From the NCBI GenBank assembly GCA_036003045.1, contig DASYSS010000028.1:1-64000 (forward strand): 64,000 bases of DNA, written 5' to 3'. Position numbers and translations under genes: made by a program. Source of the DNA: Gemmatimonadaceae bacterium (lineage in GTDB: Bacteria > Gemmatimonadota > Gemmatimonadetes > Gemmatimonadales > Gemmatimonadaceae). The notes below the pieces were generated by a model. That model saw nothing but the letters and a program-made list of their open reading frames with translations, had not been told where the DNA came from and searched no databases. Shown piece after piece: positions 1-64,000 of this stretch (position 1 is its first letter; the number at the start of each line of letters is the position of its first letter).

Positions 1-326
1 CAGTCACGGGTTGGCTTCCCGTGCTCCAAAGTGAGCTTCGCTCAACTACACTGGACGGATTTGTCCTCCGCTCGTCTTCGCTTTAGCGAGGGAGGGGGTC
101 GTTTTCTAGTTGTCTAAGATGTGAAATGAGAGGATAGTGAACAGTTCGCCGTGCTTGCTTCCGCTGACGCGCGAACCCACCTTCGGCGACGCAACCTCGC
201 GCCCCACGGCGGGCCCGGTCGTTCTGCCGTTCTCCTTTAGTATCGTGATCCGAGCTTTACTCGCCCCACGATGATACACTTTGTTACTACTTTCGCCGTT
301 AAGCTACAATTCTGTAATCAGAGGCC
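1..326. other. Gap with no recognised gene
   Basis: I see no convincing coding region or tRNA here. There are two small hairpins: a 6-bp stem (CACGGG/CCCGTG) at 5-23 and a 5-bp stem (TCGCT/AGCGA) at 78-89. The stretch 250-325 is clearly more AT-rich than the rest of the window. The region lies downstream of the leftward gene that ends at 360. It could be the flank of an RNA gene outside the window, but nothing here proves that. Confidence 0.4.
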
Positions 327-352
327 GAAAACCCCGCGCCTCGCGGGGTTTA
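327..352 (-). terminator. Intrinsic terminator of the leftward hypothetical gene
   Basis: A 9-bp GC-rich stem (AACCCCGCG 330-338 / CGCGGGGTT 342-350) has a 3-nt loop. Read on the minus strand it is followed by a short T run. It begins about 10 nt past the stop codon at 360, as expected for a rho-independent terminator; the symmetric A/T flanks could also let it work from the other side. Confidence 0.75.
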
Positions 353-359
353 AAGGGTG

Positions 360-1166
360 CTACCGGTCCAACCAACGGTTCGTCGCGTCCAGCACCGCCA
401 GGACGCTCGCCGTCTCCGGACTCTCTCTCACCTCGGCACTACCCGTCATCAACGCTGTGTCGCGGCCGTGCTTCGTCGAGACGCCCACGAACACGAAGTT
501 GCGGTCGAAGGCCTCGAGGAAACGGCAGCCCTCCAACCCCAGCACTCGCTCGTCGCCCTCGGCAAGCTTGATCGCGGTGAGCGACGCGCGGGCGGCGAGC
601 TCGATGCGAAGGCGCTCGTTCTCGATGCCTTCCGCCTCGCCAACGTACGATTGGTCGCCTTTACGCAGCGTCACTCGGCACGTCACACCGCGCGTGCGTG
701 AGCGGCGCACTTCGACGTCCTCGAAGTAGATCCGCCGGCGGTTGATCACCGCGATCGCATCCGTCGTCGCCGCGGTGAACGCGCGCGGCGCACTGGACAA
801 AATGGCCGGTTGTGTCGCGGCGGTCTTCAACGGCAACGCGGTCGCGCCGTTCCCGGCATTTCCGTTGCGAGAATTCTTCTGGCCATCGTCCGACGTCGCC
901 ACCGAAATCTTTTTATGCGAGACGTGCATGCCGAGGTGCGCAATCAACGCACTCTCGACGTTCCGCACCGTCTGCTTCGGCGTGAATTCCGTCGTCGTGA
1001 GAATGTGAATCTCGTCGACGGCCCCGTTCGGGCTCGCGACGATGCGGGCAGACATCACGCCCGGCAGCGTGGCGAGCAACTCCTCGGCACGCTGAATGGG
1101 AAGGACGCTTCCGGCGATGAGAGACGACTCGGCCGTTGGCGCAGAATTGCTGTTGGGGAGCGGCAA
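360..1166 (-). CDS. Hypothetical protein, 268 aa
   Basis: I do not recognise a function. The N-terminal ~90 residues are predicted alpha/beta (a segment LLATLPGVMSARIV, then DEIHILTTTEFTPKQ), like small ferredoxin-fold modules. A low-complexity linker (~90-130) follows, then a C-terminal segment (~140-268) with a repeated strand pattern. There is no signal peptide or membrane segment. The start is TTG at 1166: an in-frame stop lies just upstream, no ATG precedes residue ~38, and a GGAG Shine-Dalgarno sits 7 nt before the TTG. A promoter-like site lies ~155 nt upstream and a strong terminator just downstream, so it is probably a single-gene unit. Confidence 0.7.
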   Translation of the reverse strand: MPLPNSNSAPTAESSLIAGSVLPIQRAEELLATLPGVMSARIVASPNGAVDEIHILTTTEFTPKQTVRNVESALIAHLGMHVSHKKISVATSDDGQKNSRNGNAGNGATALPLKTAATQPAILSSAPRAFTAATTDAIAVINRRRIYFEDVEVRRSRTRGVTCRVTLRKGDQSYVGEAEGIENERLRIELAARASLTAIKLAEGDERVLGLEGCRFLEAFDRNFVFVGVSTKHGRDTALMTGSAEVRESPETASVLAVLDATNRWLDR

Positions 1167-1321
1167 CGCAGTACTCCGGCGTCGGTTAGGCAGGAACTAC
1201 CCGGTAAAGACGACGGCACCGGCCCGCCGTCACGCCGAAAACGAGCCGCTTCGCCCGAACTCGACATTAAGAGGGGCGTGAATATGCCCCTTATTGACTG
1301 CTTTTGGCAAGCGTAAATGCC
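1167..1321 (-). other. Long 5' leader with hairpin
   Basis: This is the gap between the TTG start at 1166 and the -10-like site at 1322. It holds a hairpin, AGGGGC (1272-1277) / GCCCCT (1286-1291) with an 8-nt loop, flanked by AT-rich arms. There is no U run behind it on the minus strand, so it reads better as a leader structure than as a terminator. No known riboswitch was recognised. Confidence 0.35.
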
Positions 1322-1350
1322 CTTACATCAACGAAAAAGGTCGCTGTCAA
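1322..1350 (-). promoter_or_regulatory. Sigma-70-like promoter for the gene starting at 1166
   Basis: On the minus strand a perfect TTGACA -35 (plus positions 1345-1350) is followed after 17 nt by TGTAAG (1322-1327, 4 of 6 matches to TATAAT). Spacing and the -35 are ideal and the direction fits the next gene. It implies a leader of roughly 150 nt. Confidence 0.55.
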
Positions 1351-1408
1351 CATGAAATGTGAATAAGTGACCGCATGGCGTGTAACGGGTGTGAATAACT
1401 GCGCACAA

Positions 1409-1447
1409 GGTGGACGGGGTGGAGAGGCGGACCGGTGGACGGCAGCT
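1409..1447. repeat. GTGGAC-type 9-bp array, copy a
   Basis: Four degenerate units related to GTGGACGGG lie in the gap between the leftward sigma-54 activator (ends 1595) and the hypothetical gene. The tail GGACGGCAGCTGC resembles the ends of the left arms at 3.7 and 7.4 kb (GGACGGGGAACTGC, GGACGGCAACTGC). No complementary right arm was seen for this copy. Confidence 0.7.
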
Positions 1448-1472
1448 GCAACGAAATCTTCGCTGAGTGGCG

Positions 1473-1585
1473 AAGTCCGGAGTTCGGTAGTTTCGGAGTG
1501 CGGCAGTTGTCGGACTCCGTCAGGTTCGCCGCTTCGGAATTCGGAAGTTTCGGAGTTCTGCCGTTTCGGAGTTCGGAAGTCTCGG
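1473..1585. repeat. Degenerate TTCGGAGTTCGGAAG word array
   Basis: About 110 bp are built from variants of TTCGGAGT and TTCGGAAGT, repeated eight or more times with irregular spacing. It lies directly beyond the stop codon of the sigma-54 activator. Because the words are short and AT/GC mixed, the array is unlike its coding surroundings and gives a misleading peptide repeat (TPKLPNS) on the minus strand. I see no gene here. Confidence 0.7.
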
Positions 1586-1594
1586 CGTACGGTA

Positions 1595-3178
1595 CTACTC
1601 GATCTCCGGATGTTCCGGCATTCGATACTCTTTGATTTTCCGATAAAGAGTTCGCTCGCCGATCCCCAACATGTCGGCGGCGCGGCGGCGATTGCCGCGC
1701 GATTCGCGAAGCGCGAGCTCGATCGCGGCGCGTTCGATCTCCGCCATCGTCATGCCCGGCGTGATGCTCACGACGTTCGGCGGCGGCGGTTGATCGCGCG
1801 GTTCGATCGCGCCGACTGAGCTCGGCGTCGGCGTGGGCAATGCGTTCGCGTTCGCGACGCTCGGCACTGCGTTCGCCGGTACTTCGCCGATCCACCCGTC
1901 GTGCGGGCGATCGTCGATGCGACGTCGCAATTCCTCGACTTGCAGTTTGAGCTCGAGCAAACTGCGAACGATGAATTCCAATTCGCGCCCGCCGGCCGTC
2001 GCCGCGTCTTGCGCGCGGAGAATCGGGCCGACGTGCACGGGCAGGAACCGGGCTCCCCCGCCCTCCCGGATGTGGCGAGGCAGATCGTTTGGTTCTATCT
2101 CGTGGTCGGGGGCGAGGACGACCATGCTCTCGATGAGATTGCGCAGCTCGCGCACGTTCCCCGGCCACGGATACTCGGCGAGGCGCTGCATCGCGTCGGC
2201 CGAGATGCCGTGGAATTTGCGATCGTGCTGCGCCGAGTAGTCGCCGATGAAGCGGCGAACGAGCATGGGAATGTCTTCGGGGCGCTCGCGCAACGGCGGG
2301 AGATAGATGCGCAGAACGTTGAGGCGGTAGAACAGATCGGCGCGGAAGCGCCCGTCGTCGACCAGCTCGCGGATCGGTTGGTTCGTCGCGGCGATGACGC
2401 GCACGTCGACCGAGATCCGCGACACACCACCGACGCGCATGAACTCGCGTTCCTCGAGCACGCGCAAAAGCTTGACCTGCGTCGCGGGCGGAATCTCGCC
2501 GATCTCGTCGAGGAACAACGTTCCCGTGTCGGCGAGCTCGAACCGGCCGAGTCTCCGCTCGGCGGCGCCGGTGAACGCTCCTTTCTCGTGGCCGAACAAC
2601 TCGCTCTCGAGGAGCGTCTCCGGCAACGCGCCGACGTTCTCGGCGATGAAAGGCTTCGCTCGGCGGTTCGACAGCATGTGGATCGCGCGCGCGACGAGCT
2701 CCTTCCCCGTGCCGCTCTCGCCTTCGATGAGAACGGTGCTCGAGACCGGAGCCATCTGCTCCACCTGCACCATCACCTCGCGCATCGCGTCGCTCTCGCC
2801 GATGAGGCCAGTGAGACGCTGGAGACGCCGGCGCTCGAGGACGCGTTTGATGCCGGCGACGACTTCGTCGACGTTCACCGGTTTGCTGAAGATCTCGACG
2901 AAGCCGATCGCCCGCAGACGAACCATCAGCCCGGGATCGGACGACTCGGCGAGGCCGACCGACGGCGCGCCGTCCCAGAGCTGCTCCTTGACGAGCGAGA
3001 CGGTGAGCGGATCGGTGAGGTCGCCCGTGAACACGAGGACGTCGGGCTTTTGGCGCCTGATGGTCGAGCGAATGTCGTCGAGCGGCGAGACGAGCGCGGT
3101 CTCGACTCCTTCGCGCTCGAGTACGGCGTTGATGCGAACCGCGGGCTCGACGTCCTGCAGCGTGAGCAGCGCTCTCAT
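1595..3178 (-). CDS. Sigma-54-dependent activator with degenerate receiver (NtrC type)
   Basis: The product (527 aa) is a bacterial enhancer-binding protein that should remodel sigma-54 RNA polymerase. Residues 1-115 form a CheY-like receiver; 122-360 the AAA+ domain with Walker A GESGTGKE (153-160), the sigma-54 contact motif GAFTGA (200-205), Walker B GTLFLDEIG (219-227) and PWPGNVREL (337-345); a variable Pro/Ala linker follows; the last ~45 residues are a Fis-type helix-turn-helix. In the receiver the phospho-acceptor position after the PDVLVF strand is Thr51 rather than Asp, and the acidic pocket after strand 1 is thin, while the conserved KP (99-100) remains. Phosphorylation-independent control is therefore likely. 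Its ATG overlaps the stop of the upstream mog-like gene by 4 nt (ATGA). Confidence 0.92.
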   Translation of the reverse strand: MRALLTLQDVEPAVRINAVLEREGVETALVSPLDDIRSTIRRQKPDVLVFTGDLTDPLTVSLVKEQLWDGAPSVGLAESSDPGLMVRLRAIGFVEIFSKPVNVDEVVAGIKRVLERRRLQRLTGLIGESDAMREVMVQVEQMAPVSSTVLIEGESGTGKELVARAIHMLSNRRAKPFIAENVGALPETLLESELFGHEKGAFTGAAERRLGRFELADTGTLFLDEIGEIPPATQVKLLRVLEEREFMRVGGVSRISVDVRVIAATNQPIRELVDDGRFRADLFYRLNVLRIYLPPLRERPEDIPMLVRRFIGDYSAQHDRKFHGISADAMQRLAEYPWPGNVRELRNLIESMVVLAPDHEIEPNDLPRHIREGGGARFLPVHVGPILRAQDAATAGGRELEFIVRSLLELKLQVEELRRRIDDRPHDGWIGEVPANAVPSVANANALPTPTPSSVGAIEPRDQPPPPNVVSITPGMTMAEIERAAIELALRESRGNRRRAADMLGIGERTLYRKIKEYRMPEHPEIE

Positions 3179-3672
3179 GACGACACCGCCGGCGAGTGGT
3201 CGGTCGCCGCGCCGCGGATGATCGCCACGGCGTGACCGACGATCGGGTCGAGCGCGGCGAGCCCGTCGCGCACACCGGTCGTCGAGCCGGGCAGATTCAC
3301 GATGAGAGTTTTGTTACGCACTCCCGCCACCCCGCGCGCCAGCGCCGCCCTCGGCTGGGATTGGATCGCCAAAACCCTGATCCGCTCGGCGATTCCCGGA
3401 GCTTCGCGGTCGAGGACCGCGCGAGTGGCTTCGGGGGTCTGGTCGGTGGGGCTGAGACCCGTCCCCCCGGTGGTGAGGATGAGATCGGCCTCGTCGCCGT
3501 CCGCCCAGGTGGCGAGGGCCGAGACGATTTGGACGGTGTCATCGGGGACGACTGTCCGCGCGGCGAGGGCGTCGGCTCGGCCGCTAACCCACGCTTCTAT
3601 AGTATCGCCGGACGTGTCGGCCCGGTCGCCGCGGGCGGCGGCGGTGGAGATTGTCAGGATGGCAACCCGCAT
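3175..3672 (-). CDS. MogA/MoaB-family molybdopterin-binding protein
   Basis: The product (165 aa) belongs to the MogA/MoaB family, which adenylates molybdopterin during molybdenum-cofactor synthesis. The family-typical TTGGTG motif (LILTTGGTGLSP) and the later NLPGST motif are present, and the length fits. The start is the ATG at 3672 (RVAILT follows), chosen because everything upstream in frame falls into the intergenic repeat array. It overlaps the sigma-54 activator by ATGA, so the two are probably translationally coupled. MogA and MoaB cannot be separated from the sequence alone, and no other moa/moe gene is in the window. Confidence 0.88.
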   Translation of the reverse strand: MRVAILTISTAAARGDRADTSGDTIEAWVSGRADALAARTVVPDDTVQIVSALATWADGDEADLILTTGGTGLSPTDQTPEATRAVLDREAPGIAERIRVLAIQSQPRAALARGVAGVRNKTLIVNLPGSTTGVRDGLAALDPIVGHAVAIIRGAATDHSPAVSS

Positions 3673-3725
3673 GCGCCAAATTTGCGGGCCCCCGGGCCGG
3701 CGGAAAAGGCTCGTGAGGGCGGGCT

Positions 3726-3813
3726 GGTGGACAGGTGGACAGGAGGACCGGTGGACCGGTGGACGGGGAACTGCCTGAGAGGCGCGGCTGTTCCCGTCCA
3801 CCCGTCCACCCGT
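3726..3813. repeat. GTGGAC array with inverted right arm, copy b
   Basis: The left arm (3726-3771) has five units of the GTGGACNGG type ending in GGACGGGGAAC. The right arm (3790-3813) reads GTTCCCGTCCACCCG and onward, nearly the reverse complement of the left. The ~18-nt core can be looped out, so the element could form a ~20-bp stem. It lies between divergent genes starting at 3672 (minus) and 3889 (plus). Confidence 0.8.
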
Positions 3814-3888
3814 TTATACGTCCCTCGTCCTCTCACTGGCCCGGGTGATGAATACCTACGATTTCCAGGAGTTCTAGAAGGAACCTTG

Positions 3889-5907
3889 ATGCGAACGGCA
3901 TTCGTCATTGCGCTCCAGTTCGGGATGGCAGCCGCGGTTACCGCCCAACAGCAGCAGCCACTACTTCAACTGGGCTACGAGAAGACGTGGACGGAGTCCA
4001 CGCCCCCCCAGCACATCGTCGGACCGGTCTACTACGTGGGGACGCGCGGATTGGCAGCGTATCTCATCGCGACGCCGGCTGGTCACATCCTGCTCAACGG
4101 TGCGCTGCCGGAGTCGGCGGATGAACTCGAGCAGGCGATTCGCGCCGCCGGGTTCAAGCCAGAGGACATTCGCCTGCTGCTCGTCTCGCAGGCCCGCATC
4201 GACAACGCCGGGACACTCGCGCACTTCAAGAAGCTTTCCGGTGCGAGTGTCGCGGTCATGGACGCCGATTCGACCGAGCTCGCGACCGGCGGCCGTTCGG
4301 ACCCGTTGTACGGTTCGCTCGCGAGCTTCTACTTCCCGCCGGTTCTGCCCGACCGGATTCTGCACGTGGGTGACACGGTCTCGCTTGGAGACGTCACGCT
4401 CGTAGCGCACGCCGGCGCGGGACAGACCGCCGGCGCGACGACATGGACGACCACGGTGCACGGAGCCGACCGGTCATACGACGTCGCGTTCCCCTGCTGC
4501 ACGGAAGTCAAATCGACTCGGCAGATCGTCGCGAACGCGTCGTATCGGTGGAACGGCAGCAACCCCGACTATCTCGAGGCGTTCACCGACATGGGGACGC
4601 TGCATCCGGACATCTGGCTCGCGACGCGTCCGGCATCGTTCAACTTCGAGGGAAAGCGAGCCCGTGTCGCGACGGTCGGCGTTCGCGCCTGGGTCGATCC
4701 CGACGGATATCGCATCTGGTTGATGGACGAGAAAGCGAAGTTCCGAAGCCGAGGGACGCCTGAGATCAGGATGGCGGCCGGAACGATCGCCGCTCCGGAG
4801 CCCTTCTACGATCCGCCGCCGATGGTGCCCTCTCAGCCGGGGCGACTCATCCGAGCCGAATTGCTGACGGGCCGCAAGATTCCGGCGGGAACGAAGGCTT
4901 GGAGAATTCTTTATACGACCACGCTCAACGACAGCACGTCGGCCGTCGCGAGCGCGACAGTGCTCGTGCCGATTGCGCCGAGCGACCGCGAGCGGCCCGT
5001 GATTTCGTGGGCGCACGGCTCGCTGGGAATCGTTCCCCGCTGCGCGCCGTCGCTGCGGCCGAATCCGATCGACGACGTGCCGGCGATCAACGAGATCGTC
5101 TCGCGGGGCTGGGTCCTCGTCGCACCGGACTACCCGGGACTCGGCACCGTCGCGCCAAATCCGTATCTCATCGGGCAGGGCGAAGCGCGCTCGGCGCTCG
5201 ACGCGGTGCGCGCGGCGCACCAGATACGAGATCTCTCATTGGATCCGCGCACCGTCGTGTGGGGGCACTCGCAAGGCGGACACGCGGCGCTCTGGGCGGG
5301 CATCATCGCGCCGAAATACGCGCCCGACGCCAACGTCATCGGTGTGGTCGCCGACTCGCCCCCGACGGACATGGGCGCCCTGCTCACGATCCACCGCGGC
5401 GACCCGGTCGAAGCGAGCGTCGGCTCGTTCGTCGCGACGGCGTACAGCCAGTTCTATTCGGACGTGAAGTTCAACGAGATCGTGCGCCGCAACGGCCAGG
5501 CCGCTGCGCGCAAGATGTCCGAGCTCTGCTTCGACGACGACGGTATGCGCGCGGCTCAGCCGCTTCTCATGCAACTCGTCGGCGCACCGCTCCTCGCGAA
5601 CCCGGACAGCGACGGACTAGGCAACCGTCTTCGCGAGAACGACCCCAACGGCCCCATCGCCGCTCCGCTGCTCGTCGTGCAAGGAATGGCGGATCAGATG
5701 GTGAGTCCCGAGATCACGAGCCGGTTCGTTCAGCAGCAGTGTCTCGCGGGGATGAGCATCGAGTACATCACGTTCTCCGGCCTCGATCACGGAAACATGG
5801 ATGCGCCACGGTCGCCGGTCGGGCCCGAGCTGGTGAAGTGGACGCAAGAGCGGTTGGAGAACAAGCCGCAGAAAGCCGGGTGCACCACCCGTCAGGTGGA
5901 CAAGTAA
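3889..5907 (+). CDS. Exported fusion: zinc-less B3 metallo-beta-lactamase fold plus secretory-type lipase
   Basis: The 672-aa product has a signal peptide (1-20, ending VTAQ). Residues ~25-290 align by eye to class B3 metallo-beta-lactamases, including the family's FNLEGKRAR-like tail, but the zinc ligands are replaced: the HxHxDH site is Q101-A-R103-I-D105-N106, the HTPG histidine is Q179 and the last histidine is R247. Residues ~315-672 are an alpha/beta hydrolase of the secretory lipase (LIP) type with nucleophile motif GHSQGG (459-464, Ser461), a likely acid Asp602 and a likely His634. The start ATG at 3889 has AGAAGGA just upstream. I infer a periplasmic or secreted esterase/lipase whose N-terminal domain now serves binding or structure. 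Confidence 0.85.
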   Translation: MRTAFVIALQFGMAAAVTAQQQQPLLQLGYEKTWTESTPPQHIVGPVYYVGTRGLAAYLIATPAGHILLNGALPESADELEQAIRAAGFKPEDIRLLLVSQARIDNAGTLAHFKKLSGASVAVMDADSTELATGGRSDPLYGSLASFYFPPVLPDRILHVGDTVSLGDVTLVAHAGAGQTAGATTWTTTVHGADRSYDVAFPCCTEVKSTRQIVANASYRWNGSNPDYLEAFTDMGTLHPDIWLATRPASFNFEGKRARVATVGVRAWVDPDGYRIWLMDEKAKFRSRGTPEIRMAAGTIAAPEPFYDPPPMVPSQPGRLIRAELLTGRKIPAGTKAWRILYTTTLNDSTSAVASATVLVPIAPSDRERPVISWAHGSLGIVPRCAPSLRPNPIDDVPAINEIVSRGWVLVAPDYPGLGTVAPNPYLIGQGEARSALDAVRAAHQIRDLSLDPRTVVWGHSQGGHAALWAGIIAPKYAPDANVIGVVADSPPTDMGALLTIHRGDPVEASVGSFVATAYSQFYSDVKFNEIVRRNGQAAARKMSELCFDDDGMRAAQPLLMQLVGAPLLANPDSDGLGNRLRENDPNGPIAAPLLVVQGMADQMVSPEITSRFVQQQCLAGMSIEYITFSGLDHGNMDAPRSPVGPELVKWTQERLENKPQKAGCTTRQVDK

Positions 5908-5913
5908 TCGCTG

Positions 5914-5946
5914 AAAAAGAAGCCGCGAGCGTAAGGGCTCGCGGCT
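5914..5946 (-). terminator. Intrinsic terminator, mainly for gcvT
   Basis: A perfect 10-bp stem, AGCCGCGAGC (5921-5930) / GCTCGCGGCT (5937-5946), has a 6-nt loop. On the minus strand it is followed by TTCTTTTT, the classic U-run arrangement for the leftward gcvT. It also lies 13 nt past the rightward lipase stop, so it separates two converging genes. Confidence 0.85.
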
Positions 5947-6066
5947 CATGCTCACAGCTGTTGCTCGGGGCTTGGCTCGCCCGGAGCTTCGAGATGCCAG
6001 AGTGTTGCGTCGAACTCAAACGAATCTCAGAACTCAGAGCCGAGCACTGAGACCTCGGCCCTGTTC

Positions 6067-7224
6067 TTACAGGTGACTCCCTTCCTTGTAGAACGGCATC
6101 TTCACGACGCTCGCCGGCACTCGCTTTCCTCGAATCTCCACCTCGAACGCCGTCCCTTCCTTCGCCAGAGCGGTCGGTAAGTACGCCGTCCCGATCGGAA
6201 TTCCGAGCGTCGGGCTCATCGTCCCGCTGCACACGACGCCACTCGCCGCGCCGTCGGCGAACACGGGATAGCCGTGTCGCGCAATGTTGCGGTCGCCGAG
6301 TGTGAATCCGACAAGCTTCTTGGTCAGCCCTTCGGCCTTCTGTCGATTCAGCACCGGGCTGCCGACGAACTCGCCCTTTTTGAGCTTGACGAGCCACGCA
6401 AGGTTGGCCTCGAGCGGCGTGACCGTGTCGTCGATGTCATTGCCGTAGAGCGCCATTCCCATCTCGAGTCGCAGCGTGTCGCGCGCGCCAAGTCCCGCGG
6501 GCGTGACATCGCCGGCGCCCATGAGCGCGTCCCAGAGGCGCGTCGAGTATTGGACGTCGTGATAGAGCTCGAAGCCGTCTTCGCCGGTGTAGCCGGTGCG
6601 CGAGACGATCATCGGCATGCCGGACACCTTGCCTTCGGCGAAATGATAGTAGCCGATCCCTGACAGGTCGACGTCGGTGAGCGGCTGAAGTATCGACGCG
6701 GCGAGCGGCCCCTGGAGGGCGAGAAGGCCCATCTGGTCGCTCACGTCCGTCAATTGCACCCCGAACTTGTCGGCGAGCTTTGCGATGTGCGCGAAGTCCT
6801 TGGCGACGTTCGACGCGTTCACGACCATCATCACGCGGTCGGGAAAGCGATAGACGAGGCAGTCGTCCTCGATCGTGCCGCGGTCGTTGAGGATCGTCGA
6901 GTAGTGCACCTGGCCGATCGTGAGCGCCGCGACGTCGTTCGTCGTCACGTAGTTCACGAAATCGACGGCCGAGGAACCCGGGCCTCGGATAATGAATTCG
7001 CCCATGTGCGATACATCGAACAGACCGCATCGCTCGCGGACGGCTTTGTGCTCGACGGTGATGCCGGCCGGATACTGGACCGGCATCTCGTATCCGGCGA
7101 ACGGAACGATCTTCGCGCCGAGCGCGACGTGCTTCTCGTAGAAGGGCGTACGCTTGAGCGCGCTCTGCGGTGTCACCGGGGCAGCCGCGGGCGTCGTGGT
7201 CGGGGGAGCCGATGTAGTGGACAT
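6067..7224 (-). CDS. gcvT: Aminomethyltransferase, glycine cleavage system T protein
   Basis: The product (385 aa) should transfer the methylene group from aminomethylated H protein to tetrahydrofolate in glycine cleavage. The family landmarks are clear: a GAKIVPFAGYEMPVQY-like start after a short Thr/Pro-rich leader, FDVSHMGE, TGYTGEDGFE and GARDTLRLEMG, and the length matches GcvT. The start ATG at 7224 gives a short disordered leader (~25 residues); a start further upstream would run into the intergenic repeat. No gcvH or gcvP is adjacent. It is transcribed away from the DUF5916 gene, with a GTGGAC array between them. Confidence 0.95.
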   Translation of the reverse strand: MSTTSAPPTTTPAAAPVTPQSALKRTPFYEKHVALGAKIVPFAGYEMPVQYPAGITVEHKAVRERCGLFDVSHMGEFIIRGPGSSAVDFVNYVTTNDVAALTIGQVHYSTILNDRGTIEDDCLVYRFPDRVMMVVNASNVAKDFAHIAKLADKFGVQLTDVSDQMGLLALQGPLAASILQPLTDVDLSGIGYYHFAEGKVSGMPMIVSRTGYTGEDGFELYHDVQYSTRLWDALMGAGDVTPAGLGARDTLRLEMGMALYGNDIDDTVTPLEANLAWLVKLKKGEFVGSPVLNRQKAEGLTKKLVGFTLGDRNIARHGYPVFADGAASGVVCSGTMSPTLGIPIGTAYLPTALAKEGTAFEVEIRGKRVPASVVKMPFYKEGSHL

Positions 7225-7363
7225 GCGGGGAATATGGGGACCGCGTGTCCTAGGGTGAAGCGCGTCGTGGGGATAGGCCGCGGTACCGCCGTTGTAAGAA
7301 TCGTGTCCGGGTTCGAGCCGACTCACAACTCTGACGAATCGTCCCGCGTCTAAGCCGCGTAGT

Positions 7364-7444
7364 GGTGGACAGGTGGACCGGTTGACGGATGGACGGCAAC
7401 TGCAGTTAGCGCAGCTCAGGCTGTTGCCCGTCCACCTGTCCACC
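7364..7444. repeat. GTGGAC array with inverted right arm, copy c
   Basis: The left arm (7364-7400) has units GGTGGACAGG, GTGGACCGG, TTGACGGA and TGGACGGCAAC. The right arm (7423-7444) is GTTGCCCGTCCACCTGTCCACC, here described by its halves: GTTGCCCGTCC then ACCTGTCCACC. A 22-nt core links them. The element lies between divergent gcvT and the DUF5916 gene and ends 27 nt before the latter's start codon. Confidence 0.8.
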
Positions 7445-7471
7445 CCCAAACAGGACGACGAGCAGCCCCCC

Positions 7472-10201
7472 ATGCCCAGACTCCTCTCCCTCTGCTTTCT
7501 ATTTGTCCCTGCGATTGTCGCCGCGCAGGGCGTAGTGCGCCAAAGGGCAGCGCCGGCGGATACGCTGGCCTACGGACACAAAGTCGCGGTGCCGAGTGCG
7601 GTGGCCGTGAAGCGCAATGGCGCGATCGTTCTCGACGGACAGCTCGACGAGAACGCGTGGCAGGCGGCGACGCCGATCACGGATTTCAGGCAGATCGATC
7701 CCAACGAAGGCGAGAAGGGATCGCAGCGCACCGAAGTCCGCTTCCTATATGATGACGACGCGCTGTACGTCGGCGCGAAGATGTACGACACCGAGGGTGC
7801 GAAGGGTGTGATGACGCGACTCGTGCGCCGCGACGGGAACTTCGACTCGGACTACCTCGAGCTGGTCATCGACAGCTATCACGACCATTTGAGCCGCGCG
7901 TTCTTCGACCTGAACCCATCCGGGTCGAAGGGCGATCAGATCGGCATCGGCACGTCGTGCTGCGACTCCGGATGGGATCCCGTCTGGGAAGGCGTGACGC
8001 ACATCGACGAAGACGGATGGACGGCCGAGATCCGCATTCCATACAGCCAACTTCGCTTTCCGCGGGCCGAAGTGCAGACGTGGGGACTTCAGGTGCGGCG
8101 TTTCATCAAGCGGAACAACGAACAGGATCAGTGGTCGTGGTGGGGAAAGACCGAAGCGGGCGGCCCGCAGCGCTTCGGACATCTCGAGGGGCTGCACATC
8201 CCCGCGGCCACGGGCCACCTCGAGCTGCTGCCCTATGTCGTGACGAAGTCGTCGGCCGTGGCCGATTCGCCGGGCGATCCGTTCAACACGCATGGCCGTC
8301 CGACGATGCGCGCGGGGCTCGATCTCAAGGATCGCCTCACGTCGAACCTCACGCTGGACGCGACGTTCAATCCTGATTTTGGCCAGGTCGAAGTCGATCC
8401 GGCGGTGCTCAATCTGTCGGCCTTCGAGACCTTCTATCAGGAGAAGCGGCCGTTCTTCATCGAAGGCTCGCAAGTGTTCGACTTCGGCAGCGCGGGCTGC
8501 AACTTCTGCAGCAACATGGAGTCGATGAGCGCGTTCTATTCGCGACGCGTCGGACGCGCGCCGACGGGCTCGTTCCTCGCCACCGACGCGAATCTCTATT
8601 CCGACGTGCCCGATGCGACGACGATCTGGGGCGCGGGCAAGATCACCGGTCGCACGGCGAGCGGATATACGATCGGTCTCCTCGATGCGGTCACCGGCCG
8701 GGCCAATGCGCGCATCGAGACGCCGGGCGGCGTGCGCGGCACGCAAGAGGTCGAGCCGCTCGCGAACTACTTCGTCGGTCGCATCAAGCACGATTACATG
8801 AACGGCAATCTCGTCGTCGGCGCGGTGGCGAGCGGACTTCAGCGCAGCCTCGACACGACGTTTGCTCCGCTCCTCGCGCGCCACGCCGAGATGTACGGCA
8901 ACGACGTCGTGTACACGTGGAAGCAGCAGATGTACTTGCTCCAGGCGTCTGCTGCCGTCACGAACGTGTCCGGCGACGCCCGCGAGATCCTGCTGCGACA
9001 GGAGTCGAGCGCTCGCTATCTCCAGCGGCCGGATCGCGGCGCGGGGTCCAGCGGCTTTCTCTCGAATCGCCTGGATTCGAACGCGACGGCGATGCGCGGC
9101 GCGGGGCTCTATGTGCGCGCCTCGAAGCAAACGGGCGATTGGTTTGGCGAGCTACAGACCAACATGCGCACGCCGGGCTACGAGACGAACGACTACGCGT
9201 TCCAGCAGCGGGCCGACTACATCTGGTTCAACGGCAACATCGGCCGACTCTGGACCAAGCCGACGAACTGGTACCGGCAGATCGTCACGATCGCCGGCGG
9301 GCAGGATCAACGGAACTTCGAGGGCGACCGCACGCAGCAGCAGCTCCACGCCTACTGGTCGGAGACGACGCCGCAGTTCTGGAACGTGACGGTGTTCGGC
9401 ATCCATCGGCCATCCGTCGTCGACGACAAGGCGCTGCGCGGCGGCCCCGCGGTGATCGCGCCACGCAGCGAATACGTCGAGCTGGACGTCTCCAGCGATT
9501 CACGCACGAAGTTGATCGGGAACCTCAGTCTGAGCCGCTACTCTGACGCGCTCGGTGGCTTGAATCCGGGCGTGTCGGTCAGCGCGACGTATCGGCCCGT
9601 GTCGAACGTCAGCATGTCACTTGGCCCGTCGTGGAGTCCGAGCCGCAACCCAACGATGTACGTCGGCGCATTCCCGGACAGCACGGCGAAGGCGTTTTAC
9701 GGGACGCGGTACGTCGTGTCGACGCTCAAGCAACGCACCCTCGGCCTCGACACGCGGCTCAACGTCACGTTCTCGCCAACGATGTCGCTCGAGTTGTACA
9801 TGCAACCGTTCTTCGCGGCGGGGCACTTCTACGATTACAAGGAATACGTCGCGCCGCGCACCGACATCTTGGCGACGTACGGAAAGGACCGCGGCACGAT
9901 CACCGCGACGCGCGACACGACCGGCGCGATCGCATTCTACGGCGTGGATCCCGACGGCGCCGGCCCGGCGTCGGCGATCGTCATTCCGAATCGCGATTTC
10001 AGCGAGCAATCGCTGCGCGGGAACGCGGTGTTCCGCTGGGAGTACCGGCCGGGGTCGGTGCTGTACGTCGCCTGGACGCAGTCGCGGCTCGCCGACTCGA
10101 ACTTCGGCGATTTCGAATTCAGCCGCGACCGATCCGCGCTGTTCGCGGCGCGGCCGGATAACATTTTCCTCGTCAAAGCGTCGTGGTGGCTGCCCCGATG
10201 A
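7472..10201 (+). CDS. DUF5916 outer-membrane protein with N-terminal CBM9-like domain
   Basis: The 909-aa product has a signal peptide (about 1-19, ending IVAAQ). A family-9 carbohydrate-binding-like domain spans roughly 40-230: LDGQLDENAWQ, then RTEVRFLYDDDALYVG, then FDLNPSGSKGD. The rest is typical DUF5916, with FNPDFGQVEVDPAVLNLSAFE and EKRPFFIEG, and ends as a beta-barrel with alternating aromatic residues and a final VKASWWLPR. Such proteins are common in Gemmatimonadota and Bacteroidota and are thought to sit in the outer membrane; the substrate is unknown. The ATG at 7472 was chosen because the signal peptide begins there, immediately downstream of repeat copy c. Confidence 0.9.
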   Translation: MPRLLSLCFLFVPAIVAAQGVVRQRAAPADTLAYGHKVAVPSAVAVKRNGAIVLDGQLDENAWQAATPITDFRQIDPNEGEKGSQRTEVRFLYDDDALYVGAKMYDTEGAKGVMTRLVRRDGNFDSDYLELVIDSYHDHLSRAFFDLNPSGSKGDQIGIGTSCCDSGWDPVWEGVTHIDEDGWTAEIRIPYSQLRFPRAEVQTWGLQVRRFIKRNNEQDQWSWWGKTEAGGPQRFGHLEGLHIPAATGHLELLPYVVTKSSAVADSPGDPFNTHGRPTMRAGLDLKDRLTSNLTLDATFNPDFGQVEVDPAVLNLSAFETFYQEKRPFFIEGSQVFDFGSAGCNFCSNMESMSAFYSRRVGRAPTGSFLATDANLYSDVPDATTIWGAGKITGRTASGYTIGLLDAVTGRANARIETPGGVRGTQEVEPLANYFVGRIKHDYMNGNLVVGAVASGLQRSLDTTFAPLLARHAEMYGNDVVYTWKQQMYLLQASAAVTNVSGDAREILLRQESSARYLQRPDRGAGSSGFLSNRLDSNATAMRGAGLYVRASKQTGDWFGELQTNMRTPGYETNDYAFQQRADYIWFNGNIGRLWTKPTNWYRQIVTIAGGQDQRNFEGDRTQQQLHAYWSETTPQFWNVTVFGIHRPSVVDDKALRGGPAVIAPRSEYVELDVSSDSRTKLIGNLSLSRYSDALGGLNPGVSVSATYRPVSNVSMSLGPSWSPSRNPTMYVGAFPDSTAKAFYGTRYVVSTLKQRTLGLDTRLNVTFSPTMSLELYMQPFFAAGHFYDYKEYVAPRTDILATYGKDRGTITATRDTTGAIAFYGVDPDGAGPASAIVIPNRDFSEQSLRGNAVFRWEYRPGSVLYVAWTQSRLADSNFGDFEFSRDRSALFAARPDNIFLVKASWWLPR

Positions 10202-10240
10202 CGGCGGCGTGAACGGCGCTTTTCGTCGGGGGAAGGCTCG

Positions 10241-10327
10241 GGGTGGGACTGTCTTCCGCGGACCAGCGCAGTATTGCCGACACTGCCCGGCAATACTGCC
10301 TCGGCTCCGCTCCAGACAGTCCCACCC
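10241..10327. repeat. Nested palindrome element, copy 1
   Basis: The outer stem GGGTGGGACTGTCT (10241-10254) pairs with AGACAGTCCCACCC (10314-10327). The inner stem CAGTATTGCCG (10269-10279) pairs with CGGCAATACTG (10288-10298) around the loop ACACTGCC. It sits between two rightward genes (stop 10201, start 10481). A near-identical copy is at 19797-19893, and where the stems differ the changes are compensatory. I see no gene in 10202-10480. Confidence 0.9.
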
Positions 10328-10480
10328 GCTCGCCTCAGCCTGTGCGAGCGCCACATGACGGGTGAGGGGCGGCCACCACGCTGCGGAAACTCGGTCCGCG
10401 CTGAGACGCCAACGTACGAGGCTGTTGCGCGGGGACGAGCACAGCCGCAGGTTTAGGCCGCTTCCCTCACCCCAAAACAC

Positions 10481-13069
10481 ATGCGATTGCGTTACTTCCT
10501 GGCGGGCGCCGCTTTGGGCTTGGCGTGCTCGAAACCCGCCCCGGCGCCGGCTCCAAGCCCGGCCCCCGCGCAGCCCACAGCTCAGGTTCCGAACGCCGGA
10601 CGCGGCGGTCTGCCGACGAATCCTGGCGGCGATACGACCGGCGGACGTGGCGCGGTGAATCCATTGGCGGCGGCGGCGGCGGCGCCACGACCATACAACC
10701 GCGTGGTCACGCCCGACGCCAAGACGCGAGTCGGGATGTTCAAGGTGCACCGCGTCGGTGACCGGCTGCTGTTCGAGATTCCGGCCAAGGAGCTCGACAA
10801 GGATCAGCTGATGGTCGGACGGCTCGCGCGCGCACCGGCGGGGAATCAGACACCTGGTCCCGGCAATCCGGGATTCGGCGACTACGCGGGCGACGAGTTC
10901 GCGTCGCGCACGCTGCGTTGGGACCGAGTCGGCAACCGCGTAATCCTGCGTTCGCCGTCGTACGCGATCAGCGCGGATACGGGCAACGCGGTGTATCGAT
11001 CGGTGCAGAACTCCAACTATGCGCCGATCATCGCGACGTTCCCCGTCGATGCGTACGGGCCGGACAGCGCGCCGGTGATCGACGTGACGCGTCTGTTCAC
11101 CACGAACGTGCCTGAGTTTGCGGCGATTCGCAGCAATCTGCCGACCGCGGTGGACCCGACCCGTTCGTTCATCGAGCGCGACATCGCGTTCCCCGACAAC
11201 GTCGAGATCGAAGCGACGCAGACCGGCACACCAGGCGCCAATGGCCCCACCCTGCCGGGCCTGCCCACGGCGGCTCGGCCGGCGCAGAGCGTCATCGCGC
11301 ACTGGAGCATCGTGCGTCTGCCCGAGCATCCGATGAAGCCGCGCTACGCGGACGAGCGAACCGGATTCTTCACGGTCGGCACGGTGGACTTCAGCACGTC
11401 GGAACAGGTTGCGAAGCGGAAGCGCTACGTCACGCGGTGGCGCCTCGAGTGCTCCGACCGAAGGGAAGAAAACCTCTGCTATCCGAAGCAGCCGATCGTC
11501 TACTACGTCGATCCGGATACGCCGGATCAGTGGAAGCCCTGGATCCGCAAGGCGATTCTCGATTGGCAGCCGGCATTCGAGGCAGCGGGGTTCAAGGATG
11601 GCATCATCCCGGGTGAAGTGCCGAAGAACGATCCGGATTGGTCGCCGGAAGACATCCGGCACACGATGGTGCGCTGGCTGCCCTCCACCGTCGAGAACTC
11701 GGTCGGCCCGAGCATCCAGGATCCGCGCACGGGCGAGACGCTGAACGGCTCGTCGATGATCTTCCACAACCTCATCGAGCTGATGGAGTTCTGGTATTTC
11801 ACCCAGGCATCGCAGCTCGACGCGCGCGCGCGCACGATTCCCTTCCCCGACTCGCTCATGGGCAAGCTGATCGAGTTCGGCGTCGCCCACGAGATCGGCC
11901 ACACGCTTGGACTCCAGCACGACCAGATCGGCAGCTCGACGTACCCGGCGGACTCGCTGCGCAGCCCGTCGTGGACGCACCGCATGGGCCACAGCCCGAG
12001 CATCATGGACTACTCGCGCATGAACTACGTCGCCCAGCCCGAAGACAAGGTCGCGCTCGACGACATCCTGCCGCGCGTTGGTCCGTGGGACAAGTACTCG
12101 ATCATGTGGGGCTATAAGGAAATTCCAAACGCGAAGAATCCCGACGCCGAGCGAGCGACACTCGAGAAGTGGTCGGACATGCAGGACTCGATTCCGTGGT
12201 ATCGCTTCTCGGCCGGGAACTCGTTCGGCGGCTACGGCACGATGAGCGAAGCCGTCGGCGACGGTGACCCCGTCAAGTCCACGGGCCTCGGTTTCAAGAA
12301 CATCGCGCGGGTCATGGGCTACGTCGCGGCGGCCGGGACTCGGCCCGGCGACGACAATACGCTGTTGCAGAATCTCTATGATCGCACGGTCGGCCAGTGG
12401 GCGACGGAAGCCGTGCACCCGGCGACGATGATCGGCGCCGGAACGGTCGTCTACAAGTCGGGAAGCCAGAAGGGGAACGTGTTCACCGCGATCTCCAAAG
12501 CCCGTCAGAAGGGCGCGATGCACTTCCTGAACGACAGCGTCTTCACGACGCCGACGTATCTCATCCATCCGGAGATCGCGGCCCGCATCGAGCCGGGCGC
12601 GATGCTGACGCGCATCGGCAACGCGCAAACCCGCGTGCTCTCGCAAGTGCTCGTGGACCAGCGGCTCAACTTCCTGCTCGAGGGCGCGGCGACGGCCAAG
12701 AATCCAGGCGACGTTTACACGCTCGCCGAGATGCTGGACGATCTCCAGAACGGGATCTGGTCCGAGCTGTCGGCGCCGTCGCCGAAGATCGATCCATACC
12801 GGCGCACGCTCCAGAACAGCTACCTCACGCAGATGAACAACAAGCTGAATCCGCCGGCCGCGCAGTTGGCGCAGATCCAGCAGCTCGCGGCGCTCGGGAT
12901 CACGATCGCGCCGCTGGCGGAAGACGCGCGATCGGAGATTCGGGGTGAGATAGTCGCGCTGCGGGAGAAGGTGCGTGCGGCGCAGGGGAGAACGACGGAT
13001 CGGGAGACGAGGCTGCATCTGGCGGGCGTGGATCATCGGATTGGGGAGATACTCGATCCGAAGCGGTAG
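10481..13069 (+). CDS. Zinc-dependent metalloprotease lipoprotein (DUF5117/DUF4953 type)
   Basis: The 862-aa product starts with a lipoprotein signal (lipobox LGLAC, Cys16) and a Pro/Ala-rich tether, so it should be membrane-anchored and face the periplasm or outside. The zinc-binding motif [11 protein letters not shown] (residues 470-480) has the metzincin-like HExxHxxGxxH spacing, and SIMDYS ~40 residues later fits a Met-turn. Upstream strands with [21 protein letters not shown] match the DUF5117 N-terminal region. The whole length is typical of the Bacteroidota/Gemmatimonadota family. ATG 10481 directly precedes the signal peptide. The protein substrate is unknown. Confidence 0.92.
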
Positions 13070-13075
13070 GCCTTG

Positions 13076-13162
13076 TGAGGGCGCTGACTTCCTAGGAGCG
13101 CTGACTTCCTTAAGGCGCTGACTTCCTGGGAGCGCCAACGCCCTAGGAGCGCGGACTTCCTG
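13076..13162. repeat. Tandem GCGCTGACTTCCT word array
   Basis: About four irregular copies of GGCGCTGACTTCCTAGGA or AGCGCTGACTTCCT, with a period near 20 bp, lie directly behind the metalloprotease stop. One unit reads GCGCCAACGCCCT and another GCGCGGACTTCCT, so the copies are diverging. The words repeat the arm of the hairpin that follows at 13163. Confidence 0.75.
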
Positions 13163-13189
13163 ACGGCGCTGACTTCGTGTCAGCGCCGT
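13163..13189. terminator. Hairpin derived from the word array
   Basis: A perfect 11-bp stem, ACGGCGCTGAC (13163-13173) / GTCAGCGCCGT (13179-13189), has a TTCGT loop and is followed by TTCGCG. It could terminate the metalloprotease transcript, although the U run is short. The arm shares GGCGCTGACTTC with the tandem units upstream, suggesting that the array grew from one half of a terminator. Confidence 0.5.
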
Positions 13190-13243
13190 TTCGCGTCACG
13201 GTCTCCGACGTGATCGGAAGCGGCTGTCGATCGTTGTTGATCG

Positions 13244-13635
13244 ATGAACAGACGCACCCGCCTTCGACTCGTCGCTTTGGTCCCCGGGCTGTTTGCGTGC
13301 TGCCGGGCCGCGAGGATCTGGCTGTACTGGCACTACCGAGCCGTTGCGTCGCCCGTGCCGGCGGGCTACGGAAGCGATGATCCGCCGTCGTTTCTGGTGT
13401 TATGTTGAGGTCAGTATGAGAGTCTCCTACAAACATCGAGCCCTGTCCGCAAGATCCGTTGGCGGATGTCACGTTCCGGTGGCGTGCCGCCGACACGACG
13501 GTCGCCACCGTCGCCACCGTGGATTCGGTGACGGGGCTAGTGAGAGCGCGTGCAGCCGGTCACACGACGATCGTCGCGAGCCTGACGGTGAATCCGGCGG
13601 TGCAGGGAGCGATGGTGTTGAACGTCGTCCCCTGA
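13244..13635 (+). pseudogene. Remnant of an Ig-like (BIG2) lipoprotein
   Basis: An ATG at 13244 opens a lipoprotein signal (MNRRTRLRLVALVPG, then LFACC) whose frame stops near 13407. In a different frame the last ~65 codons before TGA 13633-13635 encode a clear bacterial Ig-like group 2 segment: DVTFRWRAADTTVATV, then GLVRARAAGHTTIVAS and VLNVVP. Head and tail of one exported adhesin-like protein therefore remain, separated by a deletion or frameshift, and most of the middle is missing. A short GTCGCCACC duplication lies in the tail. The alternative is two unrelated fragments. Confidence 0.6.
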
Positions 13636-13651
13636 GCGGCGCCATCGGTTC

Positions 13652-14227
13652 GTGAGCGTCGACGTCAGGATGGAGAACGCGCGTGCGATCGCGGAGTATG
13701 CGTCGATTCCGATCGCCTTTCGTGTCGAGAGTGTCGTCGACGTGGACGCGCTTCTGGCGAGCCGAGGCTCTCGCGTCGAGTCGCGCACCATCGCAAGGCC
13801 CTGCCTCAAAGACTACGACGCCTACCCCGACAATAGCCCGCACCGCTGGGCGACGCGATTCGATCTCGACCGCTGGGGATTCTTCGCCGCGCGCATCGAT
13901 GGCAAACGAGTCGGCGGCGCGGCGGTCGCCGCGCGGGACGGCGCGATCACGGCACTCGACGGCCACGACGACCTTGCCCTGCTCTTCGATCTCCGTGTCG
14001 ATCCGTCGATGCGACAGCGCGGCGTCGGGCGCGCACTGTTGAGCGCGGTCGTCGAATGGTCGGCGGCGCGCGGCACGCGGCGCCTTCTCGTCGAGACACA
14101 AGACATCAACGTCCCCGCCTGTCGATTCTACTCCAAGAACGGCTTCGTTCTGGACGCCGCCAACGGTGGCGCGTACCCTGACCTGCCCGACGAAACGCAG
14201 CTGCTCTGGCACCGCGACATCGACTAG
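13652..14227 (+). CDS. GNAT N-acetyltransferase, streptothricin-acetyltransferase-like
   Basis: The product (191 aa) is a GCN5-related acetyltransferase. The acetyl-CoA-binding motif A reads RVDPSMRQRGVGRAL, and the C-terminal ETQDINVPACRFYSKNGF closely resembles the conserved block of streptothricin (Sat-type) acetyltransferases. The substrate cannot be assigned; antibiotic resistance is only a hypothesis. GTG 13652 gives the full length; ATG 13670 is an alternative. It is intact while remnants lie on both sides. Confidence 0.85.
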   Translation: MSVDVRMENARAIAEYASIPIAFRVESVVDVDALLASRGSRVESRTIARPCLKDYDAYPDNSPHRWATRFDLDRWGFFAARIDGKRVGGAAVAARDGAITALDGHDDLALLFDLRVDPSMRQRGVGRALLSAVVEWSAARGTRRLLVETQDINVPACRFYSKNGFVLDAANGGAYPDLPDETQLLWHRDID

Positions 14228-14259
14228 CGCGACGCCAGCGCACGGATAGAGACCGCGCC

Positions 14260-14350
14260 ATGGCGATCATCGGACTGCACGCGTTGATGTACTCCACGAA
14301 AGCCGATGAGACGCGCGCGTTTCTCTGCGGCGTCCGCGGATTTCGTTCGG
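14260..14350 (+). pseudogene. N-terminal fragment of a VOC/glyoxalase protein
   Basis: From ATG 14260 the first ~28 codons read like the start of a glyoxalase/bleomycin-resistance (VOC) protein: MAIIGLHALMYST, then ADETRAFL and GVRGF. After that the homology ends abruptly, and the following sequence makes sense only on the other strand as a receiver domain. The gene was probably once co-transcribed with the GNAT 33 nt upstream and has lost all but its first strand and helix. Confidence 0.55.
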
Positions 14351-14581
14351 TCAGGCCGGCGCGAGAGGTTCGACTCCCGAGTGTAGAGAGCGAATCGCGG
14401 CGACCAGATCTCCCGAATCGAACGGCTTGCAGAGAAACGCGTTGCAGCCCGCGCTCATCGCCTCCGTTCGCGCGCCGGGCGTCGCGTCGGCGCTGATCGC
14501 CACGATCGGCACGCGGCTCCCCGCCACGCGGAGGGCGCGCGTCGCATCGAGGCTCGATTCGCCGAGAGACCGGAGTGGCCG
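14351..14581 (-). pseudogene. C-terminal half of a response-regulator receiver domain
   Basis: On the minus strand ~75 codons ending at TGA 14351 encode the second half of a receiver domain: LDATRALRVAGSRVPIVAIS, then TEAMSAGCNAFLCKPF and DLVAAIRSLHS. The conserved Ser/Thr strand (VAIS), the AG and the KP motif are intact. The first half, including the phospho-Asp, is absent and no start codon fits. It resembles receivers of hybrid kinases. It abuts the truncated VOC fragment tail-to-tail, marking a rearrangement junction. Confidence 0.65.
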
Positions 14582-14649
14582 GGACCGACTTGCTAGCTTC
14601 CAATAGACAGCGGCTCTCAGGGCACCGAAAGGGGAACGGTGGTGCCGGC

Positions 14650-14668
14650 TGGGACAGGTGGACAGGGA
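14650..14668. repeat. Short GTGGACAGG stretch, copy d
   Basis: Two units (GGGACAGG, GTGGACAGGG) lie just before the DinB gene. Their last bases supply the AGGGAGA Shine-Dalgarno of the TTG start at 14675. No complementary arm is present. Confidence 0.5.
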
Positions 14669-14674
14669 GACCTC

Positions 14675-15199
14675 TTGAACTTTGACCTACCGATGGGCGT
14701 CAGCGTGCTCGAGCGGACGCCGAGTACGTTGCGCTCGATGCTCGCCGGGTTGTCGCCCGGGTGGACCAACGCGAACGAGGGCCCCGATACATGGAGTCCG
14801 TACGTCATCGTCGGGCACCTCATCCATGGCGAACGAGCCGACTGGATTCCGCGCGCGACGATCATTCTCGCGCAGGGTCCGCAACGCCGCTTCACTCCCT
14901 TCGATCGGGAGGCGCAGTTCCGCGAGAGCGAAGGCAAATCGTTGGCCGAACTGCTCGACGAGTTCGAAGCGCTCCGTGCCGACAGCCTGCGAACGCTTGC
15001 CGACTGGAAGCTCACGGAGAAGCACCTTTCGCTCGAGGCCGAGCATCCGGCGTTCGGACTCGTCACGCTTCAACAACTGCTCTCCACCTGGGTCGTTCAC
15101 GACCTGGGACACATCGCTCAGATCGCGCGCGTGATGGCGAAACAGTACCGAAGTGCGATCGGGCCGTGGCGGGCGTATCTTCCCGTCGTCGACAGGTAG
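14675..15199 (+). CDS. DinB-family protein
   Basis: The product (174 aa) is a DinB-like four-helix-bundle protein, a family of putative metal-dependent thiol-handling or transferase enzymes. The family's histidine pattern is present: WSPYVIVGHLIHGE and, near the end, WVVHDLGHIAQIARVMAKQY. The start is taken as TTG 14675 because AGGGAGA lies 5 nt upstream and the family length then fits; ATG 14693 would be shorter and a start further upstream would translate the repeat. The substrate is unknown. Confidence 0.85.
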   Translation: MNFDLPMGVSVLERTPSTLRSMLAGLSPGWTNANEGPDTWSPYVIVGHLIHGERADWIPRATIILAQGPQRRFTPFDREAQFRESEGKSLAELLDEFEALRADSLRTLADWKLTEKHLSLEAEHPAFGLVTLQQLLSTWVVHDLGHIAQIARVMAKQYRSAIGPWRAYLPVVDR

Positions 15200-15333
15200 G
15201 TGGACGGGTGGACGGGTAAACGGGTAGACGGGTGGACAGCGAAACGCTTATCAGCGGCGCCGTCGATCAGTTGGCCGCCCACTCGCCAAGCGTTCCGGCC
15301 GCAAGCTCTTGTCCACTTGTCCACCCGTCCACC
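15195..15333. repeat. GTGGAC array with inverted right arm, copy e
   Basis: The left arm (15195-15238) has five units: GGTGGACGG, GTGGACGG, GTAAACGG, GTAGACGG and GTGGACAG. The right arm (about 15310-15333) is GTCCACTTGTCCACCCGTCC followed by ACC. The 70-nt interior is not repeated. The right arm ends 9 nt before the amidohydrolase ATG and abuts its CGGAG Shine-Dalgarno, so a folded transcript could hide the start. The left arm starts inside the last codons of dinB. Confidence 0.8.
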
Positions 15334-15342
15334 GGAGATCCG

Positions 15343-17073
15343 ATGACCCAACATCAGAGCCGCAGGGAATTCATGGGGCTGGCGGCGGCGAGCGCCGCGG
15401 GCATTCTCACGCGGCCCACGTTCAGCGACGGGCATCCGTTTACTGCGTCGCCGTTCTCCACGGCGGCCGATCCCGACCTGATCGTCGTGAACGCGAAGGT
15501 CTACACGATGGATGCGGCGATGCCTCGAGCGGAGGCGTTCGCGGTGAGCGGCGGGCGGATCATCGCCGTCGGCAACAGCGCCGACGTGCGCGGACTCGCG
15601 CGCAAGGGCAGCCAGACGTACGACGCCAAGGGCATGACGATCGTGCCCGGCTTCACCGACTGCCACAACCACGCAGGCGGAACGACGCTCCTCTACGAGG
15701 TGCTCGTCGGGAATCCGTTCGAGGTAGAGTTCGTCACGATCGACAGCATCGTGCAGAAGCTACGCGCGAAAGCGCAGGAGACGCCGCCGGGCACGTGGGT
15801 CGAGGGATACTTCTTCGACGACACGAAGGTGAAGGACAAGCGGCAGCTCGTCGCGAGCGATCTCGACAAAGTGTCGACCGAACATCCCGTGGTGGTGCAC
15901 CACCGCGGCGGGCATACGTCGTTCTACAACACCAAGGCGCTCCAGCTGGCCAAGATCGACAAGAGCACGCCGAACCCTCCGGGCGGAACGTACGACCGCG
16001 ACGAGAGCGGGGAGTTGAACGGACGTGTCACCGACCGCGCGCGCGGCGCGTTCAACGGCGTCGGCAACCGGACGCGATATACGCCTGAGCAACAAGCGCA
16101 GCGCGAACGCGACGGCATCGCGCACATCTCGAAGCAGTTCGTACGCTACGGGCTGACGAGCGTGCACCACGAAGGCGGGGATCTTTCGGCGATTCAGGAG
16201 GTGCGCGCTCGCGGACAACTGCTGCATCGTGTGAGCTACGAGGCGAGCGGCCGCGTGCTCGATTCGATGATCAACGGCGGCATCATGACCGGCTTCGGCG
16301 ACGAGTGGGTCAAGTTCGGCGCGACGTCGGAGCACACGGTGGACGGGTCGTTCTCCGAGCGCACGATGGCGTTGAGCATTCCCTACCCCGGCTTGCAGTC
16401 CGGCTATCGCGGCAACATCACGGAGAAGCAGGACGATCTCAACGCGTGGATCGAGCGCGTGCACCGAGCGGGCATCCAGGTGAATTGTCACGCCAACGGC
16501 GACGTGGCGATCGACATGTTCCTCACGGCGGTCGAGCGCGCGCAGAAGGCGTTCCCGCGCGCGGACGCGCGGCCGAAGATCACGCACTGCACGCTCATCA
16601 ACGACGACCTCGTGCGCCGCATCAAGGCGCTCGGTGCCGTACCGGCGATGTTCACGACGTACGCGTACTACAACTCCGACAAGTTCGTGTTCTACGGCGA
16701 AGACTTGATGAAGCGGAGCATGGCGTATCGGACGTTCATCGACGCGGGCGTCTGGGCCGCGGCCGGATCCGACTTCTCACCCGGACCGTTCGCGCCGCTG
16801 ATGGGAATTCAGGGGATGGTGACGCGCACCGGTTGGGACGGAAAGACGTGGGGCGCGAATCAACGCATCACGGTCGACGAGGCGCTCCGCGTCAACACGA
16901 TCAACGGCGCGTACAACTCGCACGAAGAAGCCACGAAAGGCTCGATCACAGCCGGAAAGCTGGCGGATTTCGTGGTGCTGGCCGACGATCCGCACGCAGT
17001 GAGTCCGGAGAAGATCAAGGACATTCAGATCGTGAGGACGGTGGTCGGGGGAGCGACGGCGTATCAGGGGTAG
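15343..17073 (+). CDS. Exported amidohydrolase family 3 protein (YtcJ-like)
   Basis: The product (576 aa) is a metal-dependent hydrolase of the amidohydrolase superfamily. A Tat-like leader (SRREFMGLAAASAAG, residues ~6-20) suggests export of a folded, metal-loaded enzyme. The N-terminal metal site appears as GFTDCHNHAGG, the family block THC occurs at KITHCTLIND, and GSDFSPGPFAPLMGIQ carries the late Asp ligand; GKLADFVVLADDP is the usual C-terminal block. ATG 15343 follows a CGGAG Shine-Dalgarno. The substrate (an amide, formamide or ring) cannot be read from the sequence. Confidence 0.9.
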   Translation: MTQHQSRREFMGLAAASAAGILTRPTFSDGHPFTASPFSTAADPDLIVVNAKVYTMDAAMPRAEAFAVSGGRIIAVGNSADVRGLARKGSQTYDAKGMTIVPGFTDCHNHAGGTTLLYEVLVGNPFEVEFVTIDSIVQKLRAKAQETPPGTWVEGYFFDDTKVKDKRQLVASDLDKVSTEHPVVVHHRGGHTSFYNTKALQLAKIDKSTPNPPGGTYDRDESGELNGRVTDRARGAFNGVGNRTRYTPEQQAQRERDGIAHISKQFVRYGLTSVHHEGGDLSAIQEVRARGQLLHRVSYEASGRVLDSMINGGIMTGFGDEWVKFGATSEHTVDGSFSERTMALSIPYPGLQSGYRGNITEKQDDLNAWIERVHRAGIQVNCHANGDVAIDMFLTAVERAQKAFPRADARPKITHCTLINDDLVRRIKALGAVPAMFTTYAYYNSDKFVFYGEDLMKRSMAYRTFIDAGVWAAAGSDFSPGPFAPLMGIQGMVTRTGWDGKTWGANQRITVDEALRVNTINGAYNSHEEATKGSITAGKLADFVVLADDPHAVSPEKIKDIQIVRTVVGGATAYQG

Positions 17074-17075
17074 GC

Positions 17076-17132
17076 GGTGGACGGGTGGACGCGTGGACGG
17101 GTGGACGCGTGGACGGGTGGACGGGTGGACGG
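17076..17132. repeat. Near-perfect GTGGACGSG tandem array, copy f
   Basis: Six consecutive 9-bp units alternate GTGGACGGG and GTGGACGCG. It begins 3 nt after the amidohydrolase stop and ends 28 nt before the next start. It is the most regular copy in the window and has no right arm, so it may be the youngest or a recently expanded one. Confidence 0.9.
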
Positions 17133-17159
17133 AACGTCAAAAGGAGCGAGGGACTCATC

Positions 17160-17642
17160 GTGAGGCGAGTTTACTTTGTAGCCGCGGCGTTGGGATTATG
17201 CGTGAGCACGACGCCGGCGCGGGCACAGGAATCGGAGAAGGCGGCGGTGTTGGCGGTGGTGCAGAAGGTGTTCGACGCCATGCGGACGCGAGATACGTCG
17301 TTGCTCAGCGTCGCGTTCGATACGAGTGCCCGGCTTACTGGCGTGCGAACGCGCGACGGCGTGACGTCGGTGACGTTATTGGCTCCGTCTCAGTTCGGCG
17401 CGGCGATCGTGCGATCTCCGGCGGGGGACGTGTGGAACGAGCGCATCTTCGATCCCGAGGTTCGGATCGACGGCGACGTCGCGCAGGTGTGGGCGTACTT
17501 CACGTTCCACCGCAACAAGGAATTCTCGCACTGCGGCGTCGACGCGTTCATGCTGAGGAAGGTCGGGGCGCAGTGGAAGATCACGCAGCTCTCGGACTCG
17601 CGGCGCACGACGGGATGCACGCACACCGAGCCGCCCGGTTGA
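17160..17642 (+). CDS. Exported NTF2-like (SnoaL/DUF4440) protein
   Basis: The product (160 aa) has a signal peptide (1-22, ending ARAQ) and then a cone-shaped NTF2-like fold: AVLAVVQKVFDAMRTRD at the start, WNERIFDPEVRIDGDVAQVWAYF-like strands and a C-terminal QWKITQLSDSRR strand. Such small domains bind or turn over hydrophobic ligands; no catalytic residues can be assigned. The start is GTG 17160, downstream of AAGGAG and directly at the signal peptide. It probably shares a transcript with the amidohydrolase. Confidence 0.8.
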   Translation: MRRVYFVAAALGLCVSTTPARAQESEKAAVLAVVQKVFDAMRTRDTSLLSVAFDTSARLTGVRTRDGVTSVTLLAPSQFGAAIVRSPAGDVWNERIFDPEVRIDGDVAQVWAYFTFHRNKEFSHCGVDAFMLRKVGAQWKITQLSDSRRTTGCTHTEPPG

Positions 17643-17661
17643 TGCGCACGTCACGCACATC

Positions 17662-18285
17662 GTGACGGTCACAGCTCGCGGTTTGTTGTTCTGGCCGTTG
17701 CGGCCGTTGTGGCGACTCGTGCTCCGCGGCGTGTCGGTGGCCGACCCGTGGGAGCGAATCAATTATCGCGTGCCGGTGAAGCGGTACGGCGCCGGGTCGA
17801 TCCACGATTTCGCCTGGTACTTCGAGGGGGCGAGCGGTATCGCGACGTCGAACGTCGACGACATTCAGGAGTGGCTGCTCGGCTGCGAATATGTCTCCGA
17901 CCCCGATCTGTTTCGCGTGCCCGACTACTGGCAGCATCCTCGGACGTTCGAGCAAATCAGACGCGGCGACTGCGAAGACCACGCGATCTGGGCGTGGCGC
18001 AAGCTGGTCGAGCTCGGGATCGACGCGGATCTCATCGAGGGGCGTTGCCTTCCTTGGACGCCGAGAGAGCCCAGCGACGATCGCGGTCACGTGTGGGTCG
18101 TGTTTCGGCGAAACGGCCAGGCGTTTCTGTTCGAGACAACGTGCAAGGTGAAGCACGCCATGATCACACCGCTCGCCGAGATGTCACGCAAGTACCGCCC
18201 CGAGCTCGGCGTCGATCGCAATCGAAAGAGCTTCGCGTTTGCCGGCGCTCTGCTGACCATCCGCGAGCGCGAATTCGCGCGGTGA
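17662..18285 (+). CDS. Transglutaminase-like cysteine peptidase-fold protein
   Basis: The product (207 aa) carries the transglutaminase-like core: RRGDCEDHAIWAWRKL (candidate Cys in GDCEDHA) and DRGHVWVVFRRNG (candidate His), followed by a strand FLFETT that can supply the acidic partner. The motif order is that of bacterial transglutaminase-like cysteine proteinases. An N-terminal hydrophobic segment (LLFWPLRPLWRLVL) may anchor it in the membrane. The start is GTG 17662, 19 nt after the preceding stop. Substrate and partners are unknown. Confidence 0.75.
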   Translation: MTVTARGLLFWPLRPLWRLVLRGVSVADPWERINYRVPVKRYGAGSIHDFAWYFEGASGIATSNVDDIQEWLLGCEYVSDPDLFRVPDYWQHPRTFEQIRRGDCEDHAIWAWRKLVELGIDADLIEGRCLPWTPREPSDDRGHVWVVFRRNGQAFLFETTCKVKHAMITPLAEMSRKYRPELGVDRNRKSFAFAGALLTIREREFAR

Positions 18286-18321
18286 CATGACGCGGTGTCC
18301 CGAGTGCGGCGCGTCGACGTC

Positions 18322-18645
18322 TCAGGAGACCGTTCGCGAGGTGTCGGCCGTCTCCAGGATGTGCTCCATGAGGCCGAGACAGTCGGCGCACACGGCGAGG
18401 CCCTCGACGTGCGTGACTTCCGGCGGCGGCCGGAGCTGACGGCAGAAGCGACAGCGGATCGCATCCGGCGCCGGTCGCCGCGGCGCGAGTTGCCGCGACG
18501 CGCGCTGAATGCAGCTGTTGCAGAGATACACGCCGGGACCGGCGATCAGCTGAACGCTGCCGTTCCGCTCCCTCTGACAGGCGCTGCAACGCACGGTCGC
18601 CTTCGCGCCGGGGATGAAGCGGGCGACGGTTCGTTTGGCAAGCAT
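18322..18645 (-). CDS. Small protein with two ClpX-type zinc ribbons
   Basis: The product (107 aa) has two four-cysteine zinc ribbons. The first is CSACQRERNGSVQLIAGP then VYLCNSC, which closely follows the ClpX N-terminal zinc finger (LIAGPxVYxCxxC). The second is CRFCRQLRPPPE then VCADC. No AAA+ domain follows, so this is a free-standing ClpX-like zinc-binding module, possibly a dimeric adaptor. ATG 18645 is used; in-frame GTG codons at 18660 and 18666 are possible because coding-like sequence extends upstream. It lies downstream of the deacetylase on the same strand. Confidence 0.65.
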   Translation of the reverse strand: MLAKRTVARFIPGAKATVRCSACQRERNGSVQLIAGPGVYLCNSCIQRASRQLAPRRPAPDAIRCRFCRQLRPPPEVTHVEGLAVCADCLGLMEHILETADTSRTVS

Positions 18646-18749
18646 TGCGACGATGTTCACGAGCACCTCGTAGCGCGACAGATCGTCCTGCGTGAGGTTC
18701 GCCGCCGACGCGGTGTCCGCGCAAGGGGGCTGACCTGCCGAGCCCGACG

Positions 18750-19700
18750 CTATTTCATCCCCGCCTGCTGTTTGACGTAGTTCGCCGCCGCGTCGTGCGT
18801 CGCGAACCAGGCGCCGCCTTTGGCGTTGATGTGCTGAATCAGCATCTCCAACGCCACGACGCGTGAGCGGTGCCCCGAAATGTGCGGATGGTTGGTGAGG
18901 ATGAACATCGAGCCCTCCTCCAACGCCTTGTCGTACTCGTCCATCCAGACTTGCGCGACCTCCCGAGGCGACGCGTAGGCGTTCCCCTGCGGATTGTAGA
19001 GCGGCGCGTCGTCCATGATCCACTCGACCGGCAGCTCGACGATGCCCGTCGGCTTGCCTTTCTCGAGCAGCTCGTACGGGCTCTCGTCGGACATCATCGA
19101 GCTCTCGTACTTGAACCCCATCTCGCGCAGAATGCGCAGCGTGTTCGGCGAGAAGTTCCAGCTCGGCGCGCGATATCCGGTCGGCTTCTGGCCAAGTGTC
19201 TTGGTCCAGTAGTCGACGGCTCGCTGAAGGAGGTTCTTTTCCGTCGCGTATGGAAGCTGCGAGTTCATCTCGTGGATCCAGCCGTGCACCGCGATCTCGT
19301 TGCGCCCGGATTTGCGGATGAGATCGACCATCTCTGGATGGATCCGCGCGCTCATCGCCGGAATGAAGTACGTCACAGGGATCTTGTATTTGTCGAAGAG
19401 CGCGACGACGCGCGGCAATCCCGCGCGCGCGCCGTATTCGTTCTGCGACAGACCGCCGATCGTCGGCTCCCCGAAGCGTATCGAGACGGTCTCGTTGTCT
19501 ACGTCGAACGAGAAGAGCACCGCGACCTTCGCCCCGTTTGGCCATGCTTTCGGCTTGAGACTCTTGCCGGCGCGGACGGCGTTCACGACGGCGAAAACGG
19601 AGTCGTCGGACCACTCCCAACCCGGCTTCACGCCGGGGCGGACTTGGGCGGCGAGGTTGGCGGCGATGAGCGGCGCGGCAAGCAGGGCGAGGCGGCGCAT
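18750..19700 (-). CDS. Exported polysaccharide deacetylase (NodB fold)
   Basis: The product (316 aa) has a signal peptide (1-18, ending NLAAQ). The NodB homology domain shows VLFSFDVDNET (motif 1 with the catalytic/metal Asp pair), AVHGWIHEMN (motif 2, HxxxH spacing), YRAPSWNFSPNTL (motif 3) and a late TNHPHISGHRSR block typical of the HpPgdA/puuE-like subgroup. It should remove acetyl groups from a glycan, or hydrolyse a related amide, in the periplasm. ATG 19700 is chosen for the signal peptide. The palindrome copy 2 lies upstream. Confidence 0.88.
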   Translation of the reverse strand: MRRLALLAAPLIAANLAAQVRPGVKPGWEWSDDSVFAVVNAVRAGKSLKPKAWPNGAKVAVLFSFDVDNETVSIRFGEPTIGGLSQNEYGARAGLPRVVALFDKYKIPVTYFIPAMSARIHPEMVDLIRKSGRNEIAVHGWIHEMNSQLPYATEKNLLQRAVDYWTKTLGQKPTGYRAPSWNFSPNTLRILREMGFKYESSMMSDESPYELLEKGKPTGIVELPVEWIMDDAPLYNPQGNAYASPREVAQVWMDEYDKALEEGSMFILTNHPHISGHRSRVVALEMLIQHINAKGGAWFATHDAAANYVKQQAGMK

Positions 19701-19796
19701 GAGAGTCCCCGAGTTTGGGCGCGATAGACGATCCCTCGTGGCGGTCGCGACGGCAAGGGCGTCGTGGTGGCGTAACACGGCTTCCTGTCCCATGGA

Positions 19797-19893
19797 GCGA
19801 GGGGCGGGACTGTCTTCCGCGGACCAGTGAAGTATTGCCGACACTGCCCGGCAATACTTCCTCGGCTCCGCTCCAGACAGTCCCGCCCCTCGC
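19797..19893. repeat. Nested palindrome element, copy 2
   Basis: The outer stem is a perfect 19 bp: GCGAGGGGCGGGACTGTCT (19797-19815) pairs with AGACAGTCCCGCCCCTCGC (19875-19893). The inner stem AAGTATTGCCG / CGGCAATACTT flanks the same ACACTGCC loop. Compared with copy 1, C:G became A:T in the inner stem and T:A became C:G in the outer stem, so pairing is kept. It lies between two leftward genes (start 19700, stop 20031). The remaining 19701-20030 holds no gene I can see. Confidence 0.9.
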
Positions 19894-20030
19894 CCTCCGC
19901 CGACCGCACACGTTCGCTGTGTCGCGCTCTTCCTGACGCTACCGCCTGTCGCTGACGACTAGAGGGATCGTCCCGCGCAGCGATCGCGTCGAGGCGCTGT
20001 GACCCGGACACGCGCGAAGCCGGCCGGTCG

Positions 20031-21062
20031 TCAGCGGACGTGAACCGGGAAGCGCGCGAGGAGCGTTCCGTTCGCCGATTTGACGACGAACGAAAAGTCT
20101 CCCGGCGCCGGAGGGGTCAGGGCGAAATCGTATGTCGCGCCGTTCTCGAGCTGCTGAAACGCCGGGCGTGGGCTCGCCGAATCGGGCGGCAGAGCGGTTG
20201 CGTTCTTCGCGATCGCGCGCCAGACGGCCACGGTCGAATCTCCGGGCATCCCGTCGCCCCGATTCGCGCTGTAGAACACTCCACCGAGCGAAATCGGGTG
20301 AGACGCGAGGGTCAGGTTCACGAATCGCATGCGAACGGTGTCGCCGACCGCGAACGACAGTCGCTCGGTGTACGGCGACGCCTTTCCGTTGATCGTGAAC
20401 CAGAAGACCGACTCGACGTCGGGCACGGCGCTGCCCGCGCCGGACTGTGGCGACGGGTCCCACAAGTTGAACACGAACGCGCGATCGCGCTCGGAACCGA
20501 ACGTGTCCCGTTGGTCGACGATCAACGCGCCGCCGAGCTGGGCGTCGACGGGCGCGCGGGCGAGCGGGTCGGCCGAGGATGTGTCCCGAGCCGATTTCCC
20601 CCAGTAGTAGTACGTCCCAGGCGCTCCGGCAGGAAATGAGATTTCTTGAACGGCGCCGGGGCGAATCTGCACGGTGTCCTCGGCGCGCGGCGTGCCCGCG
20701 CCGCGCGCGCTGAGGCCGTAGACGACCACGCTGTTGAAGAGCGTGTTGCGCACGGACGCGTGCACGATCGCGCCGGCCGGAACGCGAATGAGGGGGCCTG
20801 GCACGCTGAGCGGCTTCCCTTCCTCGGCGAACGCGTTCACGCTGACGCCGGGCCCGCCGCCGTCGTCGCGGGTCGGATGCCACACGCCGCGACGAATCTC
20901 GAGATGAATGTCGACCGTGCGGCCGGTCATCGATCCCGCCGCACGCCGATTGTCGTTGACGACGATCTGCTCCGGGTGAGACTCGCCGGAGACGAGGTAC
21001 TGGCGGATACTGCGCGATGACGACATCGCGAGCATCGCGGCGGCGACTCCAAATGCGAACAT
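20031..21062 (-). CDS. Exported multicopper-oxidase-like cupredoxin protein lacking copper ligands
   Basis: The product (343 aa) has an N-terminal hydrophobic segment and two cupredoxin-like domains arranged as in multicopper oxidases: PGPLIRVPAGAIVHASVRN, then APGTYYYWG, then the second domain with VGDTVRMRFVN. The copper-binding positions are replaced. HxHG is VVVYGLSAR (112-120), the YWYHSH region is GTYYYWGKS (149-157), HPxHLHG is SHPISLGG (254-261), and there is no C-terminal HCH motif. It is probably not an oxidase; a binding or structural role is inferred. ATG 21062 has AGGAAG upstream. Confidence 0.75.
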   Translation of the reverse strand: MFAFGVAAAMLAMSSSRSIRQYLVSGESHPEQIVVNDNRRAAGSMTGRTVDIHLEIRRGVWHPTRDDGGGPGVSVNAFAEEGKPLSVPGPLIRVPAGAIVHASVRNTLFNSVVVYGLSARGAGTPRAEDTVQIRPGAVQEISFPAGAPGTYYYWGKSARDTSSADPLARAPVDAQLGGALIVDQRDTFGSERDRAFVFNLWDPSPQSGAGSAVPDVESVFWFTINGKASPYTERLSFAVGDTVRMRFVNLTLASHPISLGGVFYSANRGDGMPGDSTVAVWRAIAKNATALPPDSASPRPAFQQLENGATYDFALTPPAPGDFSFVVKSANGTLLARFPVHVR

Positions 21063-21216
21063 CGAGCTTCCTTGCGAGGAAGCGAGCCTCGGCGCGGCCC
21101 TGCGCGGAACGCCCGGCGATGAGCGTCCGAGGCATCAGAAACTACTGATCGCGCAGACAGCGAGCGAGCTCGTCTAGCCCGCTGTCACGTTCCGTATCAA
21201 CGATGCGTTGGGTTCG

Positions 21217-22923
21217 CTACCTCAACCGTACACGCGCGAGATGAATTCCTTTCGGATCGCGCATCGAGAGGTACACGACTTTGCCCTTCCCGAATCCAAC
21301 GAGCGTGTAACCGACGGGCACCTGGAGGCGATCGACCAGCTCGCCCTCTTTGTTGATGACGTCGTAAATCGGTCCGCCTGGAACCGGCTTCGCGGGCTGC
21401 GTGCGCACCCAGAGGTTGCCATCCGCGTCGGCGCGCGCCGCGCCGGCGATGAACGGGGGACGATAGTCGGGCAGCTCGTCCGGCGGCACGACGAAGAGCT
21501 CGCGAATCGTCGGCATCGGCGGCGCGACTCCACCGCTCACCACGATCGGAGACGGAATGCACGACGGTGTTCCACCCACCGGCACCGGAGCACCTCCGAT
21601 GAGCGGGCCGCCGGGCGTGACCGTCATCCCGGTCGGCAACGCGGTGCTGCCCGAGACAGCAGCACCGCCCGGCGTCGGGGGGGGGCCAGGAGCAGCCGCG
21701 CGTGCCGCGCCACCGAGTGCGGCCGCGCGATCACGATCGGCCGGAGACGCGGACGCTCCACCCGGTGCACCCGTGGCACCAGGTGCCGGAGCCGACGCGA
21801 TGATCTTCGCCTCTTCGCCGGGGGCGCACGCGTAGATGTAGTTCGCCGGCAGGGTCATGTCGGGCGGAAGCTTCCAACTCCTCGCCAATCCGTTCTGCGG
21901 GACGAATCCAGCAGGGATCTTGAGGTCTTTCGGATACGGTTTGTTGTAGAGATTCGTCCAGCGAATCATCGCCGAGACGTAGGCGCCCATCTGCGAGCGG
22001 CGGTTCGCGTCCTTCACGGAGTCCACGAACTTCTGCTTGTCGACGTCGTTCAGTCGCTGCCAGTCGAACGGAATCTTCGGCGACGACGTCCACGAGCCGT
22101 CGGGCTGCTTGTAGTCGATCCGATAATCTCGGCCACGCAGGAACGCGACGGCACCGCTCGGCATCACGGCCCACTCGTCCGTCGTCGGAAGCGGATTGTT
22201 CATCACGCTGATCGACAAGAAGCCTTCGGCCGACATGTGAATCTGATAATCGACCTTTGGGATCTTGACCGCGCCGAGCGTGTCGAGCTTTCGCGTGTCG
22301 AGGTCGAGCGCGACGATGAACGCGGTGTCGGGCGGCGACGGGAAATACGGAACGCCCGGCGGCGGCGCGACCTTCGGCGGTCCGGGACGCGCCGAGATTC
22401 TATAGACGACTCGTCCGCGGCCGTCGGTGGCCGGCCAGCCAAACGTGCCGGAGGCGTTCGTGTACGAAAAGATATCGTCCGGATTCCACGCCGACCGCAC
22501 GCGCGCGATGCGAGCCGACGGATCAAGGACGAGTGCCGCGTATGACGCGGGATCGACGAAGAGAATCGAGTCGGCACGATACGGAATCATCATGCCCGCT
22601 CGCGTGCCGTACGTATTCGCGACCTCGGCGAGTGAGTCGAGCACGACTTCCACGACATTGAGTGTCGTGTCCATCAAGAGCAGACGGCGACGCGTTCCAT
22701 CGTTGACGAGTACGCGACCGTCCTTCAGCTCGACGACGTTGTTGATTCCGCCGAGGTCCGCGGTCGAAAGCGCCGACGCGGTCGAGATCCGGCGGACGGC
22801 CGGACCGACGGGTGCCGCCTTGTGGGTCGTATCCGTCTTGTGAGTGGAATCGCCTTGTGCGACGGCGGCGGCGGGTGCGACCAGCGCCGCGGTCAATGCG
22901 ATGAGGCTTCGAGTGGAGAGCAT
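21217..22923 (-). CDS. Exported propeller-like protein, partner of the TonB receptor
   Basis: The 568-aa product has a signal peptide (ending AAAVAQ). The body reads as a 6-bladed NHL/TolB-like propeller: GGINNVVELKDGRVLVND, then LLMDTTLNVVEVVLDSL, with matching blades near the C-terminus (ADADGNLWVRTQP, then LVGFGKGKVVYLSMRD). A Pro/Gly/Ala-rich, probably disordered insert of ~80 residues lies before the last blades. No catalytic motif is visible. ATG 22923 (GAGGA 8 nt upstream) is preferred over TTG 22938, which would overlap the receptor stop. It is co-transcribed with the receptor and may bind the same ligand in the periplasm. Confidence 0.75.
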   Translation of the reverse strand: MLSTRSLIALTAALVAPAAAVAQGDSTHKTDTTHKAAPVGPAVRRISTASALSTADLGGINNVVELKDGRVLVNDGTRRRLLLMDTTLNVVEVVLDSLAEVANTYGTRAGMMIPYRADSILFVDPASYAALVLDPSARIARVRSAWNPDDIFSYTNASGTFGWPATDGRGRVVYRISARPGPPKVAPPPGVPYFPSPPDTAFIVALDLDTRKLDTLGAVKIPKVDYQIHMSAEGFLSISVMNNPLPTTDEWAVMPSGAVAFLRGRDYRIDYKQPDGSWTSSPKIPFDWQRLNDVDKQKFVDSVKDANRRSQMGAYVSAMIRWTNLYNKPYPKDLKIPAGFVPQNGLARSWKLPPDMTLPANYIYACAPGEEAKIIASAPAPGATGAPGGASASPADRDRAAALGGAARAAAPGPPPTPGGAAVSGSTALPTGMTVTPGGPLIGGAPVPVGGTPSCIPSPIVVSGGVAPPMPTIRELFVVPPDELPDYRPPFIAGAARADADGNLWVRTQPAKPVPGGPIYDVINKEGELVDRLQVPVGYTLVGFGKGKVVYLSMRDPKGIHLARVRLR

Positions 22924-22934
22924 CGTCGACGTCC

Positions 22935-25900
22935 TCAAAACCGCGTGAACGCCACGGCGGCCATCTCGTATCCGCCACCGCCAATAAAGATCGGGGCGCC
23001 GAAGAACGGTGCGATGCCGCCGACATAGAGAGACGTGCCGTCGCGCACGGATGCGAGATACAATGGATCGAGCGTGTTGAGCGTCAACTGCGGGACCTTG
23101 CGCAGCTGCTCGGGCGTCAGCAGCGCGCGAATCGTCGGCGCGAGTTGGCTCAGCATGTCGATCTGAGCTCGTCGAGTGCGAAGGTAGCGATCGTACGCTT
23201 CGCCTTCGTCGTAGCGCTCCGGAAGTTGCACGAAGTATCGAGCGATCGGCGCCCAGAGCGAATCACACCGGTAGGTGTAGCGCCGGTTCATCGCCGCGAG
23301 ACTGTCCGCCTGGACCACGGTGAGGTGCAGCGAATCCTGTTGGCGAATGATCGTCCCCATCGGGTTGCTGATGCTGCTCACGCCGATGGCTCGGAACAGA
23401 GCCTCGGGCGCGCGCGTGCCCGGCAGCACGCGACCGACGCCCAGCTGCATGCCGAGGGTCTGCCGTTCGCGCATCGCACCGACGTCGACGCGGACTTGCG
23501 TCGTGAACACCACGGGCGATCGAAGCACGACGAGCGCCGGGCTCGTCGCCCCGAAGCGCTGGTTCACCTCGTACGTGAACCGCTTGGTCGAGGGATCGAA
23601 CCCGCGCACATAGAGCAGGCTCTGGTCAGGCGCGTACGACTGTCCCCAGCCTTTGAGATGCCCTGAGCCGTTGAGCGCGAGGTCGGCCGCACCGAGCGGA
23701 TTGTTGAGCGAGAAGGAGACGTTCGCGCGCTGCGGCATACGGAACTTCGCGCGATCGAGCGATACGCTGATATTCGCGTTCGAGCTCCACGGCGCTTGGC
23801 AACTGTTCCGTGTGGCGATGTGGCCGATCTGCTTCTCGAGGCAATCTCGTGTCGCGCCGGTCGAATTGTCGAGCAGTTGCCGCATGCCGGAGGCGAGCGC
23901 GCTGTCTCCCGCCCCGAGGCTGGCGGGGTTGTAGACGAACGCGCGGTCGTTGGAGTAGCCGTCGCCGTTGACGTCGCCGGCGATCATTGGAGTGAACTTG
24001 TTGCCCGAACGGAAAGAGCCGTTCCAGGAGATCGCCGCGGCGTTGAACAGGTTGTAGCGAAGGCTGTAGCTGATCTGGTGCGGACCCTGGCCGTTCGTCG
24101 ACCAGAGGAGATCGAGCGGATTGCCGGCCGTGTTTTGGAATCCGGAGACGAGCTCACGCGTGTGCAAGTACGTATAGGTCGTGGACCAGGTGAACTTGGT
24201 CGGGCCGTGCGGAATGGGCGAAAGCGAGACCTGGATCTGCGACGTGTGCGACTTGAGGTCGGAGCGCGTCTCGTACACGTGCGTATATGACGTCGTGACG
24301 TGGGCGTCGCCCGGCGCGATCGAGCCGGTGGTCGGAACGATGTTCGCGGCCTGCGCGAACACCGGCCGGCCGTCGTCGAGCGAGAATTGCTGCGCCGGCT
24401 TGAAGTTGAGGTCGAACGACCGCTGCTGGTCGACGTTGAGCGAGTACGTTCCGTTGATCCCCGCGGCGAAACGGCCGTCGAACAGGCTTCCGTTCCACGA
24501 CGCGTTCGCGCGCACGGAACGCGGCGTGTGATAATCGGGCGAAATGAGGTAGACGTTCGGTGCCGACGTCGCGAACGGCGTTCCGAGCGTGCCGTCGGCG
24601 CAGGTCGTCGGAATCGAAGCCGGATCGGTTTCGTATCCGGCCCAGTTGGGAATCGGCGCCGCCGGGCCGACGCACGAGATCTGCTGCGCGCCGGTCGGTA
24701 AGCCATTGTTGTCGAGCGCCGACGAGATCAGACCGACGCTCGGGTTGTTCGTGAACACGCCGACGCTGGCCCGCAGGATGGCGCGCGGAGCGCGCTGCGC
24801 GCCGGTGAACGCGAAGATCTCGGGTGCCTGGCCGAGCGTCTTTTGGAAGCCGATGCGCGGGCTGACCGAGATCGGATTGGGAACGTGGTCGTTGCGAAGT
24901 CCGAAGAGGTGATCGACGTCGGCGTTGTAGGTCGGCGACGTCAGATAGTGCGCGCCGTCGATGCGGACGCCGTATTGGATCTGCAGATCTTGATTCCGGC
25001 GGTACGAGTCGCCGATCGACGCGCCGGCGAGAAGCAGATTGATCGACCGGTCGTACGCCGACAGACTGCGCGTGAACGACGCCGGGACTCCGTTCGCGAG
25101 ATCCGAGAGCGAGTTGAAGCTGAACGTTCCGAGGCGGTTGAACGACTGATTCACCGCGGAACCGTTGTAGTTGATCTCGGTTTCCAGCTTGAGGCGATGT
25201 TTGTTGGCGTTGTCGAACCACGAGAGGGTGTTCTGGACGCCCGCGCTCCTCGACTGCGACGTCGAACCGAACGCCTGGCCGCCGCCGAACACGAGGTTCG
25301 AAACGCCGCTCGCGCCATCCGGAAGGTCCGAGCTCACGCGCACGTTGCCCGCCGGCAACACGAGGAACGGTGTGCCGTAGTTGCGCGAGAGGCTGCCGCT
25401 CAGCTGCGTCTCGCTGAGCGTATTGCCGATGTAGGCCGTGTGACGCGCCTGGAGTCCCCCGCCCCAGTTGGTTCGATCTCCGCTCGCCGACGCGAGCGAC
25501 GTGGCGCCGCCGCCGGCCGGATCCTGGCGCGACCAGTTCGCGTTGTAGGTCAGGCCGAAGGTTTGGCCCGTCGTCGACTGCGGCGGAGAGAAGCTGACGT
25601 TCCCGAAGACCGACCCGTTGTCGGAGAGCCGCGTTTGATGCAATCCGCCGACGGTCGGGTTGAGCCCGCGCTGGCGAAGAATGCCGAGCAGATTCTGCAC
25701 GGAGTCGTACGCCACGCCGGCGGTGAGAAGGCCGAGCGCGTTCGTGTTGAGCAGGGTCGCGTTGTCGCGAGAATTCCGTCCGAGCTGATACGACAGGCTG
25801 AAGAACGCTTGGTTGTAAGTGATCGGACCCGAGATCACTCCGCCGAGCGAGAGGTTCGTGTACTCGGTGCCGACGGCCTGCGCGGCGCGGTCGGTCCACT

Positions 25901-26702
25901 CGAGAGCCGGCGCGTTGAAGACGAAGCTGGTGCCGCGCGTGCGGAAGTTCGAACCCGACGCCGCCGACAGGTTGAAGTTCGCGCCGCTGAAGCCGCCGCG
26001 AGATACGTCCAGCGTCGACGTCGACAGCGACGACTGCACCTGCGCGTCGCGCGGAAGGTTGCCGGAGTTGAACGACATGCCATTCATCGTCGTCGTGTTC
26101 TGGTCGGCGCCGAGTCCGAGCACCGAGAAACCGTCCGCCTGTCCGTCGAGGCCGGGGATCAGGGTGACGCCGGGGAGCGACGCCGCCATCGCGGCGAGGT
26201 CGCCCTGCAGCTCCGGCGGCAGGTTGGTGTTGTTGACCGTCTGCTCGGTGCCGCTCACATCGGGCGTCTGACTGTTGCGGCTCACGCGCTGTTGGTTCGA
26301 CGCCGTCGAGACGACGGTGTCGAGCTGCACCACCGAGAGCCGAGCGTCGGCGATCAGAACGTCCTCATCGGCGACCTGTTTGATCTCGAACTGCTTGAAC
26401 GCGTAGCCGATGAGGGAAAACCCCATGATGTAGTCGTGGGGGCCGTTGGCGAACGCGATCTGGTAGCCGCCGTCTCTGTTCGTGCGCGCCTCGCGCGTCA
26501 CGTTGCCCGGGATCGACGTGGCGGTCACGCGCACGTTCTGCAGCGGCAGACCTTCGACCGTCAGCACGCGGCCGCGAATCACGTCCGTCTGCGCGTGAGC
26601 GGGCGGAGCGAAGGCCGCGAGTCCGGCGACGCCAAGCAACGCCAAAATGGCGACGCGGCGGCAGAGGCGAGTGACGACCCTCGGGGTGGGCATCCGACGC
26701 AT
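22935..26702 (-). CDS. Giant Oar-type TonB-dependent receptor
   Basis: The 1255-aa product has a signal peptide (ending AHAQ), a carboxypeptidase-regulatory-like beta-sandwich (~42-130, VIRGRVLTVEGLPLQNV), a plug domain with LPPELQGDLAAMAASLPGV and a long outer-membrane barrel. Near the C-terminus (~1115-1200) is a helical insert rich in Arg/Gln with RALLTPEQLRKVP, resembling Spy/CpxP LTxxQ modules, before the final strands ending in VAFTRF (terminal Phe, as for BAM substrates). Oar-like receptors import large substrates or act in export; the ligand is unknown. ATG 26702 has a GAGGG Shine-Dalgarno. First gene of a two-gene operon. Confidence 0.9.
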   Translation of the reverse strand: MRRMPTPRVVTRLCRRVAILALLGVAGLAAFAPPAHAQTDVIRGRVLTVEGLPLQNVRVTATSIPGNVTREARTNRDGGYQIAFANGPHDYIMGFSLIGYAFKQFEIKQVADEDVLIADARLSVVQLDTVVSTASNQQRVSRNSQTPDVSGTEQTVNNTNLPPELQGDLAAMAASLPGVTLIPGLDGQADGFSVLGLGADQNTTTMNGMSFNSGNLPRDAQVQSSLSTSTLDVSRGGFSGANFNLSAASGSNFRTRGTSFVFNAPALEWTDRAAQAVGTEYTNLSLGGVISGPITYNQAFFSLSYQLGRNSRDNATLLNTNALGLLTAGVAYDSVQNLLGILRQRGLNPTVGGLHQTRLSDNGSVFGNVSFSPPQSTTGQTFGLTYNANWSRQDPAGGGATSLASASGDRTNWGGGLQARHTAYIGNTLSETQLSGSLSRNYGTPFLVLPAGNVRVSSDLPDGASGVSNLVFGGGQAFGSTSQSRSAGVQNTLSWFDNANKHRLKLETEINYNGSAVNQSFNRLGTFSFNSLSDLANGVPASFTRSLSAYDRSINLLLAGASIGDSYRRNQDLQIQYGVRIDGAHYLTSPTYNADVDHLFGLRNDHVPNPISVSPRIGFQKTLGQAPEIFAFTGAQRAPRAILRASVGVFTNNPSVGLISSALDNNGLPTGAQQISCVGPAAPIPNWAGYETDPASIPTTCADGTLGTPFATSAPNVYLISPDYHTPRSVRANASWNGSLFDGRFAAGINGTYSLNVDQQRSFDLNFKPAQQFSLDDGRPVFAQAANIVPTTGSIAPGDAHVTTSYTHVYETRSDLKSHTSQIQVSLSPIPHGPTKFTWSTTYTYLHTRELVSGFQNTAGNPLDLLWSTNGQGPHQISYSLRYNLFNAAAISWNGSFRSGNKFTPMIAGDVNGDGYSNDRAFVYNPASLGAGDSALASGMRQLLDNSTGATRDCLEKQIGHIATRNSCQAPWSSNANISVSLDRAKFRMPQRANVSFSLNNPLGAADLALNGSGHLKGWGQSYAPDQSLLYVRGFDPSTKRFTYEVNQRFGATSPALVVLRSPVVFTTQVRVDVGAMRERQTLGMQLGVGRVLPGTRAPEALFRAIGVSSISNPMGTIIRQQDSLHLTVVQADSLAAMNRRYTYRCDSLWAPIARYFVQLPERYDEGEAYDRYLRTRRAQIDMLSQLAPTIRALLTPEQLRKVPQLTLNTLDPLYLASVRDGTSLYVGGIAPFFGAPIFIGGGGYEMAAVAFTRF

Positions 26703-26778
26703 CAAGCCCTCAACAATGAAGGTTGCGAGCCACGCTACGAGCGCCCTATTGGCCGGTCAAGGCGTCGCCTCTCCCCTT

Positions 26779-26807
26779 CTCGCATCTTAATCAAGTGCTA
26801 ATGCGAG
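26779..26807. promoter_or_regulatory. Inverted repeat upstream of the TonB receptor
   Basis: CTCGCAT (26779-26785) and ATGCGAG (26801-26807) form a 7-bp inverted repeat with a 15-nt AT-richer spacer, ~80 nt before the receptor start. It may be an operator or a leader hairpin. No clear -35/-10 pair could be fixed next to it. Confidence 0.35.
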
Positions 26808-26880
26808 GTCGCTATGGCAGGGACCGGCGCGCGGCTCGATCCCGTTGGACACGTCAGAATCCCGTTTGGTTCGCGCTCGG

Positions 26881-28129
26881 TCAGCGCGCGTTTCCTTCCG
26901 CGGTCCGCGGCCAAGAAATCGGGACCGGAGCGGGCCGAGAGACGGTCGTACCGTCGCCGAGGCCGCCACCGCTGTTGTCGCCCCAGCAGTACAGCGCGCT
27001 GGAGGTCGTGATGCCGCAGCTATAGCCGGTGCCGCTCGAGATGCTGCGGAAAGTCAGGCCGCCGGAGACTCCAACCGGCGACGAGCGCTGCTCGAGACTT
27101 CCGTCGCCGATCGCGCCGTCGTTGGCCCCCCAACAATAGCCGGCGCCGGACCCGGTGATGCCGCACACGGTCAGATATCCCGCGGCCAGAGTAGCAAAGG
27201 TCAAATCGCCGGCGACCACGGTGGGAGCGACGCGACGAATGACCCCGTCCGTGGTAGCGCTGGAGCCATCGCCCACCGTTCCAAAGAAGTCGCTGCCCCA
27301 ACAGTACGCCTTGCCGGCGTCGGTCAGGCCGCAAGCACCCTGCCCATCGCCGACGATGCTCTCGAACCTCTGGTCGCCCGTGACGGCGACCGGACTCCGA
27401 TTCGTTCGTCCGTTGCCGTCTCCAAGCTGTCCGTTGTTACCGAGCCCCCAACAGTAGGCCGAGCCGGCCGTCGTGAGACCGCAAGAGAAGTCGCTGCCCG
27501 CGACGACCGTTTGGAAAGTGAGCCCCGCCGCACTCGGCGTCGGCGTGCGATGCTCGCCGACCGAGCCGTCGCCGAACGCACCGTTCGCGCTGAAGCCCCA
27601 ACAGTAGAGCGATCCGCTCGTCGTCACGCCACAGACGTGGGCATCCCCGACGGCAATGCTCTTGAAGGTAAGCCCACCGGCGACGAGCGTCGGAGCCGCA
27701 TGCGGCGTCGTCGTGCCGTCCCCTAGCTGGCCGTGATCGTTCTCACCCCAGCAATAGGCGGCGCCAGTCGTCGCGACGGCGCACGTGACGTCTTCGACCT
27801 TCGAGACCGACAGCGACTGGAAAGTGATGCCCCCCCCCGTTGGGCGCCTGCACGGGCGTGGGGGTCACGACCAGTCTGTCGGTTCCGTCGGGCTGCTCGA
27901 CGGTATAACCCCAGCAGTACGCCGCGCCGGCGACCGTCAGCGCGCACGTATGCGACGCCGCGACGACTGAACTAATCGCCTGAGGGATAGTGTCCGTTCC
28001 CGTACCCACGCCGTGGGCACCGGCATCGGTCGTCGCCGGTCCGCAGGCGGCGACGACGATGATCGAGGCGACAAAGGATCGGGAAATGACTGCCCACAAA
28101 ATGTCAGCGTTCTCAGTTTTTATCTGCAC
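26881..28129 (-). CDS. RCC1-repeat lipoprotein, frameshifted at a G9 tract
   Basis: A lipoprotein signal (SIIVVAAC) is followed by seven RCC1-like repeats of the form CGLTTxGxAYCWGxxxxGQLGDG, enough for one seven-bladed propeller displayed outside the membrane. The reading frame breaks in the first repeat unit at a run of nine G on the minus strand (27830-27838): with eight G the text continues as APNGGGITFQSL and joins the downstream frame perfectly. Either the strain is off-phase, the gene has just decayed, or the base count is wrong. The start could be GTG 28129 or TTG 28099; the stop is at 26881. The role is probably binding. Confidence 0.75.
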
Positions 28130-28142
28130 AGACTGAGAACGC
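28107..28142. promoter_or_regulatory. 11-bp inverted repeat at the RCC1 gene start
   Basis: GCGTTCTCAGT (28107-28117) and ACTGAGAACGC (28132-28142) are perfect complements with a 14-nt AT-rich spacer. The site spans the GTG codon at 28129 and lies upstream of TTG 28099. If TTG is the true start, this is a leader hairpin or operator right at the 5' end. Confidence 0.45.
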
Positions 28143-28159
28143 CGTTGGCAGTCTTACCG

Positions 28160-28303
28160 GGACATTCGGGTCGTCGGGTGACCGGTGATCGGGGGGCCTA
28201 GCCCGTCAAGACGAACCCCGACAACGACGCGCGGAGCGAGCCCGGAGCCGCGGACCGGGACACAGGGTCACCGGGTACCGGAACAGCGTTCGCCGGTCAC
28301 CAC
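28160..28303. repeat. Degenerate CCGGTCACC/GGTGACCGG word region
   Basis: The gap before the uracil-DNA glycosylase stop contains scattered words such as GGGTGACCGG, TGATCGGGG, GGGTCACCGGG, TACCGG and CCGGTCACC, several of them palindromic. There is no regular period and no gene. It resembles in style, not in sequence, the other word arrays of the window. Confidence 0.4.
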
Positions 28304-29032
28304 TCAACGCTTTCCAGGTATCGCGGTGCCGGGTCTCCCGGTTGACCGTCTCTTCACAGCCCGCCGAAAAACCGTCTCGTACTCCTCGAGATATCGCTCG
28401 AGATGGCGCCGGCGATACTGCATGATCGATCGCGGGTGCTCGACGGCTTCGATCGTGTCGAAGAAACCGTGCCGCTCGTTGAGACGCTCGAAGAAGTGCA
28501 GGTTCTTGTGCTTGCCGATCACGATCGCGTGGTCGGTTCGCCCGCCGAGCGCGATCTGCGCCTTGATCGACTTCACGATGAACGGCTCCACGGCTCGCGC
28601 GAGCGCGGGGACGTCGTAGTAGTTGAGATTCAGCCCGCCGCGCGTAAATCCCAACGGGCACATCGCCGTAAGAAAAAAGTGGCGGTAAAAATCCCGCACG
28701 CCGCCGTAGCGTTCGATGAAGTCGTAGATGAAGATCGACGACAGCTCGCGCTTGCGTTGCAGGTCGTTGGCGACGCCGCAGAAGTCCGCGAGCGCGACCG
28801 GATCGGTGAACGTGATGCCTGTGATGCCGGCGCCGAAGCGGCCAGGGTTGATGCCGAACACGAGGACGCGAGGCGCGGCGTCGGCGAAGTATCGGTCCAA
28901 GAAGTCGGCCACGTATCCCATCACGCGGCGGCTCTTGTATGGATTCATGACCTCGACGCCCGGTGGAACGGCAGGCGTCGACAGGCGGCGATAGAATTGA
29001 AGCGCGCGGCTCGCGAAGGTGGGGCGATCCAT
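28304..29032 (-). CDS. SMUG2-like uracil-DNA glycosylase (DUF4918)
   Basis: The product (242 aa) belongs to the SMUG2/DUF4918 branch of uracil-DNA glycosylases, which excise deaminated bases in DNA repair. The active-site strand VLVFGINPGRFGAGITG and the following FTDP, plus the C-terminal HPRSIMQYRRRH motif, are clear. The length is right for the family. ATG 29032 (MDRPTFASRALQFY) is chosen over an upstream start, since the extra residues do not resemble the family. The gene stands alone, converging on nothing and divergent from the small exported protein at 29146. Confidence 0.85.
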   Translation of the reverse strand: MDRPTFASRALQFYRRLSTPAVPPGVEVMNPYKSRRVMGYVADFLDRYFADAAPRVLVFGINPGRFGAGITGITFTDPVALADFCGVANDLQRKRELSSIFIYDFIERYGGVRDFYRHFFLTAMCPLGFTRGGLNLNYYDVPALARAVEPFIVKSIKAQIALGGRTDHAIVIGKHKNLHFFERLNERHGFFDTIEAVEHPRSIMQYRRRHLERYLEEYETVFRRAVKRRSTGRPGTAIPGKR

Positions 29033-29145
29033 GGCCTTCAAACCTACTGTGCAGGACTCCCCGTCAAACGTGCGCACAATTCCCTACTGACGCGCGACTC
29101 TCTTGCCGGCACAGTAGGGAGAGTTACTACTACGACGAGGGGTCC

Positions 29146-29553
29146 ATGACTCGAAGCCGCCTGATGTTCGCTTGGGCCGCGTGCGCGTTGCTCCCAGCGC
29201 TGTCGTTCGCGCAGACTCCTCTTCCCCCACCGGCGGATCCGATTCCCGTCGGCAGCGTGAGCGACAAGCTCGGGCTGAAGATGAGCCCGACCGCGCCGCA
29301 CGAGCTCGATCCGGGCCATAGCGCGACCACGATGCTCGCCGAGCCGAAGAAGCTGGAGCCGTTCATCAAGGGGATGCACGAAGGAGCGCGCGTCACGATC
29401 AGCTGTGTTGGATCCGGCCGCATTCGCGTCGAAGCCGAGGAAATGGAGCCGGTTGCCCAGCGCGCGACGGTAACGCTGCACGTCGGACAAGACGGATCGC
29501 TGACCCCGGCCGCGGAGCGGCCGCCCGCACCCGCCAAGCCGCCGACACCCTAG
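29146..29553 (+). CDS. Small exported hypothetical protein
   Basis: The product (135 aa) has a signal peptide (1-22, ending LSFAQ), a short Pro-rich start, and a single ~90-residue domain with alternating strands (KLEPFIKGMHEGARVTIS, then IRVEAEEMEPVAQRATVTLHV). It ends in a Pro/Ala tail. No family is recognised. ATG 29146 has GAGGGG 5 nt upstream. It converges with the ECF sigma gene. Confidence 0.7.
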   Translation: MTRSRLMFAWAACALLPALSFAQTPLPPPADPIPVGSVSDKLGLKMSPTAPHELDPGHSATTMLAEPKKLEPFIKGMHEGARVTISCVGSGRIRVEAEEMEPVAQRATVTLHVGQDGSLTPAAERPPAPAKPPTP

Positions 29554-29577
29554 GTATGTGCGGCTGGCGGACGCCAC

Positions 29578-29602
29578 GCCGGCGCCCATCGCGGACGCCG
29601 GC
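29578..29602. terminator. Hairpin between converging genes
   Basis: GCCGGCG (29578-29584) / CGCCGGC (29596-29602) form a 7-bp GC stem with an 11-nt loop in the 53-nt gap between the stops of converging genes (29553 and 29607). There is no U run on either strand, so termination efficiency is uncertain. Confidence 0.4.
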
Positions 29603-29606
29603 GCGG

Positions 29607-30482
29607 TCACGCGTCCGCGATCACCAAATCCATTGCGCCGAGCCGCGCCGCGTCCGAAATCAACTCGATCGACGTCACCATTCCATCGGCGGTCGTGAAG
29701 CTGAACACCATCCGCGGGTGGCCGCCCGGCGCCCAAACTAGTCCGGGTGCGCCGTCGATGAGCGCCGGCTGCGCGCCCTTGGCACGACCGACGAAGATCT
29801 TCGCGACGTCGCTCGCTCCTCGGACTTCCTCGGCGGATCCAAGCGCGGCCGCCGCCGTACCGACCCGCGCGACGACGTCGGGATCCAGGACGGCAAGCAA
29901 AGCCTCGAAGTCCCCTTCGCGCGCCGCGCGCAGAAAGGCGTCGACGACTTCCCGCTGTCGCTCGCGGTCGACATCGGCGTCTTCACTCGTGCCCTGGACT
30001 CGTCGACGCGCGCGACTCGCCAGCTGCCGCGCCGCGGTCGGCGTTCGCCCGACGATCGGCGCGATCTCCTCGAAGGGGAGATCGAACATGTCGTGCAATA
30101 CGAACGAGACGCGTTCGGCGGGGTTCAGCGTCTCGAGCACGACGAGCATCGCCAGACCCACGGAGTCGGCGAGCACGAGCTCATGATCGGCCGCGAGCGT
30201 GGCTTCGCGATTCGCGGCTGACTCCAGCGCCGGATCCTCGAGCGTCTCCTCGCGCCTCGAGCGGCGCGAGCGGAGCATGTCGAGGCACACGCGCGCCACG
30301 ACTGTCGTGAGCCAGCCGCCGAGGTTCTCGACTTGGTCAGCCTCCGCGCGACTGAGGCGGAGCCACGCTTCTTGTATCGCGTCGTCGGCTTCCGCTCTCG
30401 AACCGAGCATCCGGAATGCGACCGAGCGCAGTCGTTTGCGATTCTCCTCGAAGGCTTTCGCCAGCATGTCGCGGTCAGCCAT
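29607..30482 (-). CDS. ECF sigma factor with C-terminal SnoaL-like domain (SigJ/ECF41-like)
   Basis: The product (291 aa) has sigma-70 region 2 (~1-80, FRMLGSRAEADDAIQEAWLR) and region 4 (~110-165, LNPAERVSFVLHDMFDLPFEEIAPIVGRTPTAARQLASR, given here as one helix-turn-helix block by its ends LNPAERV and ARQLASR). The last ~120 residues form a SnoaL-like domain (REGDFEALLAVLDPDVV) that in ECF41 proteins controls activity in place of an anti-sigma factor. No anti-sigma gene is adjacent, which fits. It is divergent from the VOC gene (86-nt gap), a possible target. Confidence 0.9.
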   Translation of the reverse strand: MADRDMLAKAFEENRKRLRSVAFRMLGSRAEADDAIQEAWLRLSRAEADQVENLGGWLTTVVARVCLDMLRSRRSRREETLEDPALESAANREATLAADHELVLADSVGLAMLVVLETLNPAERVSFVLHDMFDLPFEEIAPIVGRTPTAARQLASRARRRVQGTSEDADVDRERQREVVDAFLRAAREGDFEALLAVLDPDVVARVGTAAAALGSAEEVRGASDVAKIFVGRAKGAQPALIDGAPGLVWAPGGHPRMVFSFTTADGMVTSIELISDAARLGAMDLVIADA

Positions 30483-30568
30483 GCGTCACATTTCCTGGTT
30501 GGGATCCGTCAATGCGCTGTACACGAAGATGACGAAACCAATTCAACGGATGTGACCAGGAGACGACC

Positions 30569-30982
30569 ATGAAACCGCACGTGAGCGCCATCACGCTCGG
30601 AGTGAAGGATGTCGCGAAGGCCAAACAATTCTACCACGACGGGCTCGGCTGGCCCGCCTTGCAGGACTACGGCGAGTGGGTGGCGTTCGGCCTCGACGGC
30701 GGATCGTCCATGCTCGGGATCATTTCTTGGAAGGCGTTGGCCGCGGAAGCTGGCGTCGGCGCGGACGGCACGGGCTTTCGCGGCGTGACGCTCGCCTACA
30801 CGGTTCGCGATGAAAAGACGGTGGACCGCGTGATGGCGGAGGCGGAAAAAGCCGGTGCGAAAATCGTCAAACCGGCGCAGAAAGCTCAATGGGGCGGCTA
30901 CTTCGGCTACTTCGCCGACCCCGACGGCTACCTGTGGAAGGTGGCCGGCGGCAGCGGCGATCAGCCCTTCAACGCCGAATAG
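30569..30982 (+). CDS. VOC/glyoxalase-family protein
   Basis: The product (137 aa) is a vicinal-oxygen-chelate fold protein: SAITLGVKDVAKAKQFYHDGLGW at the start (given by its ends SAITLGV and FYHDGLGW) and GYFGYFADPDGYLWKV at the end, the usual metal-site strand. The metal ligands typical of glyoxalase I are not all present, so substrate and even catalysis are open. ATG 30569 has AGGAGAC upstream. It is divergent from the ECF sigma factor and may be in its regulon. Confidence 0.85.
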   Translation: MKPHVSAITLGVKDVAKAKQFYHDGLGWPALQDYGEWVAFGLDGGSSMLGIISWKALAAEAGVGADGTGFRGVTLAYTVRDEKTVDRVMAEAEKAGAKIVKPAQKAQWGGYFGYFADPDGYLWKVAGGSGDQPFNAE

Positions 30983-31015
30983 CACGGGAAGGGAGGGAGG
31001 CGCCAGATTCCTGAA

Positions 31016-31459
31016 ATGCGAGCGGCGCCCCTCGTTGCAGGAACGATCGCCGCGTTGCTCGGCCCCCAGCCACAACGCGGCGATCGATCCGCGATCACGG
31101 TCGATCTTCTCGACAATCGTCGGGTCGTCAGCCGCGTGATCAGTTCGGCGCTCTTGCTCCGTCTCGAGAATACGAGCGCTGGCAACGCGCACCAAGGGTG
31201 GCAAGTGGAAGTACTACGCCGTCCCGTCACGATCGATTCGAGGAATCTCGTTTATGAGGCGCTCCACGGGCCGGATCCGTCAGACGTCGAAGCGTGGCAC
31301 GTGGCGGAGAAGCAGTTCCCAAATCAGCGACTCCTCGACGTGAAGGGGTATCCGATCACGATCAGAATCCAGTTGGTCGACCCTAGGATTTCCGGAAAGG
31401 GGCCCGACGCCCAATTCATCTCGGGTCGACTTCGGGTGAGGTGGGAGCGGCGTCAGTGA
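31016..31459 (+). CDS. Hypothetical protein, 147 aa
   Basis: No family is recognised. The N-terminal 20 residues are weakly hydrophobic (APLVAGTIAALLG) and could be an export signal. The remainder is a mixed alpha/beta domain with VEVLRRPVTIDSRN and a terminal strand GRLRVRWERR. It lies 33 nt after the VOC gene on the same strand, so it may be co-transcribed. Confidence 0.55.
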   Translation: MRAAPLVAGTIAALLGPQPQRGDRSAITVDLLDNRRVVSRVISSALLLRLENTSAGNAHQGWQVEVLRRPVTIDSRNLVYEALHGPDPSDVEAWHVAEKQFPNQRLLDVKGYPITIRIQLVDPRISGKGPDAQFISGRLRVRWERRQ

Positions 31460-31485
31460 ACGTCGAATGGCATCGTGACAATCGA

Positions 31486-32172
31486 ATGCCGAAGAACGCG
31501 AGCACGCGGCAGAGGCTTGCGTGGCACCTCGAGCATCAAAGGTTCTGCCAGTGCCGCCCGATTCCTGCCCGGCTCAAGCAGCTGGCCGCGAGATCCTCGG
31601 TTTCAACAACAGGCTCGCGCTTTTCCATCCGCGAATTGCTGAGCGGCGGCGACCGGCGCGGGATCGCGGGCTCGAACAAGGTCCGAGCGCTCGTGGAAGG
31701 AGATCCGTCGCTCGTCGACACGCTGGCCGCGCTGACTGGAGACGAAGACTGGCTCGTCTCGCAGCGTGCGCTCGATCTGCTCGAGAAGCTCGCGCACGAC
31801 CACCCCGAATGGGTCGAGCCGAACAAACGCGTGTTCATCGGCCCGCTCGCCGAGAGCGACAAGTGGGAGGTCAGGCTCCAGATCGTCCGCGCGCTGCCGC
31901 TCTTTCGTTGGACGCCGGCGCAGGAGCGCCGCGTCGAGGACATTCTGATGGAGAACGTCGACTTTCCGCAGACGTTCGTTCGGGCGTGGGCGCTCGACAG
32001 CCTGGCCACGCTGTCGGCTCGAAAACCGCGCCTCGGCCAAACGGTCGACCGCAAGCTGCGCGCGTTCGAACGCTCGTCGAGCAAGGCGCTTCGGGCGCGA
32101 GCGCGAAACATTCGTGCCCGAATTGCCGCGACGAAATCCAACGTATCCGCGACGCGAGGACGAGATGACTGA
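31486..32172 (+). CDS. HEAT-repeat-like protein
   Basis: The product (228 aa) is a largely alpha-helical repeat protein: VDTLAALTGDEDWLVSQRALDLLEKLA (ends VDTLAALT and LDLLEKLA), then KWEVRLQIVRALPLF, then FVRAWALDSLATLS and a basic C-terminal helix. The pattern matches HEAT/ARM repeats like those near DNA-alkylation-repair proteins, without the catalytic-groove residues I could name. ATG 31486 is used; a GTG at 31441 would overlap the upstream gene. Probably a protein- or nucleic-acid-binding scaffold. Confidence 0.65.
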   Translation: MPKNASTRQRLAWHLEHQRFCQCRPIPARLKQLAARSSVSTTGSRFSIRELLSGGDRRGIAGSNKVRALVEGDPSLVDTLAALTGDEDWLVSQRALDLLEKLAHDHPEWVEPNKRVFIGPLAESDKWEVRLQIVRALPLFRWTPAQERRVEDILMENVDFPQTFVRAWALDSLATLSARKPRLGQTVDRKLRAFERSSSKALRARARNIRARIAATKSNVSATRGRDD

Positions 32173-32233
32173 GTGGTCGGCCGCTCGCGCGGGAGCGAGT
32201 TGACTCCGGGCGATCGGCGCGAGAAGTTGGCGC

Positions 32234-32668
32234 GTGACCGCCGAACTGCTCTTTCGCCTCATCGCGGACAGTCCAGGAACGTCAGGCGACTTCGTCGACG
32301 TGACCGCGGGCGTGTCGTGCCGCGGATTCACCGGCGCGACGCGATTCGCCATCGCGCGTCGAGACCTTTCCGCCTTCGCGGCCGAAGTTGCCGCGCTGCA
32401 CCGCCGAGACGCCGACCAGGCGCAGCTGATCGGCGGTTGGGACGCCGCCAGCGAACGGTTGCGTCTTCAAGTGACGCGCGCCGGGACCACCGCTGCCTGC
32501 ACCATTCGCATCCGCGTCGCCAGTCCAGGCGCTCGTACTGATCAGTGGGATCGCGCCGAGACGCAGTTCGTTTGCCCTGCGAAGTCCGTGACCGCGTTCG
32601 CCGAGGCGCTTACGTCCGGGACGGCGAAGTCCGCGCAGTTAGTTGGAGACGCTGAATCGACGCTGTGA
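32234..32668 (+). CDS. Hypothetical protein, 144 aa
   Basis: No family is recognised. The product starts at GTG 32234 (TAELLFRLIADSPGTS) and is predicted mostly beta, with strands such as RLRLQVTRAGTTAACTIRIRV (ends RLRLQVTR and CTIRIRV). No signal peptide or membrane segment is visible. It follows the HEAT-like gene after 61 nt on the same strand. Confidence 0.55.
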   Translation: MTAELLFRLIADSPGTSGDFVDVTAGVSCRGFTGATRFAIARRDLSAFAAEVAALHRRDADQAQLIGGWDAASERLRLQVTRAGTTAACTIRIRVASPGARTDQWDRAETQFVCPAKSVTAFAEALTSGTAKSAQLVGDAESTL

Positions 32669-32690
32669 TCGGAGATCGGGTTACCGACTC

Positions 32691-33449
32691 TTATTCCGCG
32701 GCCCGGGTACCCGCCAGGCTCTCCCGGAACAACGCGACCAACGTCCGCCAGTGACGCTCAGTCGCCGCCGCGTCGTGCACCGGCATGTCCGCGGGCACGA
32801 ACCCGTGACGCGCTTGATATGTCTCGACGACGTGATCGACGGCTGCGTCGGTGAGCGCCTGCTCGAGCCGGGCCTTCTGTGCGTCGTCGAACCCGGCGTC
32901 GTCGATCGCGCCCGCGACGTACACGCGCGCCTGAATCTTCGGCGCCAGTCGGTGGGGGCTGTTCGGATCGTCGGTCGCGAGGCCGCTCGCGTGATACGAC
33001 GCAATCGCGGCGACGCTCTCCGGAAACGTCCCTGATGCCGCGAAGGCGAGCCGGCCGCCCATGCAGTAGCCGGTCATTCCGATCCGCGATCCCGTCACCT
33101 TGCGCGAGTTCGACAAGAACGCCAGAAACGATTTCGTGTCCCGCATGATGTTCGGAATCGTCGCCGACGGAATGACTCGCGTCATGAGATCCTTACGCAC
33201 GTCGGGATCGGTGAAGGCTTTCTTCGGATCGACCGCTGTGAACGCGATCCGATAGAAGAGATTCGGCAGCAGCACGACGTAGCCCTCGTCCGCGAGCTTC
33301 TGCGCGATGTCGAACAGCGCCGGCCGAATTCCGACGCCGTCCATGTACATGAGCACTCCCGGCCACGGCCCCGTGCCGGTCGAGGGCTCGAATACGCTGG
33401 CCGGACAGACGCCGTCTTCCGTCTCGATTCTGACTTCCTGTCGCGACAT
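32691..33449 (-). CDS. Dienelactone hydrolase family protein
   Basis: The product (252 aa) is an alpha/beta hydrolase of the dienelactone hydrolase family, which opens lactone or ester bonds in aromatic breakdown. The nucleophile elbow is GYCMGG, with the family's Cys in place of Ser; GAIDDAG can supply the Asp and ARHGFVP the His. ATG 33449 follows GGAGGGG. It is the last gene of a leftward run behind the TetR/DHA2 pair, separated by a 56-nt gap, so it could be co-transcribed with them. Confidence 0.9.
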   Translation of the reverse strand: MSRQEVRIETEDGVCPASVFEPSTGTGPWPGVLMYMDGVGIRPALFDIAQKLADEGYVVLLPNLFYRIAFTAVDPKKAFTDPDVRKDLMTRVIPSATIPNIMRDTKSFLAFLSNSRKVTGSRIGMTGYCMGGRLAFAASGTFPESVAAIASYHASGLATDDPNSPHRLAPKIQARVYVAGAIDDAGFDDAQKARLEQALTDAAVDHVVETYQARHGFVPADMPVHDAAATERHWRTLVALFRESLAGTRAAE

Positions 33450-33505
33450 CACCCCTCCGATCTCAGTTGTTCCGGACTACCGGCCCGCCGGCCTACCGGC
33501 GAACC

Positions 33506-35098
33506 CTACTCGACCATCACCTCCGCTTCCGCCGACGGCGCACCCCGCCGCAACAGAACCACCAGCGGAAGCCCGATCACGAACAGCGACGTCACCAGCA
33601 GAAACACGTGGTTGTACGCGAGCACGCTCGCTTGGCGGCCGATCATGTTGTCCATGATGTGCATCGCCTGCTGCGTCGCGGTGTAGTGGTCCGCGCCCTT
33701 GCTCTGCATCGCGCTCGCCAGTCCGCTGACCATCGCCGATCCCATGCGCGACGCGCCGGCGTCTTCCGAAAGCAGCGCGTGATAGCGCACCGCGCTCGTG
33801 TCGAGCGTCGTCGCGGCGATCGCGATGCCGACGCTGCCCATCACCTGGCGCACGACGTTGTAGAGCCCGGCCGCGGCGGTCATTCGTGCGCGCGAGATCG
33901 TCGACAGCGCCGCGGTGCTCAACGCGACGAAGATCAAACTGAACCCCACGCCCTGCCACAGCTGGGGCCAGAAGAGATCCCAATAGCCAACCTGCGCCGT
34001 GAGGCGCGCCATTCCGTAGAACCCGATCGCCGCGATGACGAGCCCAGTCCCTACCAGCACGCGCGGCCCGAGCCGATTGTAAAAACGTCCGCCGATCGGC
34101 ATCAGCACCGCCATCGCTAGACTGCGCGGCATCAGCGTGAAGCCCGACTGCATCGCGTTGTATCCCAGCAGGCGCTGCAGGAACACGGGGAGCAGAAACA
34201 GACTCCCATTGAGCGCCAGCCCCAGTACTCCACCGAGCATCGTCGCCGAGCTGAATGAGAGGTTCTTCAAGATCCTCAAGTTCACCGCCGGCTTCTCGGT
34301 GGTCAGCTCGCGCCAAACGAAGAGCAGCAGACCGAACGTGGCGACCACGGCGAGTCGAATCACGTAGCCCGACTGGAACCAGTCGTGCCGCTCGCCTTCC
34401 TCGAGCAACAACTGGAGCGATCCCAGGCCGACGACGAGCAGCCCCAGCCCCGGCCAGTCGATGTAGCCTTTCTCACGAATGAGATACGGCGGATCTTCGA
34501 TGTAACGCGAGAGCAGAATCAGCGTGACGATGCCGACGGGCACGTTGATGTAGAACACCCAGGGCCACGAATACTGATCCGTGATCCATCCGCCCAGCGT
34601 CGGCCCGAACGCCGGCGCGAGCACGGCGCCGAGTCCGTAGAGACCCATCGCGATTCCCTGCTCTTCCGGCGGAAAGCTCTCGCGCAGAATCGCCTGCGAC
34701 ACGGTGAGCAGGACGCCGCCGCCGAATCCCTGTACGATCCGGAACGCGATCATCTCGCCGAGCGTGTGCGCCAGCCCGCAGGCCATTGACGCCAGCGTGA
34801 AGATCACGACGCTCGCCATGTAGAAGCGTTTGCGGCCGAACCGCGCCGAGAGCAGCCCGGTGATCGGCATGACGATCACTTGCGCCAGGATGTACGACGT
34901 GACGACCCACGTGATTTCTTCCAGCGTCGCCCCGAGGTTGCCGGACATGTCCGGCAGCGCGACGTTCACGATGCTCGAGTCGAGCACCGCCATGATCGTC
35001 GCCGTGAGGACGGTGCCGGCGATCACCCACTTGTGAGGCGGCACCTTCACCGCTTCCGCGCGCGCGATGCGCGCCCGCGGTCGCACTGCGGTCGTCAC
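33506..35098 (-). CDS. DHA2-family MFS drug efflux transporter (EmrB/QacA type)
   Basis: The 530-aa product is a 14-helix proton antiporter. TM1 carries MAVLDSSIVNVALPDMS, the DHA2 signature; GRKRFYMASV is the motif A loop; SQAILRESFPPEEQG and GPTLGGWITDQYSWPWVFYIN (ends GPTLGGW and WVFYIN) are standard EmrB blocks. It should export hydrophobic toxic compounds. The start is GTG 35098, overlapping the tetR stop by GTGA, so the pair is translationally coupled. No EmrA-type partner is adjacent. Confidence 0.93.
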   Translation of the reverse strand: MTTAVRPRARIARAEAVKVPPHKWVIAGTVLTATIMAVLDSSIVNVALPDMSGNLGATLEEITWVVTSYILAQVIVMPITGLLSARFGRKRFYMASVVIFTLASMACGLAHTLGEMIAFRIVQGFGGGVLLTVSQAILRESFPPEEQGIAMGLYGLGAVLAPAFGPTLGGWITDQYSWPWVFYINVPVGIVTLILLSRYIEDPPYLIREKGYIDWPGLGLLVVGLGSLQLLLEEGERHDWFQSGYVIRLAVVATFGLLLFVWRELTTEKPAVNLRILKNLSFSSATMLGGVLGLALNGSLFLLPVFLQRLLGYNAMQSGFTLMPRSLAMAVLMPIGGRFYNRLGPRVLVGTGLVIAAIGFYGMARLTAQVGYWDLFWPQLWQGVGFSLIFVALSTAALSTISRARMTAAAGLYNVVRQVMGSVGIAIAATTLDTSAVRYHALLSEDAGASRMGSAMVSGLASAMQSKGADHYTATQQAMHIMDNMIGRQASVLAYNHVFLLVTSLFVIGLPLVVLLRRGAPSAEAEVMVE

Positions 35099-35742
35099 GC
35101 GCGCTTTTCCGGCGGCTGTAGACTGGCGACCAACATGTCCACGGCGGAGTCGACCAACCGCTCTCGGTCGATCGCCAATCCGGGCACTGAGTCGGCGTAG
35201 CGCTGCCACGCGAACTGGGCGAGCACTCCCACGAGCGCGATACGAGCCGTGACCTCGGCGTCCGCGTCGCGCCGAAACTCTCCGCTGCGCTGCCCTTCGA
35301 CGATCAGCGACTCCACGACGCGCCACCACCGCAGCGGGCCGTTGGCGACCCAGTGGCGGTAGACGTTCGGCGCCTCGTGCGCGATCGCGTGGAGGAGCAG
35401 CAGCACGTCGCGGCGAATCGGATCATCGCCGCCGAACGCGCTGCGAAACAGCAGGCGAATGCGAGTGGTCGCCGACCCGTGCTCGCTGTCGAGCGCGCCC
35501 TCGAGGCGCGCGAACGCGCGCTGTTGATGATGCTCGAGCGCGCTCGACAGCAACTGTTCCTTGTTGTCGAAATAGTGATACACCGCCCCCTTGGTCACGC
35601 CGGCCGCGGCGGCGACCTCCTCGAGCGTCGCGCTTCGATAGCCCCGAGTCGCAAACACGCGGAGCGCTGCCTCGAGCAGCTCGCCGGGCCGTTCGGCCGG
35701 ACGTCGTTCCCAGCGCAGGATCTTGGACTTGGTTCGCGGCAT
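35095..35742 (-). CDS. TetR-family regulator of the efflux pump
   Basis: The product (215 aa) has an N-terminal TetR helix-turn-helix (LLEAALRVFATRGYRSATL, then AGVTKGAVYHYFDNKEQLL) and an all-helical ligand-binding C-terminus. It overlaps the DHA2 transporter gene by 4 nt and should repress this operon. A perfect 6-2-6 palindrome lies 12 nt upstream of its start, a good operator candidate. Its ligand is presumably a pump substrate. Confidence 0.92.
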   Translation of the reverse strand: MPRTKSKILRWERRPAERPGELLEAALRVFATRGYRSATLEEVAAAAGVTKGAVYHYFDNKEQLLSSALEHHQQRAFARLEGALDSEHGSATTRIRLLFRSAFGGDDPIRRDVLLLLHAIAHEAPNVYRHWVANGPLRWWRVVESLIVEGQRSGEFRRDADAEVTARIALVGVLAQFAWQRYADSVPGLAIDRERLVDSAVDMLVASLQPPEKRA

Positions 35743-35753
35743 CTGGAAATAAT

Positions 35754-35767
35754 ATACTCACGAGTAT
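35754..35767. promoter_or_regulatory. Probable TetR operator
   Basis: ATACTC-AC-GAGTAT is a perfect 14-bp palindrome, immediately upstream of tetR and in the 270-bp region shared with the divergent oxalate-type operon (start 36013). The ATACTCGTGAGTAT pattern is close to known TetR-family operators. I see no other gene in 35743-36012. Confidence 0.65.
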
Positions 35768-36012
35768 GTTACTCGGTTGGGCTTTCTTCCAGCGCTGACA
35801 GGTTGAGGCTGGGGCGCGCCCTCCCGACACGGAGCGTCGCGCGGCGCGGAGGGTCCCGCCTCTGCTTAAGTCCGCGTACCCAAACGATCTCCGGAACGCA
35901 AGGCCGTTTTCGTATCCAAAATCCAGTCCTGGCCGCTAGGCGAATCGCGGCCCATGTGATAACCTTTGCGCCACCCCAACCACTCGCCCACTCATATGAA
36001 GGGTTTGCCCCG

Positions 36013-37305
36013 GTGACTGAGGCAGCTGAAGCGGCATCACGGACAATCGCGCGAGACGCGGCGCCCGCCATCCTCCGAGGCCGGTGGTGGCAGTTGTCGC
36101 TCGGAATTGTTTGCATGTCGATGATCGCCAACCTGCAGTACGGCTGGACGCTCTTCGTCAATCCGATCCACGACAAGCACGGCTGGAGCATCTCGGCGAT
36201 TCAGTTCGCCTTCTCCGTGTTCGTCGTCATCGAAACCTGGTTGGTCCCGTTCGAGGGATACCTCGTCGACAAGATCGGCCCGAAGCTCGTCGGGGTCGTC
36301 GCCGGATTGCTCGTCGCGCTGGCCTGGGTGATCAATTCGATGGCCGACTCGCTGCCGATGCTCTACCTGGGCGCTGTCGTCGGCGGAATCGGCGCGGGCG
36401 CGGTGTACGGTGCGTGCGTCGGGAACGCGCTCAAGTGGTTTCCCGACCGGCGCGGGTTGGCTTCCGGACTCACCGCGATGGGATTCGGCGCCGGGTCGGC
36501 GCTGACGGTTTTCCCGATCGCAAACATGATCAAGTCGCAGGGCTACGAAGCGACATTTTTCAAGTTCGGCATCGCCCAGGGCATTGTCGTTTTCCTGGTG
36601 AGCTGGTTCCTTCGCGCGCCGGATGCGAAGACCGAGGCCTCGTTGCCGAAGGCGACGAATACGGGCAGGTTCCGCGTCGCGACGCGCGAGTTCACGCCGA
36701 TGGAAACGCTCAAGACGCCGGTGTTCTGGCTGCTGTACGCGATGTTCATGTTGACGGCGACGGGCGGCCTCATTCTCACCGCCCAGCTCACGCCGATCGC
36801 GAAGGATTTCGCGGTCGCCGAGGCTCCGGTTGCGCTGCTCGGCATTACGCTGGCGGCGCTCCCGTTTGCGCTATCGATGAACCGCGTGCTCAATGGGGTC
36901 AGCCGGCCGTTCTTCGGATGGATGTCGGATCACCTGGGTCGCGAGCGCACGATGTTCATGGCGTTCTCGCTCGAGAGCGTCTTCTTGCTGCTGCTCATTC
37001 CGTTCGGCAAGATCCCGGTGCTGTTCGTAATTCTGAGCGGACTCGCGTTCTTCGCCTACGGCGAGATCTACAGCCTCTTTCCCGCCATCTGCGCCGACGT
37101 GTACGGCAAGACGTTCGCATCGGCCAACGCGGGTCTGCTCTACACGGCGAAAGGAGTCGCGTCGCTGCTCGTTCCGGTGGCCAGTGTCGTGGCGGCTACC
37201 AGCATCGGATGGCACGCCGTGTTCATCGCGACGGCGGTCATGAATCTCGTCGCCGCGGGACTCGCTGGAGGAATGCTCGCGCGTATGCGAGCGCGCACCA
37301 AGTGA
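36013..37305 (+). CDS. MFS transporter of the oxalate/formate antiporter (OFA) type
   Basis: The 430-aa product has 12 predicted membrane helices. It opens with WWQLSLGIVCMSMIANLQYGWTLF (ends WWQLSLG and YGWTLF), the OFA-family pattern, and contains YGACVGNALKWFPDRRGLASG (ends YGACVGN and RRGLASG), typical of OxlT homologues, with a loop SRPFFGWMSDHLGRE before the second half. It should exchange small carboxylates across the inner membrane, oxalate being favoured by its neighbours. The start is GTG 36013; no earlier start makes sense because the upstream frame lacks membrane character. First gene of a four-gene operon. Confidence 0.88.
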   Translation: MTEAAEAASRTIARDAAPAILRGRWWQLSLGIVCMSMIANLQYGWTLFVNPIHDKHGWSISAIQFAFSVFVVIETWLVPFEGYLVDKIGPKLVGVVAGLLVALAWVINSMADSLPMLYLGAVVGGIGAGAVYGACVGNALKWFPDRRGLASGLTAMGFGAGSALTVFPIANMIKSQGYEATFFKFGIAQGIVVFLVSWFLRAPDAKTEASLPKATNTGRFRVATREFTPMETLKTPVFWLLYAMFMLTATGGLILTAQLTPIAKDFAVAEAPVALLGITLAALPFALSMNRVLNGVSRPFFGWMSDHLGRERTMFMAFSLESVFLLLLIPFGKIPVLFVILSGLAFFAYGEIYSLFPAICADVYGKTFASANAGLLYTAKGVASLLVPVASVVAATSIGWHAVFIATAVMNLVAAGLAGGMLARMRARTK

Positions 37306-37324
37306 GCTCGCGAGGCGCGACCAG

Positions 37325-38332
37325 GTGAAGATCGCCGTCGTCGGGGCTGGCGCAATCGGCGGATACGTGGGCGGATGGCTCGCCGCGGCGGGCGAGGACG
37401 TCACCTTCATCGCGCGCGGCGCCAATCTCGACGCGGTCCGCCGGTGCGGCATGCGCGTCATCGGCGAAGACGGGCTCGAAATCGTCGCGAGCACTGTCGC
37501 CGCGCACCAGAAGACGGCCGACGCCGGCGTGCAGGACGTCGTCGTGCTCGCGGTCAAGGCGCATCAAGTCGCGGCGATCGCCGGCGACCTCGCTCCGCTC
37601 TGTGGCGACGAGACGACGATCGTGACGATGCAGAACGGGATCCCCTGGTGGTATTTCCACAAACAGGGCGGCCCCTTCGACGGACGACCCGTTCACGCCG
37701 CCGACCCCGACGGCTCGATCGCCAAGACGATCGATCCCAATCGCATCCTCGGCTCGATCGTCTATCCGGCCGCGGTGCTCGAGTCACCAGGCGTCGTCCG
37801 AGTCGTCGAGGGAAAGCGCTTCACGCTCGGCGAGCCGGACGGCTCGACCTCGCCGCGCGCGCAGGCGATTTCCGCCGCGTTCACGCGAGCGGGTTTCAAG
37901 GCGCCGATCACGGACGACATCCGCGGCGAGATCTGGCTCAAGGTCTGGGGCAACCTGAGCTTCAACCCGATCAGCGCGCTCTCGCACGCGACGCTCGTCG
38001 ATCTGCTGCAGTTTCCGCTCACACGCCAGTTGAGCATCGAGATGATGCGCGAAGCGGAGGCCATCGCCAAGAAGCTCGGCATCACCTTTCGCGTTGGCAT
38101 CGACAAGCGAATCGCCGGTGCCGAGAAGGTGGGTGCGCACAAGACGTCGATGTTGCAGGACGTGGAAGCGGGGCGAGCGATCGAGCTCGAGGCATTGGTC
38201 GGGGCCGTCGTCGAGCTCGGCCGTCTCACCGAGACGCCGACGCCCCACATCGACGCGGTGTACGCGTGCGCGAGTCTCTTGGGGAAGACGCTTGCCGACC
38301 AGCACGGCCGGCTGGCCGTCGCTAGGATGTGA
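37325..38332 (+). CDS. PanE/ApbA-family reductase, candidate oxalyl-CoA reductase
   Basis: The product (335 aa) is a ketopantoate-reductase-fold NADP-dependent enzyme: dinucleotide motif VVGAGAIGGYVGGWL at the N-terminus and EIWLKVWGNLSFNPISAL with the conserved Lys and Asn residues. Family membership would suggest 2-dehydropantoate reduction, but there is no pan gene nearby, while an oxalate-type transporter, CoA ligase and glyoxylate aminotransferase surround it. In Methylobacterium extorquens a PanE-like protein (PanE2) has been linked to oxalyl-CoA reduction to glyoxylate, so I infer that role here. GTG 37325 lies 19 nt after the transporter stop. Confidence 0.8.
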   Translation: MKIAVVGAGAIGGYVGGWLAAAGEDVTFIARGANLDAVRRCGMRVIGEDGLEIVASTVAAHQKTADAGVQDVVVLAVKAHQVAAIAGDLAPLCGDETTIVTMQNGIPWWYFHKQGGPFDGRPVHAADPDGSIAKTIDPNRILGSIVYPAAVLESPGVVRVVEGKRFTLGEPDGSTSPRAQAISAAFTRAGFKAPITDDIRGEIWLKVWGNLSFNPISALSHATLVDLLQFPLTRQLSIEMMREAEAIAKKLGITFRVGIDKRIAGAEKVGAHKTSMLQDVEAGRAIELEALVGAVVELGRLTETPTPHIDAVYACASLLGKTLADQHGRLAVARM

Positions 38333-38363
38333 CATTCAAGACGTGACTCACGGAGTGAGGTAA

Positions 38364-39884
38364 ATGAGTTCCACGATTCAGGATCTGCTGAAGGCTGGAA
38401 GAGACGACGCGACGGCGCTCGGTTCGCCGGGCGGCGTTCCGCTCACATATCGCGCGCTCCGCGCACACGTCGCGGACGTCGTGCGCGCGCTCAACGCTCA
38501 GGGCATCGGCGCCAACGACCGCGTCGGCATCGTGCTCGACAACGGCCCGGAGATGGCGGCCGCGTTCCTCGGCATCGGCTCGGCGGCGACCGCCGCTCCG
38601 CTCAACCCGAGCTATCGCGCCGAAGAGTTCGAGTTTTATCTCACCGATTTGAACGCGAAGCTGCTCGTCGCCGCGCAGAGCAAAGACTCGCCGGCCATCG
38701 GCGTCGCGCAGAAGCTCGGCGTTCCCATCGCCCGCCTCGTGCCGACGCCCGAAAAGGGCGCCGGCAGCTTCGGCCTCGAGTTCGACGAAGCGAGGGCTCG
38801 CTCCGACGCGAAACCGCGCGCCGCGACTCCGGATGACATTGCTCTGGTGTTGCACACCTCGGGCACGACTTCGCGTCCGAAGATCGTGCCGCTCGCGCAC
38901 AAGAACATCGCCGCCTCGGCGTCGAACATTCGCCGGACGCTGTCATTGACCGCGAACGACCGCGGCCTCGTGATCATGCCGCTCTTCCACATCCACGGCC
39001 TGATCGCCGCGCTCTCGGCGCCGCTGTCCGCCGGTGGTGAGGTGTGCTGCTCGCCGGGATTCAACGCGCTCAAGTTTTTCTCGTGGTTCTCCGACGTGCG
39101 CCCGACGTGGTACACCGGCGTACCGACGATGCACCAAGCCATTCTCTTGCGCGCGGCAAACAATCCCGACTCGCTCAAGGGGCATCGTCTTCGTTTCATC
39201 CGCTCGTCGTCGTCCGCGCTTCCGCCGACGGTGATCTCCGAGCTGGAGCGGGTGTTCGGCGTGCCGGTGGTCGAGGCGTACGGCATGACCGAGGCGACGC
39301 ACCAGATGGCGAGCAACCCGCTGCCCCCGGGCAAGCGCAAGCCTGGAACCGTCGGTCCGTCCGGCGGCCCGGAGATTCGCGTCGTCGACGAGACGGGAAC
39401 GACGGTGCCGACCGGTTCGCCCGGCGAGATCGTGATTCGCGGACCGAACGTGATGCGCGAGTACGAGAACAATCCGAAGGCCAACGCCGACGCGTTCTAC
39501 GACGGCTGGTTCCGCACCGGCGACCAGGGCGTGATGGACGAGGACGGCTACGTCGCGATCGTCGGCCGCCTGAAGGAAATCATCAACCGCGGCGGCGAGA
39601 AGATCTCCCCACGTGAAGTCGACGAGATCATCATGGAGCACCCCGCCGTGCACCAGTGCGTGACGTTCGCGATGCCGCACGAGATGCTCGGCGAAGACGT
39701 CGCGGCGGCGATCGTGTTAAAACAGGGTTCACAAGCGACTGACCGCGAGCTGCGCGATTTCGCGTCTTCTCGGTTGGCGCCGTTCAAGGTGCCGAGGAAG
39801 ATTCTCATTCTCACGGAGATACCGGTGGGCGCTACGGGCAAGCTGCAGCGCATCGGTCTCGCACAGAAATTGGGGTTGTCGTGA
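38364..39884 (+). CDS. Acyl-CoA ligase, probable oxalate-CoA ligase
   Basis: The 506-aa product is an ANL-superfamily adenylating enzyme: P-loop-like LHTSGTTSRPK (163-173), AYGMTEATHQMASNP, GWFRTGDQG, GRLKEIINRGGEKISPREVDE (ends GRLKEII and SPREVDE) and the C-terminal catalytic Lys in GATGKLQR. The overall text is closest to AAE3/Pcs60 oxalyl-CoA synthetases, which make oxalyl-CoA from oxalate, ATP and CoA. A general short-chain ligase cannot be excluded. It starts 31 nt after the PanE-like gene, and its TGA overlaps the next ATG (TGATG). Confidence 0.85.
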   Translation: MSSTIQDLLKAGRDDATALGSPGGVPLTYRALRAHVADVVRALNAQGIGANDRVGIVLDNGPEMAAAFLGIGSAATAAPLNPSYRAEEFEFYLTDLNAKLLVAAQSKDSPAIGVAQKLGVPIARLVPTPEKGAGSFGLEFDEARARSDAKPRAATPDDIALVLHTSGTTSRPKIVPLAHKNIAASASNIRRTLSLTANDRGLVIMPLFHIHGLIAALSAPLSAGGEVCCSPGFNALKFFSWFSDVRPTWYTGVPTMHQAILLRAANNPDSLKGHRLRFIRSSSSALPPTVISELERVFGVPVVEAYGMTEATHQMASNPLPPGKRKPGTVGPSGGPEIRVVDETGTTVPTGSPGEIVIRGPNVMREYENNPKANADAFYDGWFRTGDQGVMDEDGYVAIVGRLKEIINRGGEKISPREVDEIIMEHPAVHQCVTFAMPHEMLGEDVAAAIVLKQGSQATDRELRDFASSRLAPFKVPRKILILTEIPVGATGKLQRIGLAQKLGLS

Positions 39885-41059
39885 TGGCGACTGCACAGAA
39901 GAGCAGGCCGGCCGAGACGTCGGGCGCGCCGGCACCGATCAATCCGCCCGAGCGGCTGCTCATGGGCCCCGGCCCGAGCAATCCCGATCCGCGCGTGCTC
40001 GAGGCGATGACGGCCAATCCCGTCGGCCACCTCGATCCGTATTTCGTGAAGGTGATGGACGAGACGATGGACGCGCTGCGAAAAGTCTTTCGCACGACGA
40101 ACCACCACACGATTCCGATCTCGGCCACCGGTTCTGCCGGGCTCGAGTCGATCACGCTGAACTTGATCGAGCCGGGCGACGAAGCGGTCGTTCTCGTCAA
40201 CGGCTACTTCGGCGCGCGCCTGGCCGAGATGGCACGACGCGCCGGCGCGAACGTTCGCGTGCTGGAGTCGGCCCCGGGCGAGATCGCCGACCCCGCGGCG
40301 CTGGAGAAGCTGATGCGCGAGAAAGCGGCCGACGTCGTCGCGTTCGTGCACATCGAGACCACGACGGGCGCCCGCCAGGCGATCGAGCCGATCGTCGAAG
40401 TCGCGCGCAAGCACGGCGCGCTCGTCGCTATGGACTGCGTGACGTCGCTCGGCGGTCTTCCGCTGGACATCGACGCGCTGGGCGTCGACGCGGCGGGCAG
40501 CTGCAGCCAGAAGTGCATCGGCGCACCGCCGGGCCTCGCGCCGATCACCGTCGGTCCACGCGCGATGGCGAAAGTGCGCGCGCGCAAGGCGAAGCCGCAG
40601 ACCTGGTACTTCGACTACAACCTTCTCTTTCAGTACTGGGGCGAAGAGACCGCGTCGCGGACGCGAGCGTTCCACCACACGGCGCCGATCGCCAGCATTT
40701 ATGGATTTCATGAAGCGCTGCGTATCGTACTCGAGGAAGGCCTCGACAACCGCTACGCTCGGCACGAGGCGGCGCACGACGTGCTCGTGCGGGGCCTCGA
40801 GAAGCTGGGGCTGGCGCTCTTCACTCCCGAGGCGAATCGCTGCGCGACGATCAATCTCGTGTCTGCGCCCGCGGGGATCGACGAAGCGAAACTGCGAAAG
40901 CGCCTGCTCGACATGGGCGTCGAAATGGGCGGCGGACTCGGCACGCTCGCCGGCAAAGTGTGGCGCATCGGCGTGATGGGCTACAACGCTCAGACGCCGC
41001 GCGTCGAGAAGTTCCTCGGCGCGCTCGAGGAAGCGCTACGCGCGGAGGGCTGGAAGTAG
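39884..41059 (+). CDS. Alanine/serine-glyoxylate aminotransferase (class V)
   Basis: The 391-aa product is a class V PLP enzyme of the AGT/SPT type, which transfers an amino group to glyoxylate, giving glycine. LLMGPGPSNPDPRVLEAM, ISATGSAGLES and AMDCVTSLGGLPLDID are family blocks; the PLP lysine is Lys210 in SCSQKCIGAPPGL. Later TWYFDYN and FHHTAPIASIYG match. ATG 39884 overlaps the ligase stop by one base; GTG 39881 is possible. It completes the proposed route from oxalate to glycine. Confidence 0.9.
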   Translation: MATAQKSRPAETSGAPAPINPPERLLMGPGPSNPDPRVLEAMTANPVGHLDPYFVKVMDETMDALRKVFRTTNHHTIPISATGSAGLESITLNLIEPGDEAVVLVNGYFGARLAEMARRAGANVRVLESAPGEIADPAALEKLMREKAADVVAFVHIETTTGARQAIEPIVEVARKHGALVAMDCVTSLGGLPLDIDALGVDAAGSCSQKCIGAPPGLAPITVGPRAMAKVRARKAKPQTWYFDYNLLFQYWGEETASRTRAFHHTAPIASIYGFHEALRIVLEEGLDNRYARHEAAHDVLVRGLEKLGLALFTPEANRCATINLVSAPAGIDEAKLRKRLLDMGVEMGGGLGTLAGKVWRIGVMGYNAQTPRVEKFLGALEEALRAEGWK

Positions 41060-41066
41060 GACGAGC

Positions 41067-41156
41067 ATGAGGGGTCATCGAATTCAAGGTTTCATCAACA
41101 TGTTCGTCGGGATCGTCATGGTTCTCCAGGCGACTCACGAGACCACATCGCCATGA
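41067..41156 (+). CDS. Possible 29-aa hydrophobic small protein
   Basis: An ATG at 41067, 8 nt after the aminotransferase stop, opens 29 codons with a short hydrophobic stretch (GFINMFVGIVMVL). The spacing fits a translationally linked operon tail, but the ORF is short and the Shine-Dalgarno is weak (GGACG). No homologue is recognised; it may be non-coding. The rest of 41157-41295 shows no gene. Confidence 0.22.
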   Translation: MRGHRIQGFINMFVGIVMVLQATHETTSP

Positions 41157-41295
41157 CCGCGTAGGCACCCCATGGGATCCCGCGACGGGGAGGCGGCCGG
41201 CACGCCGGTTGCGTGCGCTTCCGAACACTCTAATTTGTCCTTTAGTAGGTTCACTGGCGTTTCGGTGTCAGCGACCACGATCTCACGGAGGATCG

Positions 41296-41685
41296 ATGTT
41301 TAGAGCGCTCGTCTCCGGCATTGCCCTCGTCGTTACGTCAGCCGCCGCGACGACCCGGGCTCCAGCCGCCTTCAGCCTCGTGCTCGAATCGACTCCCACC
41401 GGATGGGCCGCTCGCTGCGACTCCGGTTGCCGGTGGCACGAGCTCTCGTTCAACTGCGAGCGTGCCTGCGGCGCCATCGTCGATGCCAATGGCGTCGTGA
41501 CGCTCGCCACGCCGCAGCTCGACCAGGCTGCGTTTCGCTTCATAGTGGAGCGCACCGCCGCAGAAGTCCGCGCGACGGCGCGAACCGGCACCGCGTGGAA
41601 GACGCTCAGTTGGGGCTGCCAGCTAGACCGCTGTCGCGCGCGAGTCGACGGGTACGGCGTTTCCCTGATCGCCGGTACTCGCTAG
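41296..41685 (+). CDS. Small exported Cys-rich hypothetical protein
   Basis: The product (129 aa) has a signal peptide (about 1-19) and a single beta-rich domain with six cysteines (RCDSGCRWHELSFNC, then CERACG, then WGCQLDRCRARVDG), probably disulfide-linked. No family is named. ATG 41296 has CGGAGG 5 nt upstream. The next gene begins 3 nt after its stop. Confidence 0.7.
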   Translation: MFRALVSGIALVVTSAAATTRAPAAFSLVLESTPTGWAARCDSGCRWHELSFNCERACGAIVDANGVVTLATPQLDQAAFRFIVERTAAEVRATARTGTAWKTLSWGCQLDRCRARVDGYGVSLIAGTR

Positions 41686-41688
41686 ACG

Positions 41689-42423
41689 TTGTTCGAAGGC
41701 GCACTCCGCGATCACGCTCTGATCGAGCGCCACATCGAGGCGCTGTACACGACCGATTCGGCCGGGCGACTCCTGCGCGTGCGCGAGCCCAACGGCGGTC
41801 CGGCTCCGCGCTTCTTCGTGTGCCGAGGAGCCATCGGCGTCGCGCACCGCTTTCGCGTCGACGTGCCGCTCGACATCCGCCGCGAGCTCGAGGCCGCTGT
41901 GGCAGAAACGCCGATCGTCGCCTTTCCCACCGATGGCGGAAACGACGCGCGGGAGGAATTGAGCCGCCTGGCGGCGATACTCAATCGGTCGACGCCCGTG
42001 ACGAACACGTCGGCCGGGCCGGCATTCGCGTTTCCTAACGAGGTGCCGACGCTCGATTCCGACGACGGCGCAATCGTTCAAGTGACCGATGCGAACGTAG
42101 GCGTGCTCGACCCTCTCCTTCAGCCGTGGGCGCCCGACATCTACAACTCGCCGCCGCTGTTCGCTCTGACCCTTCGAGATCAGGCGGTGGCGGTGTGTGG
42201 GAGCGTTCGCATCACCGCTCACGCGCACGAAGCCGGCGTCGAGACCGCGCCGGCCCATCGCGGTCGCGGATACGCCGCGCGCGTGGTGGCGGCCTGGGCG
42301 AAGCGCGTGCGTGCGCTCGGCGTCGAGCCGCTCTATAGCACGAGCTGGGAGAACGCCGCGTCGCGAACCGTCGCGTGCAAGCTTCGACTCGTGCACTTTG
42401 GTAACGACTTGCATCTCACCTGA
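41689..42423 (+). CDS. GNAT-family acetyltransferase, 244 aa
   Basis: The C-terminal half is a GNAT domain: ETAPAHRGRGYAARVVAAW (acetyl-CoA motif R/QxxGxG/A) then YSTSWENAASRTVACKLRL, as in FR47-type acetyltransferases. The N-terminal ~110 residues form a second, less clear domain, which may be a degenerate GNAT half. The substrate is unknown. The only usable start is TTG 41689, 3 nt after the previous stop; no ATG occurs for over 100 codons, which lowers confidence in the start. Confidence 0.75.
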   Translation: MFEGALRDHALIERHIEALYTTDSAGRLLRVREPNGGPAPRFFVCRGAIGVAHRFRVDVPLDIRRELEAAVAETPIVAFPTDGGNDAREELSRLAAILNRSTPVTNTSAGPAFAFPNEVPTLDSDDGAIVQVTDANVGVLDPLLQPWAPDIYNSPPLFALTLRDQAVAVCGSVRITAHAHEAGVETAPAHRGRGYAARVVAAWAKRVRALGVEPLYSTSWENAASRTVACKLRLVHFGNDLHLT

Positions 42424-42478
42424 GATCCACCCGCAGGTCGAGACACGCATCCACCGTCGATCCGCGGAGCCCATAGTC

Positions 42479-42928
42479 TTGGTCACGCTGCGCCACACTC
42501 GATATCAAGCCGCCGTTCTTCGCGATGGACCGGTTCTCTTGGTGCGATGCGCGTTTCGCGACGGCCCGACAGTGTGGATGCTACCCGGGGGCGGCCGCGA
42601 GGAAGACGAGGACGAAGTGTCGTGCGTTACCCGTGAAGTGCTCGAGGAGACAGGCCTCCAAGTTCGCGTCGAGCGCCTTCTGTTCGATCGACCGGCGGAG
42701 CCTCCGGATGGAACGTACATTCGATGGCGCACCTACCTCTGCACTGCCGAAGGCGGTGAAGCGGCACCAGGCGGCGGGGAGGGAAGCGCCGCCGAGTTGA
42801 TCGATGTGGCGTGGATCTCGGTCGTGAACGAGGGCATGTGGCCGTCGGGAATCGCTTCCGACGTCTATCTCTACCCCCAACTTCAAGCGATTCGTTCGGC
42901 GGTGACGGCGCCGTCGATCGGAGTGTGA
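42479..42928 (+). CDS. Nudix hydrolase
   Basis: The product (149 aa) contains a complete Nudix box, GGGREEDEDEVSCVTREV followed by LEETGL, matching GX5EX7REUXEEXGU. It should hydrolyse a nucleoside-diphosphate-linked substrate; which one is not readable. The start is TTG 42479 with GCGGAG 10 nt upstream, because no ATG gives a domain-length protein. Its stop is 1 nt from the stop of the converging flavin monooxygenase. Confidence 0.85.
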   Translation: MVTLRHTRYQAAVLRDGPVLLVRCAFRDGPTVWMLPGGGREEDEDEVSCVTREVLEETGLQVRVERLLFDRPAEPPDGTYIRWRTYLCTAEGGEAAPGGGEGSAAELIDVAWISVVNEGMWPSGIASDVYLYPQLQAIRSAVTAPSIGV

Positions 42929-42929
42929 G

Positions 42930-44393
42930 TCACCGGAGGGCTGGACCGAACCACTTCGCCAGAGCATCGAACGGCGCCGCGCCGGTTTTATCGCCGACCC
43001 ACGCGACGTATCCGTCAGGCCGAATCAACACGGCGGTCGGAGCGGCGACCGTGCCGATCGCGGGAAGCTCCCAAACCCCGTCGTACGTGGCGTCGATCGA
43101 TTTGACTCGATCGGACCATGGGGCGATGTCGAACGCACCGGGGTGACCGAGGTTGAGGAACACCGGTCTCGCCTCATGAAGGAGCGAGAACACTCGCCGC
43201 GGTCCGCTCGCGGTGACCACGTCGAGGTCCGGCATTCGACGTCCCAACAGCGGATGGCCTTCGCCCAGATCATAGTGTACGCCGAGCCCGGAGATCTCCG
43301 TCCCCATTTTCTGGCGAGGCTCGTCCATGTTCAGAAGCTCCGACACGTAGTCGGCCAACGCTTTCGTTCGAGCGTCTTGGCGGCGAAGCGCGACTTGCGC
43401 CATCGTGTCGCGCAGCACGCGCGCGGCGACGGGATGACGCTCCGCGTGGTACGTGTCGAGAAGTGTCTCCGGCGACGTTCGCTTGATCACTTGCGCCAAT
43501 TTCCAACCGAGATTCACCGCGTCCTGCACGCCGATGTTGAGGCCCTGCCCGCCAATCGGCGGATGCACGTGCGCGGCGTCGCCGGCGAGTAGGACGCGTC
43601 GCGCACGATAGGCCGCCGCCTGGCGAGTCATGTCGGTGAAGCGGGAAACCCAGGTGGCGTTGTGGATCCCGAAGTCCGTTCCATACGCACCGACCAGCGC
43701 TTCGCACACGTCGTTCAGCGTCGGTTCGGCGTCCGCGCCGACACGCGCTTCGGTCAACACCATGCGTGCCCGCTTGGGGTCCTCCAACTTGCCGATCGCA
43801 TGAATCCCGACCGCGTCGTTGCGCAGTCCCCACGCCGGCTCCTCCGTCCAACTCACCTCGGCGATCAACCAGCTCGTCGTCGCATCCCACCCCGGGAACT
43901 CGATGCCCGCCTTCTTGCGGACCAGACTGCGTCCGCCGTCGCAGCCGACGAGATACTCCGCCCATAAGTGTTGACCGTCGGACATCTCCACGTCGACGCC
44001 GCGGTCGTCTTGCGCGAAACCGATCACGTCACGTTCACGATAGAACCGCACCGGCAGCTCACCCACCCACTCGGCCAGAATGCGCTCGATCTGATTCTGC
44101 CACAGTCCGAGGGCATAGTTGTGCCGCGTGGGAAGGTCCGTGACGGACAACGGGACCGGATGAAAGCCAACGGCCGGATGTTTCTGTCCCTGCGACACAA
44201 ACCGCTCGGCGATCCCTCGCTGATCGAACACTTCGATCGTGCGTGCGTGCAGCCCGCTGCCGCGCGAGCCCGCGAGCTCCTGGTTCGCCCGCCGCTCGAC
44301 GATCGCGACGTCGACGCCGGCGAGCGCCAACTCCGCGGCCAGCATCAATCCGGTCGGACCTCCACCGGCGATCACTACCGCGTGCCTGGTCAT
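42930..44393 (-). CDS. FAD-dependent aromatic monooxygenase
   Basis: The 487-aa product is a class A flavoprotein hydroxylase: Rossmann motif VIAGGGPTGLMLAAEL (residues ~6-21), DG motif LVGCDGGRSLVRKKAG, and GD motif LLAGDAAHVHPPIGGQGLN. A thioredoxin-like C-terminal domain (FLNLGHPGAFD) follows, as in the PgaE/MtmOIV/RdmE type, which hydroxylates polycyclic or phenolic substrates using NAD(P)H. ATG 44393 has AAAGG upstream. The substrate is unknown; the gene is alone, with no obvious aromatic pathway around it. Confidence 0.9.
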   Translation of the reverse strand: MTRHAVVIAGGGPTGLMLAAELALAGVDVAIVERRANQELAGSRGSGLHARTIEVFDQRGIAERFVSQGQKHPAVGFHPVPLSVTDLPTRHNYALGLWQNQIERILAEWVGELPVRFYRERDVIGFAQDDRGVDVEMSDGQHLWAEYLVGCDGGRSLVRKKAGIEFPGWDATTSWLIAEVSWTEEPAWGLRNDAVGIHAIGKLEDPKRARMVLTEARVGADAEPTLNDVCEALVGAYGTDFGIHNATWVSRFTDMTRQAAAYRARRVLLAGDAAHVHPPIGGQGLNIGVQDAVNLGWKLAQVIKRTSPETLLDTYHAERHPVAARVLRDTMAQVALRRQDARTKALADYVSELLNMDEPRQKMGTEISGLGVHYDLGEGHPLLGRRMPDLDVVTASGPRRVFSLLHEARPVFLNLGHPGAFDIAPWSDRVKSIDATYDGVWELPAIGTVAAPTAVLIRPDGYVAWVGDKTGAAPFDALAKWFGPALR

Positions 44394-44488
44394 CGCAAAC
44401 CTTTCGTCGACAACACACGCATCCGTCCCCCCGTTATTCAGATTTGATCTCGGCCACGATTTTCCGGGCCGGCAAGTCTGCGGGGTGT

Positions 44489-44513
44489 CCCCGGCCTTGT
44501 CGCAAGCCCGGGG
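44489..44513. promoter_or_regulatory. Hairpin in the leader of the monooxygenase gene
   Basis: CCCCGGCCTTG (44489-44499) and CAAGCCCGGGG (44503-44513) pair over 11 positions with one mismatch and a 3-nt loop, ~100 nt upstream of the monooxygenase start. With no U run it is more likely a leader structure than a terminator for the gene that ends at 44638. Confidence 0.4.
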
Positions 44514-44637
44514 CTGTCTTATATCCTCATTGTGGCGGGGAGACGGCACATCCTCGCAATCAGCTCAGCCCGCTGAACCGATCGACGGACGCTGTTCGAG
44601 AACCCTCGAGCAGCGTTTTTCTTTCATCCCAGGGCGC

Positions 44638-44931
44638 TCACCCGGGCGGCGGGGAGATCGGATGAGCGTCGCTTGCGCGGAACGAGATCTCGTCGTCCGC
44701 GATCAACGCCGCTCCATCGTAGTCGATCGCGGTCGGAAATCCCTTCAGCGGGTCGTACTCCGCGTGAATCCACTGCGCGGGACGGTCGATCGCGTCCTGA
44801 ATGAACGCGAAGAGATCGTCGACCGTCTGGCCCAAGTGCGGGTCCACGCTCGTCTGAGTCTCCAAGTCGAGCACACCCGCCACCGTGTCGCTCAGCACGA
44901 CGACGAAGAGGCGATATCGCGCTGTGTTCAT
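44638..44931 (-). CDS. DUF6174-like small protein
   Basis: The product (97 aa) resembles DUF6174: VDDLFAFIQDAID, then HAEYDPLKGFPTAIDYD and the strand ADDEISFRASD, the family's last strands. The start (MNTARYRLFVVVLSDTV) keeps only one early strand, so the N-terminus is shorter than usual and there is no signal peptide. Function unknown. ATG 44931. Confidence 0.6.
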   Translation of the reverse strand: MNTARYRLFVVVLSDTVAGVLDLETQTSVDPHLGQTVDDLFAFIQDAIDRPAQWIHAEYDPLKGFPTAIDYDGAALIADDEISFRASDAHPISPPPG

Positions 44932-45002
44932 GTGAGCATAACCGGGCGCTCGGTGAGAGCATCACTGGACGTTCGAACCGCGGGGTCGTTGCGAATCAGC
45001 TC

Positions 45003-45677
45003 TCATTTCAATCGCAGAATCGTGACGTTCATTCGATACGGACCGAAAGTGCCAGCCCTGACCTGCATCATCTGCGTGTTCCCGAAGTCGATCCGTTCCG
45101 GCTCGATCCCCACCTTACGCAATCGTTCGCGATGGCTCGCCTGAACGAGTTGGCTCCAGCCCTCGTCGTGAATCATCGTCACCAGAACTGCGCCCCCTTT
45201 CGCGGCGTCTGCCCCGTACTTCGAAGCCGCCTCGGCGCCATTCATGAATTGAATGCTTTTGACCGCGTTCTCCATCAGTGAGTCGACGCGCCCGACGCGG
45301 ACGCCATCGACGACGTAAATCGGCTGGCTGCCGTCCCCGTTCGGCACGCGCAACCGGCCCGCCAGGAGCTCGTGAGCCATGCTCTCGATTTCGTTGTGCG
45401 CGCCGACCGAAGCGAATATCGAGTCGATCGCCGCGATGACCGGCGGCGGAAGCGAGTCCGCGACGCTCGCGACGTAGCGGCTCGCGCTGTCCACGACGAT
45501 GAGCACCGCGTTCACCCGCGGGTCGCCGGCGATGACATTCGGGTGGTTGCGGCCGATCCACTGACTGATCTCGGCATGCCCCGGCCCGTTCTGTGCCTCG
45601 CTGATCGGCGCGATCGATGCGATCGCGATGAGCGACGAAACAAGGGCGGTGAGTCGGGTCGACCGGATGCTCTTCAT
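45003..45677 (-). CDS. Exported stand-alone TonB-plug-like protein
   Basis: The 224-aa product has a signal peptide (ending SEAQ). In the middle the text PIYVVDGVRVG, then SIQFMNGAEAASKYGADAAKGGAVLVT follows the plug domain of SusC-type TonB receptors (here given as its two ends SIQFMNG and GGAVLVT). No beta-barrel follows, and the N- and C-terminal segments do not match a receptor. It may be a free plug-like binding protein. It lies 39 nt downstream of the ADOP permease of module A on the same strand. Confidence 0.6.
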   Translation of the reverse strand: MKSIRSTRLTALVSSLIAIASIAPISEAQNGPGHAEISQWIGRNHPNVIAGDPRVNAVLIVVDSASRYVASVADSLPPPVIAAIDSIFASVGAHNEIESMAHELLAGRLRVPNGDGSQPIYVVDGVRVGRVDSLMENAVKSIQFMNGAEAASKYGADAAKGGAVLVTMIHDEGWSQLVQASHRERLRKVGIEPERIDFGNTQMMQVRAGTFGPYRMNVTILRLK

Positions 45678-45716
45678 GACGAAGCCTCTCTCGGTTCTCT
45701 GACGTGGCTTGCGACG

Positions 45717-48401
45717 TCACTCATAGCGCAACGCCGTCGTGGCGTCGATGCGCGATGCCCGCAGCCCGGGCGCCAACGCGGCGATGAGCGCGGTGATCAG
45801 CAGAATCCCGACCGCCGTGCCGATCGTCGTCACGTCCGTCGCGCGGACGCCGTAGAGCTGTGACTGAACGAAGCGCGACAAGCCGAGCCCAAGCGCCACG
45901 CCGGCGATGCATCCGGCGGCGACCATTCCGATCGCGCCGCGCACAATCAGCCACACGACGTGGGGCGCGTCGGCGCCGAGCGAAACTCGAATGCCGATCT
46001 CGCGAGTGCGGCTCTCCGCGCCAAAGCTCACCAGCCCGTAGAGCGCCAGAGCGGCCAGGCCCAACGCGATCGCTCCCGTCCACGCGGCGATCGCGGCGAC
46101 CAAGCGTTCACGCGCCAGCGACTCCGCCTTCTGCGCGGCAAACGTCTTGACGTTGTAGACCGGCACGCGTTTGTCGACGGCACGAACGACCCCCGCGATG
46201 ACGCCGGTGAATCGGGACGGGTCGCCGCTGGTCCGGACGTAGATCGTTCGTTCTCCCGTACTGCCGACGAATACCTGAACGTCGCGGCCGAACGGCGCAT
46301 ACACGATGCGACGAGTCTCCTCGCGCACCGCGGCGTACTTGGAGTCGCTCGCGATGCCGATGACCGTCGCGGCCGAGCGCCCTACAAGCAGCGTGCGGCC
46401 CACTGCGTTATCCGAGCCGAAGTAGCTACGGGCCGCCGCCTCGTTGAGGACGATGACGTGTGAGCCCGCGGCGGAATCGGCCTGACTGAACGCGCGGCCG
46501 CGTTGCATCGAGACGCCGGCCGCGTCGAAAAAGTCGCCAGTCACGACGTTCATCGACATGAGCCACGTGCTGGGGTCCGGAGGTCGCGGAACGTTCGGTT
46601 GGCGGACCGTCATCATGCTCAGTTCGCCGCCTAGGAGCGGCCATGCGGAAAAACCGACGCTGCGCACGCCCGTGGCCTTGCGCAGCCGCGACTCGACGTC
46701 CCGATAGAACCGCTCCACGCCGTCCGGCGAATAGCCGCTCAACGACGGATCGATCGACGCGATGACGACATGTTCAGTCTGAAACCCGAGCGGGATCGCC
46801 GCGGTACGGGCGAGGCTTTGTACGAACAGCGACGCGCCGATCACGAGGACCAGCGAAAGCGCGACCTGCACGCTCACGAGAGCCCTTCGCACGTCGAAGG
46901 ATCGCCCGGCGACGTTCGCGCTCGAGTCGTTCACGGCCCTCAGGGCTCGGGCAAGATCGGGTCGAGTGAACCGGAACGCAGGCCCCGCTGAGAACAAGGC
47001 CGCCGTGAGCATCGAGAGGACAAGCGCGAAGACCAAGGAACGCGCGCCCACCGCCGCGTCGATCGCCAGAGGAATGCGCTCGCGCGGCAGCAAGTGGATG
47101 AGGAGGCCGATACCCCAGCGCGCGATCGCCAGCCCGACGGCCGCGCCGCAGAGACTGAGCAGCGCGCCCTCGGTCATCAACTGTCGAATCAGTCTCGCGC
47201 GCGAAGCGCCCAGCGTCAGCCGAACTGCGATCTCTTGTCGTCGCGCGGCCGATCGCGTCATCAGCAGCGTCGTCAGACTCGCGCACGCGACCAGCATGAG
47301 GATCGCGACGAGGCCCGTCAGCAGACGGAGAGAGGTCGCGTATTGTTCTCGCAGCCGCGAGAGGCCCCGGCCGGCGTCGATGAGTCGGACGGTCGTCGGC
47401 CAATCGTTTGGCGCCGGACGACCGATCGCGCGTTGCGACTGCTGATACACCAACGACGTCCCCGACTCCGCGCGGGCGTGTGTGATTCCCGGAGCTCTTC
47501 GCCCGATGACCTCCAGCCAATTGGCCTCGCGGTTGTCGGCGAGCGCGTCACCCTGGTACAGCAGCTGCGGTTGCATGGCGAGCGGCACCCACACGTCGGG
47601 TGACACCCCGACCTCGATGCCGAAGAAGTCCGGCGCCGCGACCCCGATAATGGTGACGGACTGGTTGTCGATTTGAATCGTGGTGCCCACGATGTCCGGA
47701 TTGCGCGAAAGGCTGTTTCGCCAGAAGCGATCGCTGACGACGGCGGCCGGCGCGCCCCGCAACACGACATCGTCAACATCGCTCAGCAAGCGTCCGAGCG
47801 CGGCCCGCGTCCCGAGGACGGAGAAGTAATTCCCCGACACCAGCTCGACGACACCGCGCCTCGCGTCGCCTGACCGTGCGATCGTCGCCGGAACGACCGT
47901 GCGCGCGAGCACGCCCGAGAAAATATCCGTGCGGCGGCGCAGATCCCGAAAGAACGGCTCGCTGAACGTCGACCAGTCGTTCGGCAGCGTGACCTGTTCA
48001 AGCTCCTCGGAATGCTGAACCGGGAGTGAACGCAGGAGCACGCGATCGACGAGCGTGAAGATCGTCGCGTTCGCGCCAATGCCGACGCCGACCGTCAGGA
48101 TGACGACCGCCGAGAAGATCTTGTGTTTGGCGAGGACACGCGCGCCGAAGCGCACGTCCCGCACAAGAGTCTCGATCCACCCGCCACCGCGCACGTCGTA
48201 GCCGGCATCCGCCGCGAGCGCCACGGAGCCGAATCGACGCTCGGCTTCGCGTCGGGCATCGGCCGGACTCATGCCGGCGCGCTCGTTGTCGCGCGCGCGC
48301 ATCTCGACATGAAAGCGAAGCTCCTCGGCGATCTCGTCTTGCACGCGGTCGGAGCGCCACAGCGCGCGAAGCCGGTCGCGCAGGACACGTAGAGTCTTCA
48401 T
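45717..48401 (-). CDS. MacB/FtsX-type orphan permease (ADOP), module A
   Basis: The 894-aa product begins with the ADOP prefix domain (EELRFHVEMRARDNERAGMSP then DARREAERRFG), then has two MacB periplasmic core domains, each followed by an FtsX domain with transmembrane helices: IFSAVVILTVGVGIGANATIF near residue ~100 and a last block EIGIRVSLGA. No ATP-binding gene is nearby, hence 'orphan'. Such permeases may work in mechanotransmission or efflux with a distant ATPase. ATG 48401 lies 16 nt behind the padR stop, so they form one unit. Confidence 0.88.
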   Translation of the reverse strand: MKTLRVLRDRLRALWRSDRVQDEIAEELRFHVEMRARDNERAGMSPADARREAERRFGSVALAADAGYDVRGGGWIETLVRDVRFGARVLAKHKIFSAVVILTVGVGIGANATIFTLVDRVLLRSLPVQHSEELEQVTLPNDWSTFSEPFFRDLRRRTDIFSGVLARTVVPATIARSGDARRGVVELVSGNYFSVLGTRAALGRLLSDVDDVVLRGAPAAVVSDRFWRNSLSRNPDIVGTTIQIDNQSVTIIGVAAPDFFGIEVGVSPDVWVPLAMQPQLLYQGDALADNREANWLEVIGRRAPGITHARAESGTSLVYQQSQRAIGRPAPNDWPTTVRLIDAGRGLSRLREQYATSLRLLTGLVAILMLVACASLTTLLMTRSAARRQEIAVRLTLGASRARLIRQLMTEGALLSLCGAAVGLAIARWGIGLLIHLLPRERIPLAIDAAVGARSLVFALVLSMLTAALFSAGPAFRFTRPDLARALRAVNDSSANVAGRSFDVRRALVSVQVALSLVLVIGASLFVQSLARTAAIPLGFQTEHVVIASIDPSLSGYSPDGVERFYRDVESRLRKATGVRSVGFSAWPLLGGELSMMTVRQPNVPRPPDPSTWLMSMNVVTGDFFDAAGVSMQRGRAFSQADSAAGSHVIVLNEAAARSYFGSDNAVGRTLLVGRSAATVIGIASDSKYAAVREETRRIVYAPFGRDVQVFVGSTGERTIYVRTSGDPSRFTGVIAGVVRAVDKRVPVYNVKTFAAQKAESLARERLVAAIAAWTGAIALGLAALALYGLVSFGAESRTREIGIRVSLGADAPHVVWLIVRGAIGMVAAGCIAGVALGLGLSRFVQSQLYGVRATDVTTIGTAVGILLITALIAALAPGLRASRIDATTALRYE

Positions 48402-48417
48402 TGGAATCTCGATTCGA

Positions 48418-48753
48418 TCAGGCGGTGGTGGCCCGCATGACTTTCGCGACGGCGGCCGTGATGTGGTCCCAGCGCTCACCTTCGATGCCGAGCTGCTTCA
48501 AGCCCGCGCGCGTGAGCCGATAGAAGCGGGCCCGCCGGTTGTTCTCCGAGATCCCCCACTTGCTGTCGATCCAGCCCATCTGCTCGATGCGGTACAGGGC
48601 GGGATAGAGCGTGCCCTCTTCGACGCGGAGCATGTCGTCGGCGAGCTGCGCGATGCGCAGACCCACCCCATAGCCGTGCGTCTCGCCCAGGCTCAGGGCC
48701 TTGAGGACCAGCAGGTCGAGGGTGCCTTGGGGGAGGTCGGGCTTCTGCTTCAT
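48418..48753 (-). CDS. PadR-family regulator, module A
   Basis: The 111-aa product is a PadR winged-helix regulator: QGTLDLLVLKALSLGETHGYG, then RVEEGTLYPALYRIEQMGWI and the wing RRARFYRLTRAG (first block quoted by its ends QGTLDLL and THGYG). It is the first gene of a padR-permease unit and should bind its own promoter, where a CTTCTAGG/CCTAGAAG repeat is found. ATG 48753. The C-terminal dimer helix is short, as in the AphA-less subgroup. Confidence 0.92.
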   Translation of the reverse strand: MKQKPDLPQGTLDLLVLKALSLGETHGYGVGLRIAQLADDMLRVEEGTLYPALYRIEQMGWIDSKWGISENNRRARFYRLTRAGLKQLGIEGERWDHITAAVAKVMRATTA

Positions 48754-48771
48754 CGCGCGCGCTCCTCTTTG

Positions 48772-48814
48772 CTTCTAGGGAAGACCAACGTACCACGACT
48801 CTCCTAGAAGTCAA
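48772..48814 (-). promoter_or_regulatory. Promoter and probable PadR operator, module A
   Basis: On the minus strand TTGACT (48809-48814) and TACGTT (48787-48792) are 16 nt apart. CTTCTAGG (48772-48779) and CCTAGAAG (48803-48810) are perfect inverted half-sites flanking the -10 and touching the -35. The context CCTATTGAC is shared with the module C promoter. PadR binding here would block RNA polymerase. Confidence 0.6.
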
Positions 48815-48959
48815 TAGGGAAAGGCTCGCGCGACGCGCGCCCGCAACACCGACCGATGCCGAGGCCCGTCTGTCCCGATTCTGTTGCGGGCTCGCCACCG
48901 CGCACTACTATCAATCGGTCCCTCTCCCCCACCTCGATGTAGCAGTCAGGAGTCCAGGA

Positions 48960-51407
48960 ATGGAAACGCTTCTCCAGGACGTCCGCGTCACGCTTCGCGC
49001 GTTCCGCCGCTCGCCGGGCTTCCCCCTCACTGCGATCGCCACGCTCGCCCTTGGCATCGGCGCGACGACCGCGATTTTCACGACGCTGAGCGCGGTCCTT
49101 CTCAAGCCGCTTCCATATCCCAACTCGCAGGACCTCTACAGCCTCAGAACCGCCCTCACGGACGGCCGTGTCACCACGGGCATGCTGTCCGGAGGCGAGA
49201 TCTACCGGCTCAACGATCCCAAGCTGTCCGTCGAACGCGCGGCGGGATTCATTCCGGGCGACCTCACGCTGCTTGCGACAGATGGAACGCCGTCGCACGT
49301 GCAGGTCTACGCGGTGACCGAAGGGTTCTTCGAGCTCTTCGGGCTTCCGATGAGCATCGGCGGGTTCAAGCACGATGACTTCACTCCGCTTCCGCCGCCG
49401 AGCCCCAACGCGCCCCCGCAGCCCGGGCCGGCTCCCGCGATCGTCATCTCGACTCGGATGTGGAAGCAGTTGTACAACAGCGACCCCGCGGTGGTCGGGA
49501 AGCCGATTCATTTCGCCGAATTCAACTCGACGATTTCCGGCGTCGCGCCGCGCGATCTCGACATCCCGCATGCCGGCGACATTTTCATCGCCCAGCGAAC
49601 TCCGCCCGCCGACATCAACCACGGACAGGAGGCGTTCGCCCGGCTGCGCCACGGTTCGACGATCGAGCGCGCGAAGGGCGAGCTGTCGACCGTCATGAAC
49701 GGTCTTGCCACCGACTTTCCGGCGGCGGACAAGAACCGCGTTTACGTCACGCGGCCGCTCGTCGACTCGATCGTCGGCGACTTGGGGCCGATCCTGATCA
49801 TCGTCATGGCGGCGACCGGGCTGCTGCTCCTGCTCGCGTGCGTGAACGTCGCCAACCTCCTGCTCGCGCGGGGCGCCGCGCGTGCCCGTGAGATGGCCGT
49901 GCGCGCGGCGCTCGGCGCGGGATGGAGCCGGCTCGTGCGACAGCTCCTCACCGAGTCGATGGTGCTCGCCGTCGCGGGTACCATCGTCGGAGTCGGCGTG
50001 GGAGCGCTGGGCCTCCGCGCGTTGCTGGCCCTTGGCGCGTCGAAGCTGCCCCGCCTCGACGCGGTGACGTTCGACGGCCGAGTGCTGCTCTTCTCGTTGG
50101 CCATGTTGGTCCTCACGGGCGCGATCATCGGACTTGCTCCCGCGATTCGCCTGCTCCGCAGCGATGTGAAGACCCTCATGAACGACAGCTCACGCTCGGC
50201 GACCGCCGGCCGTGGTACGGCGCGATGGCTGATGGCGATGACCGTCGCCGAAGTCGCGTTGGCGATCATGTTGGTGGCCGGCGCGGGCTGGCTCGTTCGA
50301 GGATTCTCGAATCTCCGAAACACCGACGCCGGCTTCGTGCCGGAGAAGCGGTTGATCTTCGACGTGTCCTTCTTGGGGCAGCGATATCCGAACCCGGATG
50401 CCGTGCGCCAGGCGCAGACCGATCTCGCGAGCACCATCAAGAACATCCACGGCGTGGCCGACGTCGGGCTCGTCTCGGCGTACCCGACGCGCGTGCGAAT
50501 CGAGAATTCGCTGTTGGCGCAATTTCACGGCGAACCGTTCGACCCGGCGAATCCGCCCGGCACGCGCCAGCGCTTCGTCAGCCCGGGCCTCTTCGCCGCG
50601 ATGGGAACTCCGCTCATCAAAGGTCGTGACTTCGGAAGCGGCGACCTCCCGAACACGGCGCCGGTGGCGATCGTCAACCAGGTGTTCGTCGACAAGTACC
50701 TCAAGGGACGCGATCCGATTGGCGTGCAGTTTTCGGCCGGGTATCCAGCGCCGGATCCAAGGAACGAGGTGACGATCGTCGGCGTCGTCGGCAGCGTTCG
50801 ACAGAAATCTCTCGGCGAGCCGGCGGAGCCGTCGTTCTACACGTCGCTGACGCAGGCGCCATTTCGCCGCGCGACGGCCGTCGTATCGATGTCCGGATCG
50901 GGCGACATCGCCGGAGTCGAGCGAGCGATTCGCACGGAAGTGCGAAAGCTCAACCCGACGATGGCGCTCGACTTCGAGCTTGCGTCGGACATCATCGGCG
51001 GAACGCTCAGCCGGCAAGAGTTGGGCATGACGCTGATGCTGATCTTCGGGGGCATCGCGATCGTGCTGGCGGCGGTCGGGATCTACGGTGTCGTGTCATA
51101 CGCCGGGTCGCTGCGTCGAGAGGAGATGGCCACGCGTCTCGCCCTTGGCGCGTCGCCGCGCTCCGTGTTCTTGCTCGTCATGCGGCAAGGCGCGACGCTC
51201 GGTTTCATCGGCGCCGCCATCGGTATCGGGTTGGCATATTTCTCGGGGCAGCTCGTGTCGAGTCGCGTGTACGCCATCAAGGCGTCGGACCCCGTGATCT
51301 TGGCGATCGCGACGCTGCTGATCTTTTCGATCACGTTCCTCGCGACGACGATTCCGGCCACTCGCGCGTCGCGTCTGAATCCGGCCAGTGCGCTGCAGTC
51401 GGAGTGA
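48960..51407 (+). CDS. MacB/FtsX-type orphan permease, module B
   Basis: The 815-aa product has the two-fold MacB/FtsX architecture (DVRVTLRAFRRSPGFPLTAIA, given as DVRVTLR and PGFPLTAIA, then ALGIGATTAIF, later VVSYAGSLRREEMATRLALGA given as its ends VVSYAGS and TRLALGA). Unlike the other three it starts directly at the first helix and lacks the ADOP prefix, making it the shortest. It has no padR of its own and is divergent from module A's padR (206-nt gap). ATG 48960 has CAGGA upstream. No ATPase is adjacent. Confidence 0.88.
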   Translation: METLLQDVRVTLRAFRRSPGFPLTAIATLALGIGATTAIFTTLSAVLLKPLPYPNSQDLYSLRTALTDGRVTTGMLSGGEIYRLNDPKLSVERAAGFIPGDLTLLATDGTPSHVQVYAVTEGFFELFGLPMSIGGFKHDDFTPLPPPSPNAPPQPGPAPAIVISTRMWKQLYNSDPAVVGKPIHFAEFNSTISGVAPRDLDIPHAGDIFIAQRTPPADINHGQEAFARLRHGSTIERAKGELSTVMNGLATDFPAADKNRVYVTRPLVDSIVGDLGPILIIVMAATGLLLLLACVNVANLLLARGAARAREMAVRAALGAGWSRLVRQLLTESMVLAVAGTIVGVGVGALGLRALLALGASKLPRLDAVTFDGRVLLFSLAMLVLTGAIIGLAPAIRLLRSDVKTLMNDSSRSATAGRGTARWLMAMTVAEVALAIMLVAGAGWLVRGFSNLRNTDAGFVPEKRLIFDVSFLGQRYPNPDAVRQAQTDLASTIKNIHGVADVGLVSAYPTRVRIENSLLAQFHGEPFDPANPPGTRQRFVSPGLFAAMGTPLIKGRDFGSGDLPNTAPVAIVNQVFVDKYLKGRDPIGVQFSAGYPAPDPRNEVTIVGVVGSVRQKSLGEPAEPSFYTSLTQAPFRRATAVVSMSGSGDIAGVERAIRTEVRKLNPTMALDFELASDIIGGTLSRQELGMTLMLIFGGIAIVLAAVGIYGVVSYAGSLRREEMATRLALGASPRSVFLLVMRQGATLGFIGAAIGIGLAYFSGQLVSSRVYAIKASDPVILAIATLLIFSITFLATTIPATRASRLNPASALQSE

Positions 51408-51457
51408 GCGGGACTCAGTCCCTACCCGTTCCTTCTGCGGCGCAGCCACCCGACGCG

Positions 51458-51814
51458 TCATTTCGGAAATGGTGCGGTATCGAAGTAGATCGCAAACGAC
51501 GTAATGCGGTCGTCGCGGACGGTGAAGATTTCGGCGACGTCGCTCGTGAACGCGGCCGCCCCACCGGGCGGCTGGAGCTCGTAGTGGGTGAGGGCGCATG
51601 CCCGGTCTTCGTCCACGATGATGTCGCGAACGTTCACTTTGGCGATCGTTCCGTAGAAGCGCTTCGTCGCCTCGAGGAACGCCTGTTTGCCGCGGGCTTC
51701 TTTCACGGGACTGGTGAAGCTCGTGAACACCACGTCGTCGGCGAGGCATGACGCCCAGTCGTCGCGGCGCGCGAGAGAGTCGAAATAGCGCTGAAGCACA
51801 TCACGAGTCTTCAT
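51458..51814 (-). CDS. SnoaL-like NTF2-fold protein
   Basis: The product (118 aa) is a small NTF2-fold protein: DVLQRYFDSLARRDDW at the start, DVVFTSFTSPVKEARGKQAF and the last strands AEIFTVRDDRITSFAIYFD. Similar proteins are ketosteroid-isomerase-like or ligand-binding; catalytic residues cannot be assigned. ATG 51814. It converges with the module B permease. Confidence 0.85.
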   Translation of the reverse strand: MKTRDVLQRYFDSLARRDDWASCLADDVVFTSFTSPVKEARGKQAFLEATKRFYGTIAKVNVRDIIVDEDRACALTHYELQPPGGAAAFTSDVAEIFTVRDDRITSFAIYFDTAPFPK

Positions 51815-52010
51815 TTCTTCCTCTTTGGCAGGCGGTATTTGAAACTCAGGGGGTGGTACCGCTGCATCGGCCGTGCCCGTGACGGTGGCGCGATCGCCGG
51901 GCTCGCTTGCCCACGGCGGGGTTCGCCACGTACCGTTGCCGGATAATTCAACCTCCGACGCGGACTCCGCGTGGCGGCTCCCTTCACTACCGACTGGCGG
52001 GTTTCGGACG

Positions 52011-52799
52011 ATGGCGAACGAATCGGGTCATCGCTCGCGCCGGGAATTTCTCAATGACGTGGCCGCGCTGGGAGCGGCGAGCACGTTTGCCGCCCTTCCG
52101 GCGGCGAAACGCGAGGCGGCGACTTCGTTCGTGCTCGTGCACGGCGCGTGGCACGGCGGTTGGTGCTGGAGACGCGTGGCCGACCGGCTGACCGCCAAGG
52201 GCCACTACGTGGCCGCGCCGACGCTCACCGGCGTCGGCGAGCGTGCGCACCTGGCGAGTGACGCCGTCACCTTGGCGACCCACGTCGACGACGTGGTCAA
52301 CGAGATAACCTGGAAGGATCTCGATCGCTTCGTGCTCGTCGGGCATTCGTACGCCGGCATGGTGATCACCGGTGTGGCTGAAAAGCTACGGGAGCGAATC
52401 GCCGCGATCGTCTATCTCGATGCGATGATTCCACGCGACGGACAGTCAGTGGTCGCGCTCCGCGGGCCGACGGCAGCGCCGTACCCGACACCGATGGTAC
52501 CTCCGCCCGCCGCCGCGACGTTCAAGGTCAACGAGAAGGACCTTGCGTGGGTAAACAGCAAGCTCACGCCGCAGCCGACGAAGTGCTTCACGGAGCCGCT
52601 CCGCGTGACCGATGCCTACCAGAGGATCGCGAAAAAGGTCTTCGTTCGGGTCCCGGCGTACGCACACCCGGCGTTTGATGCCGCGTATCAACGCGTCCGC
52701 GCCGATCGCGGCTGGAAGACGTCGGAAGTGTCGTGCGGGCACGATCTGATGATCGATCAGCCAGCGGAATTGGCCGAGCTTCTAGCCTCGCTGGTGTAG
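52011..52799 (+). CDS. Exported alpha/beta hydrolase (EstC/methyl-esterase-like)
   Basis: The 262-aa product has a Tat-like leader (RSRREFLNDVAALGAAS) and an alpha/beta hydrolase fold of the hydroxynitrile-lyase/EstC type: FVLVHGAWHGGWCW (oxyanion loop) and the nucleophile elbow LVGHSYAGMV (Ser). The catalytic His lies in SCGHDLMIDQPAELA; an Asp precedes it. The substrate is unknown, probably a small ester. ATG 52011, because the leader begins there. Confidence 0.85.
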   Translation: MANESGHRSRREFLNDVAALGAASTFAALPAAKREAATSFVLVHGAWHGGWCWRRVADRLTAKGHYVAAPTLTGVGERAHLASDAVTLATHVDDVVNEITWKDLDRFVLVGHSYAGMVITGVAEKLRERIAAIVYLDAMIPRDGQSVVALRGPTAAPYPTPMVPPPAAATFKVNEKDLAWVNSKLTPQPTKCFTEPLRVTDAYQRIAKKVFVRVPAYAHPAFDAAYQRVRADRGWKTSEVSCGHDLMIDQPAELAELLASLV

Positions 52800-52829
52800 C
52801 GGCAGGTCCCGGCGCGGTCATCCCTCCTA

Positions 52830-52879
52830 TTGACATTCGGGAGGAGTGACGTAACCTTCCTCCTGGCATTCGGGAGGAG
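52830..52879 (+). promoter_or_regulatory. Promoter with 13-bp direct repeats, module C
   Basis: TTGACA (52830-52835) and TAACCT (52852-52857) are 16 nt apart. CATTCGGGAGGAG occurs twice, at 52834-52846 (overlapping the -35) and 52867-52879, where GGAGGAG also serves as the padR Shine-Dalgarno. A reverse-oriented TCCTCC lies between. The arrangement suits autorepression by the PadR encoded next; the CCTATTGAC context matches module A. Confidence 0.6.
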
Positions 52880-52882
52880 ACC

Positions 52883-53224
52883 GTGGCGAAGCCCACCAGC
52901 AATGAACAGGTCCTGCAAGGCACGCTCGACCTGCTCATTCTCAAGACGCTGTCGCTCGCGCCGATGCACGGTTGGGGACTCACTCACCGCATCGAGCAGC
53001 TGTCGCGCGATGCGCTGCAGGTCGGCCAAGGATCCATCTATCCCGCGCTCGTTCGGCTCGAGCAGCGCGGTTGGATCGACACGGAATGGCGCGTCACTGA
53101 GAACAGCCGGCGCGCGAAATACTACCGCCTCACCGCCGCCGGGCGCCGCGCGCTCAGCCAAGAGCTCGCGTCCTGGAATCGCTTCGTCAGCGCGGTCGGT
53201 CTCGTGCTGGCTGCGGGGAGCTGA
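52883..53224 (+). CDS. PadR-family regulator, module C
   Basis: The 113-aa product has the PadR winged-helix core: QGTLDLLILKTLSLAPMHGWG (ends QGTLDLL and MHGWG), VGQGSIYPALVRLEQRGWI and the wing RRAKYYRLTAAG. The start is GTG 52883, 3 nt after GGAGGAG, a Shine-Dalgarno that is part of the putative operator. It is followed after 4 nt by the permease, so both are one transcript. Similar but not identical to the module A regulator. Confidence 0.92.
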   Translation: MAKPTSNEQVLQGTLDLLILKTLSLAPMHGWGLTHRIEQLSRDALQVGQGSIYPALVRLEQRGWIDTEWRVTENSRRAKYYRLTAAGRRALSQELASWNRFVSAVGLVLAAGS

Positions 53225-53228
53225 CCCC

Positions 53229-55928
53229 GTGCCGCATCAGCTGCGAGCCACGTTCGCGCGTATGATGGAGCTGTTCCGCCGTCGTTCGCAATTCGCCGCC
53301 GACCAGGACGACGAGTTCGACTTCCATATCGAGATGGAAGCGGCGGAGAACGTTCGTCGGGGCATGAGCCCGGACGACGCTCGCCGCGCTGCTCTCCTCC
53401 GCTTCGGCGGCGCGCAGCGCTTCCGGGAGGAGACGAGCGACGCGCGCGGCATCGCGGCGTTTGACCACCTCGCCCGCGACGCCCGCTTCGCCTTTCGTCG
53501 CCTGCGACGCGCGCCGGCGTTCACGGCCGGGGTGATCGCGACGCTCGGCATCGGAATTGGAGCGGCAGCCGGAATCGGCACGATCGTTTACGACGTGCTT
53601 CTTCGCGACCTCCCCTACGAAAAGCCCACCCAACTCGTGCGCGTCGGTTTTGTCACGGAAGGCACCGCGACGACGAGCGACTTGCTGACGCCCGCCGAGT
53701 ATTTTCACTTCGCCAAGAGCGCCCCCCGCTCGTTCACCGAGCTTGGCGACTATGGAACCAGTGACGACTTCAGCGTGACCGGTGGCGACGCCCCCGAATA
53801 TGTCACCGTGGCGTTTCTGTCGCCGAACTTGCTCACGCTCCTCGGCGTGCGCCCTATCCTCGGCGAGCTATTCCGAACGGCCGACACGTCGTGGACCGAG
53901 AATCCGCGAATCCCGATTCTCATCTCGGAGAGGTTCTGGCGGCGGCGGTTCGGCGCGGATTCGTCGGTCATCGGACGCCAGATCGAGATCAATCGCGGCG
54001 CACGCATCGTCATCGGCATTCTTCCACGATCGTTCGGCTTCCCGTCGCCATCGATCGATCTCTACTACCCTGCCCCGGTTCCAATCAGACACCCGCAGCT
54101 CGGATTGGGCTATCTCACGGCGATCGGCCGCCTGCGCGACGGCGTCACCCCGTCGGCAGCCGAGGCGGAATTGAACGCGCTCATTCCGTCGATGTCGGGC
54201 CGGTTCCCCGACATCACGCGTGACATGCTGCGGCGCAGCCGAGCGCGTGCCACGGTCGAGCCGCTCAAGGCGGCGACTGTAGCCGCCGTTCATCCGCAGC
54301 TCGTTCTTCTCGGCGTCCTCGTCGCGATCGTGCTACTCATCGCGACGACCAACGTCGTGAATCTCTTTTTGCTCCGTGCCGAGCGCGCGAGCCAGGAGAC
54401 GGCGATCGCGCTTTCCCTCGGCGCAAGCCGGGTCGCGCTCTCGCAGCGGTTCGTCGTCGAAGGCGTCCTGCTCGGCGTGGCGTCGACGATCGTCGCGCTC
54501 CCGGCGGCCGCGCTCACGCTGTCGACGAAGTTCGGGTTTACCGAGCGGGAGATCCCGCGACTACACGAAGTCTCATTCAGCTGGCAGACCGTCGCGCTCG
54601 TTTGTGGCTCCGCGATCGTCGTCGGCGCAGTCGTCGGGCTGATCGCGGTCGGGCGAACCGACATTTCCGGCGTGTTCGACCGTCTGCGCGCCTCACGTTC
54701 TGCCTCGAGCCTCGCTTGGCGGCGCACGCAGAACGGTCTCGTCGCCTTCCAGGTGGCGATCGCGCTCGTGCTGCTGATCGCGGCGGGGCTGCTGGGGCGC
54801 AGTTTTTGGAATCTGCTCAACGCGCGGATAGGGTTCGAGCCCGCTGATGCGTTGACATTTCACGTGTCACTGCCCTGGGACGGCTACACCTCGTACGGTG
54901 CGCAGGCGGAATTCCATGCAAAGCTGGTCGATCGACTGACCGCACTTCCGGGGGTGACATCGGCGGGCGTCGCGCAATGGTTTCCGTTGGCGAACTCCGG
55001 CGCGCCGGAGCTCGTGACGCAACTCCAAGCCCCCGATGGACGATCGATCGTCGCGGCGTCCGGCAACCTTGCCAGCACCGACTACTTCCGCGCGGCGGGA
55101 ATTCCGCTGCGCGCCGGACGCACCTTCCGCGCCGGCGACCTGCGCGGCGCACCGGCGGTGATTCTCAGTGAGCGACTCGCAAAGAGCTTGTTCGGAGCGA
55201 CCGACGTCGTCGGAAAGCAGATTCAGGGACAAGCTTTCGCCGGCATGCAATTGAGACCGTTCACAATCATAGGCGTCGCCGGCGATGTGCCGTGGGCTCG
55301 AATCGAGGATGGCGACGTGCCGACGGTCTACCTTCCGCTGCTCCGCGACGCCGATGGACTTCCGGCCGATAGCAATCCGATTCACCGCAATCCCTACGAG
55401 GTGCGATACACCATCAGAGGGGCGCGGCTGCCGTCGGCGGCAACGATCCAGGAAGTCGTGAAGGCACTCGACCGCCGCATCCCCGCGGCGAACGTCCGCA
55501 CACTCGGATCGCTGGTGGACGATGCGACCGCTCGCGTACGGCTCACGATGCTGCTGATCGCCATCGCGGGAAGCGCCGCGCTGCTGCTCGGGGTGATCGG
55601 CGTGTACAGCGTGGTTTCCTACGCGGCCAATGGACGCGTGAGGGAGTTCGGCATCCGGATCGCGCTCGGCGCCGCACCCAGTCATGTCGGCGGCATGGTA
55701 CTCGGCGACGGACTCAGACTCGTCGCTACCGGCGCGGGTGTCGGCCTGGTTGCGGCGCTGGGCGCGACGCGGTTTCTGCGCGCATTGCTGTACGAGGTGA
55801 AACCGACGAGCGCCGCGGAGTTCAGCGCGGCGACGGCACTGCTCATCGCGGTGACGGTGATCGCGACCTTCGTTCCCGCGCGCCGGGCGGCGCGGACACA
55901 TCCCGCCGTGGTGCTGCGCGGCGAATAG
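53229..55928 (+). CDS. MacB/FtsX-type orphan permease (ADOP), module C
   Basis: The 899-aa product begins with the ADOP prefix (DFHIEMEAAENVRRGMSPDD, then ARRAALLRFGG) followed by two MacB core plus FtsX halves: AFTAGVIATLGIGIGAAAGI near residue ~100 and, at the end, GVYSVVSYAANGRVREFGI (then RIALGA). No ATPase gene is nearby. The start is GTG 53229, 4 nt after the padR stop; no ATG fits without losing the prefix. Function not known; a role in export or lipoprotein-related work is only inferred from MacB. Confidence 0.88.
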   Translation: MPHQLRATFARMMELFRRRSQFAADQDDEFDFHIEMEAAENVRRGMSPDDARRAALLRFGGAQRFREETSDARGIAAFDHLARDARFAFRRLRRAPAFTAGVIATLGIGIGAAAGIGTIVYDVLLRDLPYEKPTQLVRVGFVTEGTATTSDLLTPAEYFHFAKSAPRSFTELGDYGTSDDFSVTGGDAPEYVTVAFLSPNLLTLLGVRPILGELFRTADTSWTENPRIPILISERFWRRRFGADSSVIGRQIEINRGARIVIGILPRSFGFPSPSIDLYYPAPVPIRHPQLGLGYLTAIGRLRDGVTPSAAEAELNALIPSMSGRFPDITRDMLRRSRARATVEPLKAATVAAVHPQLVLLGVLVAIVLLIATTNVVNLFLLRAERASQETAIALSLGASRVALSQRFVVEGVLLGVASTIVALPAAALTLSTKFGFTEREIPRLHEVSFSWQTVALVCGSAIVVGAVVGLIAVGRTDISGVFDRLRASRSASSLAWRRTQNGLVAFQVAIALVLLIAAGLLGRSFWNLLNARIGFEPADALTFHVSLPWDGYTSYGAQAEFHAKLVDRLTALPGVTSAGVAQWFPLANSGAPELVTQLQAPDGRSIVAASGNLASTDYFRAAGIPLRAGRTFRAGDLRGAPAVILSERLAKSLFGATDVVGKQIQGQAFAGMQLRPFTIIGVAGDVPWARIEDGDVPTVYLPLLRDADGLPADSNPIHRNPYEVRYTIRGARLPSAATIQEVVKALDRRIPAANVRTLGSLVDDATARVRLTMLLIAIAGSAALLLGVIGVYSVVSYAANGRVREFGIRIALGAAPSHVGGMVLGDGLRLVATGAGVGLVAALGATRFLRALLYEVKPTSAAEFSAATALLIAVTVIATFVPARRAARTHPAVVLRGE

Positions 55929-55991
55929 CGTTCCGCGCCCGAGGGCAATCTGTTGTCCGTGACTCGATTCGCCGACTAGGGCGATGCCTGT

Positions 55992-58601
55992 TCAATCGCT
56001 TCGCAGCGCGACGATGGGATCCACGTCGCTCGCCCGCTTCGCCGGCATGTAGCTCGCGAGCACACCCATCGCGATCATCGTCGCCGACATCGCCGCGAAG
56101 ACGAGCGGGTCCACGGCTTTCACCCCGAAGAGCAGCGTTCCGAGCAACCGCGTCGACGCAACCGCTGCGACGACACCGATGACCACGCCGACCAACACCA
56201 CCTTCGCGCCTTGCGACACGACCTGGCGTCGTACGGCGCCCACGGTCGCACCAAGCGCCATGCGCACGCCGATCTCACGGGTGCGCTGCGCCACGACGTA
56301 GGACAGCACGCCGTACAATCCGACCGCGCCGAGCAGCAGCGCCAGCGCGGACACGACACCCAGGGTCAACGTCGTGAACGAGAGCTGAATCATCGAGCGC
56401 CGCGCGAGGAACTCCATCGTGAACTCGCGATAGACCGGCGCCTCCGGCGCGAATTCCCGAATGAGTGCGCGGACCTCGTTGCGCATCGATTCGGCGCGCG
56501 TGGACTTCACGACGTACGCCGGTGAGCCCAAGCCCCACGCGGTCGGCGCTGGACCGGTGAGCGGGAAATACACGATTGCCTCGCCGGCATCGCGCCAATC
56601 GTCCTGCTTCACGTCACCCACGACGCCGACCACGGTGAACTGCAGGCTGTCCTGGCGGCCGAACTGAGGCCGGATTCGATGCCCGAGCGGGCTCTGCCTG
56701 GGCCACAGCTTTTCCGCCGCCGACCGGCTGACGATCACGCTGTTGTTCGGCGTAATGGCCTCGTCGTTGGTGAAGGTGCGGCCCTGGAGCACCGGAATGC
56801 TCAACGCGCGAAAGTAGTCGCCGCCGGTGAAGTTCAGCTGGAGCAGCGCGGGCTGGGCGTCGCTCGACATCTCGTCGGTTCGGACGCGAATGCCGCGTGT
56901 TCCTTCGTCGAGTGGAATGTTGTCGACGACGCCGACGACGGTCACGCCGGGCATGGCGCGCAGCCGATTCATCACGTTCAGATGGAGTTGACCGAGCGAG
57001 GGTCCGTCGCGCAGCCCAGGCTGGTCCGGCGCGTACTGAAACGTGTAGATGTTCCGAATGTCGTAGCCCGGGTTTACACGACGAAGCCGCTGGAAACTCT
57101 CTACGAGCAGCGCTGAGCCGATGAGAAGCACCAGGGCAAGCGCCGTCTGTCCGACGACGAGCAAGTCACGTCCCCACTTTTGACGGCCGGTCGATCCGCG
57201 ACCCCCTTCGCGGAGGAACGAGAGATCGGGGGACGAAGCGCGCAGCGCCGGCGCAATGCCACACGCGAGAGCGACGACCAGCACGAGCGCCAATGTCGCG
57301 GCGAGCGTCGGCGCGTCGATCCGAACTTCGTTGAGACGCGGAATGCCATCTGGGGCGGCGCGCAGAAAGAGCGGAAGGGACACGGTCGCGAGCACGACCG
57401 CCAGGGCGCCGGCCGCCAACGCCACGGCGAACGACTCCGCCATCTGAAAGCGCATGAGTTGCGCGCGTGACGCGCCGATCGCCCGGCGCACGGTGAGGTC
57501 GCGTCGCCGAGACTCTGCGCGGACGAGAAACAGATTGGCGACGTTCGCGCACGCGATCAGCAGCACGACCGCGACGGCGCCAAGCAGCACGAGGAGGGAC
57601 GTCTTGAGCGTTGGCCCCACGATGCGATCGAGAATCGGGACGACCAACGCCCGATGCTTGCTGATGATGCGCGTGTACGTCGGCGACGCGCCGAATCGCC
57701 CAGGCAGTTCTTTCGTGAGCCCATTGAGCTCGGCCGCCAGCTGATCGGTCGTGACGCCGGCTTTCATCCTCGCCACGATCGGGGCGCCGAGATTGCCGGG
57801 CCGCACTTGATCCGCCCGAATCTCGCCCGACACCCAGAGCATCGTGTTGTCGCTCGGAAATTTGAACTCCGGCGGCATCACGCCGATGACCTGCTTGAGA
57901 CTGTCCGAAACGAAAAACCACTTACCGATCACGGATTTGTCGCGGCTGAACCAACTGCTCCACATCTGATCGCTGATCACCACGACGTCGTCGTTGTCCG
58001 ACGAAACGGGGAGGCGCCCCAGCTGCGGGCGGGCGCCGAGCGTGGCGTACATGTCGTTCGACGGCCACGCCATGGGAATGCGCTCGACCCGATCCTGAGT
58101 GCGGAAGGTCGATGTTCCCGAGCTGAACGTGAACAGACCATCGATGAGCTTCGAGCGGTCTTTGTAGTGGACGTAGAACTCGTTGCCCAGGTCGTAGCGA
58201 GCGGGCAGATCCGAACCCGGCGCCGTGCCCCTCAGGAACACGAGCCGGTCTGGCTGCGGAAACGGGAGTCGTTGGAGCAGTACCTTGTGCACGACGTTGA
58301 ACATCCCGGCCACGGCGCCGATCGCGAGCGCGAGCGTGCCGACCGACGCGACCAGGAACCCGGGCGTGCGCAGCAATGAGCGCCAGGCAAGTCGCAGATC
58401 TCGACCGGCATCTTCGAGCCACGCAAACCGCTGGCCCTCGTGAAACCGATCCTCGGCCACGCCAATGTTGCCGAAAGTGCGCCGTGCCTTCCGTTCCGCT
58501 TCAGCCGGAGACATTCCCTGCGCGACGAGACGGTCTACCTCCATTCGGAGATGGGAGCGAATCTCGTCCTCGAAGTCACCTTGTGAGCGACGGCCGAGCA
58601 T
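55992..58601 (-). CDS. MacB/FtsX-type orphan permease (ADOP), module D
   Basis: The 869-aa product has the ADOP prefix (EIRSHLRMEVDRLVAQGMSP then AEAERKARRTFGN), then two MacB core plus FtsX halves: LVASVGTLALAIGAVAGMF, and a C-terminal block VLSYVVAQRTREIGVRMALG. It converges with the module C permease (63-nt gap). There is no padR in front of it, but its promoter still has a PadR-style inverted repeat. ATG 58601. Confidence 0.88.
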   Translation of the reverse strand: MLGRRSQGDFEDEIRSHLRMEVDRLVAQGMSPAEAERKARRTFGNIGVAEDRFHEGQRFAWLEDAGRDLRLAWRSLLRTPGFLVASVGTLALAIGAVAGMFNVVHKVLLQRLPFPQPDRLVFLRGTAPGSDLPARYDLGNEFYVHYKDRSKLIDGLFTFSSGTSTFRTQDRVERIPMAWPSNDMYATLGARPQLGRLPVSSDNDDVVVISDQMWSSWFSRDKSVIGKWFFVSDSLKQVIGVMPPEFKFPSDNTMLWVSGEIRADQVRPGNLGAPIVARMKAGVTTDQLAAELNGLTKELPGRFGASPTYTRIISKHRALVVPILDRIVGPTLKTSLLVLLGAVAVVLLIACANVANLFLVRAESRRRDLTVRRAIGASRAQLMRFQMAESFAVALAAGALAVVLATVSLPLFLRAAPDGIPRLNEVRIDAPTLAATLALVLVVALACGIAPALRASSPDLSFLREGGRGSTGRQKWGRDLLVVGQTALALVLLIGSALLVESFQRLRRVNPGYDIRNIYTFQYAPDQPGLRDGPSLGQLHLNVMNRLRAMPGVTVVGVVDNIPLDEGTRGIRVRTDEMSSDAQPALLQLNFTGGDYFRALSIPVLQGRTFTNDEAITPNNSVIVSRSAAEKLWPRQSPLGHRIRPQFGRQDSLQFTVVGVVGDVKQDDWRDAGEAIVYFPLTGPAPTAWGLGSPAYVVKSTRAESMRNEVRALIREFAPEAPVYREFTMEFLARRSMIQLSFTTLTLGVVSALALLLGAVGLYGVLSYVVAQRTREIGVRMALGATVGAVRRQVVSQGAKVVLVGVVIGVVAAVASTRLLGTLLFGVKAVDPLVFAAMSATMIAMGVLASYMPAKRASDVDPIVALRSD

Positions 58602-58693
58602 CAGGCACTCTCCGAAACTGGGTGGAGACCGGGATCTGCACGCGGGCGATCGACGACTCGGTCCCGCCGAGCCGAGCTGGTTCTAGTCGCCAT

Positions 58694-58731
58694 TCTACCA
58701 GAGTATTCAATCTCGTCTGGTAGACTGTCAA
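58694..58731 (-). promoter_or_regulatory. Promoter and inverted repeat, module D
   Basis: On the minus strand TTGACA (58726-58731) and AATACT (58702-58707) are 18 nt apart. The perfect 8-bp inverted repeat TCTACCAG (58694-58701) / CTGGTAGA (58717-58724) flanks the -10. The layout is like modules A and C though the half-site differs. The remaining 58732-58958 shows no gene. Confidence 0.55.
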
Positions 58732-58958
58732 CTAGAAGGTTTCGCGCGCCGGAGCTTCCATCCGCCAGACGGCCCACGTCTTCGGCGAGCGGGCGCTCGG
58801 TCACTTTGAAGCCGCGCTGGGGCCCTCCCGGTATCGCTATCGTCGGCCCCCCTATCGTCGGGTCCAGCCGTGACGGAATTTGGACATCGGATAACTGGAC
58901 GAGTCGATGCTCGTCACGCCAGAAAATGCCGCACTCGAGTCGCGCGTACGATCGCGGA

Positions 58959-59570
58959 ATGGATTACTCCGGGCTGTCGCTTGCCGAAGTGAGCGCCGAG
59001 CTGCGGAACGTCGCGCGAGATGCGCGGTCGACTTTTGGCGACCTCGACGAAGGCCAGCTCAACTGGCATCCAGGCGATGCCGGGTGGAGTGTCGCGCAGT
59101 GCTTTTCCCATCTCTTCACTGGAAATCGCCTGGTACATCGCGCCGCGCAGGACGCCACCGAACGGCCGGCACACTCCGTATGGCAGCGGCTACCTCTTCT
59201 ACCGCGGCTCTTCGGCAAGTTGCTGGTCCGTTCTCAGGGTCCGGCCTCGAAGTGGAAATTCACCGCACCGACGAGAGCGAGGCCCACCGGGGCCGACATT
59301 CCTCGAAGCATCATCGAGCAGTTTGCCAGCCAACAGGTCGACGCTGCGCAGTGGATGGAAACGGTCGACGAACGTCACGCGGCCCGCTCGATCATGATTT
59401 CACCGTTCGTTCGATTCGTGACGTACAGTGTCCTGGACGGGTGCCGGCTGTTGGCCGCTCACGATCGCCGGCACTTCGAGCAAGCACGTCGCGTGCTGTT
59501 GATGCGTGAGTTTCCGATTCCCTCGGAAGAGACGGGTGGTCGCTCCGACAATGGATCTCGCCACACTTGA
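58959..59570 (+). CDS. DinB-family protein (second)
   Basis: The product (203 aa) is a DinB_2-type helical-bundle protein: NWHPGDAGWSVAQCFSHLFTGN (ends NWHPGDAG and FSHLFTG) and a C-terminal AAHDRRHFEQARRV, carrying the family's His residues. Its role may be thiol- or metal-linked. ATG 58959 is chosen because the family text begins there. Its last 20 nt overlap the YdeI-like gene, suggesting co-translation. Confidence 0.82.
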   Translation: MDYSGLSLAEVSAELRNVARDARSTFGDLDEGQLNWHPGDAGWSVAQCFSHLFTGNRLVHRAAQDATERPAHSVWQRLPLLPRLFGKLLVRSQGPASKWKFTAPTRARPTGADIPRSIIEQFASQQVDAAQWMETVDERHAARSIMISPFVRFVTYSVLDGCRLLAAHDRRHFEQARRVLLMREFPIPSEETGGRSDNGSRHT

Positions 59571-60105
59571 CGTGCGCACGCGGGCGCGCTGGCGGCGTTG
59601 GCTTTCGACCCACCACGCGTCGAGTCAAGGCATTTGGCTTGTTCGACACAAGCAGCATACGGGCGTCGAATCGATGCCGTACGACGACCTCGTGTGCGAA
59701 GCGCTTTGTTTCGGGTGGGTCGACAGCCTGATCAAACGCCTGGACGAGGACCATTACGCGATCAAAGTGACGCCGCGCAAACCGACGAGCAGATGGTCCG
59801 ACTTGAACCGCGACCGCTGGAAGCGGCTCAAAGAGGCTGGTCTTCTCGCGGCACCGGGACTCGCGGCGGCTCCGACGAGCAACAGCTACGCTCCGCGTCC
59901 ACGGGTGCCGGTGCTGCCGGTCTACATCGCGAAGGCATTCAAGGCGAACGCCAGGGCGTGGCGAAGCTTTCAGGCGCTCGCCGCGACACATCGGCGCGAT
60001 TTTGTCGTCTGGATTCACGTCGCCAAACGCCCGGAGACGCGGGAACGGCGCATTCGTGAGGCGATCGAGCTACTCTCGGCGGGAAAGAAACTCGGTTTGA
60101 AATGA
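59551..60105 (+). CDS. YdeI/OmpD-associated family protein
   Basis: The product (184 aa) matches the YdeI/OmpD-associated family: IWLVRHKQHTG, CFGWVDSLIKRLDEDHYAIK (ends CFGWVDS and DHYAIK), VTPRKPTSRWSDLNR and the C-terminal ETRERRIREAIELL. Family members in other bacteria have been tied to peptide or bacteriocin tolerance; the mechanism is not known. ATG 59551 overlaps dinB by 20 nt. Confidence 0.85.
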   Translation: MDLATLDVRTRARWRRWLSTHHASSQGIWLVRHKQHTGVESMPYDDLVCEALCFGWVDSLIKRLDEDHYAIKVTPRKPTSRWSDLNRDRWKRLKEAGLLAAPGLAAAPTSNSYAPRPRVPVLPVYIAKAFKANARAWRSFQALAATHRRDFVVWIHVAKRPETRERRIREAIELLSAGKKLGLK

Positions 60106-60206
60106 GCGGCCGACCGGAGACCTGGCCATCGTCACCGCGAGATCGCTCCCATCGTGCCCTTCTCGCGCTTGGTGAGAAAACTCAAGTTCAAGCGCATGGT
60201 CGGTGA

Positions 60207-60422
60207 GTTCAAGGGCTTCCCGAGATATCTCTCATCGAGTACCTCTTTCACACGCTCGCTCTTCACAACGGGCGAAAGATCATCCGCGCCGAGGAGTTGT
60301 CGGGCGTTCACTGGGCCACGGCGCACAATGTGGAGGAAATGATTCCCGGTCGCCTGTACCATCCTGTGAGGGACCGCGCATCGCACGCGATCTATGGCGA
60401 ACAGCTGGCCGCGCGCTCCTGA
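60207..60422 (+). other. Unassigned open stretch, possible gene remnant
   Basis: In the gap 60106-60453 one plus-strand frame stays open for ~70 codons without a start codon: EYLFHTLALHNGRKIIRA, then HWATAHNVEEMIPGRLYHP and a stop at 60420-60422. The text looks coding-like but matches nothing I recognise, and the reverse strand is also open here. It may be the tail of a lost gene or chance. Confidence 0.22.
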
Positions 60423-60453
60423 TTCAACCGATACGTCTCCGAGGTCAACGCAC

Positions 60454-60945
60454 ATGGCTGAAAAGAGGACCGCAAAGAAGGCGACGCATAAGACCGCCAG
60501 GAGCAGCACGGCGAACGATCGCGGGCGCGGGGGAACGTCGAAGGGGTTTACGGCCGAAGAGCGAGCAGCGATGCGGGAGCGCGTCAAGGAGCTCAAAGCG
60601 AGCGGCGGAAAGGAAGACGACGAACGCGCGGTGCTCGAGAAGCTGGCCGCGATGGCGCCGGCCGATCGCGCGCTGGGCGAGCGGATCCACGCCATCATCA
60701 AAGCGAACGCGCCGGATCTGGCGCCAAGGCTCTGGTATGGGATGCCCGCCTACGCGAGAGACGGCAGCGTCGTCTGCCACTTCCAGGACGCGAAGAAATT
60801 CAAGACGCGGTACGCGACAATCGGCTTCAGCGACAAGGCAAAGCTCGACGACGGGCACGTGTGGCCGGTCGCGTTCGCGCTCACGCAACTGACCGCGGCG
60901 GACGAAGCGCGAATCGTCGCGCTGCTCAAGAAAGCGGTCGGCTGA
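60454..60945 (+). CDS. DUF1801-domain protein
   Basis: The product (163 aa) has a Lys/Arg/Thr-rich disordered N-terminal tail (~1-50) and a DUF1801 (YdhG-like) domain: HAIIKANAPDLAPRLWYGMPAYA, given as HAIIKANAP and WYGMPAYA, then VVCHFQDAKKFKTRYATIGF (ends VVCHFQDA and RYATIGF). The fold is small alpha/beta and its role unknown. ATG 60454. The basic tail suggests nucleic-acid contact, as an inference. Confidence 0.85.
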   Translation: MAEKRTAKKATHKTARSSTANDRGRGGTSKGFTAEERAAMRERVKELKASGGKEDDERAVLEKLAAMAPADRALGERIHAIIKANAPDLAPRLWYGMPAYARDGSVVCHFQDAKKFKTRYATIGFSDKAKLDDGHVWPVAFALTQLTAADEARIVALLKKAVG

Positions 60946-61097
60946 CGCCTGGACGACCGAGCGGCACCATCACCCGTCAAAGGGGCGTTTTTTGCATACG
61001 AGCACGCCAGGATTTCGAACCGGCGAACCGGACTGAGGGGCGCAGAATCCCTGCTCCCGCCACCCCGAACGCGCGTCTCGAGGAAAGGCGGTATCGC

Positions 61098-61535
61098 GTG
61101 CGTGTTCTTTCGATGCGAGTCTCCGCGCATGGCGCCGTCGCTGCTCTCGGCGTCATGGTCGCGGCGTGTAGGCACCAGGCGCCACCTCCCACGCCGGTCC
61201 CCACGGTTAGTCTGGCACTACGCGTTGTCGACTCGACCGGCTCCGCGCAACCGCTTCTCGCGGTGCGCGTGCGACTGATCGGGCCGCTCCCGCAACAGGA
61301 CACGGTCGCGTGCAGCGACTCGACGCGGCAGTCAGTCCTGTTCATCGCACGCGTTCGGCCCGGCCGCTATCAACTCGTTTTGAGGCGGACCGGATACGAA
61401 GGACGGACGGTGTTGGTTGACGTGGCGCAACACCAGACGGATACCGTCACCGTCGGGTTGCGCGCCCTCTCGCGAGACGTGAACGGCCCGCTGGAGACCC
61501 TGCCGGCTGTCGCTCGCTGCGCCGCCCGTTCGTAG
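61098..61535 (+). CDS. Lipoprotein with carboxypeptidase-regulatory-like domain
   Basis: The product (145 aa) has a lipoprotein signal (lipobox VMVAAC) and one beta-sandwich domain of the carboxypeptidase-regulatory type (SLALRVVDSTGSAQPLLAV, then VRPGRYQLVLRRTGYEGRTV, ending DTVTVGLRAL). It should sit on the periplasmic or outer face and bind a partner. GTG 61098 has AGGAAAGG upstream; ATG 61113 is an alternative. Confidence 0.7.
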   Translation: MRVLSMRVSAHGAVAALGVMVAACRHQAPPPTPVPTVSLALRVVDSTGSAQPLLAVRVRLIGPLPQQDTVACSDSTRQSVLFIARVRPGRYQLVLRRTGYEGRTVLVDVAQHQTDTVTVGLRALSRDVNGPLETLPAVARCAARS

Positions 61536-61722
61536 AGACCGGCGTCCGCGAGCACCCTCATATTGCAGCTTGCGTAGCGAGAGTCGGTAAACCCGGCCGT
61601 GCTGGGCAGTGACGACTCCGACGCAGCGGCCCGACTCGACGTCACGCGTGCGCATGGCCGTTCTCAAGCCACAGTGCACGAATCCACTGAAGCCTTGACG
61701 AGGCTCGACGGCGTCGCGCGGA

Positions 61723-63243
61723 TCACGGCGATCGAGCGCCGCTGCGACGCCGTTCGGCCTCCTCCAGCCAGGTGGCCATTTTTTCATCAGACTTGCCGTA
61801 GCGCGCCCAGCCGACGGCGTTGCTGTTCCACCGGTAGTCCTTGATGCTCATGTCGATGCCGCGATCGATGAGGAATTGCATCGCTACGTAGTCGTCCTCG
61901 AAGACGAGCGTGTGCAGGATGCTCGCCGGCTCGTGCGAGTTCCATCTGGTGTTGATGTCGGCGCCGTGCGCGAGGAGAACGTCCGCGACGTCGAAGTGGT
62001 GGTTGAGGACCGAGTACGCGAGCGCCTCGTCGAGCGTGGCCTGTGGTGTACGTGAATTCTCACGGAACCATCGCTCCACACGCGCGAGGCCGCCCGTGCC
62101 GGCCGCGGTCGGCAGATCGTCGGGCAGCGGCCAGATCCGCGTGAGCAGCGGAATGAGATCGGGGTGGGCGTACGTGAGCGCGAACTCGATGGCCTGCGAT
62201 CGCGGCGGCGGGTGGCTCCGCAGAATCGCGGGATTCAGATCGAATAGAGCGATGACAAACGGCTCGCGGCCGATAACCGCCGCGTTCTCGATCAGGCCGC
62301 GCTGAAAATCCACGTAGTCGTCACCGAGCAGCCACGCGTTCTGCCGCAGCCCGCCGACGAATTCCGCCATCTCGCCGTCGTGAAGGGCGTTGCGGACCCG
62401 GCCCATGACAAACTTCCTCCAAGGGCCGATCGGGACTGGGTCGCGATCCAGCGGCGTTTTTTCGATCAACTGCTTGATGAACGCCGCGCGGCCCGGACCT
62501 TGATCGACGTGTTCGCCCAGTTCCGCGTCGAGCGCGATGGCGCGATCCAGCAAGAGAACCGCGGCCGCCTCATGGTGTAGCCGGCAGGCGGTGATGAATG
62601 CGTCGTTGACGATGGTCGGATCGGTTGCATTCTCATCGAGCGCGGCGCGAACAGCGTCGACGTCGCCGAGGGCTGCGCCGAATTTGAGCGTGGGCGGGAG
62701 CAGCCCTTTGCGCCGAAACAGCTCCAGCAGGCCTTTCGCACGAGAAACGATCAGCCCATCGACAACCTTGGGCGTCACGACCGCACCCGCGTCGATGAGC
62801 AGCTCGGCGCTCGCCGCCCGCGTGAACCACCGCTCCCTCTCCTCGCCGAATGCGTCGCCGTACGCGCCGGTCGCGAATCCGAGCAGGCCGTCGTGGTCGG
62901 CGTCGCCTTGCCAAGACAACAGCGCCGGAGACTCGGCCAGCAACTGTTTGACGCGTTCGACGTCGTTGTTGTGAATGGCGCGCTTGGCTTCCGTCGCGGC
63001 CCACTCGAGACCATTGCCCGTGCGGTTGCTCACTTCGGCCGCGAGGTCTTGCCAGCCCGCGTAGCCGTACTCGCGCGCGATCACGAGTTGGGCGTTCCGT
63101 TGCGTCAGCGGCGGCTCGGCGCGAGGCAGGTGCGCTCGCACACGCGCGATGGCGGCGGCATCACCGGCGGCGACGGCGCGCGCGAGTTGCTTCGCCTGTT
63201 TTCGGAGGGACTCGAGCGAGGGCCGAGCGGGGAGCGACTTCAT
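61723..63243 (-). CDS. Ankyrin-repeat-like protein
   Basis: The 506-aa product has an N-terminal helical segment (SLESLRKQAKQLARAVAAGD) known from ankyrin-type proteins of soil bacteria and several degenerate ankyrin repeats: AIHNNDVERVKQLLAESPAL, AVLLLDRAI and later DVADVLLAHGADINTRWN. No signal peptide or membrane segment is present, so it should be cytoplasmic and bind proteins. ATG 63243. Upstream 63244-63512 separates it from the divergent PH-domain gene and shows no further gene. Confidence 0.78.
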   Translation of the reverse strand: MKSLPARPSLESLRKQAKQLARAVAAGDAAAIARVRAHLPRAEPPLTQRNAQLVIAREYGYAGWQDLAAEVSNRTGNGLEWAATEAKRAIHNNDVERVKQLLAESPALLSWQGDADHDGLLGFATGAYGDAFGEERERWFTRAASAELLIDAGAVVTPKVVDGLIVSRAKGLLELFRRKGLLPPTLKFGAALGDVDAVRAALDENATDPTIVNDAFITACRLHHEAAAVLLLDRAIALDAELGEHVDQGPGRAAFIKQLIEKTPLDRDPVPIGPWRKFVMGRVRNALHDGEMAEFVGGLRQNAWLLGDDYVDFQRGLIENAAVIGREPFVIALFDLNPAILRSHPPPRSQAIEFALTYAHPDLIPLLTRIWPLPDDLPTAAGTGGLARVERWFRENSRTPQATLDEALAYSVLNHHFDVADVLLAHGADINTRWNSHEPASILHTLVFEDDYVAMQFLIDRGIDMSIKDYRWNSNAVGWARYGKSDEKMATWLEEAERRRSGARSP

Positions 63244-63512
63244 TGTGACCTCCTTTCATGAATCGCCTGTACCCCGCTGAAGCCAGGCTGAAAGAAGGTG
63301 CACTGCGCACACGACTCAGGCCGAATCAGGTGGGAATTATTCCCTTGCCGCGGGTGGGTGGCGCCCTGTCAGCGCGCTATCCGCAGTATCGAGCGGCCCG
63401 CCGTCGATGTCAACCGCGACTGCGGAGGTGGCGTCGTTCGAGCGACGCGATTCAATTGATGCGCTCTCAGTGATGCGCTCGCAGCGTCGTGATCTCCTGA
63501 TCTCACGGTCCA

Positions 63513-63995
63513 ATGACGGAAACTTTCGCGATCATTCCCGGTCAAATTCGCGGCGTGTGGGTATTCCTGCTGCTCCTGTTGCCTCTCGTCGCGATCCTCG
63601 GCGCCGGCGGCGCGCTGACACTTTCGCTCATTGGCGCGCGGAACGCGCGGTTCGAGGTCTCCGCGTCCGGTCTCCGTCTTCGCGGCGACTTGTACGGTCG
63701 CATGGTGCCGGCGGCGTCGCTGCAACTCGATCAAGCGCGCCCCGTCGACCTGACTCGCGATCGCGATCTCCAACCCGTTCGTCGTTCCGTCGGAACGGCT
63801 CTGCCGGGCTATCGATCCGGCTGGTTCTCTTTGCGAAACGGACAGCGCGCGCTTCTCTATGTGACGGACCCGTCGCGCGTCGCCTACGTGCCCACGCGGG
63901 ACCGGTACGTGATTCTGTTGAGCGTCGCGGATCCGGCGGCGTTGATCGCCAGACTGCGACGCTCCCAGCAGCGGCCTTGGTCGTCTCGACCATGA
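63513..63995 (+). CDS. Membrane protein with bacterial PH-like domain
   Basis: The product (160 aa) has one strong transmembrane stretch (VWVFLLLLLPLVAILGAGG) followed by a beta-rich domain (ARFEVSASGLRLRGDLYGR, then RYVILLSVADPAALIARL), which fits bacterial PH-type domains that follow membrane helices. The partner is unknown. ATG 63513; TGA ends at 63995, so the gene is complete at the window edge. Confidence 0.7.
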   Translation: MTETFAIIPGQIRGVWVFLLLLLPLVAILGAGGALTLSLIGARNARFEVSASGLRLRGDLYGRMVPAASLQLDQARPVDLTRDRDLQPVRRSVGTALPGYRSGWFSLRNGQRALLYVTDPSRVAYVPTRDRYVILLSVADPAALIARLRRSQQRPWSSRP

Positions 63996-64000
63996 ATCCG

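Follow-up and report, generated by a model that had tools for sequence, protein, structure and literature searches.

Two nested hairpins at the locus

The window, by which we mean the whole 64,000-nt stretch of Gemmatimonadaceae DNA analysed here, carries two copies of a palindromic element. Copy 1 (10241..10327, + strand; 106 bits at 10244-10324 with our covariance model R1) is intergenic and has a + strand gene on either side: a DUF5916 gene (7373..10201), whose stop codon lies 39 bp ahead of the element, and a Met-zincin (DUF4953/DUF5117) gene (10481..13069). Copy 2 (19797..19893, + strand; R1 106.4 bits at 19805-19885) is likewise intergenic, between two - strand genes for a polysaccharide deacetylase (18750..19700) and a multicopper-oxidase-like protein (20031..21062). 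The copies are 89% identical across 101 bp, with an offset of 9561 bp, and a 22-mer of the element gave 2 matches against a chance expectation of 0.00 (3 mismatches allowed).

Each element is a nested hairpin, with an outer stem, a 3x3 internal loop, a stem of 5-6 bp, a bulged C and an inner stem with GCA-N4-TGC dyads in its arms. The left arm of the inner stem of copy 1 (10268..10279, +) contains the dyad GCA-GTAT-TGC, a candidate HTH_37 operator, and the right arm is CGGCAATACTGC (10288..10299, +). The corresponding arms of copy 2 are GAAGTATTGCCG (19829..19840, +), the first 11 bases of which recur in the inner stem of the palindromes of a genome from another genus (G211, see below), and 19849..19860 (+). 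Fold z-scores on the + strand were -8.8 for copy 1 and -11.0 for copy 2, with 0 of 200 dinucleotide shuffles as low, and on the - strand they were -8.7 and -11.6 relative to dinucleotide shuffles.

An earlier, sequence-only reading of this DNA had described the two elements as nearly identical and non-coding, each in a gap between co-directional genes, and our analysis bears this out. Its account of the stems also proved accurate: the loop (G)ACACTGCC and the flanking TTCCGCGGACCAG are unchanged between the copies, the inner stem differs by a C:G to A:T change (GCAGTATT/AATACTGC versus GAAGTATT/AATACTTC), and the compensatory T:A to C:G change in the outer stem is real. Copy 2 does have a perfect 19-bp outer stem, yet this is exceptional among copies of its subtype (type A, see below). 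The left outer end of copy 2, GCGAGGGG, is the exact complement of its own right arm; in 7 of 8 further type A copies used for comparison, the left end is CTCGGGG-like and mismatched to the right arm. The left end of copy 2 therefore looks templated by the opposite arm, as in a template-switch footprint, and the copy is probably arm-corrected.

The window also contains other repeats. Tandem 8-bp repeats (GGTGGACG) are present at 3718-3772, 7356-7402, 15191-15261 and 17068-17146, with inverted arrays at 3793-3823 and 15311-15334, and their relatives occur at many other sites in the genome, sometimes with an inverted array nearby. A 17-bp tandem repeat, (A/G)GCGCTGACTTCCTNNG, occupies 13080-13198 and has related arrays at many loci of the genome from which the window comes (G000) and of a congener (G005).

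A hairpin family within one genus

The sequence-only reading would have been undermined had these two copies been the only ones, which they are not. A DNA search turned up further copies in G000 (5.37 Mb, 106 contigs), and model R1 located the hairpin at 18 distinct places there, plus fragments; these places comprise 16 full-size hairpins, one copy with an internal deletion (C100) and one fusion of two halves (C17 35623). The fusion (C17 35623-35699) joins the left half of a hairpin A to the outer half of a hairpin B and resembles a pair whose interior, from one loop to the other, was deleted. Two subtypes can be told apart by their outer stems, namely A (GGGACTGTC/GACAGTCCC), to which both window copies belong, and B (CCCGAGGTC/GACCCCGGG); the core TTCCGCG(C)GACCAG...CTCGGCTC(G)CGCTCC and the inner loop region are common to both.

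The family was found in 5 of the 6 genomes of the genus (G000, G001, G002, G004 and G005), and 4 of the 5 other genomes thus carry a changed sequence with the same nested fold. Copy number within the genus ranges from 0 to 18, counts that are minima; the genomes are contig-level drafts, the majority of which are probably metagenome-assembled. A survey of 288 genomes of the order showed, at the stringency used, no family members outside the genus apart from two weak matches in G024; matches of R1 in G056 turned out to be a different, widespread REP of the GTCATCCCGAGCGGAGCGAGGGATC type. G004 has 7 hairpins, 4 of which are closely trailed by another widespread REP, GTCATCCTGAGCGAAGCGAAGGATC (L105, L106, L107, L108), and three of these have a common right end, GGCCGCGGTACCCT, making them composites of two unrelated palindromes.

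With a rough GC-frame gene caller, 27 of 28 sites fell outside called genes, often 25-60 bp after a stop codon, and the same rough caller placed 12 sites between co-directional, 9 between convergent and 1 between divergent neighbours, with 5 unclassified.

The fold is maintained while the stems change

In an alignment of 12 copies from G000 (A2), 95.6% of the cells pair, both sides have changed in 13 of 33 pairs, and the covariation score is 0.331, compared with 0.135 after shuffling. The scores were higher when hairpins of several species were combined: in alignment A4, 26 of 32 pairs covary (0.543 versus 0.161 shuffled, with no shuffle as high), and alignment A6 gave 0.473 versus 0.143 shuffled, although the A4 and A6 counts lean towards structure because both alignments were fitted to the model and A4 includes both strands of some hairpins. 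In the multi-species alignments, covariation was lost when the partner was shifted by one base. In an alignment of 32 hairpins, stem sequences had been replaced from one species to the next, whereas the TCC/TCC internal loop and a single bulged C were kept. This retention argues for constraint, since simple homogenisation of the arms would erase both asymmetries.

The sequence-only reading had taken the paired changes as proof of selection on a folded molecule. Maintenance of the fold stands, given the covariation and the kept bulged C and TCC/TCC loop. Covariation alone is no proof of selection, however, because template switching during replication can also create compensatory changes (PMC8794818). 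As the asymmetries are kept and copy 2 nonetheless seems template-switched, the covariation observed here probably has two causes, constraint on the fold and template switching.

No match above the gathering score was obtained with Rfam in the window. Counts of G:U versus A:C were 12 versus 24 in the genus and 29 versus 8 in G211; since the direction of this bias is inconsistent, it was rejected as evidence for an RNA.

Facing hairpins enclose an HTH_37 gene

All 8 close pairs of hairpins (within ~500 bp, orientation assigned by the model) are convergent, four of them in G000, two in G002 and two in G005. A complete unit measures ~550-650 bp and consists of a hairpin, a small HTH_37 gene and a second hairpin, the two hairpins facing each other; this pairing around a gene had been missed by the sequence-only reading. 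The longest units, at G000 C90, G002 C9, G005 C6 and G005 C39 (where the left hairpin was detected only by folding), each enclose an HTH_37 gene of 80-92 aa, and a remnant of such a gene is present in G004 C26. No intact HTH_37 gene of the relevant clade was found in G004 despite its hairpins. The enclosed proteins scored 36.8-48.1 bits against HTH_37 (PF13744; Pfam gathering cut-off 27) and are related to the solved HTH structures 2a6c and HigA3 6lty.

The HTH_37 open reading frame fills the ~360-400-bp spacer, and no second recognisable gene lies between the hairpins. A role as one half of a toxin-antitoxin pair was rejected because no toxin gene was recognised in the unit spacer. We also rejected a phage or plasmid origin, as DNA comparison with phage and plasmid records gave no match and the HTH protein was not found in viral contigs. 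No description of an HTH_37-associated palindrome family was found in the open-access papers searched.

In many comparisons between copies, similarity extends past the hairpin on the inner side, into the partner hairpin, the HTH gene or a shared spacer; on the outer side there were only 5 such matches, one of which is orthologous chromosomal DNA. Because the similarity is mostly on the inner side, we take the hairpins to be the ends of the unit. Spacers without the HTH gene are shorter and of several kinds, one being common to C42, C57, C57b and a relic in the window at 19933..19995 (+), near copy 2, and another to two C74 copies. Among short copies the spacers frequently show no relationship to one another, so the members of some pairs may not have travelled together. 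The window relic corresponds to the spacer found after hairpin A in C42 and C57 and, in C57b, ahead of hairpin B; a hairpin B partner is undetectable at the relic, and no partner for copy 1, which is solo, was found in the window. The 60-bp motif GACTAGAGTGATCGTCCCGCGCAGCGATCGCG (window 19933-19995; G000 C57:97035) accompanies some hairpins and also has matches at G000 C33:48713 and C67:8413, where no hairpin was detected.

HTH_37 genes and palindromes in other genomes

Among close HTH_37 relatives (>=50 bits) in the family Gemmatimonadaceae, 11 of 14 have a strong palindrome within 450 bp, compared with 5 of 20 more distant relatives and 4 of 187 control windows; because each HTH_37 gene has two flanks, a fair expectation is ~0.6 of 14. 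The HTH_37 genes at G214 and at G000 C37 are without a strong palindrome, the gene at G001 C169 has a moderate one on one side only, and the palindrome next to the G172 HTH_37 gene exists as one copy. Among distant homologues (Syntrophaceae, Chloroflexi and others), apparent hairpins failed to resolve into nested palindromes and were set aside.

G211, from another genus, provides an independent second system of ~18 dispersed palindromes, two of them beside HTH_37 genes; the palindrome is absent from four congeners. Their outer stem, GGATTGAGGTGTGTCGTAT, is unrelated to the hairpins described above. Their inner stem, ATGGAAGTATTGCCAT, contains GAAGTATTGCC, the same 11 bases as in window copy 2, and within G211 it is nearly invariant while the outer stem and the loop vary. 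A dyad of the GCA-N4-TGC type is present in the inner stem of 32 of 32 hairpins of the window's genus, with a search pattern that admitted GAA and TGAC variants. On these sequence comparisons, the HTH_37 protein likely binds this dyad as its operator. The idea is weakened by G002 and G005-C39, which have the same recognition helix but different dyads (TGCC versus TGAC); co-variation of the helix with the dyad variant was thus not seen in this pair.

Filled and empty sites

The gaps orthologous to that of copy 1 in G001 and G004 have no hairpin. A gap between convergent genes is ~30 bp long in G001, holds a hairpin and a foreign REP in G004, and holds the full hairpin-HTH-hairpin unit in G005. 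As this gap is empty in one species and filled in others, the unit either moves or is lost. By eye, no target-site duplication, the short repeat expected at both ends of a MITE of a DDE transposon, was seen at six composites, and flanks are too diverged between species for a base-exact empty site.

The orthologous gap in G002 contains an array of GTCATCCTGAGCGAAGCGAAGGATC-type repeats. The gap as a whole (L226, L227, L230, L109) is a hot spot of palindrome insertion, with different repeats in three species and none in the fourth.

Transposases, tags and core boxes

A RAYT-type transposase, suggested by the sequence-only reading, did not materialise: Y1_Tnp (PF01797) was not detected in G000, G002, G003, G004 or G005, that is, in 5 of the 6 genomes of the genus, and G002 and G004 are 99-100% complete. 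The sole Y1 protein of the genus, in G001, carries its own GGGGTCAGACCCC terminal repeat, unlike the family hairpins. This 233-aa transposase (G001 C166, L111) adjoins a GGGGTCAGACCCCGG terminal palindrome and forms a TIRYT-like, unrelated unit. Among tags at the base of 32 hairpins, GTAG was found in 1 and CGTC in 5, GTGG not being counted. The integron attC core boxes GTTRRRY / RYYYAAC were found in 0 of 32 hairpins, and attC identity was rejected.

Interpretation

We consider it probable, at roughly 60%, that the window elements are dispersed, mostly decayed ends of a small, non-autonomous, REP/TIRtron-like mobile unit with HTH_37 as its partner. No catalytic protein was found inside any unit, and its mobility would therefore depend on a factor encoded elsewhere. 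In the mechanism that we propose, the HTH_37 protein would bind the inner-stem dyad and control or guide the unit, and a trans-acting enzyme other than a detectable Y1 transposase would move the hairpins, probably folded as single strands. Insertion or survival would be favoured directly behind stop codons, and arm-to-arm template switching would help to keep the stems perfect. More tentatively, and with the odds somewhat against it, this could be a bacterial system of mobile palindromes of a distinct kind: its structure-conserved nested hairpins would co-evolve with an antitoxin-like HTH_37 protein, not with a RAYT, it would have diversified separately in two or more Gemmatimonadaceae genera, and a trans-acting enzyme would move it.

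Several other explanations were weighed against the mobile unit. The elements might be ordinary REP/REPIN or TIRtron repeats whose Y1 (RAYT/TIRYT) transposase was lost afterwards or is not represented in the assemblies, with HTH_37 as a passenger. RAYT units also have a gene between two inverted palindromes (PMC2817692), REPs show a similar placement bias behind genes, RAYT genes can be deleted while REPs persist (PMC3733652), and one Y1 gene is present in G001. We nevertheless find this unlikely, since Y1_Tnp is missing even from the two genomes of 99-100% completeness, the G001 protein has a different terminal palindrome, there is no GTAG/CGTC tag pattern, the hairpins are 80-100 nt and not 20-40, and the HTH association recurs in G211. 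It is rather improbable that the hairpins are dispersed operators through which HTH_37 serves a host role, such as a regulon or chromosome organisation, and are not primarily selfish DNA: the dyad in all hairpins, the nearly invariant G211 inner stem beside a variable outer stem and loop, and the sites directly behind genes would fit, whereas the range of 0 to 18 copies within one genus, the orthologous sites without copies and the G004 hairpins without an intact HTH_37 of the clade do not.

A functional RNA, with the hairpins being transcribed downstream of genes and serving to terminate transcription or protect mRNA, would be in keeping with the strong fold, present on both strands, and with positions often 25-60 bp past stop codons and divergent at 1 of 22 classified sites; we judge it very unlikely, as there is no U-run, no Rfam match and no consistent strand bias of G:U versus A:C. 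Most improbable is covariation without selection, by which template switching during replication would homogenise both arms wherever a palindrome is long. Such switching has been documented (PMC8794818) and the outer end of copy 2 is probably arm-corrected, but the bulged C and TCC/TCC loop kept beside changed stems would have been erased, and the dispersal and the HTH association would be left unexplained.

The mobile-unit reading matters because there is no accepted account of how REP-like repeats spread when, as with CGTC REPs, no transposase is known for them. In the present case the RAYT position is taken by a gene of another kind, which has a candidate binding site, GCA-N4-TGC, conserved between genera; with so concrete a candidate, how such repeats persist becomes testable with a single small protein. 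The hairpins moreover offer a natural setting in which to tell compensatory changes due to selection on a DNA fold from those left by template-switch repair.

Comparison with known systems

Like RAYT/REP systems (REPtrons, REPINs), the unit has a gene bracketed by inverted imperfect palindromes, dispersed solo and paired palindromes, placement behind genes and covarying stems. Unlike them, it encloses an 80-92 aa HTH_37 protein in place of a Y1/HUH transposase, and its palindromes are nested, 80-135 nt long and without a GTAG head, whereas REP palindromes are 20-40 bp. It thus works like a REP system but lacks the defining transposase and the GTAG head. Integron attC sites consist of an outer stem, an internal loop, a second stem with an extrahelical base and a variable inner stem, and their fold is conserved over their sequence. 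The hairpins share this order of stems and loops and this conservation of fold over sequence; they differ in lacking the GTTRRRY/RYYYAAC core and in having two facing hairpins per gene. With HTH_37/HigA-type antitoxins (PF13744; PDB 2a6c, 6lty) the enclosed protein shares its sequence family, but here the unit has no toxin gene. CGTC REPs (PMC3733652) are likewise dispersed palindromes without a dedicated transposase, although they are short, CGTC-tagged and have no known partner gene. Finally, whereas TIRtrons (TIRYT; PMC3733652) enclose a tyrosine transposase and the unit described here only an HTH_37 gene, both have long terminal repeats that are in part self-complementary and are also found dispersed.
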